Positions 1 through 48,475 of a stretch of 48,475 nucleotides of DNA are shown here, in pieces. This DNA comes from Chloroflexia bacterium (GTDB lineage: Bacteria; Chloroflexota; Chloroflexia; DTKN01). The stretch spans positions 1-48,475 of the forward strand of contig JAFGKG010000015.1 of the NCBI GenBank assembly GCA_016928715.1, written 5' to 3'. How positions within the stretch are numbered: the stretch's first letter is position 1; each line of letters opens with the position of its first letter. Below the pieces are notes generated by a model. The model was not told where the DNA came from. It ran no database searches and worked only from the letters and a program-made list of their open reading frames with translations. The translations under genes and the position numbers were made by a program.

Positions 1-2
1 CA

Positions 3-146
3 GAGCAGATCTATACCACGCTGGAGATGAAGATGAAGTGCGGCCTGGGCAAGTGCGGCCGCTGCAACATTGGCGAAAAGTACGTCTGCATCGACGGCCC
101 CGTCTTTAGCCACGCCGAGATCCTCGATTTCCTGGAAGGGTTCTAA
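3..146 (+). CDS. C-terminal fragment of an FAD/NAD(P)-binding reductase subunit with [2Fe-2S] domain
   Basis: Only the last 47 residues are in the window; the start lies upstream. The frame ends at TAA 144-146. It contains CGLGKCGRC followed by NIGEKYVC, giving Cys-x4-Cys-x2-Cys-x7-Cys, the [2Fe-2S] ligand pattern of the DHODB-type iron-sulfur domain. That domain ends dihydroorotate dehydrogenase electron-transfer subunits and the related gamma subunits of sulfhydrogenases and anaerobic sulfite reductases. The tail IDGPVFSHAEILDFLEGF fits the hydrogenase-gamma-like branch better than PyrK, but the flavin and nucleotide domains are not visible, so the partner enzyme cannot be named. Confidence 0.75.
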   Translation, partial: EQIYTTLEMKMKCGLGKCGRCNIGEKYVCIDGPVFSHAEILDFLEGF

Positions 147-148
147 TG

Positions 149-178
149 CGTTTAAACGTTAGCACGTTTAAACGTTAG
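149..178. repeat. Short direct repeat, gttaaacg-type intergenic word
   Basis: The 14-base word CGTTTAAACGTTAG occurs at 149-162 and again at 165-178. Similar AACGTT-rich words occur after other genes in this window (6455-6482, 11341-11492, 31299-31330), so this looks like one site of a dispersed low-complexity family rather than a local accident. Confidence 0.6.
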
Positions 179-189
179 AGGGAAGGCCT

Positions 190-1584
190 GTGGAAGCACC
201 GAAATCACAACAACCGTTCGGCCAGCGGGAACGGCTGCTGCTTTTCCTGGGCCAGCGCCCCGACCGCATCGTCCGCGACCCCATCTATGAGGCCATCCCC
301 CTGACCCGCCAGGTCCTGGCCATCCTAGAGACCCCCGAATTCCTGCGCCTGGGCCGCATACGGCAGTTGACCTTTGTCCACCTGGTCTGGCCCGGCGCCA
401 CCCACACCCGCTACGGCCACTCGCTGGGGGTGTACCACCTGACCAAGCAGGCCCTGCTCTCCCTGCTGCACAGCGACGAGACCGGCGTCATGGACGCACT
501 GACCCCCCAGGACCTGCAGACGGCCCTGGCGGCGGCGCTGCTGCACGACATCGGCCACTATCCCTTTTCCCACGCCATCGAGGAACTGGGCCACCCGCCC
601 ATCCGCTCCCACGAGGCCGTCGGCGAGACCATCATCCGCGACTCGTCCATCACGCCCGTGCTCAGCGAGGTCTGGGACGTGGACCCGCTCCGCGTCAGCC
701 GGCTGATCAGGGGGCACGGGGTAGAGGGCATCGACCGCCTGCTGCACGGCTTGCTGAGCGGCGCCCTGGACACGGACAAGCTGGACTACCTGGTGCGGGA
801 CTCGGAACGCTGCAACGTCCACTATGGCCTGGTCGACGTGGCCCGGCTGCTGGACTCACTCAAGGTGCGGGCCGACCTGCCCGGCGGCCCGGTGCTGGCC
901 ATCACGCACAAGGGCGTGGGCGCCCTGCACTCCCTGATCCACGCCAAGCGCTCCATGTTTGACATCGTCTACGGCCACCACGTCAACGCCATCGCCTCGA
1001 CCATGCTGCTGCGCTGCGTGCAGGATCTCTTGGAGGCGGGCCTCTTGGAGGCCGGCGAACTCACCATGCAGGATGACGCCGGCCTGGTGCACTTGGTCCG
1101 GGAACGGGCCGCCCAGGACTGCGCCGGCAGCCTGGAGCTGATCGAGGACCTGCTCCAACGCCGGCTGTACAAGCGGGGCCTGATCGTCACCAAGCAGATG
1201 ACGCCCAAGCTCTTCCGCGAGCTGGACTCGCTGCACGCCCAGCCGCGGCAGCGCAAACGGGTGGAGCAGGCCCTGGCCCAAGAGTTCGGCCCCCTGTTGG
1301 GCCGGCCCGTCCGGGATCACGAGATCCTGCTCTCCATCCCCAAGCCCACCAATTACGAGGTGGACATCCAGGTCTATTACGAGGAAAAGAGCCGGCCCCT
1401 GGGCTACGAGGAGTACATGGACTGGGAGCGCGCCACGGGACTGCGGGCCGACGACCTCGAGCGCTATCAGAACTATGCCCGGCGCTTTTTGGTGATCGCG
1501 CCGGCCGATATCTGCGCGCTGCTCAAGACGCCCCGCGGCCAAGAGGCCGCCCTGCGCCTGTTGCGCCAGGCCAAACGCTTGTAA
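190..1584 (+). CDS. HD-domain phosphohydrolase (COG1078-like)
   Basis: 464 residues from a GTG start preceded by GAGGGAAGG. The protein shows the ordered metal-binding signature of HD phosphohydrolases: His77 in RYGHSLGVYHL, the His119-Asp120 pair in ALLHDIGHYPFSH, and a downstream Asp in LDTDKLDYLVRDS near residue 194-206. This arrangement, with GH-x-PFSH, is that of the bacterial dGTPase/SAMHD1-like family that hydrolyses phosphate esters of nucleotides. The substrate cannot be read from sequence. It lies just upstream of the anaerobic ribonucleotide reductase genes, which would suit a dNTP-related role, but a strong promoter separates them, so they are not one transcription unit by necessity. 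Confidence 0.85.
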   Translation: MEAPKSQQPFGQRERLLLFLGQRPDRIVRDPIYEAIPLTRQVLAILETPEFLRLGRIRQLTFVHLVWPGATHTRYGHSLGVYHLTKQALLSLLHSDETGVMDALTPQDLQTALAAALLHDIGHYPFSHAIEELGHPPIRSHEAVGETIIRDSSITPVLSEVWDVDPLRVSRLIRGHGVEGIDRLLHGLLSGALDTDKLDYLVRDSERCNVHYGLVDVARLLDSLKVRADLPGGPVLAITHKGVGALHSLIHAKRSMFDIVYGHHVNAIASTMLLRCVQDLLEAGLLEAGELTMQDDAGLVHLVRERAAQDCAGSLELIEDLLQRRLYKRGLIVTKQMTPKLFRELDSLHAQPRQRKRVEQALAQEFGPLLGRPVRDHEILLSIPKPTNYEVDIQVYYEEKSRPLGYEEYMDWERATGLRADDLERYQNYARRFLVIAPADICALLKTPRGQEAALRLLRQAKRL

Positions 1585-1615
1585 TATTGTTAAAAAACTG
1601 TAACCTATTTCACAC

Positions 1616-1644
1616 TTGACACCCCCCGGAAAGCGTGGTATAAT
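1616..1644 (+). promoter_or_regulatory. Consensus sigma70 promoter upstream of nrdD
   Basis: TTGACA at 1616-1621, a 17-base spacer and TATAAT at 1639-1644: both hexamers are perfect. Transcription would begin near 1651, leaving a leader of about 430 bases before nrdD. Confidence 0.85.
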
Positions 1645-1732
1645 AGGCTCCGCCTCCAGGGAACCCTCCGTTTCCCCAGCTTGTTTGGCGTAACGGTTTT
1701 TTTGTCTTCAGGTCCCCCAGGGGAGCGGGGAA

Positions 1733-1780
1733 ATACTATATATTGTGGTTTGTTTACCCCAAAAATACTATATGTAGTGT
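1733..1780 (+). promoter_or_regulatory. Pair of NrdR boxes upstream of nrdD
   Basis: Box 1 is ATACTATATATTGTGG (1733-1748) and box 2 is ATACTATATGTAGTGT (1765-1780). Both match the NrdR operator consensus acaCwATATaTwGtgt. Their starts are 32 bp apart, about three helical turns, which is the usual NrdR spacing on one DNA face. NrdR is the ATP-cone repressor of ribonucleotide reductase genes that senses dATP/ATP. The position, just before a class III RNR operon, supports the call strongly. The nrdR gene is not in this window. Confidence 0.9.
1743..1771 (+). promoter_or_regulatory. Possible second nrdD promoter embedded in the NrdR boxes
   Basis: TTGTGG (1743-1748), a 17-base spacer and TACTAT (1766-1771) form a weaker promoter whose hexamers fall inside the two NrdR boxes, the expected layout for repression by occlusion. 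The alternative is that NrdR acts as a roadblock to transcription from the consensus promoter at 1616. Confidence 0.4.
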
Positions 1781-2077
1781 TAAGCCCAGACGTCGAGGGT
1801 GGCCCAAAAGACAGCCTGGCAATCGAGTAGCAGTTTGACATCCTTGACCAGGGCGTTTTTTTCTTTGCCGGAAGGCGCTAATAAATTATTCACACTTTTG
1901 AAAAGGGCGGCCGAGGGAAACGGGAAAACCTTGCCGTACAGCGAGCAGGGATTGTGTAGAAGCCGGCCGAGTTGGGCAGAGATTTGAGCGGACGTTTCAG
2001 GGGTCGTTCTAAACAGGGTCGAGGAGATCAACAGCATTTGACCGCCAGGACGCCATAGGGACAAAGGGGTTCCAGCG
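1781..2077 (+). other. Unassigned leader of the nrdD operon
   Basis: About 300 bases between the NrdR boxes and nrdD hold no convincing gene. An AT-rich stretch (around 1855-1910) is followed by a purine-rich segment with AGGGAAACGGGAAAACC, loosely like part of the cobalamin riboswitch core, but the B12-box sequence is absent. No U-run terminator is seen. The segment may be a structured leader; its role is unknown. Confidence 0.35.
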
Positions 2078-5000
2078 ATGCGCATTGAGCAAGTAATCAA
2101 ACGGGATGGATCCATCGTACGATTTGAGCGCCAGCGAATTGAAAAGGCCATCTATGCCGCCGCCCGGGCCGTGGGCAACGGGGAGAGCCGCCAGTGGGCC
2201 GAGACGCTCTCCTGGGCCGTGGTGGGAATCCTGGAGGAGCATTTCGTCCAGAATGGCCGGCAGACGCCCCAGGTGGAAGAGATCCAGGATATTGTCGAAG
2301 AGGTCCTGATCAAGTCGGGCAAACCCCAGGTGGCCAAGGCCTACATCCTCTACCGCCACCAGCGGGCCGAGGCCCGCGCCGCCCAGCGCATGCTGCTGGA
2401 CTCGGAAAAGCTGGTCGACGATTACCTGGATCGCCTGGATTGGCGGGTCAGCGAAAACAGCAACATGAACTATTCCCTACAGGGGCTCAACTTTTACCTG
2501 GCCTCCTCCATCGCCGCCCGCTACTGGCTGCACAAGATCTATCCCCCGGAGGTACAGCAGGCCCACCTGGAGGGGGATATGCACATCCATGATCTCGGGA
2601 TGCTGAGTACCTATTGCTGCGGCTGGGACCTCTACGACCTGCTGGTGCAGGGCTTTGGAGGCGTCTCGGCCAAAATCGAGAGCAACCCCCCCAAACACCT
2701 GCGCACCGCCCTGGGCCAACTGGTCAACTTTTTCTACACCCTGCAGGGAGAGGTGGCCGGCGCAGTGGCGGTCTCGAATTTTGACACGCTGATGGCCCCC
2801 TTTATCCGCTACGACGGGCTGGACTATCGCCAGCTCAAGCAGGCCCTACAGGAGTTTGTATTCAATATCAATGTGCCCACCCGGGTGGGCTTTCAGAGCC
2901 TGGTTTGGGATGAACTGGTGCTGGTGCGACGCAAGGGTCGGGTTGAGGTCGTCGAGATCGGCCAGTTGGTGGACGAACAGTTCGAACGCAATGGACACCG
3001 CGTGCTCAGCCAGGGAAATAGCAGTCGCGCGGTGGCCAACACCGACGACGTGCGGGCGCTGGCCTTTAACCAAGAGGGAGAGGTCGTCTGGGCCCCGGTC
3101 AAGGCCTTTGTCCGCCACCGCGTGCCCAATGGCGCGCCCTTTGTCCGGGTGCGCACCAGCCGGGGGACGGCGGCCATCTCCCAGGCCCACTCGCTTTTTG
3201 CCTTTGAACAACTGAACGGTCATTTCTCCGTTCGCCCGATGACGGCCCGCGACGTAGAGGTCGTCCACGGAAACGCAGTGATTGACGCTGCCAATCATTT
3301 CGTTGCCGTCCGTCGGGCGCCCAATGGGGGAACGCGCAGCAAAATTGACCTGGTCCATCTTATTGACGCTGTGCCAAAGATCGCAGAGCGGGCGCGGGTG
3401 CGAATTCCCAACCCGGCCGCCGGGGTCGCCCGCCTCCGACAGAAAGTGCAGGCTCGGTTCGGCGGGTTCACCCCCTTTTACCTGGAGTATGGAATCAAGG
3501 ACAAGGGCTGCTGGAATCGCTGGAAGCAAAGCGGGTCGATTTCCTACCGAATTTGGCGCGCCCTGGGCGAGGACGAAGCCGGGGCCCAATTTGCTCTGCG
3601 CAACAGCGATCTTTGGTACGAACGCACCCTGGCCGGGGAGCGGTTGGTCGAGTTTGTGCGACTGTTGGGCTGGTACATCACCGAGGGCCACAATGACATT
3701 ACAAACGGGCTGTTTGTCAGCCAGGCCCGGGGCGCCAATCAGGAAGAGATGGAGCGGGTGCTGCGGGCACTGGGGGCGCTGGGCCGTGTGGAGGAAACGG
3801 AAGGTTGGTCGGCCCTTGGCAACCCGATCAGTGAGGTGCTGCGCCTGGCCGGCAAGGGCCTGCTGGCCAGCCTGATCGGCTACCTGGCCGGCACCTATAG
3901 CACCAACAAGATGATCCCCTGGTTCGTCTACGACCTGACCCATCCCCTCCAGGAAACCCTGATCGCCACCCTGCTCCGTGGGGATGGCAGTGAGTACGAC
4001 CGCTACCACGATCTGACCACCACCTCGAAAAAGCTGAGCCTGGGCCTGAGCTTGCTTTTGGCCATGAACGGCTACAAGTTCAGCGTCTACGAAACCTCCT
4101 ACAAAGAGAAGGATTGGAACGACCAGTACACCCTGCGCATCTACAAGGACAAAGCCGCCGCCGAGCGCTACGAAGCCGGCGACCTGTTGGCCCGGGTGTG
4201 CACCAGGCGGGAGACCTTTGCCTACGACCGGGAGTACGAGTACGATCTCAGTGTGGATACCGAGCTGGAGAATTTCGTCGGCGGCAGCGGCTTGCTCTGC
4301 TTTCACAACACACCCTTTACAAACGTTACGATGGACCTTACCCCCCCCCCCACCCTGCGGGACCAGGCCGTGGTCATTGGGGGGCAGCCGCAGAACGCCA
4401 GCTATGGCGAATTCCAGGCCGAGATGGACATGTTCAACCGCGCCTTTGCCGAACTGATGCTGGAGGGGGACGCCAAAGCGCGCGTTTTTACGTTTCCTAT
4501 CCCCACTTACAACGTCACCCGCGATTTCGACTGGGAGAATCCCATCCTGGAGCCGGTGTGGTCGCTCAGCGCACGTTACGGCGTTCCGTATTGGAGTAAC
4601 TACATCAGTAGCGATATGGACCCCGAAGACGCTACCAGTATGTGTTGTCGGTTGCGCCTAGATCGACGCGAACTGCGCAAGCGCGCCGGCGGGCTCTTTG
4701 CCTCGGCGCCCCTCACTGGCTCGGTGGGCGTGGTCACCATCAATATGCCCCGCCTGGGCCACCAGGCCCACGACGAGGCCGATTTCCAGGCCCGCCTGGA
4801 GCGACTGATGGAGGTGGGCAAGACCAGCCTGGAGATCAAGCGCAAAATGCTCGAGACGCTCACCGAAAAGCGGCTCTACCCCTACGCCCGCCACTACCTG
4901 CGGGCCATCAAGCAGCAGACCAACGCCTATTGGAGCAACCACTTTTCCACCATCGGCCTCATCGGCATGAACGAGGCGGCCCTGAACCTGCTGGGCGTGA

Positions 5001-5524
5001 GCATCGCCCATCCCGAGGGCAAGGCCTTTGCCGTACGCACGCTCGAATTCATGCGCCAGATACTGGAACGCTTCCAGCACGAGACCGGCAACCTCTACAA
5101 CCTGGAGGCCACGCCGGCCGAGGGCGCCTCCTTCCGCCTGGCCCGGACCGACCGCGAGCACTATCCGCTGATCATCACCGCCGGCAGCGAGACGGCGCCC
5201 TATTACACCAACTCTACCCATCTCCCGGTCTCGTACAGCGACGATCTCTTTGAGGTGTTGGAGCACCAGGACGATCTGCAGACCCTCTACACCGGTGGGA
5301 CGGTGCTGCACATCTTTTTGGGAGAGCAACTGGACGACTGGCGCCAGGCCCGCCGATTGGTCCGCACGGTGGCCGAGAACTTTCGCCTGCCCTACTTTAC
5401 TCTCTCGCCCACATTTAGCATCTGCCCGGTGCACGGCTACATACCGGGCGAGCACAAGTATTGCCCCTACGAGCACACCGAGGATGAACTAGAACGATTT
5501 GGCCGGATTGTGGAGGGGAGCTAG
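2078..5524 (+). CDS. nrdD: Class III anaerobic ribonucleoside-triphosphate reductase, large chain, intein-containing, without glycyl-radical domain
   Basis: 1148 residues; removal of a 471-residue intein (residues 274-744) leaves 677. An ATP-cone at the N-terminus (MRIEQVIKRDGSIVRFERQR) would sense ATP/dATP. Catalytic landmarks are HIHDLGMLSTYCCGWDLYD and DATSMCCRLRLD, the latter holding the active-site Cys of class III enzymes. The C-terminus has the start of the zinc site (SICPVHGYIPGEHKYCPY), but the usual final Cys pair is replaced by EHTEDEL, and the chain stops at TAG 5522 before the RxxGY glycyl-radical motif. That motif is found in the next ORF (5560-5751). The enzyme reduces NTPs to dNTPs anaerobically using a glycyl radical made by NrdG, encoded downstream. 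Confidence 0.93.
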   Translation: MRIEQVIKRDGSIVRFERQRIEKAIYAAARAVGNGESRQWAETLSWAVVGILEEHFVQNGRQTPQVEEIQDIVEEVLIKSGKPQVAKAYILYRHQRAEARAAQRMLLDSEKLVDDYLDRLDWRVSENSNMNYSLQGLNFYLASSIAARYWLHKIYPPEVQQAHLEGDMHIHDLGMLSTYCCGWDLYDLLVQGFGGVSAKIESNPPKHLRTALGQLVNFFYTLQGEVAGAVAVSNFDTLMAPFIRYDGLDYRQLKQALQEFVFNINVPTRVGFQSLVWDELVLVRRKGRVEVVEIGQLVDEQFERNGHRVLSQGNSSRAVANTDDVRALAFNQEGEVVWAPVKAFVRHRVPNGAPFVRVRTSRGTAAISQAHSLFAFEQLNGHFSVRPMTARDVEVVHGNAVIDAANHFVAVRRAPNGGTRSKIDLVHLIDAVPKIAERARVRIPNPAAGVARLRQKVQARFGGFTPFYLEYGIKDKGCWNRWKQSGSISYRIWRALGEDEAGAQFALRNSDLWYERTLAGERLVEFVRLLGWYITEGHNDITNGLFVSQARGANQEEMERVLRALGALGRVEETEGWSALGNPISEVLRLAGKGLLASLIGYLAGTYSTNKMIPWFVYDLTHPLQETLIATLLRGDGSEYDRYHDLTTTSKKLSLGLSLLLAMNGYKFSVYETSYKEKDWNDQYTLRIYKDKAAAERYEAGDLLARVCTRRETFAYDREYEYDLSVDTELENFVGGSGLLCFHNTPFTNVTMDLTPPPTLRDQAVVIGGQPQNASYGEFQAEMDMFNRAFAELMLEGDAKARVFTFPIPTYNVTRDFDWENPILEPVWSLSARYGVPYWSNYISSDMDPEDATSMCCRLRLDRRELRKRAGGLFASAPLTGSVGVVTINMPRLGHQAHDEADFQARLERLMEVGKTSLEIKRKMLETLTEKRLYPYARHYLRAIKQQTNAYWSNHFSTIGLIGMNEAALNLLGVSIAHPEGKAFAVRTLEFMRQILERFQHETGNLYNLEATPAEGASFRLARTDREHYPLIITAGSETAPYYTNSTHLPVSYSDDLFEVLEHQDDLQTLYTGGTVLHIFLGEQLDDWRQARRLVRTVAENFRLPYFTLSPTFSICPVHGYIPGEHKYCPYEHTEDELERFGRIVEGS
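2897..4309 (+). other. Intein with LAGLIDADG (DOD) homing endonuclease inside NrdD
   Basis: The coding segment for residues 274-744 interrupts the conserved NrdD motif RVGFQ/TPFTN exactly between Gln and Thr. It begins with Ser rather than the more common Cys (SLVWDELVLV), has a block-B-like stretch RGTAAISQAHSLF, DOD endonuclease motifs LLGWYITEG (near residue 527) and LLRGDGSEYD (near 632), and ends in LLCFHN with the penultimate His and terminal Asn used for cyclisation; the +1 extein residue is Thr. All splicing blocks seem present, so it should splice, and the endonuclease acidic residues look intact, so the element may still be mobile. Inteins are known in other NrdD proteins, for example in Methanocaldococcus. 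Confidence 0.93.
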
Positions 5525-5559
5525 CCCCTGGTCAATCCCGATCGAACTGGAGGATACGG

Positions 5560-5751
5560 ATGAGCACACAGATCATGGAACAACTGGACGTTCAGGTCGT
5601 TGAGGAAACGGACGTTCAGGAGCGGCCCCAACTGCGGGTCCCCTGCGAGGTTTACAGCCGCATTGTCGGCTACCTGCGCCCCGTGCAGAACTGGCACGAG
5701 GGCAAGCAGCAGGAATTCAGCGAGCGCAAGACCTTTCGCCTGCCCGAGTAG
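5560..5751 (+). CDS. Stand-alone glycyl-radical domain of class III ribonucleotide reductase
   Basis: 63 residues from ATG, with GGAGG about six bases upstream. Residues 30-53 (EVYSRIVGYLRPVQNWHEGK then QQEF) are the C-terminal glycyl-radical segment normally fused to NrdD; Gly37 in RIVGY is the predicted radical site. The preceding 25 residues are acidic and unlike the usual linker. The single Cys29 might complete the zinc site left unfinished in the large chain. The gene starts 35 bases after the nrdD stop, in another frame, and nrdG follows three bases later, so large chain, radical domain and activase form an operon. The closest functional analogy is YfiD/GrcA, the detached glycyl-radical domain of pyruvate formate-lyase. 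It could also be a broken gene, but its own ribosome site argues for real expression. Confidence 0.88.
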   Translation: MSTQIMEQLDVQVVEETDVQERPQLRVPCEVYSRIVGYLRPVQNWHEGKQQEFSERKTFRLPE

Positions 5752-5754
5752 GGA

Positions 5755-6453
5755 ATGGAGATCAAGGGCTGGCAGCGCACCTCGCTGATCGACTATCCGG
5801 AACACATTGCCACCGTGTTCTTTACGGGCGGCTGCAATTTTCGCTGCCCCCTCTGCCACAATGCCGGCCTGGTCCTGCAGCCGGACGAATTCCCCTCCCT
5901 GTCCGAGGCCGAGGTCTGGGATTTCCTGCAGCGGCGGGCCGGCCTGCTGGACGGTGTCGTCCTCACCGGCGGCGAACCCACCCTGCAGCCCGACCTGCTG
6001 CCCTTTATCCGGCGCCTGCGCAGCTACGATCTCGCGGTCAAGCTGGATACCAACGGCTATCGCCCCGACGTCCTCCAAGCGCTGCTGGACGAGGGCCTGC
6101 TCGACTACGTGGCCATGGACGTCAAGGCCCCCCCGGTCAAGTATGCCCTGCTGGCCGGCCGGCCCAACCTGGACCTGTCCCGCATCGAAGGCAGCATCGC
6201 CCTGCTCAAAGCGAGCAATGTGGCGTACGAGTTCCGCACCACCGTCGTCCCCGGGCTGCTGGACGAGGAGGACATCGTCCAGGTCGCCCAGTGGGTGACC
6301 GACGCCCCCCTGTACGCCCTGCAGCAGTTCCGCCCCCAGGGCACGCTGGATCCGGCCCTGGAGCAGGTCTCGCCCTATCCCACGGAGCGGATGCAGTCCA
6401 TGGCCGAACGGGCCGGCCGGCACGTGGAACGGGTCGTCCTACGGGGAGTATAA
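5755..6453 (+). CDS. nrdG: Anaerobic ribonucleotide reductase activating protein (radical SAM)
   Basis: 232 residues. The radical SAM cluster motif Cys27-x3-Cys31-x2-Cys34 lies in TGGCNFRCPLCHNAG, followed by VVLTGGEPTLQ (the GGE SAM-binding motif) and DTNGY. The protein reductively cleaves S-adenosylmethionine to abstract hydrogen from the NrdD glycine. It is close to the longer NrdG/PflA-like type with MEIKGWQRTSLIDYP at the start. The ATG lies three bases after the stop of the glycyl-radical ORF, implying translational coupling; its natural target would be Gly37 of that small protein. Confidence 0.92.
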   Translation: MEIKGWQRTSLIDYPEHIATVFFTGGCNFRCPLCHNAGLVLQPDEFPSLSEAEVWDFLQRRAGLLDGVVLTGGEPTLQPDLLPFIRRLRSYDLAVKLDTNGYRPDVLQALLDEGLLDYVAMDVKAPPVKYALLAGRPNLDLSRIEGSIALLKASNVAYEFRTTVVPGLLDEEDIVQVAQWVTDAPLYALQQFRPQGTLDPALEQVSPYPTERMQSMAERAGRHVERVVLRGV

Positions 6454-6454
6454 T

Positions 6455-6482
6455 ACGGTTGACCGTTGCAAGTTAAACGTTT
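6455..6482. repeat. Dispersed GGTTGACCGTT-type intergenic repeat
   Basis: TACGGTTGACCGTTGCAAGT begins at the nrdG stop codon and closely resembles TACGGTTGAACGTTACAGGT at 31297-31316, which also begins right after a stop codon. It is a recurring 3'-flank word in this genome segment; its function is unknown. Confidence 0.5.
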
Positions 6483-6496
6483 CCCAGGAGACTCGC

Positions 6497-6718
6497 GTGG
6501 ACTTGAAGCACATCGCCTCCATCCAGTTCGTCGATCAAAACAGCGGCCGCGATGCCCTCATCCTGGTGCGGGCCAAAAAGGACACCGTCTCTTTGGACAT
6601 CTCGCTGATCCCGCAGCGCTCCCTCGAAATCGTCCTGGGGCTGCAGGAGGGAGAGAAACTGGTCGAACAACTCGGGCGGGCGCTGGACCTGGCCCGCTAC
6701 CAGGACGAGTTGCCCTGA
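6497..6718 (+). CDS. Small conserved-looking protein of unknown function
   Basis: 73 residues from a GTG start with AGGAG seven bases upstream. The sequence has an alternating beta-strand pattern (IASIQFVDQ, DALILVRAKKDTVSLDISL) followed by a helix (RSLEIVLGLQEGEKLVEQLGRALDLARY). It has no Cys, no membrane segment and no motif I can assign. Its stop codon overlaps the probable start of the following acetyltransferase (CTGA), so the two are probably co-translated. Confidence 0.6.
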   Translation: MDLKHIASIQFVDQNSGRDALILVRAKKDTVSLDISLIPQRSLEIVLGLQEGEKLVEQLGRALDLARYQDELP

Positions 6719-7161
6719 ACGCCATTCGCCCGGCCCAGCCCGCGGACGCTCCCCGCCTGGCCGACCTCTGCGGCCAGCTCGGCTATCCCACCACGCCCGA
6801 ACAGATCCGGCAGCGATTGGCCGCCATCCTGGCCGACCCGCAGCAGTTGCTCCTGGTGGCCGAGAGCCCGGCCGGCCAGGTCGTGGCCTGGGTACAGGCC
6901 GCTGTGCAGCGCCTGCTGGTCAGCGAGACGCGGGCCATGCTGACCGGCCTGGTCGTCGACGAGGCCTGTCGCGGCCAGGGCCTGGGCCGGCAGCTCGTGG
7001 TCGAGGTGGAACGCTGGGCCATCGAGCAGGGCTGCACCGCCGTCACGGTGCGCTCCAACGTCGTGCGCCGGCGCGCCCATCAGTTCTACCTGGACCTGGG
7101 CTACGAACCGGTCAAGACCCAGCAGGCCTTTTGCAAAAAACTGCCGGGTAGTATAGAATAG
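6715..7161 (+). CDS. GNAT family N-acetyltransferase
   Basis: 148 residues if translation starts at CTG 6715. The start is inferred: the family-like sequence begins NAIRPAQPADAPRLADLC and no ATG, GTG or TTG occurs near it in frame; CTG overlaps the upstream stop as CTGA. The only farther start would be TTG 6466, which would add a long non-homologous extension over the preceding gene. The acetyl-CoA site is TGLVVDEACRGQGLGRQLV (Q/RxxGxG/A), and the end FYLDLGYEPVKTQQAFCKKL is typical of the fold. The substrate is unknown. Confidence 0.8.
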   Translation: MNAIRPAQPADAPRLADLCGQLGYPTTPEQIRQRLAAILADPQQLLLVAESPAGQVVAWVQAAVQRLLVSETRAMLTGLVVDEACRGQGLGRQLVVEVERWAIEQGCTAVTVRSNVVRRRAHQFYLDLGYEPVKTQQAFCKKLPGSIE

Positions 7162-7199
7162 AGGTTGGAGGTTGGAGGTTGGGGGTTGGAGGTTGGGGA
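7161..7199. repeat. Tandem GAGGTTG / GGGGTTG heptamers
   Basis: Five imperfect copies of a seven-base G-rich unit (gaggttg or gggggttg) follow immediately after the acetyltransferase stop codon. The run is low complexity and purine/T rich on this strand. It may be slippage-derived. Confidence 0.65.
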
Positions 7200-7251
7200 G
7201 GTGCCCGCCCTGCTCAAGAGCGCAGGTTTGAGCTAAACTCAAGAGGAGACC

Positions 7252-7836
7252 ATGTCGGACGAAACCCATCTGCCCACCCCCTTTTTGGTCGGAGAGCGCT
7301 GCTACCTGCGCCCCCTGGAAAAGAACGACCTGCGGTACATCCGCCGTTGGGCCAATGATCCCGAGATGCGCGGGCTGACCGGCGACGTCCTGCCCATGGA
7401 CGAGGCCGCCGCAAAGCGGTTCTGGGATAACCTCGAGGGCGACAAGAGCCGCATCTGGTTCGCCGTGGTGATCAAGGAGAACGATCACGTCATCGGGGAG
7501 GCCGGCTTGCTGCGCATGTTCCACCCCTGGCGCACCACCGACCTGACCCTGATCATCGGCGAAAAGGATGTCTGGGGCATGGGCTATGGCAGTGAGGCCA
7601 TCTACCTGCTGCTCGATTACGCCTTTGGCTCCCTGGGCTTTCACCGCGTCGCCGTCGGCGTGATCGGCTTTAACCACCGCGCCCTGCGCTTTTACGAAAA
7701 GATCGGCTTTGAACGGGAGGGCCTCCAGCGGGATGGCTACTACTATAACCACGTCTTTCACGATTTCATCATGATGAGCATGCTGGAGAACGAGTTCCGC
7801 GCCATCTATAAGGAAAAGCTCGCCCCTAAAGCTTGA
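7252..7836 (+). CDS. GNAT acetyltransferase of RimJ/RimL type
   Basis: 194 residues from ATG with AGAGGAG five bases upstream. The opening LVGERCYLRPLEKNDLRYIRRWANDPEM is the RimJ/RimL start; the CoA loop is near KDVWGMGYGSEAI, followed by FGSLGFHRVAVGVIGFNHRALRFYEKIGFEREG, diagnostic of this branch, which acetylates protein N-termini, amines or antibiotics. The specific substrate is unknown. The stop codon lies inside the -35 hexamer of the ileS promoter. Confidence 0.88.
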   Translation: MSDETHLPTPFLVGERCYLRPLEKNDLRYIRRWANDPEMRGLTGDVLPMDEAAAKRFWDNLEGDKSRIWFAVVIKENDHVIGEAGLLRMFHPWRTTDLTLIIGEKDVWGMGYGSEAIYLLLDYAFGSLGFHRVAVGVIGFNHRALRFYEKIGFEREGLQRDGYYYNHVFHDFIMMSMLENEFRAIYKEKLAPKA

Positions 7837-7861
7837 CTTTCCCCCCCCTTCGGCATATAAT
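7833..7861 (+). promoter_or_regulatory. Promoter of the T-box/ileS transcript
   Basis: TTGACT (7833-7838), a 17-base spacer rich in C, and TATAAT (7856-7861). Transcription would begin near 7868, immediately before the T-box leader. The -35 overlaps the stop of the preceding gene. Confidence 0.85.
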
Positions 7862-7867
7862 AGGACC

Positions 7868-8144
7868 AGTACAGAGCAATGGCTTTGACGGAGACGAGTA
7901 GGCCGGCGCGAAAGCCCAGCGAGCCTGGGACGGGTGAAAGCCAGGCGCCGACAAACCGGCCGAATATCCCTCCCGAGCCGGCAACCCAAACGGGTCCATG
8001 GCTGGACCAGGAGTAGGCTTGTCCGGGGTCGCCGCCCGTTATCCCAGGCGCGGGGATGCTGGTCCCCGTCAAGAGCGGGCGGCAACGCCAACCAGGGTGG
8101 TACCACGGGTCACCAACCCGTCCCTGCAGGGACGGGCTTTTTTT
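7868..8144 (+). ncRNA. Ile-specific T-box riboswitch, first (complete) unit
   Basis: The leader has the conserved T-box order: GGAGACGAGTAGG near the 5' end (the AGTA element of stem I), CAGCGAGCCTGGGACGGGTG, a specifier-loop-like GAATATCCCTCC in which ATC is an isoleucine codon, and the antiterminator T-box AGGGTGGTACCACG at 8094-8107. A terminator follows at 8117-8144. Uncharged tRNA-Ile would pair with the ATC specifier and, by its NCCA end, with GGTGG, preventing termination. The downstream gene is ileS, matching the specifier. Confidence 0.9.
8117..8144 (+). terminator. T-box intrinsic terminator
   Basis: CCCGTCCC / GGGACGGG form an 8-bp stem with a TGCA loop, followed by C and seven T. 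The left arm can pair alternatively with CACGGG of the T-box, giving the antiterminator switch. Confidence 0.88.
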
Positions 8145-8169
8145 GTACCCTGGCGGCGCTGCGCCAACG

Positions 8170-8214
8170 AGGGTGGTACCGCGGGTCATCAGCCCGTCCC
8201 TGAGAGGGACGGGC
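8170..8214 (+). promoter_or_regulatory. Second T-box antiterminator module without a U-run
   Basis: A second T-box AGGGTGGTACCGCG (8170-8183) is followed by GCCCGTCCC (8192-8200) and GGGACGGGC (8206-8214), a 9-bp hairpin nearly identical to the first terminator, but the following bases are CTCTACGTT rather than T-rich. No second stem I or specifier precedes it. It looks like a partial duplication of the 3' half of the riboswitch, either decayed or acting by another mechanism. CCTC (8214-8217) can pair with GAGG of the ribosome site at 8228-8231. Confidence 0.8.
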
Positions 8215-8237
8215 CTCTACGTTAAAGGAGGTGCAAC

Positions 8238-8303
8238 GTGGAACCCGAAATTAGCGACATTCCCGGCATCGTGCAGATTCTCGGCCCCTGTGGGCCTACC
8301 TGA
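8238..8303 (+). CDS. Possible isoleucine-rich leader peptide upstream of ileS
   Basis: A 21-codon frame from GTG with a strong AAAGGAGG six bases upstream, ending TGA 8301-8303, 13 bases before the ileS ATG. The peptide begins MEPEISDIPGIVQIL and has four isoleucines in its first 14 residues. The ribosome site is better than that of ileS itself (AGGAG at 8304-8308, overlapping the end of the peptide). It may couple ileS translation to Ile supply, or simply enhance initiation; the frame is short and could be chance. Confidence 0.5.
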   Translation: MEPEISDIPGIVQILGPCGPT

Positions 8304-8316
8304 AGGAGCTTGGACC

Positions 8317-11300
8317 ATGTTTGAAGCAGTAGAGACCCATCCCGATTTCAACGCCATGGAAGAGGAGACCCTGCGTTTCTGGCAGGAGCGCCAGACCTTT
8401 GCCCAACTCCAGGAAAAGAACCGCGGCCGGCCGCGCTTTTCCTTCCTCGACGGTCCCATCACGGCCAACAAGCCCATGGGCATCCACCACGCCTGGGGGC
8501 GCGCGCTCAAGGACCTGTTCCAGCGCTACCAGGCCATGCTCGGTTACGACCAGCGCTGGCAGAACGGCTTTGACTGCCAGGGCCAGTGGGTCGAGGTAAC
8601 CGTGGAAAAGGAGCTGGGCTTTCGCTCCAAGCAGGACATCGAGGCCTACGGCGTGGATCGCTTTATCGAGCGCTGCGTTGGCACGGTCTATGAATACGCC
8701 GACATGATCACCCGGCAGTCCCAGCGCCTGGGCTACTGGATGGACTGGGGCCGCGACTATTACACCCTCTCGGACCAGAACAACTATGGCATCTGGGCCT
8801 TTCTGCAGCACTGCCACCAGCGCGGCTGGATCTACAAGGGCGCCGACGTCATGCCCTGGTGCCCCCGCTGCGGCACCGGGCTCTCCCAGCAGGAAATCGT
8901 CACCGAGGGCTACCGGGAGCTGACCCACCCCGGACTGACCGTGCGCTTTCCCCTGCGCGAGCGGCCGGGCGAGTCCCTGCTGGTCTGGACGACCACGCCC
9001 TGGACCCTGCCGGCCAACGTGGCCGCCGCCGTGGGCCCCGAGCTGGCCTACCTGCGCCTGCGCCAGGGGGAGGAGGTGCTCTACCTGGCCGAGGCGGCCC
9101 TAGCGGCGGCCGGCCGGCCGCCCCTGCTGCGGGGCGAGTACGAGGTGCTGGGCCGCCTGCGGGGCGCCGACATGGCCGGCTGGGCCTACCAGGGGCCCTA
9201 CGACCACCTGCCGTCCCAGAACCAACCGGGCGGGGACGCACCCATCGCCCGGCTGACCGAGGCCGCACAGGGGACGGCCGCGCAGGCCCATCGCCTGCTG
9301 GCCTGGGACCAGGTCGCCGCCGAGGAGGGCAGCGGCATCGTGCACCTGGCGCCGGGCTGCGGGCAGGAGGACTTTTGCCTGGGGCAGGAGCTGACCCTGC
9401 CCGTGCTGGCCCCGCTGGACGAGTTTGGCGTCTTTCGGGCCGGCTATGGCCCCTTCAGCGGCCGGCCGGCCGCCGAGGTGACCGCGGCCGTGCTGGCCGA
9501 CCTGGAACAGCGCGGCCTGATCTACCGCGTCGAGCCCTACACCCACCGCTACCCGGTCTGCTGGCGCTGCAGCAGCGAGCTGCTCTTTCGCCTGGTGGAG
9601 GAGTGGTTCATCGCCATGGACGAACTGCGCGGCCCCATGATGGAATCGACCCGCCAGGCCCGCTGGATCCCGGCCTTTGGCCTGGAACGCGAGCTGGACT
9701 GGCTGCGCAACATGCGCGACTGGATGATCTCTAAAAAGCGCTATTGGGGGCTAGCCCTGCCCATCTGGGAGTGCCCCGACTGCGGGCATTTCGAGGTACT
9801 GGGCGGGCCCGAGGAACTGCGGCAGCGGGCCGTGCGGGGCTGGGAGGAATTTGCCGGCCACTCGCCCCACCGCCCCTGGGTGGACGCGGTCCAGATCGCC
9901 TGCTCCCAATGCGGGGCGCCGGCCTCGCGTATCCCCGACGTGGGCACGCCCTGGCTCGACGCCGGCATCGTCCCCTTTTCCACCCTGGACTATTGGGAGG
10001 ATCGGGAAAAGTGGTCCCAGTGGTTCCCGGCCGATTTCATCACCGAGTGCTTCCCGGGGCAGTTTCGCAACTGGTTCTACGCCATGCTGGCCATGAGCAC
10101 GGTGCTGGAGCAGCGCGCGCCTTTCCGGGTCTGCCTGGGGCACGCCCTGGTCAAGGACGCCCGGGGCGAAGAGATGCACGGCAGCAAGGGCAACGCTATC
10201 ACCTTTGACCAGGCCGTGGAGCGCATGGGCGCCGACACGATCCGCTGGCTGTTCCTGGCCCAGAATCCGGCGGTGGACGTGCACTTTGGCTACGAGCTGG
10301 GACAGGAGGCGCAGCGCACCTTCCGCACCCTCTGGAACGTGCTCTCCTTCTTTTTGACCTACGCCCGGGTGGACGGCTGGGTGCCGGGCCGGGACCGGCC
10401 GGCCGAGCCCACCGCCCTGGACCGCTGGGCTCTCTCCCGCCTGCACCAGACCACGGCGGCGGTGCGCGAGGCCCTGGACGATTGGGATACCCCCCGGGCC
10501 TGCCGGGCGCTGGAGGCGCTGGTGGAGGACCTGTCGAACTGGTACGTGCGCCGCAGCCGGCGCCGCTTTTGGAAGTCCGAGCAGGACGCCGACAAGGAGG
10601 CCGCCTACCATACGCTCTACACCTGCCTGGTGGAACTGTCCAAACTGCTGGCCCCCTTTGTGCCCTTTTTGGCCGAGGCGCTCTACCAAAGGCTGGTGCG
10701 TGCGGTGGACCCGCAGGCACCGGAGAGCGTGCACCTGTGCGACTATCCCCAGGCCGTCGCGGTGGACGACCCGCTCCTGGCCGAGATGGAGCGGGTGCAG
10801 CAGGTGGTCGGCCTGGGCCGGGCGGCGCGGCGAGAGGCCGGCCTCAAGGTGCGCCAGCCCCTGGCCGCGGCCTGGGTGCGCTCGGCCGACCCCACCGTGG
10901 GCCGGGCACTGGAGCGGCACCGCGAGCACGTCCTGGAGGAACTGAACCTGAAGGCGCTACGGACGGCGCCTACGACCGACGCCGCGCCGCCGGCGGGCTG
11001 GGCGCCGGCCGAGGACCGCGGCCTGCTGCTGGCCCTGGACGTGGAACTGAGCCAGGAGCTGCGCCGGGAGGGCCTGGCCCGCGAGTTGGTGCGGCACCTG
11101 CAGCAGGTGCGCAAGCGGGCCGGTCTGGAGGTATCCAACCGTGTTGTAGCCTACGTGGCGGCGGCGGCGGACGGCCTGCTGGCCGACACCCTGGACGAGC
11201 ACGGCGCGGCCATCGCCGAGGAGGTGCTGGCCGTGCGCCTGGAGCGGGGCGAGCCGCCGGCCGGCGCTCACCACCGCCAGGTCGAACTGGCCGGCGAGCC

Positions 11301-11343
11301 GGTGATCCTGGGGGTGGAAAGGGCGCCGGGGCAAGCGCGTTAG
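8317..11343 (+). CDS. ileS: Isoleucine--tRNA ligase (class I aminoacyl-tRNA synthetase), divergent KMSKS motif
   Basis: 1008 residues; the start ATG 8317 follows AGGAG and gives the family start (METHPDF-like: FEAVETHPDFNAMEEETLRFW). The HIGH-equivalent is PMGIHHAWGR in the Rossmann core, with the editing domain (CP1) between, Zn-type CPRCGTGLSQQEI and CPDCG motifs, and the WYVRRSRRRFW tRNA-binding helix region. The KMSKS loop reads EMHGSKGN at about residues 619-626: both signature lysines of KMSKS are missing. Some IleRS relatives have MHKS here, so this is a divergent clade member rather than obviously dead. The T-box leader with an Ile codon supports Ile specificity. The C-terminal anticodon-binding domain appears complete. 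Confidence 0.92.
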   Translation: MFEAVETHPDFNAMEEETLRFWQERQTFAQLQEKNRGRPRFSFLDGPITANKPMGIHHAWGRALKDLFQRYQAMLGYDQRWQNGFDCQGQWVEVTVEKELGFRSKQDIEAYGVDRFIERCVGTVYEYADMITRQSQRLGYWMDWGRDYYTLSDQNNYGIWAFLQHCHQRGWIYKGADVMPWCPRCGTGLSQQEIVTEGYRELTHPGLTVRFPLRERPGESLLVWTTTPWTLPANVAAAVGPELAYLRLRQGEEVLYLAEAALAAAGRPPLLRGEYEVLGRLRGADMAGWAYQGPYDHLPSQNQPGGDAPIARLTEAAQGTAAQAHRLLAWDQVAAEEGSGIVHLAPGCGQEDFCLGQELTLPVLAPLDEFGVFRAGYGPFSGRPAAEVTAAVLADLEQRGLIYRVEPYTHRYPVCWRCSSELLFRLVEEWFIAMDELRGPMMESTRQARWIPAFGLERELDWLRNMRDWMISKKRYWGLALPIWECPDCGHFEVLGGPEELRQRAVRGWEEFAGHSPHRPWVDAVQIACSQCGAPASRIPDVGTPWLDAGIVPFSTLDYWEDREKWSQWFPADFITECFPGQFRNWFYAMLAMSTVLEQRAPFRVCLGHALVKDARGEEMHGSKGNAITFDQAVERMGADTIRWLFLAQNPAVDVHFGYELGQEAQRTFRTLWNVLSFFLTYARVDGWVPGRDRPAEPTALDRWALSRLHQTTAAVREALDDWDTPRACRALEALVEDLSNWYVRRSRRRFWKSEQDADKEAAYHTLYTCLVELSKLLAPFVPFLAEALYQRLVRAVDPQAPESVHLCDYPQAVAVDDPLLAEMERVQQVVGLGRAARREAGLKVRQPLAAAWVRSADPTVGRALERHREHVLEELNLKALRTAPTTDAAPPAGWAPAEDRGLLLALDVELSQELRREGLARELVRHLQQVRKRAGLEVSNRVVAYVAAAADGLLADTLDEHGAAIAEEVLAVRLERGEPPAGAHHRQVELAGEPVILGVERAPGQAR

Positions 11344-11370
11344 AACGTTAACGCGTTGGCACGTTGGGTA

Positions 11371-11492
11371 CGTTCTAACGCGCGAACGTGCGAACGTACC
11401 CAACGTTCTAACGCGCGAACGTGCGAACGTACCCAACGTTCTAACGCGCGAACGTGCGAACGTACAGACCGTTCTAACGCACAAACCGTCAA
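11371..11492. repeat. 33-bp tandem repeat, 3.3 copies
   Basis: Exact-period 33-bp units begin at 11371, 11404, 11437 and 11470 (the last partial). Each begins CGTTCTAACGCGCGAACGTG and is built from smaller AACGT words, some as inverted pairs. The flanks 11341-11370 and 11493-11520 contain decayed related words (AACGTTAACGCGTTGG, AACCGTCAA). It lies between the 3' ends of ileS (+) and the convergent glycosylase gene (-). The 33-bp period keeps frames open, but no start or homology supports coding. Confidence 0.85.
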
Positions 11493-11520
11493 TCGATCCA
11501 AACTTCAACCGTACAGCCCC

Positions 11521-11961
11521 TCAACCGTCAACCGCCACCCGCTCCCACGCCTCGACGGGGCCAGGGACGACGACAAAGAGCGGGTGCGGGGCGGGGACCT
11601 CGGTGGCATCCAGGGCCGCCAGCCGCTCCGGGTCCCGCGCCCGCAGCTTGCGCGCCAGGTGCTGCCGTTCGTAGATCATTTGCCCACGAGTTACCGGGAT
11701 CTGGGTCTCGGTGGGGGCAGCGGCGATCTTTTCCGCGCGGAAGCGATAGCCCCGCCGCTGCGCCTCCCGCTGCACGCCCCATAGGTAGGCAGCGATGGCC
11801 GCCAGAGGGTCAGCCTGCTGCCGAAAGCGGGCAAGCTGGGGATGGTGGCGGTAGCCGCGCGTACCGCCCTGCAGGACCTTTTGGGCCAGCAGAGCCTCCC
11901 GCCAGAGGGCCAGCAGTCCCTGCCGATCCAGGTAGCGGGGGTGAAGGGACCAGAGTCTCAT
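11521..11961 (-). CDS. Pyrimidine-dimer DNA glycosylase / T4 endonuclease V-like
   Basis: 146 residues from ATG 11961. The start MRLWSLHPRYLDRQGLLALW then REALLAQKVLQGGTRGYRHHPQLARF is typical of the Pyr_excise family, in which an N-terminal Thr (in T4) or comparable amine and a conserved Glu remove UV-induced pyrimidine dimers. Here the initiator is followed by Arg, as in many bacterial relatives that are only presumed repair enzymes. An upstream in-frame start (12033) would add unrelated residues across the repeat element and is unlikely. The gene is monocistronic. Confidence 0.82.
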   Translation of the reverse strand: MRLWSLHPRYLDRQGLLALWREALLAQKVLQGGTRGYRHHPQLARFRQQADPLAAIAAYLWGVQREAQRRGYRFRAEKIAAAPTETQIPVTRGQMIYERQHLARKLRARDPERLAALDATEVPAPHPLFVVVPGPVEAWERVAVDG

Positions 11962-12014
11962 GGCAATCTTGCTCCGGGGTGGGTAAACGCCCTCTATCGA
12001 GCCCGGCCTGGCGT

Positions 12015-12115
12015 GGGGCAAGGTATTTCCCACCCGAAAACTCTACCTGCTGAACTACCCGACTTGTTTCTTGCTTCGAAACAGTCTAGAATGACCAGCG
12101 GAAATGCCTTGCCCC
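12015..12115. mobile_element. MITE-like element with terminal inverted repeats
   Basis: GGGGCAAGGTATTTCCC (12015-12031) faces CGGAAATGCCTTGCCCC (12099-12115), inverted repeats matching at 15 of 17 positions around a 67-bp interior without coding capacity. The right end coincides with the stop codon of the neighbouring minus-strand gene, so insertion may have supplied that stop. Related GGGGCGAGGC palindromes occur at 22822 and 26058. Confidence 0.55.
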
Positions 12116-12582
12116 TACAGGGCCGGAATGCCCTCCAGTTCGGAGAAAAAGTATTCCCGGTTCCCCTTGTCCCCGATCTGTTCCCCGGCGCCGCGGGCCA
12201 ACTGCAGGTATTTTTCCCGCTCGGCCGGGTGACCGGCGACGGCGTGCGCCCGGGCCAGCGCCTCGTAGGCAAAGGCCAGGTCAAAATCGCCCAAGCCGTG
12301 CTCCTGGCAGCGCTGCAGGCAGCGCCGGGCGTGATAGAGGGCCGGCTCGGGCCGGCCCAGCACCGCATAGACCCGCGAGATCTGCCACTCGCCCCGCTCC
12401 AGCTCCAGGGGCGTGCCAACCTGGCCCCAATGGTAGCGCGAGGCGTGGGCGGTGTGGACCATGTCGTCCGCATCCTCCGCGCTGCGCTCGGTCTGGTCCA
12501 GATAATCCCAGACCTTGTTGAACAGGCCGGCGGCCATCTTTTGGTGGAACTCTTGGAGGGTGTATTTTGTATCCTCGCTCAC
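12115..12582 (-). CDS. TPR-like hypothetical protein
   Basis: 155 residues from a GTG start with AAAGGAGG upstream. Two or three helical repeats of TPR character are visible: GEWQISRVYAVLGRPEPALYHARRCLQRC, then DLAFAYEALARAHAVAGHPAEREKYLQLARGAG. The N-terminal part (TLQEFHQKMAAGLFNKVWDYLDQ) is a helical pair shared by small conserved proteins of unknown role. Soluble, no catalytic motif; probably a protein-interaction module. The reading frame ends inside the MITE-like repeat, so the last few residues may be altered. Confidence 0.72.
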   Translation of the reverse strand: MSEDTKYTLQEFHQKMAAGLFNKVWDYLDQTERSAEDADDMVHTAHASRYHWGQVGTPLELERGEWQISRVYAVLGRPEPALYHARRCLQRCQEHGLGDFDLAFAYEALARAHAVAGHPAEREKYLQLARGAGEQIGDKGNREYFFSELEGIPAL

Positions 12583-12627
12583 TGGAGCCTCCTTTGAAAC
12601 GATGCGGATGCCTTTTTAGCCGAGCCC

Positions 12628-12656
12628 ATTATAGCGGAATAGGCCAATCGAAACAA
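12628..12656 (-). promoter_or_regulatory. Promoter of the TPR-like gene
   Basis: Read on the minus strand: TTGTTT (12656-12651), 17-base spacer, TATAAT (12633-12628), about 45 bases before the GTG start. Confidence 0.65.
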
Positions 12657-12683
12657 GTACACCCTATCCCGATCCAGGGCCTT

Positions 12684-14297
12684 TCAGACCCCGACCAACA
12701 CGCCGGCCCTCAATTCGTAGACCCGGTCGGCGGCCCGGTAGACCTGGGGATCGTGGCTGGCGATCAGAACGGTGATCCCCGTCCGCTCGACAACCTCGCG
12801 CAGCAGCGCAATGATGCCCGCGCCGGTCAGGCTGTCCAACTGCCCGGTGGGCTCATCGGCCAGGATCAGGGCCGGCCGGCCGACCAGGGACCGGGCGATA
12901 GCGACCCGCTGCTGCTCCCCACCGGACAGCTCGTAGGCCCGATGCCGCGCCCGGTCCGACAGCCCGACGAGGCGCAGCGCCTCGTCGGTCCGGGCCCGGC
13001 GTTCCCGGTTGGACAGGCACAGCAGCCGCAGGGGCACCCCGACGTTCTCCTCGACGGAGAGAAAGGGGAGCAGCCCGATGGTCTGGTGCACGAAACCGAT
13101 CTGACGCCGGCGCAGCTCGATCTTTTCATCCGCCGACAGGGCGTCCAGATCCCGCCCCCCGACGTACACGGTGCCGGCAGTGGGTTCGTCCAGGCCGGCC
13201 AGCAGGTTCAGCAGGGTCGTCTTGCCCGACCCGGAGGGCCCGACGACCACGACCAACGAACCCGGGGCAATGCTCAAACTGACGTCCCGCAGGGCCCAGA
13301 CCGGTTCCGCCCCCGCCTCATATACGCGGCTCAACCCGACGGCGGCCACGGCGGCGGGCTGTCCTTCGGGGGCCCACCGCGCCGCCGCCAGTTCGGTCGG
13401 GCGACATGGCAGGGCCGCCGCCTCCTCGGCCGCGACGGCCCCCTCCTTGGGCCAGACGGACAGGTACCGAGGCTCCAGTTGCACCCGGACGTGGTCCTGG
13501 AGGCCCAATGCCCGGACTAGAGGGCGGGGCAACTGCAGCCGGCCCGACCGGTCCAGGATCACCCAGTGCTGTTCCGGGATGGCCCGGCCGTCCGGGTCTC
13601 GGCGGCGGATCTCGGTACTGGTCCGCCCGTCGCTGAGGGTCACAACCCGGTCCACCTGATCCACCACCAGCGCATCGTGGGTGACGATCACGATCGTCGT
13701 CCCCAAGACATCGCGGATGCGGTCCAGCGCGGCCAAGACCTGCCGCGCCGACTGGGCATCGATCTGGCCAGTGGGCTCATCGGCCAGCAGCAGCGGCGGG
13801 TTATTCGCCAGGGCCACCGCCAGGGCCACGCGCTGCTGCTCCCCACCCGAGAGACGATGGGGTCGAAAGGAAGCTCGCTCGGCCAGACCCACCAGTTCGA
13901 GTAATTCCAGGGCGCGGCGTCGGCGTTCCGCCCCCCGGCGTCGGTTGAGCAGCATGGGCATCTCGACGTTCTCGAGGGCGGACAGATAGGGCAGCAAGTT
14001 ACGGCCCGGCTGCTGCCAGACAAAGCCCACGGTCTCGCGCTTGTACGTCTCCCGCTGCCTCGGGTCCATATTGGGCACCTCCAGTCCGCCCACCCAAACC
14101 GTACCGGCACTGGGGGCATCCAGACCGCCGATCAAATTGAGCAGGGTGCTTTTGCCCGAGCCCGAGGGACCGACCAGGGCCATAACCTCGCCCCGGGCCA
14201 CCCCCAGGTCCACTCCCTGCAACGCAACCACCTCCAGATTGGCCACCTTGTAGATCTTGACCAGGCGGTCACAGAACACAAACGGTCGAGATTGCAT
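12684..14297 (-). CDS. ABC transporter ATP-binding protein with two nucleotide-binding domains (MacB/LolD type)
   Basis: 537 residues with two full ABC domains. Domain 1: Walker A GPSGSGKST (43-51), signature LSGGEQQ (149-155), Walker B LLLADEP (169-175). Domain 2: Walker A GPSGSGKTT (353-361), signature ELSGGEQQRVAIA, Walker B LILADEPTGQLD. Both are of the LolD/MacB class that pairs with FtsX-like permeases. Between them residues 245-283 (WVILDRSGRLQLPRPLVRAL and following) resemble a SpoVT/AbrB-type swapped-hairpin domain, an unusual insert. It is encoded three bases after the permease at 14301, in one operon with both permeases, so the fused ATPase probably drives a heterodimeric permease. 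Confidence 0.9.
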   Translation of the reverse strand: MQSRPFVFCDRLVKIYKVANLEVVALQGVDLGVARGEVMALVGPSGSGKSTLLNLIGGLDAPSAGTVWVGGLEVPNMDPRQRETYKRETVGFVWQQPGRNLLPYLSALENVEMPMLLNRRRGAERRRRALELLELVGLAERASFRPHRLSGGEQQRVALAVALANNPPLLLADEPTGQIDAQSARQVLAALDRIRDVLGTTIVIVTHDALVVDQVDRVVTLSDGRTSTEIRRRDPDGRAIPEQHWVILDRSGRLQLPRPLVRALGLQDHVRVQLEPRYLSVWPKEGAVAAEEAAALPCRPTELAAARWAPEGQPAAVAAVGLSRVYEAGAEPVWALRDVSLSIAPGSLVVVVGPSGSGKTTLLNLLAGLDEPTAGTVYVGGRDLDALSADEKIELRRRQIGFVHQTIGLLPFLSVEENVGVPLRLLCLSNRERRARTDEALRLVGLSDRARHRAYELSGGEQQRVAIARSLVGRPALILADEPTGQLDSLTGAGIIALLREVVERTGITVLIASHDPQVYRAADRVYELRAGVLVGV

Positions 14298-14300
14298 GAT

Positions 14301-17021
14301 CTACTCCTCGGAAAGCTGGGCCAAGCCGGCCCGCCCCCACAACCGCAGCAGGGCCGGCCGGAATGCCGCCAGGGCCGCCACGTAGCAGGCGGCCAGGATC
14401 GACTCGAGACGCAAGACGGCCGGCCAGTCCACGACGACCTGGCGGATTTCGACCTGACCAAACGAAGCGGCCATGGCCCGCAGAACGTAATGTAAGGAGA
14501 TCTTGCTCACACTATAGCCAATCACCGTACCGATCAGCAGGCCCAGGCCCACCGTCACGACACCCTCCAGGATGAACAGGCGGATCATTTGCCCACGGGC
14601 CCAACCCATCGCCCGCAGCAGACAGAATTCATAGGTATTATTTCGCGCGGCAAAGCGATGGACCAGGAAAACACCGGCCACGCTGAGCAGGCCCAGGATC
14701 AGGCCGTTGACCTGAAAGGCGTCCGTGGCTCCGCGGGCCAGGGCATCGGACTGGAGGTGGCGCAGTTCCGCCTGGACGTCCGCCTGGATGTGCTCGGCCA
14801 AAGCGGGGTCCTGGGCAAGCGCGTCGTGATGGGCGGGATCGGTCGCCAGCCAGATCTCGCCAAGGCGAAAGCTCCAGGTGTTGAGATTCACCTGCCCCCC
14901 CAGGGCGCGCCGTTCGGTCACGACGAAATCCTCTGCCAGCGTGGGAAAGTCGTCGGCGACGGCGCGAATCTCAAAGGTCAGATCCTGGTAGCCGAGGGAA
15001 AAACTGATCCGATCGCCGACCGCCTGCTCGGAGGTCAGCAAGGAGGGCGAGACAATGGCCGGCAGCACACCCTCGGCGGCCTCTCCCCGCAGGGCCTGGA
15101 CCAGCTCGTCCAGGGGGGGAGCACTACCGGCGTCCCGCGGATCGTAGGCCACACGGGCAAAGGTCTCGGGATCGATCGCCAGCAGTTCCACCGGGCCCAT
15201 GGGGCCGTCCAGAGCCTCGCTGCGCACAACCGGGGAGACGGCGAGCACGCCGGGCCGGTCGGCGAGGCCCAGTGCCGCAGCCTCGGCGGCCGGCTGCCTG
15301 GCCGAGAGGCGCAGGTCCGCGCAGGTCCGCTGCCGGGCGGTCTCTAGCTGGGCGGCCCGCAGCGAGGCGCCAAAAGCGCTGGAAAAGAGGAGCAGACTGG
15401 CGGCAACGGTAACCAACAGTACGATCCGGACGGTCTCGATCCGGGCGTAGGACCGACGCGCCAGCGCCAGGGGCAAGACCCACCCCCGACCCCGGTCGGC
15501 CATCCGGCCCGCGAGCCGGAGCATGGCGGGCAGAGCGCGGGCGAACAGCAGCACCACGGCGACGAGCAGCACCGAGGAGCCCAGCAGCAGAAAGGGGTCG
15601 GCCAGCGCCGAGCCGCCGATGCGGTGCAGCACAAAGGAACCGGACTGGGCCAACTGCCAGAGCAGCAGGGCGCCGAGCGCCAGCAGGATGAGGTCCAGGT
15701 ACAAGCGCTGCCAGAGCGGCCGGGCCTCCGGGCTGACCGGCCAACGGCGGGGCCGGAGCGAGGACCCGGCCGTCTGCATATAGGCCGACAGCACCGCGGC
15801 CAACCAACCCAGGCCGGCCCCCAGCAGGGCCAGGCCCCAGGATGCGGGGGAAAGCCGGGGGGCGATGGCACCGGCTGTGCTCGCCGCCCACAGCCTGAGC
15901 AGGGCCCAGGCCCCCAGCGTTCCCAGCAGCGCCGCCAGCAGGGCCAGCGGCAGGCCGGCCAGGGCCAAGATCCCGGTGACCTGCAGCCGGCTTGCGCCCC
16001 GATCGAGCAGAGTCGCCATTTCCCCGGCGGCATCCGCCAACAGATACGAGGCGACGATCCAGATGACGTACAACACGAGAAGCAGGGCCTGGGCGATCAG
16101 CAAAAAGAGGGTCGCCTGCATCGCTGCCTGCTTGGCCTGGAAATCGGCCAGGATCTGGGGCAGGGCACTGTGCAGTTCGGCGCCGTGGTTGCGCATTTGA
16201 GCCTGGAGGTAGATCAGCGCCTGGTGGATACGCCGCACATTGCCGACCGTGATCCGGCTGCTGTCCACCAGCAAACGCCAGGACAGGTCGTGCTCGATCA
16301 AGTAGTCCTGCATCGCCGCCGGGGGCACAAACAGCGACACCGTGACGATCTCTCTACTGCGGCCCAGCAACTTGATGTGGATGCCAAAAGTCGCCGGATC
16401 ACCCCACCAGCGATCCGCCTGGGCCTCGCGCGCCTCGATGACACCGACAATGTCGAGCACGACCGGGCCCTGCGGGGTCGTAACGGTCACCAGGTCGCCG
16501 ACGCCCAGTTCGCTCCGCGGGATGGCCTCCACGCCGAGGGCGACCTCCAGCACCGGCGGGGATACCGCAGTGCTGGAAGGGTCCGAGGCCTGATACACCG
16601 GCAGACGGCCCTGCAAGACCCGCACTTCCTGGGCCAGATCCTGGAATGCCCACAAGCGCACGTAATGGAACTTGGGCGGTGGGGGGGCGGTTCCCCCCGT
16701 GTAGGGCGGCTCCCACACCGACAGCTTGATCTGGCGCACCTCAATTCGTTCCACCAGAATCTCCCCCAGCCGCTCCACAATGAGATCGTACAGGACCGGC
16801 TCGAGGCGAGCGCCCTCTTTTGTCGAGATCAGGACGTGCCGCGCCGAGGGAGCGCGGTAGCTCCGCACCATTTCGTGCAGGCTCTGCGTTCCGATCAAGT
16901 CACCATAGGCCGGCAATCCCGCCAGCATAAGGGCGGCCAGCGTCAGACCCAGACAGAGGGCTAGGTGCAATCGAATATACCGTCGCAGGTGTCGAAGGAC
17001 CAGTTTCAGCATGTGCCTCAT
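14301..17021 (-). CDS. FtsX-like ABC permease with duplicated MacB-type domains
   Basis: 906 residues. A single N-terminal membrane helix (about 17-37) is followed by a large extracytoplasmic MacB-PCD-like domain, a cluster of membrane helices (about 305-500), another helix (about 540-560) with a second extracytoplasmic domain, and a C-terminal three-helix FtsX bundle beginning LILGLLSVAGVFLVHRFA and including RAMGWARGQMIRLFILEG, the conserved coupling motif. The architecture is two FtsX units in one chain. Start ATG 17021 overlaps the stop of the upstream permease (ATGA). Such proteins move lipoproteins, lipids or peptides or perform mechanotransmission; the substrate is unknown. Confidence 0.88.
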   Translation of the reverse strand: MRHMLKLVLRHLRRYIRLHLALCLGLTLAALMLAGLPAYGDLIGTQSLHEMVRSYRAPSARHVLISTKEGARLEPVLYDLIVERLGEILVERIEVRQIKLSVWEPPYTGGTAPPPPKFHYVRLWAFQDLAQEVRVLQGRLPVYQASDPSSTAVSPPVLEVALGVEAIPRSELGVGDLVTVTTPQGPVVLDIVGVIEAREAQADRWWGDPATFGIHIKLLGRSREIVTVSLFVPPAAMQDYLIEHDLSWRLLVDSSRITVGNVRRIHQALIYLQAQMRNHGAELHSALPQILADFQAKQAAMQATLFLLIAQALLLVLYVIWIVASYLLADAAGEMATLLDRGASRLQVTGILALAGLPLALLAALLGTLGAWALLRLWAASTAGAIAPRLSPASWGLALLGAGLGWLAAVLSAYMQTAGSSLRPRRWPVSPEARPLWQRLYLDLILLALGALLLWQLAQSGSFVLHRIGGSALADPFLLLGSSVLLVAVVLLFARALPAMLRLAGRMADRGRGWVLPLALARRSYARIETVRIVLLVTVAASLLLFSSAFGASLRAAQLETARQRTCADLRLSARQPAAEAAALGLADRPGVLAVSPVVRSEALDGPMGPVELLAIDPETFARVAYDPRDAGSAPPLDELVQALRGEAAEGVLPAIVSPSLLTSEQAVGDRISFSLGYQDLTFEIRAVADDFPTLAEDFVVTERRALGGQVNLNTWSFRLGEIWLATDPAHHDALAQDPALAEHIQADVQAELRHLQSDALARGATDAFQVNGLILGLLSVAGVFLVHRFAARNNTYEFCLLRAMGWARGQMIRLFILEGVVTVGLGLLIGTVIGYSVSKISLHYVLRAMAASFGQVEIRQVVVDWPAVLRLESILAACYVAALAAFRPALLRLWGRAGLAQLSEE

Positions 17022-20000
17022 TCTTCTCCAATACGCAGCACGCGGTGGATACGCGCTCGCGAGAGCAACAGCGTCACCAGGGCCAGACAGAGCAGCAGGG
17101 TCCCCCCCAGGACCAGGTAAAGTTGCAGCACCGCATCCCAGTCGGTGTGGGGCCGAAAGGGAGGAACCGGCGGCAGCTTGCCCAACGTAATCGGCAGGCG
17201 GGGCAGTACCAGCCCGTTCAGGATCGACCCCAACAGGGTGCCCAGCCCCAGGCCAGAGAGGACCAGGATCACCTGCTCGATGAGCAGGGAGACGTAGAGC
17301 TGCCAGGGAGACAAACCCATCGTGCGCAGAACGCCATAGCTCAACTCACGCCGGCGGGCGTTCGTATAGAAATAGGTGGCAAAGCCAACGATGCTCAGCA
17401 GGCTGGTTAGGACGTAGCCGTAAAAGGTCACGCTGCGCAATCCCAGGGCCATAGGATCGGCTCCGATTTCCTGCCGGACGGACTTGACCGTCCAGGTCTC
17501 CTCGGCCAAGTCGGCCAGATTCACCAAGGCATCGGGGTCCTCCGGATCGTCGGCAAAGAGCCAGAGTTCGTTGGCATTGACGGGCTTGGGGGTGCCCCCG
17601 TTCAAGTGGGCCAACAAGGGATCGCCGGCAACGATCATAAAGCCGGCCGGAAGCGATACGGGATCCTCGTAAACGGTGGGAAAGTAGTGAACCAGGCCGA
17701 CCACACGCAGCGAGAGGTGCACCGAGTGGATCCAGGCCGACGCCGCATCCCCCTCCTGGAGTTGGGCCGCCTCCAGAAAGGCCGGACTGACCAGGACCGG
17801 CAGCCGGACCTCGGCCTCCGCGGGGCCCCGTTCGAAGGCGATCGATTCCTGGGCCCGCCGGAAATTGATGATCAAGCGCCGACCGGCCTGTCCGGTATAA
17901 GCCGTAAAGGTGTCGCGGAGGATGCTCGAGTACGCCTGGCCCAAGTGCCATTCGTCTGCCGCCTCCTCAAATCCCTCTACGATCTGAGCGGCGCCGGTCG
18001 TGCGCTCAACTACCGTCAGGTCGTCCACCACGATATTGATATTCACCCTGGACATATAGCCATAGCGCTCGGTTCGGGCGCGGTTCTGAATCCAGATGGA
18101 GTGTAGGCTCAAAGGATAGGCGCCCTCCTCCAGTTCAGGCAGATCGCCGGACAGATAGCGCCAGTTACAGGCATTTTCGGCAGCCGTTGCCGCCACCTCG
18201 GGGCAGCAGTCCGCACAACAGGCAAAGGGACAGTCGCCGGCCTCGGGCCACTTTAGCTCGAGATCAAAGTAGGCGCCAGCACTCGTCCGCAGTCGGGCAC
18301 ATACCCGGATCCGGTCCAGATCGTTCTCACCCATATAGCGGCCGGAAACGTGGGAATGGTCCGAGCGCTGATCGTCGGGGGAGGTCCACACCCAGAGGCC
18401 CAGGCCGGCGGGCCGACCCGGCAGGGGCACAAAGGCCCCCTCCCAATCCGCGGCGGGAACGATCCGGCGCAGCAGTTCCGCCAGCGGGGCGTCGGCGAAA
18501 TCGTCACGGAAAGTGCCCGACTCGGCCAGAACAAGGGGGTCGACGGCCAGGACCGCAAAGCGGGGAAAGCGCGAGACGCCCAGATCCACGGTTCCCAGGT
18601 CGCGGGCCACGCTCGTCGCCGACCGCAGGCCGGACTGCGCCGTCAGGCCCGCCAGATCCGCGGCCCGGCTGGAGACCAGGCGAACGTCCCCCCCGACGGC
18701 ATACTGAGCCCTCTCGCTCTCACTCACATCCAGGGTGGCGTTCAAACCGGTCGAGAGCAGTCCCAAAGACATGGCCAGGGTAAGCAGGAGGATCAGCAGC
18801 ACACCCCGAACCGGGTTGCGGGAGACCTGCCACATGGCCAGGGGCGCGGTCAGCCCCCGACCCCGGGCGCTGACCCGGGCGGACAGGCGCATGAGCAGGG
18901 GTAGGACCCGCAGCAGAATGGTCGCAGAACCGAGGAGCAGGGCCACGGGGGACAGCAGCAGCAGCCAATCGACCTGAGGCCGAACAGCGCTGCTGCCGAC
19001 GATGCTGCCATACAGGTGCAGCCGCCAGAGCAGAACCAGGCCGATCAGCAAGAGGATGACGTCCAGGTACAGGCGCTGCCACCAGGATTCCCGCGGCGGC
19101 CGGGCGATGCCCTGCTGGTGGGCTACGATACTGCGCCGCAATGCGGGTCCCAGCGGCAGTAATAAGGCGACGGCACAGACCCCAGCGCCCAGGCCTGCCG
19201 CCAGCCAGGAGGCACGGGTGAGATGCACAGCCCAATCCCCCGGCGCCACCGCGGCCAGGGGCCCAAACAGAGAGAGACCCTTGATGAGTACAATGGCCAG
19301 ACCGGGACCACTTAGAAAGGCCGTGACGGCCAAGAGAACGGCCTCGACCGCCTGAATGGCGAGAATCTGCCGGCCGGAGGCGCCGCGGCTGCGCAGGACG
19401 GCAAACTCGTGTTCGGCCTGCTGGACCGACAACGCGGCCACCAGCAGCACATAGTACAGCACCAGCAGGGCGATCTCGGCCATGAGCAGGTACAACGGAC
19501 CCCGCACCGTCCCGGCCTGGACGGCGAAATCGGTCAGCAGTTCGGGCAGCCCGGTGTCCAGGAGAACGTTCAGTTCGCCCAGGTGTAGGTCCTTTTTCAG
19601 GCCGGCGATCTGGCCGCTCAGATCGGATGCACCGGCCAGAGTGATCCGTTCGGGAAGCAATTGTACGTTCCAGGCAATCCTGGCCTGGGCCTCTGGGACC
19701 AGGGCCGCAGCACCCCCATAGAGAATTTCGGCCGGCACAACAGCGCCGTAGCGCCGGGCGCCCTGCCCAGAGCCCTGGCCCCGCAGGGGATGTTCGGGAA
19801 CGAACCAATAGGCATCCCCCGGATTCCGGGGCCGGATGACGCCGGTCACCTGCAGCCAGGCGGAGGGTTGCGCGTCATCCCGCTTGAAGCTAACGGGCAG
19901 CCGGTCGCCGACCTCCAGGAAATAATCCCGGGCCATAGTTTCCCCAATGATGATGGGAACCGTATCCGTCAGCATGCCGCCGGCCGGCCAGTCGCCGGCC

Positions 20001-20401
20001 AGGAACTCGACCTGATCATGAATGTCCTCGTAAAAGCGCAGGTGGATCCGGTCGTCGAGCTGGGCCTCCCCCCCAACCCAGGGGATCATCCAGGTGGACT
20101 CGACCGCAAGGGTAACACGCTGCAAATAGCGGCCCAGGCGATCCTCGAGTTGGGCCCGGACCTGGCGGTCCAATTCCTGGACGACGGGCGCCTGGGGCAA
20201 CTCGTAGCACTGCAGGTTCAGATTTCGCACGGAGGGGCCGGCGGCCAAGATCTCGTGCCGCAGCCCAATTTCCAGCACGGCGTCGACCAGCAGGGGGGTA
20301 CTGGCCAGCAGGGCCGTCGCCATGACGACTCCCAGGCCCAAGTTGAGGAACAACTGCCAGTGGCGCCGGATGCGCCGGAGCAGGTAGTGGATGATGGCCA
20401 T
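17018..20401 (-). CDS. FtsX-like ABC permease, larger paralogue with Cys-rich extracytoplasmic loop
   Basis: 1127 residues, same layout as its neighbour: N-terminal helix (about 15-35), extracytoplasmic domain, membrane helices from about residue 305 to 530, a second very large extracytoplasmic domain (about 540-1000), and a C-terminal bundle with SYGVLRTMGLSPWQLYVSLLIEQ. Around residues 722-745 there is a Cys cluster, GDCPFACCADCCPEVA, with a further Cys shortly after, absent from the 906-residue partner; it may form disulfides or bind metal outside the cell. Starts 41 bases after the HAD gene on the same strand. Confidence 0.87.
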   Translation of the reverse strand: MAIIHYLLRRIRRHWQLFLNLGLGVVMATALLASTPLLVDAVLEIGLRHEILAAGPSVRNLNLQCYELPQAPVVQELDRQVRAQLEDRLGRYLQRVTLAVESTWMIPWVGGEAQLDDRIHLRFYEDIHDQVEFLAGDWPAGGMLTDTVPIIIGETMARDYFLEVGDRLPVSFKRDDAQPSAWLQVTGVIRPRNPGDAYWFVPEHPLRGQGSGQGARRYGAVVPAEILYGGAAALVPEAQARIAWNVQLLPERITLAGASDLSGQIAGLKKDLHLGELNVLLDTGLPELLTDFAVQAGTVRGPLYLLMAEIALLVLYYVLLVAALSVQQAEHEFAVLRSRGASGRQILAIQAVEAVLLAVTAFLSGPGLAIVLIKGLSLFGPLAAVAPGDWAVHLTRASWLAAGLGAGVCAVALLLPLGPALRRSIVAHQQGIARPPRESWWQRLYLDVILLLIGLVLLWRLHLYGSIVGSSAVRPQVDWLLLLSPVALLLGSATILLRVLPLLMRLSARVSARGRGLTAPLAMWQVSRNPVRGVLLILLLTLAMSLGLLSTGLNATLDVSESERAQYAVGGDVRLVSSRAADLAGLTAQSGLRSATSVARDLGTVDLGVSRFPRFAVLAVDPLVLAESGTFRDDFADAPLAELLRRIVPAADWEGAFVPLPGRPAGLGLWVWTSPDDQRSDHSHVSGRYMGENDLDRIRVCARLRTSAGAYFDLELKWPEAGDCPFACCADCCPEVAATAAENACNWRYLSGDLPELEEGAYPLSLHSIWIQNRARTERYGYMSRVNINIVVDDLTVVERTTGAAQIVEGFEEAADEWHLGQAYSSILRDTFTAYTGQAGRRLIINFRRAQESIAFERGPAEAEVRLPVLVSPAFLEAAQLQEGDAASAWIHSVHLSLRVVGLVHYFPTVYEDPVSLPAGFMIVAGDPLLAHLNGGTPKPVNANELWLFADDPEDPDALVNLADLAEETWTVKSVRQEIGADPMALGLRSVTFYGYVLTSLLSIVGFATYFYTNARRRELSYGVLRTMGLSPWQLYVSLLIEQVILVLSGLGLGTLLGSILNGLVLPRLPITLGKLPPVPPFRPHTDWDAVLQLYLVLGGTLLLCLALVTLLLSRARIHRVLRIGEE

Positions 20402-20442
20402 CGGAATCTTCCAGAATCTTGTCCCTCTTGCATTTCTAGAGA

Positions 20443-21186
20443 TTATTCGTCCTCAAGGCCGGGTTTTGTCTTGTGAGAGGACAGTTGTACTAACACGTCT
20501 TCCACCTCGGCCAGAGGGCCCTGGTAGGTTGGCTGGGGGATATCCAGGTCCAGTGCCGTGCGTGGACCGGGTACCAGGAAGGTGCGGCAGCCCAGGCGGG
20601 CGGCGACCATGTCCATGGCCTCGTCACCGACCACCAGGCAGGCCGCCGCCGGACGGTCAATCTTGACCAGGATTTCCTCAAAATAGCGCAGGTCGGGCTT
20701 GCAGGCGTGGCTGTTTTCGTAGGTGGTGATCAGGGTGTAGGGAAAATCGGCCACACCGGCCCACTCCAAGCGCCGGCGGACCGCTACCCTGGGGAAAAGG
20801 GGGTTGGTGGCGATGACTACGTCATAGCCCAGGTCAAAGGCGCGCCGGACCACCCGACGGGCGGCCGGTTTGCGCTCGGTGTACTGCCGCAGCTTGTCAA
20901 AGTCGGTCTGGTAAAAGTCGATCAGCAGCGGTTCCAACGCCTCCCGGGGCACGCCCAGCCGCGGGTAAAAGTCTTGGGCGAAAACCTCCTCGTTGCTGGC
21001 CCGGCCGTCGTTGGCCGCCATCACCCCGGTCGAGCGGAGCAGGTCGGCGACAAACTTTTTCGGGGGCACCAGGTGGGCGACGTGGGCCGAGATACGTTCG
21101 AGGTAGGGCGGCAGAAAGCGATCCATGTCATTGCCCAGCAGGGTTCCGTCCAGGTCAAAGAGCACTGCCCGCAGGGGGGTGTTCAT
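20443..21186 (-). CDS. HAD-superfamily hydrolase
   Basis: 247 residues from ATG 21186 (GGAGAGG seven bases upstream). All four HAD motifs are visible: Asp11-x-Asp13 in LFDLDGTLLGND, Thr in VVIATNPLFP, Lys in HACKPDLRYFEEIL, and VVGDEAMDMVAA. The cap is helical (type C1), as in phosphatases of phosphorylated sugars or nucleotides. The start lies within the 3' end of the AbiEii gene (32-base overlap), so it is translated from the toxin-antitoxin transcript; whether this is functional or only positional is unknown. Confidence 0.88.
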   Translation of the reverse strand: MNTPLRAVLFDLDGTLLGNDMDRFLPPYLERISAHVAHLVPPKKFVADLLRSTGVMAANDGRASNEEVFAQDFYPRLGVPREALEPLLIDFYQTDFDKLRQYTERKPAARRVVRRAFDLGYDVVIATNPLFPRVAVRRRLEWAGVADFPYTLITTYENSHACKPDLRYFEEILVKIDRPAAACLVVGDEAMDMVAARLGCRTFLVPGPRTALDLDIPQPTYQGPLAEVEDVLVQLSSHKTKPGLEDE

Positions 21187-22102
21187 CGTTCCTCTCCATG
21201 TCTTGGGCCAGGCGCTCCAGGCCCCAGCGCTGCCAACAGTCCTGCAGGTAGGCGTAAGCGTCCGGCAGGGTGGCCGCCGGCAGTTCCAGTTCGCGGGCCT
21301 GGGCGGCGTAGGCGGCGCTCCAGGATTCCGGCGGGGCGGGGAGCTCCCGGGGCAGGGGGTGGGTGCGGCGGGCGGCAAAGGTGGCCCGCAGGGCCGGCCG
21401 GACTTGCTCGGGCCGGAGGCCGCCCAGGTGCAGCAGCAGGACCAGGTCCAGCAGGTCCTTGACGCGGGTGTTCTCCCGGTCGGGCCAGGGGAAAGTATAG
21501 GCGTGCAGCTTTTCCGCGAAATGTTGGGCCGGGGGGTACAGGGCGACCCGGGCGGGGTCGATGTCGGCGAAATCGAGCAGGGCGTGGCCCTCGACCCAGT
21601 CCGGCTGCTCCAGCACAGCGTCGCCCAGGCCGACGTCCAGGTGGAACTGGGCAAAGACGCGGCCGGCCAGGTGGGCCTCGACCGAGCAGCGCAGGCCGCC
21701 GCCGGGGGCGCCGCTGCGCTCCTCCTTGGGCCGGCTGAGGTAGAAACGAAAGCCGTCGCCCATCTCGCGGGCGGCGGCTTCCTGGAGCAGTTCGTAGACG
21801 CCGAGACCCGCTGCGTTCTCGGCCTGGTGTGGGGCCAGCACTTCCAGGGCCCGCTCCTCCGGCACGGCCAGGTCCAGGTCCAGGGTAGAGCGGGCGCGGT
21901 CCTGCAGGCGCAGCTCCAGGGCATAGCCGCCCTTGAGCAGCCAGGGCGGCTGCTCCGGGGCAAAGAGACGGGCCAACAGTCGTTCAAAGGCCACCCGCCG
22001 GCGCAGGCGCTGCAGGTCGACCCCCTGGCGCTCGGCCCGGCGGCGCAGGCGATTTTCCAGGGCGTGGCGAAAGGCCTGGGGACTGCCGTAGCGGCCGGTC
22101 AC
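21155..22102 (-). CDS. abiEii: AbiEii/AbiGii-family nucleotidyltransferase toxin (type IV TA)
   Basis: 315 residues. The nucleotidyltransferase core is LKGGYALELRLQDRARST followed by LDLDL: Gly58-Gly59 then Asp75-x-Asp77, the GSx10DxD-like motif of DUF1814 toxins; a third acidic site is in FAQFHLDVGLGD, and the family motifs AEKLHAY and RVKDLLDLVLLL follow. AbiEii-type toxins are thought to modify tRNA acceptor ends or other targets with nucleotides and cause phage abortive infection. The start overlaps the antitoxin stop (ATGA, 22099-22102). C-terminal residues overlap the HAD gene. Confidence 0.9.
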   Translation of the reverse strand: MTGRYGSPQAFRHALENRLRRRAERQGVDLQRLRRRVAFERLLARLFAPEQPPWLLKGGYALELRLQDRARSTLDLDLAVPEERALEVLAPHQAENAAGLGVYELLQEAAAREMGDGFRFYLSRPKEERSGAPGGGLRCSVEAHLAGRVFAQFHLDVGLGDAVLEQPDWVEGHALLDFADIDPARVALYPPAQHFAEKLHAYTFPWPDRENTRVKDLLDLVLLLHLGGLRPEQVRPALRATFAARRTHPLPRELPAPPESWSAAYAAQARELELPAATLPDAYAYLQDCWQRWGLERLAQDMERNDEHPPAGSAL

Positions 22103-22713
22103 GAGCCCGGCTCCAGCGCGGCGTCCAGGGCCAACTCCAGCCGTTCGCGGGCGTCGGACGCGGCGGCGGCCTCCTGCAGCGGGCGCCGGCGGACCAGGCC
22201 GCGCTCCAGGGCCTGCCGCAGGGCCCGGTCCAGGTGCTCCTGGCTGAGCGGGCTCCCGGCGGCGTCGAGCAGGGTGCGCAGGGGGGTGGTGATGCGGTAG
22301 CCCTCGTGCTGTTCGACCTCGTGCGGCTGCAGTTCGGCCTGGTGCAGCACCAGGCCATCGGGCGCCTCCTTGCGAAAGCCGGCCGGCACGGTCAGGTGGA
22401 TGCGGGCCGGCAGCAGATCGCCGAGATCGTAGACGGCCAGGGCGGTCTGGTGGGAGACGACGGCCTGGGGCCGGCCCTGCTGGTTGCGGCTCCAGAGCGA
22501 CCAGCGGATCAGGTCATCGCGCTCTCCGGGGGGATAGTCGCGCAGGCGGTGCAGCCCGTGGTCGACGCGCAGCCAGGCGCCCCGGGAGAGGTGGTAGTGC
22601 TGCTGGCTGTAGGCGTAGCCGGCCTCGCGCGCCTGGGCGGAGGTAAAATAGCCGCCCTGGGTGGAGGCAATCTCGTAGAGCCGGCGGGCATTCTCCTGCG
22701 GATCGCGTTTCAT
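22099..22713 (-). CDS. abiEi: AbiEi-family antitoxin / transcriptional repressor (type IV TA)
   Basis: 204 residues from ATG with AAGGTGAG upstream. N-terminal winged helix (GGYFTSAQAREAGYAYSQQH then GAWLRVDHGLHRL) is the AbiEi-type wHTH followed by a C-terminal domain with VVSHQTALAVYDLGDLLP and TTPLRTLLDAAG, typical of this antitoxin family. AbiEi proteins bind inverted repeats in their own promoter; a 7-bp dyad sits at 22737-22755 here. Cognate toxin follows immediately. Confidence 0.9.
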   Translation of the reverse strand: MKRDPQENARRLYEIASTQGGYFTSAQAREAGYAYSQQHYHLSRGAWLRVDHGLHRLRDYPPGERDDLIRWSLWSRNQQGRPQAVVSHQTALAVYDLGDLLPARIHLTVPAGFRKEAPDGLVLHQAELQPHEVEQHEGYRITTPLRTLLDAAGSPLSQEHLDRALRQALERGLVRRRPLQEAAAASDARERLELALDAALEPGS

Positions 22714-22736
22714 ATCTCACCTTACTCTTGCAAAAA

Positions 22737-22755
22737 CCTTATATAGATTATAAGG
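22737..22755. promoter_or_regulatory. Dyad operator next to the abiE promoter
   Basis: CCTTATA-TAGAT-TATAAGG: a perfect 7-bp inverted repeat with a 5-base centre, directly downstream of the -10 and covering the expected start point. This is the natural place for AbiEi autorepression. Confidence 0.7.
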
Positions 22756-22784
22756 ATTTTACACGAATGGGGGTGAAATGTCAA
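22756..22784 (-). promoter_or_regulatory. Promoter of abiEi-abiEii-HAD operon
   Basis: On the minus strand TTGACA (22784-22779), a 17-base spacer, TAAAAT (22761-22756). Transcription would start about 22749, inside the adjacent dyad. Confidence 0.82.
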
Positions 22785-22821
22785 GGCCCATGGGCATCGC
22801 CCATAACGCAGATTTCGGTAG

Positions 22822-22841
22822 GGGCGAGGCGCGCCTCGCCC
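22822..22841. repeat. Perfect 20-bp palindrome GGGCGAGGCGCGCCTCGCCC
   Basis: A perfect self-complementary 20-mer lies just after the methyltransferase stop (minus strand) and before the abiE promoter. It may act as a terminator for the methyltransferase transcript, though no U-run follows. It is related to the 32-bp palindrome at 26058. Confidence 0.7.
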
Positions 22842-22852
22842 GAAAGGCCTAT

Positions 22853-23704
22853 CTACGGACCGGCGGGATCCCAACCCACCCACTCGATGTCCTCGACCCC
22901 GGCAAAGCGCCGGGCCATCACGGCCAGGGCCTGGGGGTTGTCGTCGATCAGCACAAAGCGCCGGCCCTGTTCCAGGCAGGCGGCGCCGGTAGTGCCGCTG
23001 CCGGCGAAAAAGTCCAGGACCAGGTCGCCGGGATTGGAGGAGGCCTGCACGATGCGCCGCAGGATGCCCAGCGGCTTTTGGGTGGGATAGCCGGTGCGCT
23101 CCTTGCCCCGGGTGGGCACGATGGTATGCCACCAGACGTCGGTGACGCGCTTGCCCCGGGCGGCCTTTTCCGGGCCGACCAGGCCGGGGGCCATGTAGGG
23201 GATGCGCTCCACGTCGTCGGCGTTAAAGGTATAGCGCTTGGGGTCCTGGACGTAGACCAGGATATTGTCGTGTTTGGCCGGCCAGCGGCTCTTGGGCTTG
23301 CCCCCATAGTCGTAGGCCCAGATGATCTCGTTGAGAAAGCACTCCCGGCCAAACATGGCGTCGAGCAGGACCTTGCAGTAGTGCACCTCGCGATAGTCGA
23401 TGTGGAAGTAGAGGGTGCCGTGGGGGGCCAGCAGGCGCCGGGCCTGCCGCAGGCGGGGCTCGAGAAAGGCCAGGTAGTCGTCAAAGGCGTCGTCAAAGGA
23501 CCGGCTGCCGACCTGGACGGTCCGGTAGCGCCGGCCCTGAAAGCCGGTGCGGTCGCCCTGGGCGCTGCGGACGGTCTTGACGCGGGTATGCCGCTGCACC
23601 CGGCCGGTGTTGAACGGGGGGTCGACATAGATCAGGTCCACGGACGCGGCCGGCATGCCGCGCAGCAGGGGCAGATTGTCGCCAAAGTAGATGGTGTGGG
23701 TCAT
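22853..23704 (-). CDS. Site-specific DNA methyltransferase, beta-class (N6-adenine or N4-cytosine)
   Basis: 283 residues from ATG 23704, after GAGGT. Catalytic motif DPPF (residues 28-31, in VDPPFNTG) precedes the SAM-binding motif DFFAGSGTTG (about 235-245), the beta order; the target-recognition region lies between. YPTQKPLGILRRIV is the conserved motif next to the SAM pocket. A longer in-frame start exists but extends over the promoter. No restriction endonuclease is adjacent, so it is an orphan methylase; its neighbour is the AbiE toxin pair, together a small defence-like cluster. Confidence 0.9.
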   Translation of the reverse strand: MTHTIYFGDNLPLLRGMPAASVDLIYVDPPFNTGRVQRHTRVKTVRSAQGDRTGFQGRRYRTVQVGSRSFDDAFDDYLAFLEPRLRQARRLLAPHGTLYFHIDYREVHYCKVLLDAMFGRECFLNEIIWAYDYGGKPKSRWPAKHDNILVYVQDPKRYTFNADDVERIPYMAPGLVGPEKAARGKRVTDVWWHTIVPTRGKERTGYPTQKPLGILRRIVQASSNPGDLVLDFFAGSGTTGAACLEQGRRFVLIDDNPQALAVMARRFAGVEDIEWVGWDPAGP

Positions 23705-23746
23705 GTGGATACCTCGGTTGACTGGAACATTGCTTCCTCCAGCCCC

Positions 23747-23755
23747 ATTATACCA
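23747..23755 (-). promoter_or_regulatory. Extended -10 promoter of the methyltransferase
   Basis: TGGTATAAT on the minus strand (TG plus a TATAAT at 23752-23747) about 43 bases before the ATG. No good -35 is seen at 17 bp, consistent with an extended -10 promoter. Confidence 0.55.
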
Positions 23756-23894
23756 CACTGTCGGCACGGAAGAGCTGTTTCAAGCTATCCCGCCGGGCGC
23801 TAATCTTTCGACGTTGCTCAGGACAAACGCGCGCCGGCTACGTAAAGGGGAAGGCCAACCTGCGCGGAGCTCAAGACGGTCTTCTATTTATGTA

Positions 23895-23917
23895 GCCCGG
23901 AGCTTTCAGCACCGGGC
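23895..23917. repeat. Hairpin GCCCGG / CCGGGC in a gene-free stretch
   Basis: GCCCGG (23895-23900) and CCGGGC (23912-23917) flank an 11-base loop, AGCTTTCAGCA. The 300 bases between the divergent methyltransferase and the membrane-protein gene otherwise hold only their two promoters. It could be a dispersed palindromic element. Confidence 0.4.
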
Positions 23918-23922
23918 AAAGC

Positions 23923-23952
23923 TCGACAGCCAGGCCCCTGCTGTGCTATACT
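23923..23952 (+). promoter_or_regulatory. Promoter of the 24-kb membrane protein gene
   Basis: TCGACA (23923-23928), an 18-base spacer and TATACT (23947-23952). Transcription would begin near 23959, only 14 bases before the ATG at 23973, which favours the later TTG start. Confidence 0.55.
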
Positions 23953-24008
23953 ATAGAGGCCGGTCATCCTGAATGTTGGACAGCACAGCGCTCAAGGGGG
24001 TGCTTGCC

Positions 24009-24590
24009 TTGAAACCATTCCTGCGTCTTTGGCTCGTCGCCCTGGGCCGGCCGGCCCGGGCTTTGGCACTGCTGCGGGAAAAGCCGGCGCCGGCCTGGGG
24101 GCTGTACGCGACCCTGGTCCGTTTCGTCGTTACCGCGCTCACCTCCATCCTGGCCCTGCAGCTGCTCGGCCGGCGGCCGTTCGTCCCGCCCTATGTGACC
24201 TTTCTCGACGGCGCGCACTATTACCGGGCCGAGGTCCTGTTCCTGCCCCTGTTCGGCCTCGCCGCCTGGCTCTTGGCCAGCGCGCTGGTATACCTGCTGC
24301 TGCGGCTGGCCCGGATCGACGCCGACGTGGATTGGATCATGAACGTGATCGGCTTTTCGCTGTTGGTGGTGATGCCGGTGGTGTGGTTGGTGGATTGGAC
24401 GGCCATCGCCCTGGACGTCTATGGGGCGGGCTTTACCATCCCCGTGCACGCGCTGGTCTCGCTGTGGGAGATCGCGCTGATGTCGATCGGGTTCAAAAGC
24501 GAGCGCATCCCCTGGCCCCTGGCGGTCATGCTGGGCCTGGTGGTCAAGGGGGGCGTCTATATCCCCCTGGCAGCGCTCTTGGTCCGTTAG
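24009..24590 (+). CDS. Polytopic membrane protein, Yip1-like
   Basis: 193 residues from TTG 24009, chosen because AAGGGGG stands eight bases upstream; an in-frame ATG at 23973 would add 12 residues but has no ribosome site. About five membrane helices can be seen (around LVRFVVTALTSILALQLL, FLPLFGLAAWLLASALVYLL, VIGFSLLVVMPVVWLVDW, ALVSLWEIALMSIGF, and the C-terminus AVMLGLVVKGGVYIPLAALL). The early PARALALLREKPAPAWGL resembles the entry of YIP1-family proteins. Function unknown; not evidently in an operon with defence genes. Confidence 0.65.
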   Translation: MKPFLRLWLVALGRPARALALLREKPAPAWGLYATLVRFVVTALTSILALQLLGRRPFVPPYVTFLDGAHYYRAEVLFLPLFGLAAWLLASALVYLLLRLARIDADVDWIMNVIGFSLLVVMPVVWLVDWTAIALDVYGAGFTIPVHALVSLWEIALMSIGFKSERIPWPLAVMLGLVVKGGVYIPLAALLVR

Positions 24591-24641
24591 GCGCTAGGTT
24601 CTTGTTGAACCCAGCATTCAAGGCAGAGAGGAGGCCGGCAG

Positions 24642-25631
24642 ATGTCAATCCGCAGCATCAAGCTCCCGGAGGATTTGGTTCGCATCGGTGAGATCGCCGC
24701 CGAGGTCTGGCATTACCCCGACCACCCGGAATGGAGCGTCCAGTTGGATGAGGAAGAATCGCTGGCCGATTCCATGGAAAAATACCAGCGCATCTGGCCG
24801 TTCGTCCGGCTCATCCAATTCCTGGCGCCGGGCCTGCGCGATTTTCTGCACGGGCACGTCTGGGAACAAGAGGGCCGCATCGCCGGGTTTACCCAGCTCA
24901 ACCGCCGCGGTACCACCGCCACCTGGTACATCTCCGCCGTCGGCGTCCACCCGGATTTTCGGCGCCGGGGCATCGCCCGCAAGCTGGTGGAGGCCGGGAT
25001 TGACCTGGTTCGAGAACGCGGGGGCCGGCAGTTATCGCTGGACGTCATCGAGGGCAACGTGCCGGCGATCAAGCTCTACGAAAGCCTGGGCTTTGAAAAC
25101 TATAGCGCTAACCTGCTGCTGGAGCTTGCGCCAAATGGCGCCCCCCCGCTCCCGGCCCTGCCCGAGGGATACCTGTTGAACCCCACCGATCCCTTTACCT
25201 GGCCGCCCCGGTTCGAACTGATGAAGCGGATCACGCCGCAGAGCGTGAGCCGGTATGAGCCGGTGGAGCCCGCCCGCTACAAAAGGCCCTTCCTCACCCG
25301 CCTGCTCTTTCCCCTTCTCGTGCGCACAGAAGGGCTGCAGGTGCACCATGCCCTGGCCAGCACGACCGCCGGCCAAGGGGCCGCCTACCTGGTTTACGAG
25401 ATCCGCACCCGGGAGACCGGCCGGAACTCGATCACGATCGACCTGGATCCCAACCATGCCCAACTGGCGCCCTATCTTTTCGACTATGCCCTGCACCAGG
25501 TGCGCACGGCCAATCCGGATCGGGTGGTCGAAATGCAGATCCCCCTTTGGCAGGAAGCCCTGACCGAGGCAGCCCATACCGTTGGTTTTGAACTGCGGGC
25601 CAAATTGTTGACCCTGGGGCTGCTATTATAG
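24642..25631 (+). CDS. GNAT acetyltransferase with C-terminal extension
   Basis: 329 residues, ATG after GAGAGGAGG. The N-terminal half (about 1-165) is a GNAT domain: WYISAVGVHPDFRRRGIARKLV carries the R/QxxGxA CoA motif and LYESLGFENYSANLLLEL closes it. The second half (about 170-329) is a degenerate GNAT-like or FR47-like domain without the CoA motif (ITPQSVSRYEPV, TIDLDPNHAQLAPYLFDYAL). Tandem arrangements of this kind are seen in uncharacterised acetyltransferases. Substrate unknown. Confidence 0.85.
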   Translation: MSIRSIKLPEDLVRIGEIAAEVWHYPDHPEWSVQLDEEESLADSMEKYQRIWPFVRLIQFLAPGLRDFLHGHVWEQEGRIAGFTQLNRRGTTATWYISAVGVHPDFRRRGIARKLVEAGIDLVRERGGRQLSLDVIEGNVPAIKLYESLGFENYSANLLLELAPNGAPPLPALPEGYLLNPTDPFTWPPRFELMKRITPQSVSRYEPVEPARYKRPFLTRLLFPLLVRTEGLQVHHALASTTAGQGAAYLVYEIRTRETGRNSITIDLDPNHAQLAPYLFDYALHQVRTANPDRVVEMQIPLWQEALTEAAHTVGFELRAKLLTLGLLL

Positions 25632-25814
25632 ACCCATCGGCGGCTGGTTTCTGGCGATTGCCTTCCTGCAGCAAAAAAGTCCGCCGCCGCTTTGGGCTCA
25701 AGGGGAAGGCCAAGGACGTTCTGGGGGTGTGAATAGTCCTTTGTGCTGGCCCAGCGGACCATGGTGGACTGAATAGCAAGCCGATCTGCCAAGATCTACC
25801 CAAAGGAAAAGGTT

Positions 25815-26048
25815 GTGACGAGCGTCACATGAAGTGTCTGACGAGCGTCCCAAACATTAAGTGACGCTCGTCACTTGAGGTTTAGTACGAGCGTCACATA
25901 GAGTACGGCACTATAGTGACGTAATCTATGGCACTATCGTACAATAGAGTGTGGGGCAGGCTCACATAGAGTGTGGGGCAGGCTCACATAGAGTGTGGGA
26001 CTATAGTGTCACAGGGTATGGCACTATAGTCCCGCAGGGTATGCGACT
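25815..26048. repeat. Cluster of palindromes and short tandem repeats in a convergent gap
   Basis: In the 470-base gap between convergent genes: GTGACGAGCGTCAC (25815-25828), a partial copy at 25839-25850, its reverse complement GTGACGCTCGTCAC (25861-25874) and another partial copy (25887-25897); the perfect palindrome CACTATAGTG (25909-25918) with variants GGCACTAT near 25930, ACTATAGTG near 26000 and CACTATAGT near 26022; two and a half copies of a 22-bp unit beginning TAGAGTGTGGGGCAGGC (25945, 25967, 25989); and AGGGTATG words at 26013 and 26036. No coding potential is evident. 25632-25814 holds nothing recognisable. Confidence 0.8.
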
Positions 26049-26057
26049 ATGGCCGAT

Positions 26058-26089
26058 GGGGCGAGGCGAGGCGTGCCTCGCCTCGCCCC
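26058..26089. terminator. Long palindrome, probable bidirectional terminator
   Basis: GGGGCGAGGCGAGGC (26058-26072) and GCCTCGCCTCGCCCC (26075-26089) are perfect 15-base inverted repeats separated by GT. It lies 13 bases from the stop of the minus-strand protease gene. No long U-run follows, so termination is inferred. It is of the same family as 22822-22841. Confidence 0.6.
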
Positions 26090-26101
26090 TTGTACACCCC
26101 C

Positions 26102-28234
26102 CTACCGCACCGTCAGGGGCAGGTAGACGTAAAAGCGCGTCGCGGTCACGGCGAGTTCGACGGTGGCGCTCTCGGTCGGGGCGGCGTCGTTGGTAAAGGT
26201 GACCGTGGCGGTATAATAGCCCTCGGGCAGGCCAAAGGTGCTGGCCCAGACAGAGATCACCTCCGGCGTGCTGCCGGACGTGGCGCTCAGGTGCACCCAG
26301 GGCTCGCTGGCGGAGGCGGTCCAGGAAAGCGGTTCGGGGTTGTTGGCGTTGTAGAGGTAGATGGGCCGGCTGCCGGCCCCCAAGTGGGGGTTCAGCGACA
26401 GGAGCGTCGGCGAGGCCGCCAGCAAGTCCGGCTGCGGCGGCAGATCCCCCGGCCCGGCATAGACCTCGATGTGCACGACGGCGACGTCCGAGGCGCCCTC
26501 GCTGTCCTCGGCGATGGCATAGAGGGTGTGCAGGCCGGCCGACAGGCCGGCGGTGCTCAGATCCCCGCCATTGCCCAAAAAGCCGTCCAGGCTGGACTGC
26601 CAGCTCACCCGCTCCGGGGCCATCGAGCCCTCCTCCACGTCGGACACCCAGGCCTGCAGCGCGACGGTCTGGCTGACGATATAGACGGCGCCCTCCTCCG
26701 GGGTCAGGATCTGGATGCTGGGCCGGTGGTTGGGCACGGTAAAGGCGGCGTCCGAGACGTCGCTGCGGGTATGGATGCCGTCGCTGGCCAGGACGCGAAA
26801 GCGTCCCTGCTCGCTGCCGGGCAGGTTGGCCGAGTCAAGGACCACGCTGTCGCTCGAGACCTCGACGGCGACCATCTGCCAGGTGGCCCCGTCGTCGGTG
26901 CTGTACTGCACGTTGAAGGTGAGCGTATCGTCGTCGATGTCGCTGGCCGTCCAGGTCACCGTGATGGTCCGGCCGGCCAGCACCTCCCCGCCATTGGGCG
27001 AGAGCAGCGTGACCCGGGGCAGCGCCGCCCCGCTGGTGATCCTCTTCAGGCCGCCCTGCGGCCCCTCGAGGTCCACCCGCACGGTGCCCTCCACGTAAGG
27101 ATACTCGTCGAAACCGTCGGGACAGCCCCACAAAATGCCGCCGGCGTAGAAACAGCCGGTTTTGGCCCCGCAGCCAAAGTCAATGCCGCTGTCCCCATCG
27201 TAGGAGGGATGCGCGGTGTGATGGCGGCCAAAGCAGTGGCCCAGTTCGTGGGCCATGGTCGATTCGCTGGACCCTATCCAGCTCGAAGCAATACTGTGGG
27301 GGATACCCGCAGCGCAACTGATCCCGGTCCCACCTCCAGGCATAAAGGCATAGTAGTACGTGTCGGGGTCAAAGCCGGACATTCCTGCAAGATAGTAGAG
27401 CAGGTACCAATTCATCCGCTCGCATCGAAGGGGGTCCAACTCGCGCTCGTCGTAGGTAATGTAGTGGTAATAGACGGTAGCCGGCCCCATCGGCATGGTC
27501 GCTTTAGTGTACTGCCACGAAGGATAGATCTGCGTTTGATTCACGGTCGTACTGTTGCCCTGGCCGTCGATGTGGGTGATCTGGTAAAAGTGGAAATCCT
27601 TCGCCAGCACCGGCTCGAAAGAGACCGTGCGCTCGACAAAATTATCGGCCCAAGTGCTCTCGGGCAGTTCCCCCTCCGGGTCGATCACACCCATCAGGCG
27701 GATCTCTCCCGTGATATACTCGTAGGGCAATTCAAAGATAAAGGTGTGCTCGGGGATCAGGAACCAGGTGTTATCCACTAGATCGAGGTAACCGGCGGCG
27801 CCGTTGATCGGCAGGATGGACTCTTGGAAAACACCGCCGCGATAGATGTTCAGTTTGGCCGTCGTGCGGTACAGCACATCGGGGACGGGGTCGTGGAGGT
27901 CATAGTAGAGCCGCACGTAGGTACGCTTTCCCTCCACCAGGAGGATCGAATGCGCGCCATCCTGCACCCCCTGGGTGATTTCGAGGTGGTAGGCCTCGAC
28001 GTTGGCCGTATCGGGGACCGGGGTGGGACTCGTAGTGGGCGTCGGCGTCGGGGTCGGGGTGGGCGTGCGGGTCGGGGTGGGGGTCGGAGTGGGGCTGGCG
28101 CCGCCGCAGCGGATCTCCAGGAGCGGGTGCAGGTCCGGGTCAAAAGGATAGTCGCGGCTGTGATACTTGACCGAGAAATCGCCGCCGAACAGGGGGATCG
28201 ATGGCAGCAGGCCCAGGCCATAGTTGGGCATCAC
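26102..28234 (-). CDS. Zinc metalloprotease part with Pro-Thr linker and Ig-like/BACON-like domains
   Basis: 710 residues if read from GTG 28234, directly after the TGA. Order: tail of a DNRLRE domain (1-45), a PTPTPTPT linker (about 47-75), a beta-rich domain, then the metzincin-type motif HELGHCFGRHH (HExxHxxGxxH, about residues 326-336) with Cys pairs nearby, then Ig/PKD-like domains (PRVTLLSPNGGEVLAGRTITVTW-type; HRPSIQILTPEEGAVY), a final domain LLSLNPHLGAG...WTASASEPWV with BACON-like character, and the C-terminus RFYVYLPLTVR. The protein was evidently extracellular. As it stands it lacks any export signal, so it is probably not functional unless the TGA is read through. Confidence 0.7.
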   Translation of the reverse strand: MMPNYGLGLLPSIPLFGGDFSVKYHSRDYPFDPDLHPLLEIRCGGASPTPTPTPTRTPTPTPTPTPTTSPTPVPDTANVEAYHLEITQGVQDGAHSILLVEGKRTYVRLYYDLHDPVPDVLYRTTAKLNIYRGGVFQESILPINGAAGYLDLVDNTWFLIPEHTFIFELPYEYITGEIRLMGVIDPEGELPESTWADNFVERTVSFEPVLAKDFHFYQITHIDGQGNSTTVNQTQIYPSWQYTKATMPMGPATVYYHYITYDERELDPLRCERMNWYLLYYLAGMSGFDPDTYYYAFMPGGGTGISCAAGIPHSIASSWIGSSESTMAHELGHCFGRHHTAHPSYDGDSGIDFGCGAKTGCFYAGGILWGCPDGFDEYPYVEGTVRVDLEGPQGGLKRITSGAALPRVTLLSPNGGEVLAGRTITVTWTASDIDDDTLTFNVQYSTDDGATWQMVAVEVSSDSVVLDSANLPGSEQGRFRVLASDGIHTRSDVSDAAFTVPNHRPSIQILTPEEGAVYIVSQTVALQAWVSDVEEGSMAPERVSWQSSLDGFLGNGGDLSTAGLSAGLHTLYAIAEDSEGASDVAVVHIEVYAGPGDLPPQPDLLAASPTLLSLNPHLGAGSRPIYLYNANNPEPLSWTASASEPWVHLSATSGSTPEVISVWASTFGLPEGYYTATVTFTNDAAPTESATVELAVTATRFYVYLPLTVR

Positions 28235-29119
28235 TCACTCGTGCCAGCGTTGGACCATTCTGGTCACGCCGATGGTGTGCCAGGAGTTGCCGGGCGAGAC
28301 GTCGGCGGCTCCCTCGACACAGTCGAGATAGTCCATGTTGGGCTGGTTGCTCCAATTGGTGGTCGTTTCGTCAAAGGGGCCATCCAGGCCATAGACGATG
28401 GCCCACCAGGGCAAGTCCGCATTCCCCTGCGTCTCTAGGACGTGGAGATGCAGCGTGGCCTCGTATACGTGTTGGTCCGGGGGGACCATCACGTCGATGG
28501 GAAAGTGCAGGAACGTATTGGCGTGAAAAAAGTTCGGCTCCTCCGCGTCCCGATTGAGCAAGAGCCAGTGGCTATCGCCGTACACGGTATCGGGATAACG
28601 GGCATAGACCAGGGTGTCCCGGTCGGGGTAGACCCAAACGGTGCCGGGGCAGCTCCCAGAGCCCGGCAGGGTCGGCGTGGGGGTGGGGGTGGGCGAGTCT
28701 GTCGGCGTCGGGCTCGGGGTGGGGGTAATCTGTCCAGAGTCATAGTGGACGATCAGTCGGGGGGGATAGTCGCCGTTCTCGCGTGAGTAAAAAACGTGCT
28801 CGGCGATGGTACTGCGGTCGCCGCGCATATGCAGGCCATAGTTGTCCAGGGTACCGCCAACCCAACCCTGCACGATCTGGGTAACGTCCCAGGGAATATA
28901 GTACGGATCGCCCAAGACGGTGGTGGGGGGATCGCCCTGGTGGGCCGATCCGGGGTCGTTGTTCCAGGTGACGTTCAGTTCCTGCCAGTTCCCCGTCACG
29001 GCGTCCACCCAGACCGTATAGGCCTGCCGGCCGGCCTGGTCCCGGTTGACGATCTGGTACAACTCTAGCGTGGCGCTGAGCACCACGGCGTCGGGCGGCA
29101 GCCCGTTCAACGTCCCCAT
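28235..29119 (-). CDS. DNRLRE-domain N-terminal part of the interrupted gene
   Basis: 294 residues from ATG 29119. One DNRLRE-type beta-sandwich (LSATLELYQIV ... NWQELNVTWNNDPG ... YGLHMRGDRSTIAEHVFYSREN) is joined by a PTPTPSPTPT linker to a second one that begins VWVYPDRDTLVYARYPDTVYGDS and is cut by the TGA. Such domains (also called disaggregatase-related or CBM96-like) sit in secreted surface proteins. The first domain lacks its opening strands and signal peptide, so the true start is lost or lies in the divergent promoter region. Confidence 0.65.
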   Translation of the reverse strand: MGTLNGLPPDAVVLSATLELYQIVNRDQAGRQAYTVWVDAVTGNWQELNVTWNNDPGSAHQGDPPTTVLGDPYYIPWDVTQIVQGWVGGTLDNYGLHMRGDRSTIAEHVFYSRENGDYPPRLIVHYDSGQITPTPSPTPTDSPTPTPTPTLPGSGSCPGTVWVYPDRDTLVYARYPDTVYGDSHWLLLNRDAEEPNFFHANTFLHFPIDVMVPPDQHVYEATLHLHVLETQGNADLPWWAIVYGLDGPFDETTTNWSNQPNMDYLDCVEGAADVSPGNSWHTIGVTRMVQRWHE

Positions 29120-29167
29120 GATAACATCCTACCGTCAGAAAAACGTCAGAAGCCCGCCGGCGGCCAT

Positions 29168-29196
29168 TTGACACCCCCCATCCCCCGTGCTATGAT
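29168..29196 (+). promoter_or_regulatory. Promoter of the glycosyltransferase region
   Basis: TTGACA (29168-29173), a 17-base C-rich spacer and TATGAT (29191-29196); start expected near 29203, 23 bases before the TTG of the next gene. Confidence 0.8.
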
Positions 29197-29225
29197 GCGG
29201 TTCGAACCGTAGTGAGAGGTAGGCA

Positions 29226-31295
29226 TTGGGTATAGACGATCGCAGCATGCAAATGCAACGCTGGCAGCGTCTGGGTAGCCGTCTGCGGCCGGCCCTCCGC
29301 CGGGAGGGCCGGGCCCTCCGGGCCGGCCTGCGCTCCCCGCCGCTCTGGGCCCTGCTCCTGTGCAGCCTGCTGCTGTTCGTCCTGGCCCACCAGGTCCGCC
29401 GGCCCTTTGCTTTGGACATTGGCAGCCGCCCAGAAGAGATCTATATCCGGGGCTTTCACGCCGCCGAGGAAGGCGGCGGGCGCTCCTACCGCTGGACCCG
29501 GGCCGAGGCCGGCCTCTCCATCCCCGGTCTGGGCTGCTGTCCCTACCGCCTGGACCTGAGCCTGGCCGCCCCGCGGCCGCCCCAGGAGGACCCGCCCCAA
29601 CTGCGGCTAGAGGCCGGCGGGAACACGCTGCTGCGGGCCACCGTGGGCACCCAGGTGCAGGTGTACTCGGTCCTGCTGCCGGCCGAGGCGCTTCGGGGGG
29701 GCGACCTGGAACTGCTCCTGCACAGCGACGTCTTTATCCCCGGCGGCGACCCCCGTGAACTGGGCCTGACCGTGGACCACCTGGAGCTGCGGCCGGCCGG
29801 CGGGCCGGTGCGGCCGGCCCTGGCCACGCTGCTGTGGGCCGGCCTGGCCGTGCTGCTGGCCGCGCTGCTGGTCGAGCGGCTGGGCTGGCCGCGGTGGGCC
29901 GCGCTCGGCGTCGGCGCCGCGCTGGCCCTGGCCCTGGCCGCCGCCCTGGCCTGGCAGCGGCCCCTGCTCACACCGGGGCTGCCCTATCTACCGCTGGCCC
30001 TGGCCGCGGGCTGGCTGGCGCTGGCCCTGCTGCAGCGCGCCGTGCGGGCCGGCTTGGAGCGGGCCGGGGCGCCGCTGGGCGCGGCCGCCGAGCGGGCGCT
30101 CTGGAGCGTGCTGCTGCTCTTTTTGGCCCTGCGCCTGGCCGGGGTGCTGCACCCGGCGCTGGAGACGTGGGACCTCTGCTTCCACGCCAACCGCCTGGAG
30201 CAGGTGCTGCGGGGGGAGGTGCTCTTTACCATCACCTCGGGCGAATGGCGCAGCCAGGAGACCTTTTATCTGCCCCTGCTGTACGTACTGCAGGCCCCGC
30301 TCTGGGCGCTGCTGGGCGGCCGGCTGCTGCCCTTCAAGATCGTGGCGGTGCTGCTGGACACCGCCTCGGCCATGCTGGCGGCCTACATCGCCCGCCGGCT
30401 ATTGGATCGGGATCGCCTTGTCCCCTGGGCGGCGTTCCTCTATTTGAGCGTGCCCCAATCCTACATCATCTTTTCCTGGGGCATCGTGGCCAACATCCTG
30501 GGCCAGTTCCTGTACCTGCTGCTGCTGGGGCTGTTGTTCTCGCCGGCCGGCCGCTTGATCCGGCGGCGGGCCTGGTTGGGCGCAGCGGCGCTGCTGGTGC
30601 CGGCCCTGCTGGTCCACCCCGGGGCGGTGCTGTTGACGGGGGCGCTGCTGCTGGCCTGGGTGCTGACGGCCTGGCTGGCGCCCCTGCCGGCCTTTTCGCG
30701 GGCGGCGCTGTGGCGCTGGGCCGGGGCGGCCGTGCTGGCGCTGTTTTTAGCGGCGCTGCTCTACTATAGCTATTTCGCGGGCACGATGTGGCATTCCATC
30801 CAGGCCATGCGCGCCGGGGCCAACGCCGAGGCGCCGGCCCAGGGCGGCTTTTTGGTGCGCGGGCCCGTCGTGGACGGGGACCTGGGGCTGCTCCCGGTGG
30901 AGGTATTCTCACGGGGCGAGGCCCTGGCCGCCGGCGTGCGGGAACTGGCCGCCGAGGCCCGGGCCTATTACCACACCTGGCCGCTGCTGCTGGCGTTGGC
31001 GGCGCTGCCGGCCTGGGCCCTGCAGCGGCGGCTGCTGGCGCTGCGCTGGGCCGGCCTGGCCCTGGTGGTGGCCCTGCTCTTTGCCGGGGTGGGACTGGCG
31101 CTGAACCTGTACGTCCGCTACATGTACTTTTTGCTGCCGGTCGTGGCCGTCGCCGGCGCCTGGTGGCTGGGCCAACTAGCCCGCCGGGGCTGGGCCGGCC
31201 GGCTGCTCGCCGCTGGGAGCGGCCTCTACCTGGGCTGTAGCGGGCTCTGGTTCTGGATCGAGCACGTGCTCTATTATTCGACCGGCTGTCGCTGA
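29226..31295 (+). CDS. Polytopic membrane protein, possible GT-C type glycosyltransferase
   Basis: 689 residues from TTG (GAGAGGTAGG upstream). An N-terminal helix (WALLLCSLLLFVLAH) leads to a soluble beta-rich segment (about 70-195), then roughly a dozen hydrophobic helices from residue 200 to the end. After the third helix the extracytoplasmic loop HPALETWDLCFHANRLEQVLRGEVLF and RSQETFYLPLLYV resembles the acidic first loop of GT-C/ArnT-PMT proteins, which use polyprenyl-phosphate sugars. The following GT2 genes could supply such donors. Assignment to a particular family is inference; it is Leu/Ala/Gly rich throughout. Confidence 0.7.
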   Translation: MGIDDRSMQMQRWQRLGSRLRPALRREGRALRAGLRSPPLWALLLCSLLLFVLAHQVRRPFALDIGSRPEEIYIRGFHAAEEGGGRSYRWTRAEAGLSIPGLGCCPYRLDLSLAAPRPPQEDPPQLRLEAGGNTLLRATVGTQVQVYSVLLPAEALRGGDLELLLHSDVFIPGGDPRELGLTVDHLELRPAGGPVRPALATLLWAGLAVLLAALLVERLGWPRWAALGVGAALALALAAALAWQRPLLTPGLPYLPLALAAGWLALALLQRAVRAGLERAGAPLGAAAERALWSVLLLFLALRLAGVLHPALETWDLCFHANRLEQVLRGEVLFTITSGEWRSQETFYLPLLYVLQAPLWALLGGRLLPFKIVAVLLDTASAMLAAYIARRLLDRDRLVPWAAFLYLSVPQSYIIFSWGIVANILGQFLYLLLLGLLFSPAGRLIRRRAWLGAAALLVPALLVHPGAVLLTGALLLAWVLTAWLAPLPAFSRAALWRWAGAAVLALFLAALLYYSYFAGTMWHSIQAMRAGANAEAPAQGGFLVRGPVVDGDLGLLPVEVFSRGEALAAGVRELAAEARAYYHTWPLLLALAALPAWALQRRLLALRWAGLALVVALLFAGVGLALNLYVRYMYFLLPVVAVAGAWWLGQLARRGWAGRLLAAGSGLYLGCSGLWFWIEHVLYYSTGCR

Positions 31296-31298
31296 TAC

Positions 31299-31330
31299 GG
31301 TTGAACGTTACAGGTTGACGGTTGAACGTT
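31299..31330. repeat. Dispersed GGTTGAACGTT repeat, two copies
   Basis: GGTTGAACGTT occurs at 31299-31309 and 31320-31330, with GGTTGACGG between, right after the stop of the membrane protein gene. Related to 6455-6482 and to the 33-bp repeat area at 11.4 kb. Confidence 0.6.
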
Positions 31331-31399
31331 TCTCACAAGCTGGCGATTTGCCAAAACGCACGGCCACTTTGGCCGAGCGGAAAAGAAGGAGGTCGGACG

Positions 31400-32134
31400 A
31401 TGACGGAATGCGGCCAACGAGGGAACCAGGAGCAAGCCTTGTCCCGCCTCAGCATCGTCATTCCCGTGTACAACGAGCGGGACACGGTGGTGCAGGTCAT
31501 CCGCTGTGTCCAGCAGTCCGACACCCTGGGGCTGGAAAAAGAGATCCTCGTCGTGGACGACGGCTCCACCGATGGGACCCGGGACCTCCTGGCCTCATTG
31601 GATGGGCAGGACGGCGTGCGCGTCCTGCTCCAGCAGGTCAACCAGGGCAAGGGCGCCGCTCTGCGGCGGGGCTTTGCGGAAGCGACGGGCGATCTCCTGA
31701 TCGTCCAGGATGCCGACCTGGAATACAATCCCGAGGACTATCCGCGCCTGCTGCGGCCGATCCTGGAGGGCAAGGCCGACGTCGTCTATGGCTCCCGCTT
31801 TTTGGGCGGGCCCCACCGGGTGCTCTTTTTCTGGCATTACGTGGCCAATCGTTTCCTGACCACCCTTTCCAACATGTTCACCAACCTCAACCTAACCGAC
31901 ATGGAGACCGGCTACAAGGTCTTTCGGATCGAGATCCTGCGCCAGCTCAAGCTGCGCTCCAATCGTTTTGGCTTTGAGCCGGAGGTCACGGCCAAGGTCG
32001 CCCGGCTGGGCTGCCGCATCTACGAGACGCCCATCTCGTACTATGGCCGCACCTATGAGGAGGGCAAAAAGATCGGCTGGCAGGACGGCTGGCAGGCCGT
32101 CTACTGTATCCTGCGCTACGCCTTTTTCGATTGA
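31400..32134 (+). CDS. Family 2 glycosyltransferase, polyprenyl-phosphate sugar synthase type
   Basis: 244 residues from ATG 31400 (AGAAGGAGG nine bases upstream; an earlier in-frame start at 31322 lies in repeat sequence). GT-A signatures: [40 protein letters not shown], and the DxD-type metal site [12 protein letters not shown], then [18 protein letters not shown] and [11 protein letters not shown]. This matches dolichol/polyprenyl-phosphate mannose or glucose synthases lacking C-terminal membrane helices. The next gene is a second GT2 of similar type. Confidence 0.88.
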
Positions 32135-32167
32135 GAGTCCATCCCAACCATATACCCGGAGGCAGTT

Positions 32168-32902
32168 GTGAGTTCGAACAAGATCAGCATCTCGGCTTTT
32201 TTTCCGGCCTACAACGACGGCGGCACCATCGCCAGCATGGTCCTGAACGTCCTGATCACCCTGCGCGAATTGACCGATGACTATGAGGTCATTGTAGTCA
32301 ACGACGGCAGCAGGGACTATACCCCCATGATCCTGGACGAACTGAGCCGGCGCTGCGCGGACGAGGTACGCATCATTCACCACCTCCAGAACCGGGGCTA
32401 TGGCGGCGCGCTGCGCAGTGGCTTTGCCGCCGCCGGCAAGGACTGGGTCTTTTATACCGATGGGGACGCGCAGTACGACCCCCGCGAGTTAAGAGTGTTG
32501 GTCGAGGCGCTGGACGACGGCGTGGACGTGGTCAACGGCTACAAGATCGGCCGCTCCGACCCCCTGGCCCGCAAGATCATTGGCCGCATCTACCATTACA
32601 CGGTCAAGCTGCTCTTTGGCTTCAAGCTGCGCGACGTGGACTGTGACTTTCGCCTGATCCGGCGGGACATCTTTGAGCGCATCCAACTAGAGTCGGAGCA
32701 CGGGACGATCTGCCTGGAAATGGTCAAAAAGATGCAGGATGCCGGATATCGTTTTGCCGAGGTGCCGGTGCACCACTTTCACCGAGCCTATGGGCGGTCA
32801 CAGTTCTTTAACTTTGGCCGTCTCTGGCGGACGGCGCGCGACCTGAGCAAGCTCTGGTGGAAACTGGTGGTGCGAAAGGAACACCTCGGCGGGGAGGCCT
32901 AG
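32168..32902 (+). CDS. Family 2 glycosyltransferase, second copy
   Basis: 244 residues, GTG start with GGAGGC upstream. Motifs SAFFPAYNDGGTIASMV, VIVVNDGSRDYT, NRGYGGALRSGF, FYTDGDAQYDPREL (DxD metal site) and GFKLRDVDCDFRLIRRDIFERI identify a dolichyl-phosphate-sugar-synthase-like GT2. It differs in sequence from the gene at 31400, so the pair is not a recent duplication. The stop precedes the next start by one base. Confidence 0.88.
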   Translation: MSSNKISISAFFPAYNDGGTIASMVLNVLITLRELTDDYEVIVVNDGSRDYTPMILDELSRRCADEVRIIHHLQNRGYGGALRSGFAAAGKDWVFYTDGDAQYDPRELRVLVEALDDGVDVVNGYKIGRSDPLARKIIGRIYHYTVKLLFGFKLRDVDCDFRLIRRDIFERIQLESEHGTICLEMVKKMQDAGYRFAEVPVHHFHRAYGRSQFFNFGRLWRTARDLSKLWWKLVVRKEHLGGEA

Positions 32903-32903
32903 C

Positions 32904-34109
32904 ATGCGTGTCTACATGTTCTCCTGGGAATATCCTCCCCACGTGGTCGGTGGGCTGGGCAAGCACATCATGGAGCTGGCCCCGGCCCTGGCGGCCGAGG
33001 GAGTCGAACTGCACGTCATCACGCCCCAATTGTCCGGAGGAACGCTGGAGGAGGAACGGGGAAAACTATTCGTCCACCGCGTACGGATGCCGCGCATGCA
33101 TGAATACGATTTCCTGAGTTTTGTACAGGAGGGCAACGTGCACCTACTGCAGCAGGCCCAGTGCATACTGGACCACGTGGGGCCACCCGACGTCCTGCAC
33201 GGGCATGATTGGCTGGTCTCCCGAGCCTCGGTAGAGTTCAAGCACCGCCAGCGGATCCCGCTGGTGGCGACCATACACGCCACCGAGCGGGGGCGCGGGC
33301 GGGGGCGACTGGTGGGGCAGCAGGCCTATGCCATCAATGGCACGGAATGGTGGCTGACCTACGAAGCCTGGCGGGTCATCTGTGCCAGCCACTATATGGC
33401 CGGCCAGTTGGGGGATTATTTCGCCACCCCGCCGGACAAGATCGAGGTCATCCCCAACGGCATCGATCCGGCCCGCTTTCAGGCACTGGAGCAAGAGGAC
33501 CTGGGACTGTTTCGCCGGGGCTATGCCACCCCCGAGGAAAAGATCGTCTTTTACGTCGGCCGCATCGTACAGGAAAAGGGCCTGCAGGTGCTGGTAGAGG
33601 CGGCGCCCCGGGTTCTGGACCGTTATCCGCAGGCCAAGTTTATCATCTCGGGCACGGGCATGCTGCTGGACACCCTGCGCCACCGGGCCGGGGAGCTGGG
33701 CGTCTATGAGCGCATCTACTTCACCGGCTTTGTGCCAGACGAGGTGCGCGACCGCCTCTACAAGGTGGCCGACGTGGCCGTCTTTCCCAGCATCTACGAG
33801 CCTTTTGGCATTGTGGCCCTGGAGGCCATGGCCGCCGGGACGCCGGTCGTCGTGGCCGAGACGGGGGGGCTGGCCAACGTCGTGCAGCACGCCGAAACAG
33901 GGATCACCGTGTATCCGGGAGATGCGGATTCCCTGGCCTGGGGCATCCTGCACACCCTGGAGCACCCCCTTTGGGCCCACCAGCGGGCCAAGAATGCCTA
34001 TCACCAAGTATTGGAACAGTACAACTGGACATCGATTGCCCACCGGACCATCCAGACCTACAAACGGGTCCGGCGGGAGGCCGATGAAAGCGAATGGAGT
34101 GCGCAATAG
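32904..34109 (+). CDS. Family 4 glycosyltransferase (glycogen-synthase/starch-like GT-B)
   Basis: 401 residues. N-terminal MRVYMFSWEYPPHVVGGLGKH is the ADP-glucose-type GT-B opening; mid-region DVLHGHDWLVS; C-terminal nucleotide-sugar site VFYVGRIVQEKGLQVLVEAAP and IVALEAMAAGTPVVVAETGG with the E-x7-E motif in FPSIYEPFGIVALEAM. It probably makes alpha-glucosyl or mannosyl linkages; donor and acceptor unknown. Translationally linked to the GT2 gene before it. Confidence 0.88.
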   Translation: MRVYMFSWEYPPHVVGGLGKHIMELAPALAAEGVELHVITPQLSGGTLEEERGKLFVHRVRMPRMHEYDFLSFVQEGNVHLLQQAQCILDHVGPPDVLHGHDWLVSRASVEFKHRQRIPLVATIHATERGRGRGRLVGQQAYAINGTEWWLTYEAWRVICASHYMAGQLGDYFATPPDKIEVIPNGIDPARFQALEQEDLGLFRRGYATPEEKIVFYVGRIVQEKGLQVLVEAAPRVLDRYPQAKFIISGTGMLLDTLRHRAGELGVYERIYFTGFVPDEVRDRLYKVADVAVFPSIYEPFGIVALEAMAAGTPVVVAETGGLANVVQHAETGITVYPGDADSLAWGILHTLEHPLWAHQRAKNAYHQVLEQYNWTSIAHRTIQTYKRVRREADESEWSAQ

Positions 34110-34118
34110 ACGGAGGAG

Positions 34119-34835
34119 ATGATGCTCTTAGCCGAGATGACCTGGCGGCAGGTCGCCGCCTACCTAGAGAAGGACGATCGGATCATGCTGCCGGTGGGCA
34201 GCACGGAGCAGCACGGCCCGCGGGCCGTGCTGGGCACCGACTTTATCGCACCGGCCGGCATCGCGGCGCAGGCCGGCCAAGAGAGCGGGGTCTTGGTGGC
34301 GCCGGCCGTGCCCTACGGCATGGCCCTGCACCACATGGCCTTTCCCGGCACCATGAGCCTGCGGCCCAGCAGCCTGCAGTTGCTCCTCTATGACCTGCTC
34401 TCCTCGCTGGCCCGGCACGGTTTCCGGCGGGTGCTGCTGCTCAACGGCCACGGGGGCAACGTCCCCTCCCTGATGGCCGCCATCGCCGAGGTCAACGACG
34501 TGCACCAGGACCTGCGGCTCAAGCTGCGCTCCTGGTGGGAACTGCCGGGCGTCCAGGCCGTCCTGAACGAGGCCTTTGGCGACAAGGAAGGGGGGCACGG
34601 CACCCCGGGCGAGACCTCGCTGGTCATGGCCATGCGGCCGGGCATCGTCTCGGACGAGCCGGTGGAGGTGCACGCGGTGAACCGGCCGCCGGTCTGGCTG
34701 AACGCCAGGCTCTGGGCCGAGACCTTTGCCGACGGCTCGGCCGGCGCCGACGCCAACCTGGCCTCGGCGGACTGGGGCCGGCGGCTCTTGCAGGCAGCGG
34801 TGACCGACCTGCTGCAGGAATTGGAGCAGTGGTAG
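34119..34835 (+). CDS. Creatininase-family amidohydrolase
   Basis: 238 residues, tandem ATGATG after GGAGGAG. Metal-site motifs GSTEQHGPRAVLGTD (Glu-x-His and Asp ligands) and LLLNGHGGNVPS (His ligand) are those of the creatininase/MftE/ArfB family, Zn or Fe/Mn amidohydrolases; GGHGTPGETSLVMAM gives the second conserved Gly-His and Glu. The family acts on creatinine, formamidopyrimidines or peptide-derived cofactors; no cofactor cluster is here to specify the role. Confidence 0.88.
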   Translation: MMLLAEMTWRQVAAYLEKDDRIMLPVGSTEQHGPRAVLGTDFIAPAGIAAQAGQESGVLVAPAVPYGMALHHMAFPGTMSLRPSSLQLLLYDLLSSLARHGFRRVLLLNGHGGNVPSLMAAIAEVNDVHQDLRLKLRSWWELPGVQAVLNEAFGDKEGGHGTPGETSLVMAMRPGIVSDEPVEVHAVNRPPVWLNARLWAETFADGSAGADANLASADWGRRLLQAAVTDLLQELEQW

Positions 34836-34869
34836 ATCGGCCTGGCAGCGCGCCGGCCGAGGAGCGTGG

Positions 34870-36189
34870 ATGAAGGTATACCTGGTCACACTGGGCTGCC
34901 CTAAAAACGAGGTAGACAGTGCGGGGATGGCCTGGCAGTTGGAGCGCGCCGGCCACCGCCTGGTCGAGCGGCCCCAGTGGGCCGACGTACTCATCGTCAA
35001 TACCTGCGGCTTTATCGCCCCGGCCCGGGAGGAATCGCTGGGCGTCCTGCGCGAGTTAGCCGAGGACAAGCGGCCGGGGCAGCACCTGGTGGCGGCGGGC
35101 TGCATGGCCGGCCTCTACGCCGACCAACTCCGTGGGGTGAGCGGCGTGGACGCCCTTCTGGACACCCTGCGCTGGCCCGAGATCGTCCAACTCTTGCAGC
35201 GCCTGGAGGGAAAGCCGCCGGCCGGGCCCGGACAGCGCATACTCTCCTCCAGCGAGGCCGCGCGGGAGGGAATTGGCCTCAGTGCAGCCTGGGGGGGCAG
35301 CGCCTACCTCAAGATCGCCGATGGCTGCGACGCGCGCTGTGCCTTTTGTACCATCCCCCGGATCAAGGGGCCCTACCGCAGCGTGCCCCAGGAAAACCTG
35401 CTGGCCGAGGCCCGCGTCCTGGTCGAGGCCGGTGTGCGCGAGATCATTCTCATCGCCCAGGACACCACCGCGTACGGCCGCGATTGGGGGCTGCGGGATG
35501 GCCTGGCGGAGCTGCTGGAGGCGCTGCTGCGGCACGTCCCCGAACTGCCCTGGCTGCGCCTGATGTACACCTATCCTGGACGCATTACGCCCCGCCTGGT
35601 GGAGGTGTTGGCGAGCCATCCCCAGATCTGCCCCTACCTGGATATTCCCCTGCAGCACGCCCACCCGGACACGCTGCGGCGCATGGGACGGCCGGCCGAC
35701 CCCAAGGCGCTGCGGGGGCTGCTGCGGCGCCTGCGCCGGGCCATCCCCGATTTGGTCCTGCGCACGACCTTGATCGTCGGCTATCCGGGCGAGACGGAGC
35801 AAGAGTTCGCCGCACTGCGAGACCTCGTCTTGGAGCAGGCCTTTGAGCGCTTGGGGATTTTCCCCTACTACCGCGAGGCCGGCACACCGGCGGCCGAGCT
35901 GCCCGAGCAGGTGCCGGCGGAGGTCGCCCTGGCCCGCCGGGACGAGTTAATGCAGCTCCAGCAGCAGATCGTCCAACGCTGGGGAGAGAGGCAGGTCGGA
36001 CGGACGGTGGAGGTATTGGTGGAGGGGGTCAGCGAGGAGGGGATCACCGTCGGGCGCAGCCATTGGGACGCGCCCGAGGTGGACGGACTGGTACTGGCCC
36101 AGGGCCAGGCCGAGATCGGCTCGCTGGTGCCAGTTCGGATCGACGCCGCCTCGGTCTATGACCTGTGGGGAACGGTGGTCGAGGAATGA
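34870..36189 (+). CDS. rimO: Ribosomal protein uS12 methylthiotransferase RimO
   Basis: 439 residues. The N-terminal MTTase domain has Cys10 (LGCPKNEVDS), Cys46 (VNTCGF) and Cys78 (AAGCMAG) for the auxiliary [4Fe-4S] cluster; the radical SAM motif is Cys153-x3-Cys157-x2-Cys160 (DGCDARCAFCTIPRIKG), followed by a C-terminal TRAM domain (VGRTVEVLVEGVSEEG). LGCPKNEVDS and GPYRSVP favour RimO over MiaB. It adds a methylthio group to an Asp of ribosomal protein S12. Convergent with the blaI-like gene, four bases apart. Confidence 0.93.
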   Translation: MKVYLVTLGCPKNEVDSAGMAWQLERAGHRLVERPQWADVLIVNTCGFIAPAREESLGVLRELAEDKRPGQHLVAAGCMAGLYADQLRGVSGVDALLDTLRWPEIVQLLQRLEGKPPAGPGQRILSSSEAAREGIGLSAAWGGSAYLKIADGCDARCAFCTIPRIKGPYRSVPQENLLAEARVLVEAGVREIILIAQDTTAYGRDWGLRDGLAELLEALLRHVPELPWLRLMYTYPGRITPRLVEVLASHPQICPYLDIPLQHAHPDTLRRMGRPADPKALRGLLRRLRRAIPDLVLRTTLIVGYPGETEQEFAALRDLVLEQAFERLGIFPYYREAGTPAAELPEQVPAEVALARRDELMQLQQQIVQRWGERQVGRTVEVLVEGVSEEGITVGRSHWDAPEVDGLVLAQGQAEIGSLVPVRIDAASVYDLWGTVVEE

Positions 36190-36193
36190 GCGG

Positions 36194-36613
36194 TCAAGCA
36201 GCCTGGGCCTGCAGAACCTGGCGCAGGTGCTCGAGTTTTTCCGGCTGCTCTTCGGAAAGGTATTCCACCAGGTAGTCGATGGTCTTGTCCTCGTAGGCCT
36301 CGATCAGGCCGCCCAACACAGAGTGCATCACCCACTGGTCGAACTCGGCCTTGGTCATGGCCGGGCGGTAGAGATAGGCCATGCCCTGGCGATTGCGAGC
36401 CAGGATACCCTTGTCGAACAGGCGGCTCATGGTCGTCATGACGGTGGTATAGGCAATTTCGCGCCGGCCGGACAGAATGCGATGGATCTGCCGCACGGTA
36501 GACGGACCCCGCTGCCACACCGCGCGCATAATCTCGGCCTCCAGCGGGCCGAGCACCTTGCCCAGTCCTGGCCGGGCTGGGTTAAAGCGCACCCGCATCT
36601 GTAACTGCTCCAT
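36194..36613 (-). CDS. BlaI/MecI/CopY-family transcriptional repressor
   Basis: 139 residues from ATG 36613 after AAGGAGGG; an upstream in-frame start has no ribosome site. Winged helix: LGPLEAEIMRAVWQRGPSTVRQIHRILSGRREIAYTTVMTTMSRLFDKGILARNRQGMAYLYRP, read here in pieces, is the BlaI/MecI DNA-binding domain with its family pattern VxxxLSxxxxxAYTTVMTTMxRL; a C-terminal helical dimer region follows. No BlaR-type sensor protease is adjacent, so the signal is unknown. The regulated genes could be its own or the divergent neighbours. Confidence 0.88.
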   Translation of the reverse strand: MEQLQMRVRFNPARPGLGKVLGPLEAEIMRAVWQRGPSTVRQIHRILSGRREIAYTTVMTTMSRLFDKGILARNRQGMAYLYRPAMTKAEFDQWVMHSVLGGLIEAYEDKTIDYLVEYLSEEQPEKLEHLRQVLQAQAA

Positions 36614-36653
36614 AGGTCCCTCCTTGTACGATCCAGGCTTGGCCAAGAACTTG

Positions 36654-36683
36654 ACCATACTGCTACAAACTAGTGTACTACAA
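36654..36683 (-). promoter_or_regulatory. Weak promoter with CTACAA repeats upstream of the BlaI-like gene
   Basis: On the minus strand TTGTAG (36683-36678), 18 bases, TATGGT (36659-36654). The hexamer CTACAA occurs twice on the plus strand (36663-36668 and 36678-36683); BlaI/MecI operators are TACA/TGTA rich, so this could be the autoregulatory site. Confidence 0.35.
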
Positions 36684-36743
36684 TCGAGCAAAAGAGGGCA
36701 GGGGCCTAGATTACAGAGGGATTACAACAGCGCGAGCGCCGCG

Positions 36744-37028
36744 CTATTCAAACAGAGGGGGGACGCGGAACAGACCGTCCTCTTGCTGGGGGCTGTTGGC
36801 GAGGGCTTGCTCCGGGGGCAGTGAGGACTCGACCTCGTCCGGGCGGGTCACATTCTGCCGGGGGGTGATCTGGGCCGTTTCGGCCACTTTGGAGGTATCC
36901 AGCTCGCGCAGGATCTGCATATAATCAAGGATAGCCGCGAGATGTCCCTGCAATTGGCCCAATTCGGCCTCGGTTAATTCCAGACGGGCCAGTTTAGCAA
37001 TGTGGCGAACCTCGTCGCGATCGATCAT
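36744..37028 (-). CDS. gatC: Asp-tRNA(Asn)/Glu-tRNA(Gln) amidotransferase subunit C
   Basis: 94 residues from ATG 37028 (GGAGG upstream; longer in-frame start rejected). MIDRDEVRHIAKLARLELTE and GQLQGHLAAILDYMQILREL then ENVTRPDE-like QNVTRPDEVE are diagnostic of GatC, which clamps GatA and GatB in the complex that amidates misacylated tRNA-Gln or tRNA-Asn. gatA and gatB are not next to it. Ends in a Gln/Pro-rich tail that is a little longer than usual. Confidence 0.93.
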   Translation of the reverse strand: MIDRDEVRHIAKLARLELTEAELGQLQGHLAAILDYMQILRELDTSKVAETAQITPRQNVTRPDEVESSLPPEQALANSPQQEDGLFRVPPLFE

Positions 37029-37087
37029 AGCGGCCTCCGTGGTGGCTATCGCACCTATTGTAGCACAAAGCACCACCGGGAGCAATT

Positions 37088-37116
37088 TTGACATCCAGAC
37101 CTGGCTATGCTAAGAT
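37088..37116 (+). promoter_or_regulatory. Promoter of the ccm operon
   Basis: TTGACA (37088-37093), a 17-base spacer, TAAGAT (37111-37116). The start would lie near 37123, about 16 bases before the ccmA GTG. Confidence 0.8.
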
Positions 37117-37138
37117 AGGCTATCCATGGAGGTAAAAC

Positions 37139-37765
37139 GTGCTTTGTCTGCAACTGCAGGGCCTGGGCAAACGGTATGGGCGGCGGCGCGTCTTTCGTGA
37201 CATCAAGGCCGAGGTGCAGGGGGGGCAGGTCTTGGTAGTCACCGGCCCCAACGGATCGGGAAAATCGACGCTGCTGCGCATCCTGGCCGGCCTAGAGCGG
37301 CCCAGCGAGGGCCAGGTACAGGCCTGGGTCGGTGGGCAGTCCCTAAGCCAGGCGCAGTTGCAGCGTCGTCTGGGGCTGGTTGCAGCGGACGTAGAGCCCT
37401 ATGGGGAGCTAACCGCGCTGGAAAATCTATCCTTTTTTGCCCGCGTCCGCACCATCGGCCTCTCTCTGCTGGACCAAGAGGCCCTACTGGCGCAGGTAGG
37501 GCTAGCCGGACGCGGGCACGACCTGGTGCAGAACTATTCCTGCGGTATGCGTCAGCGGCTCAAATTTGCCTGCGCCATGCTGCATCGGCCGCTGCTGCTG
37601 CTACTGGACGAGCCCGGCGCCAACTTGGACAAAGCCGGCCTAAAGCTGCTGGACAGCCTGATCACGCGGCAGCGGAAGCGGGGGCTGCTGGTGCTGGCGA
37701 CCAACGATCCCCGGGAGACCGCTTATGCCGACTGCGAACTGCCGCTGAAAGGAGCGCCACCATGA
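37139..37765 (+). CDS. ccmA: Haem exporter ATP-binding protein CcmA
   Basis: 208 residues, GTG start after GGAGG. Walker A GPNGSGKST, signature NYSCGMRQRLKFA (the CcmA form of LSGGQ), Walker B LLLLDEPGANLD. The gene pairs with ccmB immediately downstream (ATGA overlap at 37762-37765). CcmAB is the ATPase/permease that releases haem-loaded CcmE in System I cytochrome c maturation. Confidence 0.9.
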   Translation: MLCLQLQGLGKRYGRRRVFRDIKAEVQGGQVLVVTGPNGSGKSTLLRILAGLERPSEGQVQAWVGGQSLSQAQLQRRLGLVAADVEPYGELTALENLSFFARVRTIGLSLLDQEALLAQVGLAGRGHDLVQNYSCGMRQRLKFACAMLHRPLLLLLDEPGANLDKAGLKLLDSLITRQRKRGLLVLATNDPRETAYADCELPLKGAPP

Positions 37766-38445
37766 GCGGGGCCACGACCTGGCTGGTGGCGGTCTGGGCC
37801 GTCTGTGGCAAGGATCTACGCAGCGAGTTCCGCACCCGCTATGCCCTGAGTGCGATCGGCCTCTTTGCCATAACCACACTGACCGTGGTCAGTTTTGCCT
37901 TGGGGCCCTTGGGCCTGGAGCCAGAGATACAGGCGGCCCTGTTCTGGGTCATCCTTTTTTTCTCGTCGATGGCCGGCCTTTCGCGCAGCTTTGTCCGGGA
38001 GGAAGAGCAACGCACCGCGGCAAACCTGCGGCTGGCCGCTCCGGCCACGGCGGTCTACTGGGGCAAATACCTGTTCAACCTGCTGCTACTACTGTTACTG
38101 GAGCTGCTCATCGTCCCCTTAGCCGTGGCCATGATGGGCTTGGAGATCAAGAGCCCGACCCTCTTTTTCCTGATCTTGCTCTGGGGCGATCTCGGCCTGG
38201 CAGCAGTGAGCACCATCGTGGCCGCCATGGTGGTCAAGGCCAGCGCCCGCGGGGCGCTCTTTAGCGTACTTGCCCTGCCGCTGCTGCTGCCCCTGCTCAT
38301 CAGCAGCATTGAGGGGAGCCGACTGGCGCTGGGGGGCGCCGCCCTGGCCGAGGGGCTACCAAGCTTGCAGTTGCTGCTGGCCTATGCGTTGGCCGTGGTG
38401 GCCATCTCGCTGATGTTATTCCCCTTTATTTGGGCGGAGGCTTGA
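37762..38445 (+). CDS. ccmB: Haem exporter permease CcmB
   Basis: 227 residues with six hydrophobic helices: LSAIGLFAITTLTVVSFAL, ALFWVILFFSSMAGLSRSF, LLLLLLLELLIVPLAVAMM, LFFLILLWGDLGLAAVST, LFSVLALPLLLPLLISS and LLLAYALAVVAISLMLFPF. The motif SFVREEEQRTAANLRLAAP is the conserved CcmB cytoplasmic loop. Translationally coupled to ccmA; followed by ccmC. Confidence 0.9.
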   Translation: MSGATTWLVAVWAVCGKDLRSEFRTRYALSAIGLFAITTLTVVSFALGPLGLEPEIQAALFWVILFFSSMAGLSRSFVREEEQRTAANLRLAAPATAVYWGKYLFNLLLLLLLELLIVPLAVAMMGLEIKSPTLFFLILLWGDLGLAAVSTIVAAMVVKASARGALFSVLALPLLLPLLISSIEGSRLALGGAALAEGLPSLQLLLAYALAVVAISLMLFPFIWAEA

Positions 38446-38454
38446 GGTGCGAGC

Positions 38455-39123
38455 ATGAAGCGTTGGCGCGACATAGGCAAGGCCTTGGTAGGCATTTGGA
38501 TGATCGGGGTCATTCTGGCCGCCTTTCTGGTCCCGCCGCCCGCCGAACAGGGCCAGGCCGGCCGGATCATATTTTTTCACATTCCCACCGCCTGGGTAGC
38601 CACGCTGGCCTTTCTACTCTCGGCCTTTTACAGCCTGCGCTATCTACGCGGGCGTCGGTCCCACGATGACCACCGCGCCGCCAACGCGGCCGGCCTGGGC
38701 ATTCTCTTTTGCCTGTTGGCCACAATCACCGGCGCGATCTTTGCCCGGGTCGCTTGGGGAGCCTTTTGGAACTGGGATCCGCGCGAGACATCGATCTTTT
38801 TCCTCCTGCTTTTTTACGCGGCCTATTTCGGGCTGCGCCTGGCATTGCCCGACGAGCAAACGCGGGCCACGCTCAGCGCCGCCTACAATCTGCTGGGCCT
38901 GGTACTGGTGCCCTTTCTGGTCTTTGTAGCGCCCCGCCTGGCAGTGCTGGCGGGCCTGCACCCCGACTCGATCATCAACTTGCGCGGGGAGGGAGGAATG
39001 GAGGGGCCCTATCGGACCGTCTTTTTTGCCTCCCTGGCCGGATTCAGCGGAATCTTTTTCTGGGCCTTTGACCTGGCCAATCGTATGGCCCGGTTGGACG
39101 AGTCCCTGCTGGAGAACGTTTGA
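38455..39123 (+). CDS. ccmC: Haem handling protein CcmC
   Basis: 222 residues. The tryptophan-rich haem-binding motif WGAFWNWDPRETS (from residue 101) and FFHIPTAWVA (His42, a probable haem ligand) identify CcmC/CcsA-family CcmC, which presents haem to CcmE. Six hydrophobic helices are visible. Stop overlaps the ATG of the next small gene (TGATG). Confidence 0.92.
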   Translation: MKRWRDIGKALVGIWMIGVILAAFLVPPPAEQGQAGRIIFFHIPTAWVATLAFLLSAFYSLRYLRGRRSHDDHRAANAAGLGILFCLLATITGAIFARVAWGAFWNWDPRETSIFFLLLFYAAYFGLRLALPDEQTRATLSAAYNLLGLVLVPFLVFVAPRLAVLAGLHPDSIINLRGEGGMEGPYRTVFFASLAGFSGIFFWAFDLANRMARLDESLLENV

Positions 39124-39269
39124 TGAACGATGTCTATATCGTTATGGTGGTCACCCTAGTTGTCTGGCTGGGCATCCTGCTCTATCTGTGGATACTGGAC
39201 CGCAAGCTGCGCTCCCTGGAGAAGGAGCTCCAACAGCAACAGCCCCCTGGCGCCCGGACGGAGCATTAG
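39123..39269 (+). CDS. ccmD: CcmD-like small membrane protein
   Basis: 48 residues from ATG 39123, overlapping the ccmC stop. One membrane helix (YIVMVVTLVVWLGILLYLWIL) followed by a charged tail (DRKLRSLEKELQ), the size and shape of CcmD, which helps release CcmE from CcmABC. Position directly after ccmC supports it. ccmE and ccmF are not in the window. Confidence 0.75.
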   Translation: MNDVYIVMVVTLVVWLGILLYLWILDRKLRSLEKELQQQQPPGARTEH

Positions 39270-39279
39270 CTGCGGCGGT

Positions 39280-39419
39280 TATGCCAAGTGACAAGGTAGA
39301 GCAAGCCCTGGAAAGAGGGCAGCATCTCTATCCGAGCGGACTGGATCCGGCGCGATCCCGACCTGGCCCGGCTGCAGGTGGACGAGCGTTTCTGGCTCTT
39401 GCTGATGGGCGCCCGGCAG
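39280..39419 (+). pseudogene. Possible frameshifted remnant of a TPR-type protein
   Basis: After ccmD an ATG frame (39280) reads MPSDKVEQALERGQHLYPS, and from 39324 another frame reads ISIRADWIRRDPDLARLQ then VDERFWLLLMGARQL. The second piece looks like the closing helix of TPR proteins (RxDPDLARLRxDxRFxxLL). Together they suggest a broken short gene, but the evidence is thin. Confidence 0.3.
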
Positions 39420-39441
39420 CTTGTTGAACGGAGAGGTCACG

Positions 39442-39810
39442 ATGTCAAAATTCGTCAAGAAGCTTTGGCCCAGTGTTCGGATGACCCTGATCTCCCTGTT
39501 AATCGCGGTGGTTTTAGCACTCGTGCTAGGCTATATGAGTGGTTGCCGGCAGGCCTGCGCCTTTTCCAATGCCTTTTTTTGGAGCGCGGCCGCTGTTTTT
39601 TTGATTGGCGGCGCCGTCGCCGCGGTTGGCGGGCGCGGCCAGCACCGCCAGATCGAGAGCGGACGGCGTTCCCTGCGGGAACTGGAGCGGGAGAAGGAGC
39701 GCTCACGGCAGGAACGTTACCGGGCCCGTGAGCTGGCCATCAACCAGGGGATTGCCATCGCCCTGGCTGGTGTTCCGCTGCTCTTGATCACCTGGTTATT
39801 ATGCCCTTGA
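39442..39810 (+). CDS. Small membrane protein of unknown function
   Basis: 122 residues from ATG 39442 (GGAGAGG upstream; an in-frame TTG at 39421 is less likely). Two N-terminal helices (MTLISLLIAVVLALVLGYM and FFWSAAAVFLIGGAVAAVGG) are linked by a short Cys-containing loop (SGCRQACAF), then a charged coiled-coil segment (RRSLRELEREKERSRQERYRA), then a C-terminal helix (GIAIALAGVPLLLITWLL). Not recognised. Confidence 0.65.
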   Translation: MSKFVKKLWPSVRMTLISLLIAVVLALVLGYMSGCRQACAFSNAFFWSAAAVFLIGGAVAAVGGRGQHRQIESGRRSLRELEREKERSRQERYRARELAINQGIAIALAGVPLLLITWLLCP

Positions 39811-39814
39811 AGCG

Positions 39815-39843
39815 TTGACAGCCCTTGCGTTTTATGGGATAAT
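39815..39843 (+). promoter_or_regulatory. Promoter of the ior-rsb operon
   Basis: TTGACA (39815-39820), a 17-base spacer, GATAAT (39838-39843). Transcription start is expected near 39850, about 105 bases before iorA. Confidence 0.82.
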
Positions 39844-39892
39844 AGCCTTATCAGAGGGGGGCTGTCTATGATTGGCCCCTTGATTTAAACTC

Positions 39893-39909
39893 CCCCTGTC
39901 AACCAGGGG
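39893..39909 (+). promoter_or_regulatory. Short hairpin in the iorA leader
   Basis: CCCCTG / CAGGGG form a 6-bp stem with a TCAAC loop, 45 bases before the iorA start. No U-run follows, so it is not a terminator; role unknown. Confidence 0.35.
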
Positions 39910-39954
39910 CATATTGTGCTGGCCAATGGAGGCCCGCCAGAAAGGAGCAGAGCG

Positions 39955-41718
39955 TTGAAGCAACTGCTTTCAGGCAATGAAGCGATCGCCCAAGGCGCTT
40001 TTGAAGCCGGGGTCAAGGTGGGCACGGCCTACCCGGGCACTCCCAGCACGGAGATCATGGAGCGACTGGCCTACTATCCCGGCCTGCGCACGATCTGGGC
40101 GCCGAACGAAAAGGTCGCCCTCGAGACCGGCCTGGGGTCGGCCTATGCCGGCGTCCGGACTCTGGTTGCGATGAAGCACGTCGGTGTCAACGTAGCCGCC
40201 GACCCCTTTTTCTACGGCTCCTACACCGGGATCGAGGCCGGACTGGTCATTATCTCGGCCGACGACCCGGGCATGCACAGTTCGCAGAGCGAGCAGGACA
40301 ACCGCAACTATGCCAAATTCGCCCGGATACCGTTCTTGGAACCTGCCAACAGTGAGGAGGCCCGGGACATGACCGTGCTGGGCTTTGCCATCAGCGAACA
40401 ATTCGACGTACCGGTCATGCTGCGCAGCACCACGCGCATCTCTCATTCCAAATCCGCGCTGGAGGTCGACCCCGATTTCCTGCCGCCGCAGCCAGAATAT
40501 CCCCCCTATCCGCGCAATCCTCAGAAATACGTAATGATCCCGGCCTATGCGCGTCAGCGCCACGTGGTGGTAGAGGAGCGTTTGAAAAAGCTGGAGGCCT
40601 ATTCCGACGAGACCCCGCTCAACCGCATCGAGTGGGGCGATCGGCAGTTGGGCATCATTGCCAGCGGCGCTTCCTACACCTACGCGCGGGAGGTCTTTGC
40701 TGGGGCATCCTTCCTCAAGCTGGGGATGCCTTTTCCGCTGCCCCGTCAAAAGGTGCTCGAATTTGCGGCTGGCGTGGAAAAGCTGATCGTCATCGAAGAG
40801 TTGGATCCATTTATTGAGGAGGCGGTCCGGCTGTTGGGAGTCGAGGTGCACGGCGGCAAAGAGGTCTTTTCCATCCTGGGCGAGTTTAATCCGGACGTCG
40901 TGCGGGCCGGCGGGCAAAAGCTCGGCCTGCTGCCGTCGCGGGAGGAACCGCCCCCGCCGGTAACGCTGCCGCTCGCTCCCCGCCCGCCGGTCCTCTGTGC
41001 CGGCTGCCCCCACCGCGGCGTCTTTTACGTACTGCGCCGGCTCAAACTGATCGTCAACAGCGATATTGGCTGCTATACCTTGGCCGTGCTGCCCCCGCTG
41101 GCCACAACGGACACGATGGGCTGTATGGGGGGCAGCATCAGCATGTCCTATGGATCCGAATTGGCCGGTCGACCCAAGCGGGCCGTGGCCACGATCGGCG
41201 ATTCCACCTTTTTCCACAGCGGCGTCAGCGCCCTGCTCAACATCGCCTACAACCGCGGCCGCACCATCACCATCGTGCTGGACAACGGCACCACGGCAAT
41301 GACCGGTCACCAGGGCCATCCGGGCACCGGGCGCGGCACCCAGGGGGAGGAACTCCGCAGCATTGCCATCGAGGATATTGGCCGGGCTATGGGCCTAAAG
41401 CACGTCTACGTCGTCGACCCCCACGACACCCACGAACTGCACCGGGTCCTGGAAACGTGCCTGGAGGCCAAGGATGCCTGCCTGATTGTGGCCCGCGCCC
41501 CCTGTGTACTGCTGCCGCAAGCCCGTAAACAGATTGGGCCACCCTATTGGGTGGACCCGGATCGCTGTAACGGCTGTGGGCTCTGCTTCAGCCTGGGTTG
41601 TCCAGCCATCATCAAGACGGCGGAGGGTAAGGCCCGGATCGATCCCCTGCTCTGCAATGCCTGCGATCTTTGTGCCCAGGTATGCGCCCGCAAGGCCATC
41701 CATCCCGGGAACGAGTGA
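39955..41718 (+). CDS. iorA: Indolepyruvate:ferredoxin oxidoreductase, alpha subunit
   Basis: 587 residues from TTG 39955 (AAAGGAG eight bases upstream); an earlier GTG frame start is less likely. It opens KQLLSGNEAIAQGAFEAGV, the pyruvate-synthase-like N-terminal domain, has GDSTFFHSGVSALLNIAYN and DNGTTAMTGHQ at the thiamine diphosphate site, and ends in two ferredoxin-type clusters, CNGCGLCFSLGCP and CNACDLCAQVCARKAI. With IorB it oxidatively decarboxylates arylpyruvates from Trp, Tyr and Phe degradation, reducing ferredoxin and yielding acyl-CoA. Oxygen-sensitive, in keeping with NrdD. Confidence 0.93.
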   Translation: MKQLLSGNEAIAQGAFEAGVKVGTAYPGTPSTEIMERLAYYPGLRTIWAPNEKVALETGLGSAYAGVRTLVAMKHVGVNVAADPFFYGSYTGIEAGLVIISADDPGMHSSQSEQDNRNYAKFARIPFLEPANSEEARDMTVLGFAISEQFDVPVMLRSTTRISHSKSALEVDPDFLPPQPEYPPYPRNPQKYVMIPAYARQRHVVVEERLKKLEAYSDETPLNRIEWGDRQLGIIASGASYTYAREVFAGASFLKLGMPFPLPRQKVLEFAAGVEKLIVIEELDPFIEEAVRLLGVEVHGGKEVFSILGEFNPDVVRAGGQKLGLLPSREEPPPPVTLPLAPRPPVLCAGCPHRGVFYVLRRLKLIVNSDIGCYTLAVLPPLATTDTMGCMGGSISMSYGSELAGRPKRAVATIGDSTFFHSGVSALLNIAYNRGRTITIVLDNGTTAMTGHQGHPGTGRGTQGEELRSIAIEDIGRAMGLKHVYVVDPHDTHELHRVLETCLEAKDACLIVARAPCVLLPQARKQIGPPYWVDPDRCNGCGLCFSLGCPAIIKTAEGKARIDPLLCNACDLCAQVCARKAIHPGNE

Positions 41719-41732
41719 CAAAGGAGTCATCC

Positions 41733-42326
41733 GTGGAAAAGGCAAACTTTTTGTTGGTAGGAGTGGGGGGCCAGGGAACCTTGACGGCGAGTGATATCCT
41801 GGCCAACGTCGGCCTACAGGCCGGCTATGACGTAAAAAAGTCCGAGGTGCATGGGATGTCGCAGCGAGGCGGGGCGGTCATCAGCCACGTCCGCTTTGCC
41901 GAAAAGGTCTACTCCCCATTGATCGCTCTGGGCGAGGCCGATTACCTGTTGTCCTTCGAATTGCTCGAATCCCTGCGCTGGGCGCACTTTGTACACCCAA
42001 AGGGCACGGTCCTGGTAAACATCCAGGAACTGCCCCCGGTGGCGGTGACGAGCGGCCAGGCCGAATACCCCGAGCGGGAAACGGTACGGCAAGAGTTATC
42101 CCAACGAGCTCGGCAGGTTCTCTTTGTCCGGGGGCTCGAGATCGCCCAGGAACTGGGCAATGCCCGGGTGACCAACACGGTACTTTTGGGGGCACTTTCG
42201 GCCTTTTTGCCGCTGGCGCCCGAGATCTGGGAAGGGGTCATCCTGGAGACAGTGCCGGAACGCTATCGAGAGTTGAACCGCCAGGCCTTTTACCTAGGCC
42301 GGGAACAAATCGAGCAAGGGGTATGA
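41733..42326 (+). CDS. iorB: Indolepyruvate:ferredoxin oxidoreductase, beta subunit
   Basis: 197 residues from GTG 41733 (AAGGAG upstream). NFLLVGVGGQGTLTASDILA and EVHGMSQRGGAVISHVRF are hallmark gamma-domain motifs of 2-oxoacid:ferredoxin oxidoreductases. It partners IorA, 14 bases upstream. Its stop overlaps the start of the RsbT gene (ATGA, 42323-42326), so the kinase is expressed with the oxidoreductase. Confidence 0.92.
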   Translation: MEKANFLLVGVGGQGTLTASDILANVGLQAGYDVKKSEVHGMSQRGGAVISHVRFAEKVYSPLIALGEADYLLSFELLESLRWAHFVHPKGTVLVNIQELPPVAVTSGQAEYPERETVRQELSQRARQVLFVRGLEIAQELGNARVTNTVLLGALSAFLPLAPEIWEGVILETVPERYRELNRQAFYLGREQIEQGV

Positions 42327-42760
42327 ACGAAACTTGTCACATTTCAACGGAAGCGGATGTCTATGCTGCGGCGGGCATGGCCCGGAAAATGGCCCGACAG
42401 ATGGGCTTTAGCCAGGCTGATGTAGCCCGAATTGAAATTGTGGTCCGAGAGCTGGCCTCGAACATTGTCCGCTATGCCGAAGGGGGCAAGATTGATCTGC
42501 GGGAGGCCGAATTGGACCACCGCCGTGGGCTGGAGGTCGAATCCTCAGACCGGGGGCCGGGCATTCCCGATCTCGAGCTAGCCCTTCAGGATGGCTATAC
42601 CACGGGCCATCAGGGCCTGGGGTCAGGATTGCCGGCCGTGCGGCGGCTCATGGACACCTTTGAAATCTGGACGGAAGTAGGCCAAGGGACCCGCGTACGG
42701 GCAACGCGCTGGCTGCGTCGACCGACGGATTGGCTGCGGGACCTCTGGCGACGAGATTGA
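42323..42760 (+). CDS. rsbT: RsbT-type serine/threonine switch kinase
   Basis: 145 residues of the HATPase fold. N-box ELASNIVRYA, G1 box DRGPGIPDLELALQDGYTT and G2 box GLGSGLPAVRRLMDTFEIW match Bacillus RsbT closely (RELxxNIxxYA, EDQGPGIPD, GGLGAGLPGVKRLMD). RsbT is sequestered by RsbR-RsbS stressosomes and on stress phosphorylates their STAS domains, then activates RsbU. RsbR-type genes follow immediately. No rsbS or rsbU is seen in the window. Confidence 0.9.
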   Translation: MNETCHISTEADVYAAAGMARKMARQMGFSQADVARIEIVVRELASNIVRYAEGGKIDLREAELDHRRGLEVESSDRGPGIPDLELALQDGYTTGHQGLGSGLPAVRRLMDTFEIWTEVGQGTRVRATRWLRRPTDWLRDLWRRD

Positions 42761-42835
42761 GCATGGGTGGGCCACGTAGGTATTAACCGGTAACCTAATC
42801 GTACAAAGGCAGGGTGGAGATCACTTGTACTGGGT

Positions 42836-42850
42836 CCTGGCAAAGCCAGG
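42836..42850 (+). promoter_or_regulatory. Hairpin before the first RsbR gene
   Basis: CCTGGC-AAA-GCCAGG, a 6-bp stem in the 106-base gap between rsbT and the next gene, 16 bases before its GTG. It might affect relative expression of kinase and scaffold. No clear promoter was found in the gap. Confidence 0.35.
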
Positions 42851-42866
42851 TTAGGAGAATCGCGCT

Positions 42867-45356
42867 GTGCACGAGGATCGCTCGACCCAAAGGGCGGAAG
42901 AACAGCAGTGGCTGAGTGAGTTGGCCGAACACCTGCGAGGCCGACTCCCCGCCTTGCTGTCCCAATGGGAACTCGTTTTGGACCAGATCCTGCAGAGCGA
43001 GGGGATAGAGGGCATCAAGGGGGTCCGCCGGGAATCCCTGGCCGCAGCGGAGCAATTCCTGGGGTTGATGGCCGACGAATCCCGGGACTCACTCTGCCAG
43101 CGTGGCGAGGACTATGGTTCCTCCATGGCCCGACAGGAACTGAGCCATGCCCTGGTGGGACGCTGGCTTTTGGCCCTGCGGCAGAGCCTGCTGGACGAAC
43201 TAAGCCGCTCTCATGAAGCCGATCCACGGCAGGATCGCCTGATCATCCTGATCGGCAACATTTTCTCCGAATTCATGCTCTGCGTCATGGCCGGATTTGG
43301 CAATCAACAACAGCGGATGCTGGTAGAGCAACAGCGGGCACTGCAGCAGGCCTATGAGCAGGCCCAGCGCCGCATCGTGGAGCAAAAAGTGCTCAACGAG
43401 ATCGGCCAGGCCCTGAGTTCGACGATCGAACTGGAGGCCCTCTGGGAACTCGTCTACGAACAAACCGGCCGGCTGATGGACACCACCAGCTTTTACATCG
43501 CCCTCTGTGATTGGGAAAAACAGCGACTGCAATTTGTGCTGCAATTCGAGAATGGCCAGCGCGAAGCTCCGGACAGCCAGGCGATCAGCTCCGGCCTGAC
43601 TGGGCACATCGCCCAGACCGGGGAAATCCTGCACCTGCCGCACGGTCCCGAAGATTTTTTACAGGAGCGAGGCATCCAGCGGATCGGACGGGCCGCCAAG
43701 TCCTGGCTGGGGGTTCCCATGGTCGTCCAGGATCGGGTGATCGGGGTGATTGCCGTGCAGAGTTACAGCCAGCCAGGGGCGTACGACGAGGGGCATAAGC
43801 AGCTGCTCTCCACCGTCGCGGCGCAGGCCGCAGTAGCGGTGGAGAATGCGCGGCTTTATGGGCAAGCCCGCCAGCAGGCCGAAGAGATGGCCGCTTTTTA
43901 TCACATTGGGGTCACAGCCTCATCACAGCTTGATCTGGAGCAGGTCCTTGAGGCGATCTACGAGCAGGCCAGTCTCGTCATGGACACCTCGGCCTTTTTT
44001 GTCGCCCTGTACGAGGACGAACGGGACGAAATTTCCTTCCCCCTGGTCTATGACAAAGATGAACGCCTGCCCCCCTTTCAGACCCAAAAGAGCACGGCCG
44101 GTGGCCTGACAGGCTGGTTGCTGGAATACAGCGCTCCCCTGCTGGTCCGAGATTGGGAAAAAGACGCCACTGCGGAACTGCAGCAGGTGGTGATCTCTAT
44201 GGGAGATCCAGTCCGATCCCTATTGGCCGTCCCGATGGTAGTGCGTGGCGAGACGATCGGAGTCATCGCTGCCCAGAGCTACGAGCCAAACGCCTTTGAG
44301 GCGCACCACCAACAGGTCTTGGAGATGATTGCCAACCAGGCCGCGGCGGCGATTGGCAGTGTCCGCCTGTACCAGACCGCCCGCCGCCAGGTGGAAGAGT
44401 TGACAGCGCTGCAGCAGATCAGCCTGAAACTAGCCGCGACCACCGAGCTGTCGGAGGTCCTCGAGGCCATTGCTGATTCGGCAATGGAACTGCTGCGTCC
44501 CAACGACGTGGTCATCTATCTCTATAATGCGGCCGGCCACAAATTTACCCTGGCCACCGGCTTGCGCTTGACTGGAGAGCGGGGGATGGTGGTACCGATG
44601 CCCCGGTCGGATGGCATAACAGCCGCGGCAGCCCGTACGGGCGAGATCCAGGTGATCGAAAATGTGGGGGGCGATCCAGGCTACGAACCCCCATCTGATC
44701 AGGCTACCAAGATTCACTCCATCGCGGGCATCCCGCTGTTACGAGCCGGGGAGGTACTGGGGGTGTTGAACGTAGCCTATTACGAGACCCACCATTTCTC
44801 GCCGGCCGAACTGCGCCTGCTGCAGTCCTTGGCCGATCAGGCCGCGGTGGCGGTATCCAACGCCTCTCTGTTCCGCAAAATCCAGGCCATGATGGGCGAG
44901 TTGCAAGAGACGGCGGAGGCCCAATCGCAGTTGTTGGACCTGGTGCAGGAGCTTTCCACGCCGGTCGTGCCCCTGCTAGAACAGGTCCTGTTGATGCCGC
45001 TGGTCGGCAGCATTGACAGCACCCGGGGCCGGCAGATCCTGGATCGGCTGCTGGCCATGGTGGAGAAGGAGCAGGCCCAGGTTGTACTGGTGGATATTAC
45101 CGGGGTGCCGATTGTGGACACCTCGGTGGCCCAGATTTTGCTGCACGCTGTGCAGGCGGTCCGCCTTTTAGGGGGGGAAGTGGTCCTGGTGGGTATTACC
45201 CCAGAAGTAGCGCAGACACTGGTCAGTCTAGGGGTGGACCTGAGCGGCATTACCACCCGCTCCGACTTGCAGGGTGGAGTGGGTTACGCCATGGCCCGGG
45301 CAGCCCGCAAGCGGGGCAAAAAAGCGGGTTTGACCTCCCAGGCTTATCGCCATTGA
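42867..45356 (+). CDS. RsbR-type stressosome sensor, three GAF domains plus STAS
   Basis: 829 residues, GTG start. The N-terminal 150 residues are a helical RsbR_N/globin-like domain (EQQWLSELAEHLRGRLPALLSQW). Three GAF domains follow at about 176-325, 350-500 and 515-680, each with the SWLGVPMVV-type or SLLAVPMVV-type strand and IGVIAVQSY. A coiled coil leads to a C-terminal STAS domain (about 700-815): VLVDITGVPIVDTSVA and GITPEVAQTLVSLGVDL, with both Thr positions phosphorylated in Bacillus RsbR. GAF ligands are unknown. Stop overlaps the region of the next gene's 5' flank. Confidence 0.9.
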   Translation: MHEDRSTQRAEEQQWLSELAEHLRGRLPALLSQWELVLDQILQSEGIEGIKGVRRESLAAAEQFLGLMADESRDSLCQRGEDYGSSMARQELSHALVGRWLLALRQSLLDELSRSHEADPRQDRLIILIGNIFSEFMLCVMAGFGNQQQRMLVEQQRALQQAYEQAQRRIVEQKVLNEIGQALSSTIELEALWELVYEQTGRLMDTTSFYIALCDWEKQRLQFVLQFENGQREAPDSQAISSGLTGHIAQTGEILHLPHGPEDFLQERGIQRIGRAAKSWLGVPMVVQDRVIGVIAVQSYSQPGAYDEGHKQLLSTVAAQAAVAVENARLYGQARQQAEEMAAFYHIGVTASSQLDLEQVLEAIYEQASLVMDTSAFFVALYEDERDEISFPLVYDKDERLPPFQTQKSTAGGLTGWLLEYSAPLLVRDWEKDATAELQQVVISMGDPVRSLLAVPMVVRGETIGVIAAQSYEPNAFEAHHQQVLEMIANQAAAAIGSVRLYQTARRQVEELTALQQISLKLAATTELSEVLEAIADSAMELLRPNDVVIYLYNAAGHKFTLATGLRLTGERGMVVPMPRSDGITAAAARTGEIQVIENVGGDPGYEPPSDQATKIHSIAGIPLLRAGEVLGVLNVAYYETHHFSPAELRLLQSLADQAAVAVSNASLFRKIQAMMGELQETAEAQSQLLDLVQELSTPVVPLLEQVLLMPLVGSIDSTRGRQILDRLLAMVEKEQAQVVLVDITGVPIVDTSVAQILLHAVQAVRLLGGEVVLVGITPEVAQTLVSLGVDLSGITTRSDLQGGVGYAMARAARKRGKKAGLTSQAYRH

Positions 45357-45403
45357 TCTTGGCACAGGCCAGGCTTGTTATTCCCAGGAAGCGAGGAGAA
45401 CCT

Positions 45404-47407
45404 ATGGCCGGGAAAAGAGAACTGCAACGGCTACAGGAAGAGCTAGACCGTCGCGAGACAGAGATCAGCGCTCTGCAGCAGATTGCCATGGCTGTGGCCT
45501 CGGACCAGGATTTAACCGAGATCCTACAGACGATTGTACGCCTGACCACCCAGGTGATGGGCTGTCCCAAGGCGGCCATTTTCGAACTCTATGAGGACGA
45601 GGGGCGCATGATCATTCGGGCCTGGGAGGGCCTGAGCGATGACTATGCTGAATCCTCCCGGTCGGTCGATCTGCAGAGCCTGCGGGCAAAAGCGATCATG
45701 GCCGGTCAAGCTATGCCGGTCGCTAATATCCGCGACGAGCCCGACCTACAGGACGTGGTGCCCCTGGCCGAACAGGAAGGCTACCGCGCCTTTCTGGACG
45801 TGCCCCTACGCAGCCGGGATCATACGGTAGGCTTGCTCTCGGCCTATTACGCCGAGGTGCACGAGTTCGCCCCGGACGAGGTCGAACTGCTGCTCTCATT
45901 TGCCGACCAGGCCGCTGTGGCGCTCGAGACCGCCCGCTTGCTGCGCAGCCAGGAGCGGCGCATCGCCGAACTCGCCAGTCTGGAGCAAGTTGGCCGGGCG
46001 ATCAGCGGCACCCTGGATCTGGGGGAACTGTTTGAGCGGATCTATGAGCAGACCAGTCGGCTGATGGACACGACCAATATCTATATGGCCCTCTACTACG
46101 AAGAGAGCGATGAATGGGAAATGATGTTATACATCGAGGACGGAGAGCGGCAGCCTTCGATGCCCCGGATGAAGGTGGGCTCTGGCCTGACCGGCTGGAT
46201 CATCCGCCACCGGGAGCCGCTGCTGCTCAAACGAGGTGCCAGCGAATTTCTGCGCCAGCAGGGCATTGAGCGCATCGGCCGGCCCTCCCTCTCCTGGCTG
46301 GGTGTGCCCATGTTGTTGGCGGAAAAGGTGGTCGGCGTGATCGGCATCCAGAGCTACGAGGAGGAGTACGCCTACGACGAGGGCCACATGCGCATCCTGG
46401 CCACCATCGCCCGCCAGGCAGCCGTGGCAGTGGAGAACGCCCGCCTCTTTCGAGAACGGGAACGGCGCATTGCCGAGCTGGCCGGCCTGGAGGAGATGGG
46501 ACGGGCCATCAGCGGCATCCTGGACCTGGAAGAGTTGGTCGAACGCATTCACGAACAAACCTCGCGGCTGCTGGACACGGACGATTTGTATATCGCGCTG
46601 TACGACACCGAGGCAGACGAAATCTCTTTTCCCCTGGCCTTTGAGCACGGTGAGCGCCGCAGATGGCTGGCGCGCAAAAGGGGACAGGGCCTGACCGAAC
46701 ACGTTATACAGCAGCGCCGCCCGGTCTGGCTGCACGGCAATGTGCGGGCCGAACTGGAGGCCCGTGGCATCGAGGCTATTGGCGAGGTGCCCAAGGCCTG
46801 GCTGGGCGTCCCCATCCTGGTCGGCGACCAGGCCATCGGGGTCATCGCCGTGCAGAATTTCGAGGATGAGCTGGCCTTTGACGAGGGGCATGTGGGTATC
46901 CTGCAGGCCATTTCCCGGCAGATCTCGGTCGCCATTGAGAATGCCCGGACGGTATCCGAGATGCGCCGCCTGAACGACAGCCTGGAGGAGACCTTGGGCC
47001 GGCAGCAGCAGCTCTTGGAGACCATCCGCGACCTGTCCACCCCGGCACTGCCCCTGCTCGAGGGCATCATACTCATGCCGCTGGTTGGGCACATCGACAG
47101 CAATCGAGCTCAGCGGACCGTGGACCAGTTACTGCAAGCCGTGCAGCAATATCGCACCCGCATCGTCATCCTGGATATCACCGGAGTTCCGGTGGTGGAT
47201 ACCATGGTGGCTCAGGCCCTGGTCCAAACAGCCCAGGCGGTCCGCCTCCTCGGTGCAGAGCCCGTCCTGGTGGGCATTATGCCAGAGGTTGCCCAGACCA
47301 TGGTCAGCCTGGGCATCAACCTGGCCGCGTTGACGACGCGCTCAGACCTGCAGAGCGGCCTGGAGTATGCCATGGAGCGATTGGAAACCCTGGGCCGGCG
47401 GATATAA
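45404..47407 (+). CDS. RsbR-type stressosome sensor, three GAF domains plus STAS, second copy
   Basis: 667 residues from ATG 45404 (GAGGAGAA upstream). Similar to its neighbour but without the globin-like N-terminus: GAF domains at about 20-180, 200-350 and 375-530, then STAS (about 545-660) with ILDITGVPVVDTMVA and GIMPEVAQTMVSLGINL. The first GAF is divergent (LTEILQTIVRLTTQVMGCPKAAIF). The two GAF-STAS genes are paralogues, giving the module different sensory inputs on a common STAS scaffold. Confidence 0.9.
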   Translation: MAGKRELQRLQEELDRRETEISALQQIAMAVASDQDLTEILQTIVRLTTQVMGCPKAAIFELYEDEGRMIIRAWEGLSDDYAESSRSVDLQSLRAKAIMAGQAMPVANIRDEPDLQDVVPLAEQEGYRAFLDVPLRSRDHTVGLLSAYYAEVHEFAPDEVELLLSFADQAAVALETARLLRSQERRIAELASLEQVGRAISGTLDLGELFERIYEQTSRLMDTTNIYMALYYEESDEWEMMLYIEDGERQPSMPRMKVGSGLTGWIIRHREPLLLKRGASEFLRQQGIERIGRPSLSWLGVPMLLAEKVVGVIGIQSYEEEYAYDEGHMRILATIARQAAVAVENARLFRERERRIAELAGLEEMGRAISGILDLEELVERIHEQTSRLLDTDDLYIALYDTEADEISFPLAFEHGERRRWLARKRGQGLTEHVIQQRRPVWLHGNVRAELEARGIEAIGEVPKAWLGVPILVGDQAIGVIAVQNFEDELAFDEGHVGILQAISRQISVAIENARTVSEMRRLNDSLEETLGRQQQLLETIRDLSTPALPLLEGIILMPLVGHIDSNRAQRTVDQLLQAVQQYRTRIVILDITGVPVVDTMVAQALVQTAQAVRLLGAEPVLVGIMPEVAQTMVSLGINLAALTTRSDLQSGLEYAMERLETLGRRI

Positions 47408-47535
47408 TAGGGCTTTTTCTTGAATGTCCCAGGTTTAGCCTTGTCGGTTGAGCTAACCAACCGTTTGAGTTTTTGCCCACGATGGTGGTCAGGCGACACC
47501 AGAACTGACAAACATAGCAAAATTGAGAGTGCATC

Positions 47536-48475
47536 ATGGCCAACATACGGGACCGTTTCTTTCCCAGTTTAACCGCGATCGAAAAGCAGTGGCATTTGGA
47601 TATGTTTCGCCTGCTGATGATCGTGCAGGTTTCGGCCACCGTTGTATTTATCGGCCTGGCCATTTTAGACGCCTACCAGGTTCCCGGATTTCTCCTGCCC
47701 ACCGTAGCCGTTCCGCTGGCCACGATCTTGTTCTCTCTGGTGGGCTACTGGCTGGCCCGCCGAGGGTACTTTTACATCGGCGCGGTATTCCTGGTACTCG
47801 GCCTGTTGGCCTGTCTGGGCTACCTGATTGGCCTCTATGGGACGCGCGGCCCGATACCGTTCATCGTCATCTGGCCGGTCATGGTCGCCGCGACCCTTCT
47901 TTCGCCGACCATGGCCTTTGTCGTCGCGACCCTGGCGGCGCTCATGCTGGCGGGGCTTTCCTGGATCGAATTTTCCCAAATGCTGCCCCTGCCGGCCCTT
48001 CACCCGCAGTGGTTTGCGCATTGGCACCAGGCCAGCGACCCGATCAAGGCCCTGCGTTACCATGCGGACACGGTGAACGTGGTCGTCATGTACTATGCCG
48101 CCGCCTTTTTGTCCTGGATCGCCTCGCGCAGCCTGCGAAAGGCGGTGGAGGCCTCCCAATCCCAGGCCGCCGAGCTGGAGCGCTACCGCGACGAATTGGA
48201 AAACAGGGTGGCAGCACGCACGCAGGATCTGGCCGAGGCCAACCGGAGCCTGCAGGACAGCCTGGAGACCATCCGGGAGGTGGGCAGCCCGGTCCTACCG
48301 CTGCTGGAGGATGTGGTCCTGGTCCCCTTGATTGGGACAATCGACAGCGAGCGGGCCACGCAGGTGATGGAGCGTGTGCTATCCGAGGTGGCGCGGGAAC
48401 GGGCCCGGGCCGTAATCGTGGACGTCACCGGGGTGCCGGTGGTGGACACCATGGTGGCCAAGGCGCTGGTGCAGA
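47536..48475 (+). CDS. RsbR-type protein with membrane sensor domain, truncated by the window end
   Basis: ATG 47536, open to the end of the window (313 codons). The first 190 residues hold five or six hydrophobic helices (FRLLMIVQVSATVVFIGLAIL, LATILFSLVGYWLA, IGAVFLVLGLLACLGYLIGL, FIVIWPVMVAATLLSP, VVVMYYAAAFLSWIAS) of MASE type; a coiled coil (about 195-245, LENRVAARTQDLAEANRSLQ) leads to a STAS domain beginning LPLLEDVVLVPLIGTIDS, with VIVDVTGVPVVDTMVAKALV at the end. It is the membrane-bound member of the same cluster. Confidence 0.85.
   Translation, partial: MANIRDRFFPSLTAIEKQWHLDMFRLLMIVQVSATVVFIGLAILDAYQVPGFLLPTVAVPLATILFSLVGYWLARRGYFYIGAVFLVLGLLACLGYLIGLYGTRGPIPFIVIWPVMVAATLLSPTMAFVVATLAALMLAGLSWIEFSQMLPLPALHPQWFAHWHQASDPIKALRYHADTVNVVVMYYAAAFLSWIASRSLRKAVEASQSQAAELERYRDELENRVAARTQDLAEANRSLQDSLETIREVGSPVLPLLEDVVLVPLIGTIDSERATQVMERVLSEVARERARAVIVDVTGVPVVDTMVAKALVQ

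Follow-up and report, generated by a model that had tools for sequence, protein, structure and literature searches.

The window analysed here, a 48,475-nucleotide stretch from a Chloroflexia bacterium, is one contig of a 226-contig assembly (genome 88.9 % complete) and carries a class III ribonucleotide reductase locus on its forward strand. The gene nrdD (positions 2078-5524) encodes the precursor of a large, catalytic chain of 1148 amino acids (P0001), which ends at a TAG stop codon (5522-5524) and contains an ATP-cone, a barrel and a zinc hairpin, without a glycyl radical domain. This chain matches NF006126/PRK08270 with 983 bits, PF13597 with 565 bits and PF03477 with 82.6 bits, the ATP-cone lying at 2090-2368 (PF03477, amino acids 5-97, E 2.9e-23). 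An MCCR motif, in which M, C and C are invariant in the alignments, is found at 4640-4651 and is a subtype mark of NrdDh4-type class III enzymes according to the available text of PMC4493059. Downstream, a GGAGG ribosome-binding site was read in the sequence at 5549-5553, followed by a gene (5560-5751, ATG at 5560) for a stand-alone glycyl radical domain protein of 63 amino acids (P0002) with an RIVGY motif at 5659-5673, the radical glycine Gly37 at 5668-5670 and Cys29 at 5644-5646. The nrdG gene (5755-6453) starts with an ATG three bases past the stop of the small ORF and encodes an NrdG2-type radical SAM activase (TIGR02495, 203 bits, cut-off 131). The sequence-only reading had described an nrdD frame stopping at 5522, a 63-codon ORF with its own GGAGG, nrdG three bases on, and Gly37 and Cys29 on the small chain; all of these positions were confirmed.

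That reading had not recorded an intein of 471 amino acids in the large chain (2897-4309, forward strand; residues 274-744), which begins with Ser, ends with Asn followed by Thr, and forms a clean insertion between GFQ and TPF. The region matched Hint weakly and LAGLIDADG_3 with 21.6 bits, just short of the 22.5 cut-off, and a sequence search with it led to intein-containing structures. The insertion site is shared with four other loci (L086, L095, L102 and L131), while the relative L087 lacks the intein, and removal of the 471 residues leaves a mature core of 677 amino acids.

The last residue codon of the large chain ends at 5521 and the radical motif is present only on the separate ORF, whose frame differs from that of nrdD by an offset of 2, the two overlapping as open frames at 5488-5521. 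The large chain covers the NRDD profile up to position 540 and the small protein matches only its last 30 positions (PF13597 533-562, E 9e-10), so that core and small ORF jointly span the profile and together amount to one complete NrdD. A search of the window's own genome with NRDD returned only the three matches in the window. The 63-residue protein had no match in a sequence search of the PDB; seven of eight other stand-alone domains matched PF13597 only, and the eighth also matched zinc ribbons below the cut-offs.

NRDD was found in 0 of 60 same-class relatives of the window, and comparisons were therefore drawn from other classes, using profiles built from 17 fused loci. The order core, small ORF, nrdG, for which the earlier reading had proposed a search, is conserved in relatives in a genome scan that kept the best 80 of 537 matches and hence leans towards the window's kind; since the order is kept, chance is excluded. 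Core and small gene lie in one fragment at 11 further Chloroflexota loci, with nrdG at 11/11; most named loci come from metagenome assemblies. In a tree of 98 cores, nine split rows group around the window (SH-aLRT 100) within a Chloroflexota clade of 15 rows, 14 split and one fused (L130; SH-aLRT 100), and a 19-row clade with 18 split rows includes Thermodesulfobacteriaceae (SH-aLRT 95). The tree excludes six duplicate fragments (L001-L003, L012-L014) and also cores that filled less than 55 % of the columns; L103 was kept with its two pieces merged. The many contigs of the assembly and the overlapping open frames would fit a sequencing or assembly frameshift near 5485-5560 that broke a normal fused nrdD, and one relative (L098) resembles such a case: no start codon precedes its domain, and it may be an error or a fused gene with a frameshift. 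This explanation is nonetheless extremely unlikely: other species show the same split with its own start signals, Thermosulfurimonas dismutans strain S95 (record L100) among them, it is present in genomes whose contigs reach megabase size (G575, for example), and split cores have a conserved tail, CPY[EDP]H, soon after which the large chain ends. The split is real and no sequencing accident.

A programmed frameshift or stop read-through that fuses both frames into one chain is highly improbable. At five of the 12 Chloroflexota loci that make up the window and its 11 counterparts, namely L082, L085, L090, L092 and L128, the small gene's open frame does begin in the frame of the core, at most 117 bases from the core stop, and three further genomes are alike; however, relative frames 0, 1 and 2 all occur (at six, four and two loci, respectively), and at every one of the 12 loci an ATG in the frame of the small gene is preceded by GGAGG or AGGAG. 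At L086, moreover, the small gene lies with nrdG 5.7 kb from the core, and the ten linker codons ahead of the radical domain have a pN of 0.61, the linker being unconstrained at the protein level. The small gene itself is under strong purifying selection, with pS 0.70 against pN 0.13 (34 codons, 17 sequences) and pS 0.71 against pN 0.16 in the 22 codons past the search seed, the seed codons being left out; in the core tail pN is likewise far below pS. Gly37 is invariant in 20/20 aligned sequences, most of which were found with the seed VYSRIVGY, which contains this glycine and makes the invariance of that stretch partly a matter of construction.

A truncated chain beside a small fragment could also have the look of decay. 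A decaying, non-functional pair is, in the light of this selection and of conservation across a deep clade, exceedingly improbable. PF02867, the class I/II barrel family, has no match in the window's genome, where at 88.9 % completeness the absence of a class I/II enzyme is no proof, or in 9 of the 17 Chloroflexota genomes that carry split or stand-alone loci. The case that the earlier reading had named as refuting, a fused NrdD elsewhere and a decaying pair, was checked: no uninterrupted full-length fused NRDD match is listed for 28 of 31 genomes examined, and in three of those 28 the listed NRDD matches are fragments or run across stops. In a whole-genome sample of the class of G479, 43 genomes have a match and 22 of them are split, the junction being read across in 18/22 and core and domain lying on different contigs in 4/22. 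In the phylum of T. dismutans (that of G484) the count is 18/129, with the junction read in 18/18 and five of the split genomes having a different NrdD type. Same-frame rows for core and domain do not by themselves prove that a stop lies between them, and the junctions that were read all bore out the split. In G928 the core stops and no domain was found within the 750 bases read. Frameshift, read-through and decay were each tested and rejected on the junction sequences, the genome survey and selection.

The large chain holds four candidate zinc ligands, C1116, H1119, C1129 and H1133 (CPVH...CPYEH, 5423-5476), a role assigned from the residue pattern; within the 19-row clade that holds the window, all 18 split cores keep the last His. 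A zinc site shared between the chains, with Cys29 as the small chain's contribution, had been suggested and is not supported, as the large chain has its own four candidates and the Cys before EVYSR is also found in 43/56 fused enzymes that already hold a C,H,C,C set. The pattern expected of a shared site, a small-chain Cys only where the large chain misses a ligand, was not seen. The tail of the large chain had further been likened to a degenerate radical motif. This is contradicted by one sequence, the fused relative L130, in which a similar segment, CPYDHTPDEL, lies upstream of a genuine radical motif, and from its sequence the tail looks like a linker.

The structure of L085 was modelled with its single stop read through, as a linked stand-in that is informed by fused relatives and is neither a two-chain prediction nor a source of contacts. 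Confidence was about 92 in the core tail (651-680), had block means of 75-87 in the radical domain (711-750), and fell under 50 at residues 695-711 and in the finger-loop stretch 399-417; a Foldseek search with this model placed known NrdD structures first. The break falls past the zinc hairpin and ahead of the radical loop, where the linker is flexible, and so would leave the fold undisturbed. According to the available text of PMC11226230, the whole radical domain goes disordered in the dATP form, and it is thus mobile even when fused. A model of the window's own precursor, made from a thin alignment and with the intein present, had a mean pLDDT of 68.9 and tail blocks of 48-67, the tail being less certain without the radical domain.

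The split is conserved, with own starts, varied frames and, at one locus, a gap of 5.7 kb; the small gene is under purifying selection, and most genomes examined have no uninterrupted fused match. These observations strongly support the main proposal of the sequence-only reading, a class III reductase whose radical domain forms a chain of its own; the two chains would assemble into an active enzyme. Very probably the locus encodes a functional class III ribonucleotide reductase made of two obligate chains, with NrdG as its activase. After intein excision the large chain would provide the ATP-cone, the barrel with its MCCR cysteines and the zinc hairpin, and the radical glycine would come from the 63-residue chain. 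NrdG would generate the radical on Gly37 in trans, the RIVGY loop of the small chain would dock into the barrel, and the radical there would start ribonucleotide reduction. The arrangement would probably bring a benefit, in that an oxygen-damaged small part could be replaced without remaking the whole enzyme.

Radical domains also occur alone. A stand-alone domain lies beside a full fused NrdD in G181, G730, G788 and G497, of which G181 and G730 look like one genome, having the same coordinates. Among viral loci close to P0002, which are no census and may come from fragmentary records, 46/61 carry the radical domain alone; a core was sought in these domain-only records, with ANMV-1 added, and none was found in 46/47. 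Searches against PHROGs gave weak NrdD matches, and two of the viral domains fell in phrog_4132, a family of unknown function. Such viral copies may serve the host NrdD. Stand-alone domains would agree with a GrcA-like spare part that repairs oxygen-cleaved NrdD and is no obligate subunit; according to the available text of PMC8683613, further glycyl radical enzymes may have spare parts of this kind. For the window this is very unlikely, as its large chain has no radical glycine and its genome no other NRDD match, which leaves nothing to repair.

Beyond the obligate two-chain enzyme preferred here, a wider reading stands at about even chances: NrdD-type glycyl radical domains would form a large class of autonomous radical cofactors that has gone unrecognised, and several cellular lineages would use them as obligate detached NrdD subunits, in NrdD of two sequence types or more. 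In other cells, many phages and an archaeal virus they would be carried alone and act in trans on host NrdD as replaceable cartridges, keeping or restoring the dNTP supply in infection or after oxygen damage. Small viral ORFs that bear a reductase annotation, AJP62049.1 of ANMV-1 among them, are explained by a detached radical domain, and stand-alone viral domains suggest a host-metabolism hypothesis for phages of anaerobes. A natural two-chain NrdD allows a direct test of whether NrdG activates an isolated radical domain and makes testable whether the radical loop enters the barrel in trans. Spare parts for reductases, as for pyruvate formate-lyase, become testable as well, a question raised in the available text of PMC8683613.

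Descriptions of class III reductases place the radical glycine on the catalytic chain; the available part of PMC4390871, for one, has 'glycine in enzyme'. No description of a split NrdD with a detached radical domain was found in the open-licence literature, a scope outside which most subscription journals lie. The closest known enzymes, the PRK08270 or NrdDh4-like (MCCR) NrdD, share with the window the ATP-cone, barrel, MCCR motif, putative zinc hairpin, RIVGY motif and adjacent nrdG; the window differs in having the radical domain as a separate gene product, an intein, and His for Cys at the fourth zinc ligand position, one residue on. The GrcA/YfiD family carries a PFL-type Gly_radical domain, and P0002 belongs to a different family, matching PF13597 only. 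Like P0002, GrcA/YfiD and T4 Y06I, spare parts of pyruvate formate-lyase, are small stand-alone glycyl radical domains, for which docking into a larger enzyme and activation by its activase are expected (PMC8683613); in the window, however, the parent chain lacks a radical glycine of its own, so that the small part would be obligate and no repair part. The split class II NrdJa/NrdJb of Pseudomonas aeruginosa is likewise a reductase of two chains from one operon, but it uses cobalamin, and its detached part serves disulfide exchange and is not a radical carrier (PMC4520616, available text). Interrupted or fragmented phage nrdD and nrdA genes also present NrdD in pieces, with introns, inteins or homing endonucleases in reductase genes; the cases in the available part of PMC3653736 concern individual phages or small groups of them, and most involve mobile elements, whereas the split in the window recurs across phyla and lies at the boundary of the radical domain.

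The nrdD large-chain frame lies at 2078-5524 on the forward strand and ends in TAG after ...CPYEHTEDELERFGRIVEGS. Downstream of this stop, on the same strand, are a separate ORF of 63 codons (5560-5751) and nrdG (5755-6453), which matches NrdG2, so that coordinates and domain matches agree with the order claimed in the sequence-only reading. In profile searches the large chain matched the ATP-cone (PF03477) and NRDD (PF13597), the latter up to position 540, and the NRDD match of the small protein was limited to positions 533-562 (E 9e-10). An MCCR motif and a finger-loop Phe in the large chain are consistent with the NrdDh4 subgroup, as characterized in PMC4493059. The large-chain precursor contains a 471-residue intein (residues 274-744, nucleotides 2897-4309) between GFQ and TPF, with LAGLIDADG_3 and Hint matches, both weak. 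Excision would leave a mature chain of 677 residues, similar in length to six intein-free split relatives (675-688). The insertion site is common to loci L086, L095, L102 and L131, and further NrdD relatives have inserts at other sites. Searches of the window's genome (3.54 Mb, 226 contigs, 88.9 % complete) found no NRDD outside the window and no class I/II barrel (PF02867), for which the control search was positive in 11 of 14 genomes.

Genome contigs were scanned with the small protein as query, and the best 80 of 537 loci were taken and sorted by profiles made from fused enzymes. Among these best 80, the order looked for in relatives was found in 11 Chloroflexota loci (L082, L085-L090, L092, L093, L104 and L128), with a truncated core (the catalytic chain lacking the radical domain), a separate radical domain and nrdG on one fragment; L083, L084, L094 and L146 had the domain and nrdG, with no core within the fragment. 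Relative to the core, the small ORF of these 11 loci and the window was in frame 0 in six, 1 in four and 2 in two, and all 12 had an in-frame ATG preceded by GGAGG or AGGAG. The row closest to the window by path in the core tree is L086 (80 % identity), and there 5.7 kb separate the small gene from the core. The varied frames, own start signals and distant L086 gene therefore rule out a frameshift error that broke a single frame in two, which had been considered earlier, as well as programmed frameshifting and read-through, as explanations of the set. An exception is L098, where the radical domain has no preceding start codon; this locus is probably either an error or a fused gene with a frameshift. 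In the micrarchaeote locus L149 (6097-11124), a fused NrdD comes immediately after a set made up of a split NrdD, the small gene for the radical domain and nrdG, so that the locus has two NrdDs.

For the small gene, 34 codons compared across 17 Chloroflexota sequences gave a pooled pS of 0.70 and pN of 0.13, an order that turned round in a shifted frame (0.19 and 0.27). Because VYSRIVGY had served as the search seed, the 22 codons beyond it were analysed separately, giving pS 0.71 and pN 0.16. The ten linker codons upstream of the domain had a pN of 0.61; the domain is therefore constrained and the junction unconstrained. The last 31 core codons, from TFSIC, gave pS 0.80 and pN 0.14 in 13 cores. 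With pN well under pS in both the small gene and the core end, the suggestion that the pair is decaying is contradicted.

A quick IQ-TREE analysis covered 98 cores (25 split, 73 fused), with tail columns excluded and SH-aLRT as the only support. The window's innermost clade comprised 9 rows, all split (SH-aLRT 100), and the next clade out 15 Chloroflexota rows, 14 of them split and L130 fused (SH-aLRT 100); a 19-row clade (SH-aLRT 95) added four Thermodesulfobacteriaceae, including Thermosulfurimonas dismutans S95. L130 (1-1785) may have become fused again or may preserve the state before the split. The tree requires a minimum of 8 transitions between the split and fused states, 5 of them forced by starred branches. 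Beyond the 19-row clade, split rows were two Nealsonbacteria (L109, L145), two Micrarchaeota loci (L149, L157), a DPANN archaeon (L122), a spirochaete (L155) and one virus (L036), the position of single long rows being unsure.

Whole-genome counts covered 31 genomes, those from which the split or stand-alone loci came together with that of L130. The possibility of a fused NrdD elsewhere in such genomes, raised earlier, was realized in two (G496 and G497, with a full fused NrdD besides), and one genome (G492) had a fused one only; 28 of the 31 listed no uninterrupted full-length NRDD match, three of these (G495, G489 and G477) having fragmentary matches or ones joined across in-frame stops. A class I/II barrel was present in 14 of the 31, and in 8 of the 17 Chloroflexota genomes counted without that of L130 (9 without a barrel). 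The class of G479 was sampled evenly: a match was present in 43 of 396 genomes, and by reading of the rows 22 were classed as split and 17 as fused (G730 and G788 among the latter also have a stand-alone domain), with 4 unsorted (G848, G895, G928 and G1069). The junction was read in 18 of the 22 split genomes (9 earlier loci, 9 fetched), each with a core stop and separate domain ORF; the other four (G470, G478, G481 and G1040) have core and domain on separate contigs. The phylum of T. dismutans gave a match in 129 of 198 genomes, 18 with the core match ending at model position 526-537, and all 18 junctions (the T. dismutans S95 locus L100 and 17 fetched) showed a core stop and separate domain ORF. 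Five of these genomes (G637, G575, G664, G689 and G608; loci L179, L182, L185-L187) have a different NrdD sequence type, with a small ORF of the form RRITGYL...DRFNNAKRAEE[RH]DRVKH, and are apparently a separate instance of the same split; the split therefore arose, or was retained, also outside the window's type. The sample of the window's phylum gave a match in 10 of 400 genomes, the window's included, 3 of the 10 split, and the 60 same-class relatives of the window gave none.

Upstream of the radical motif, C-x-x-H...C-x-x-C was present in 56 of 73 fused relatives counted. In the window's clade the split cores carry CPxH...CPY[EDP]H (CPHPH in L103), with the final His in 18/18, so that four candidate zinc ligands are still on the large chain. 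Two newly read cores have CPH[ED]H, and the DPANN core L122 has lost both cysteines. Cys29 is invariant across 20 aligned small proteins. Since, of the 56 fused enzymes that have the full ligand set, 43 also have a Cys at this position, and the newly read G654 small protein has Val, Cys29 is not a specific complement, and the proposed zinc site shared between chains is not favoured. The proposal that the large-chain tail is a degenerate radical motif likewise gives way to a linker, as judged from one sequence, fused L130, which keeps CPYDHTPDEL as an internal segment before the true motif. L085 was modelled by reading through its single stop, using an alignment with 39 relatives. Mean pLDDT was 84.4, with about 92 for residues 651-680, 79 for 681-690, below 50 for 695-711 and the finger-loop stretch 399-417, and block means of 81, 83, 87 and 75 in the radical domain (711-750). 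In Foldseek searches of the PDB, NrdD structures ranked first (8p2c, E 5e-30), and T. maritima entries gave a TM-score of about 0.7 by target length. The break would fall in a flexible linker, and docking of the domain is compatible with this model; since the model is itself informed by fused relatives, it does not count as evidence that the chains bind in trans. PMC11226230 describes the entire domain as becoming disordered in the dATP form of the Prevotella copri enzyme.

Of 61 viral loci close to the small protein, 46 encode the domain in a short ORF of its own and 15 are fused. In 47 whole viral records (the 46 and archaeal virus ANMV-1; 22 exceed 30 kb and all may be fragments), a core was found in one (L036). 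The viral domains had a start codon in 47/47 and an SD-like site in 37/47, and outside the seed pS was 0.89 and pN 0.34. Twenty neighbour proteins scanned around 13 viral domains included plain phage genes (terminase and portal in L070, terminase in L054, primase in L047, a DNA polymerase near L063, tail fibre in L038), many having no match. Two CxxC pairs lay in the open frame of 12 of 46 domains counted, as if these carried their own zinc ribbon. The ANMV-1 domain (L079, 5677-6111) is a stand-alone protein of 144 residues annotated as anaerobic ribonucleoside triphosphate reductase. In the spirochaete locus L155 (2680-3249), the stand-alone domain is joined to a glutaredoxin domain (PF00462; 25.2 bits against a cut-off of 22.9), which could link the radical domain with reductant.

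Elsewhere in the window, a T-box leader at 7876-8215 (85.9 bits, slightly below the family cut-off of 93) precedes an ORF that by eye resembles isoleucyl-tRNA synthetase; because a second GGGTGGTACC and, by eye, a terminator-like hairpin follow the leader, its antiterminator/terminator module seems duplicated. A tandem repeat at 11370-11480 has a 33-base unit in 3.4 copies with 96 % matches.

The gene structure is conserved, which bears out the main reading of a class III reductase with a separate radical chain; the enzyme would very probably assemble from two chains, be activated in trans and be catalytic. Searches of an open-licence library turned up no class III enzyme whose radical domain is encoded by a conserved gene of its own, in keeping with the sequence-only reading, which knew of no described split NrdD. 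The viral domains have a parallel in T4 Y06I, described in PMC8683613 as a spare part for pyruvate formate-lyase; the authors there regard it as possible and unproven that further glycyl radical enzymes have such parts. The chances are about even that the viral copies act as spare parts for host NrdD. Compared with class III reductases, the present enzyme differs in that the radical glycine is not on the catalytic chain. For the zinc site, the large chain has C, H, C and H as candidate ligands. The further features open to a test here agree with that class.
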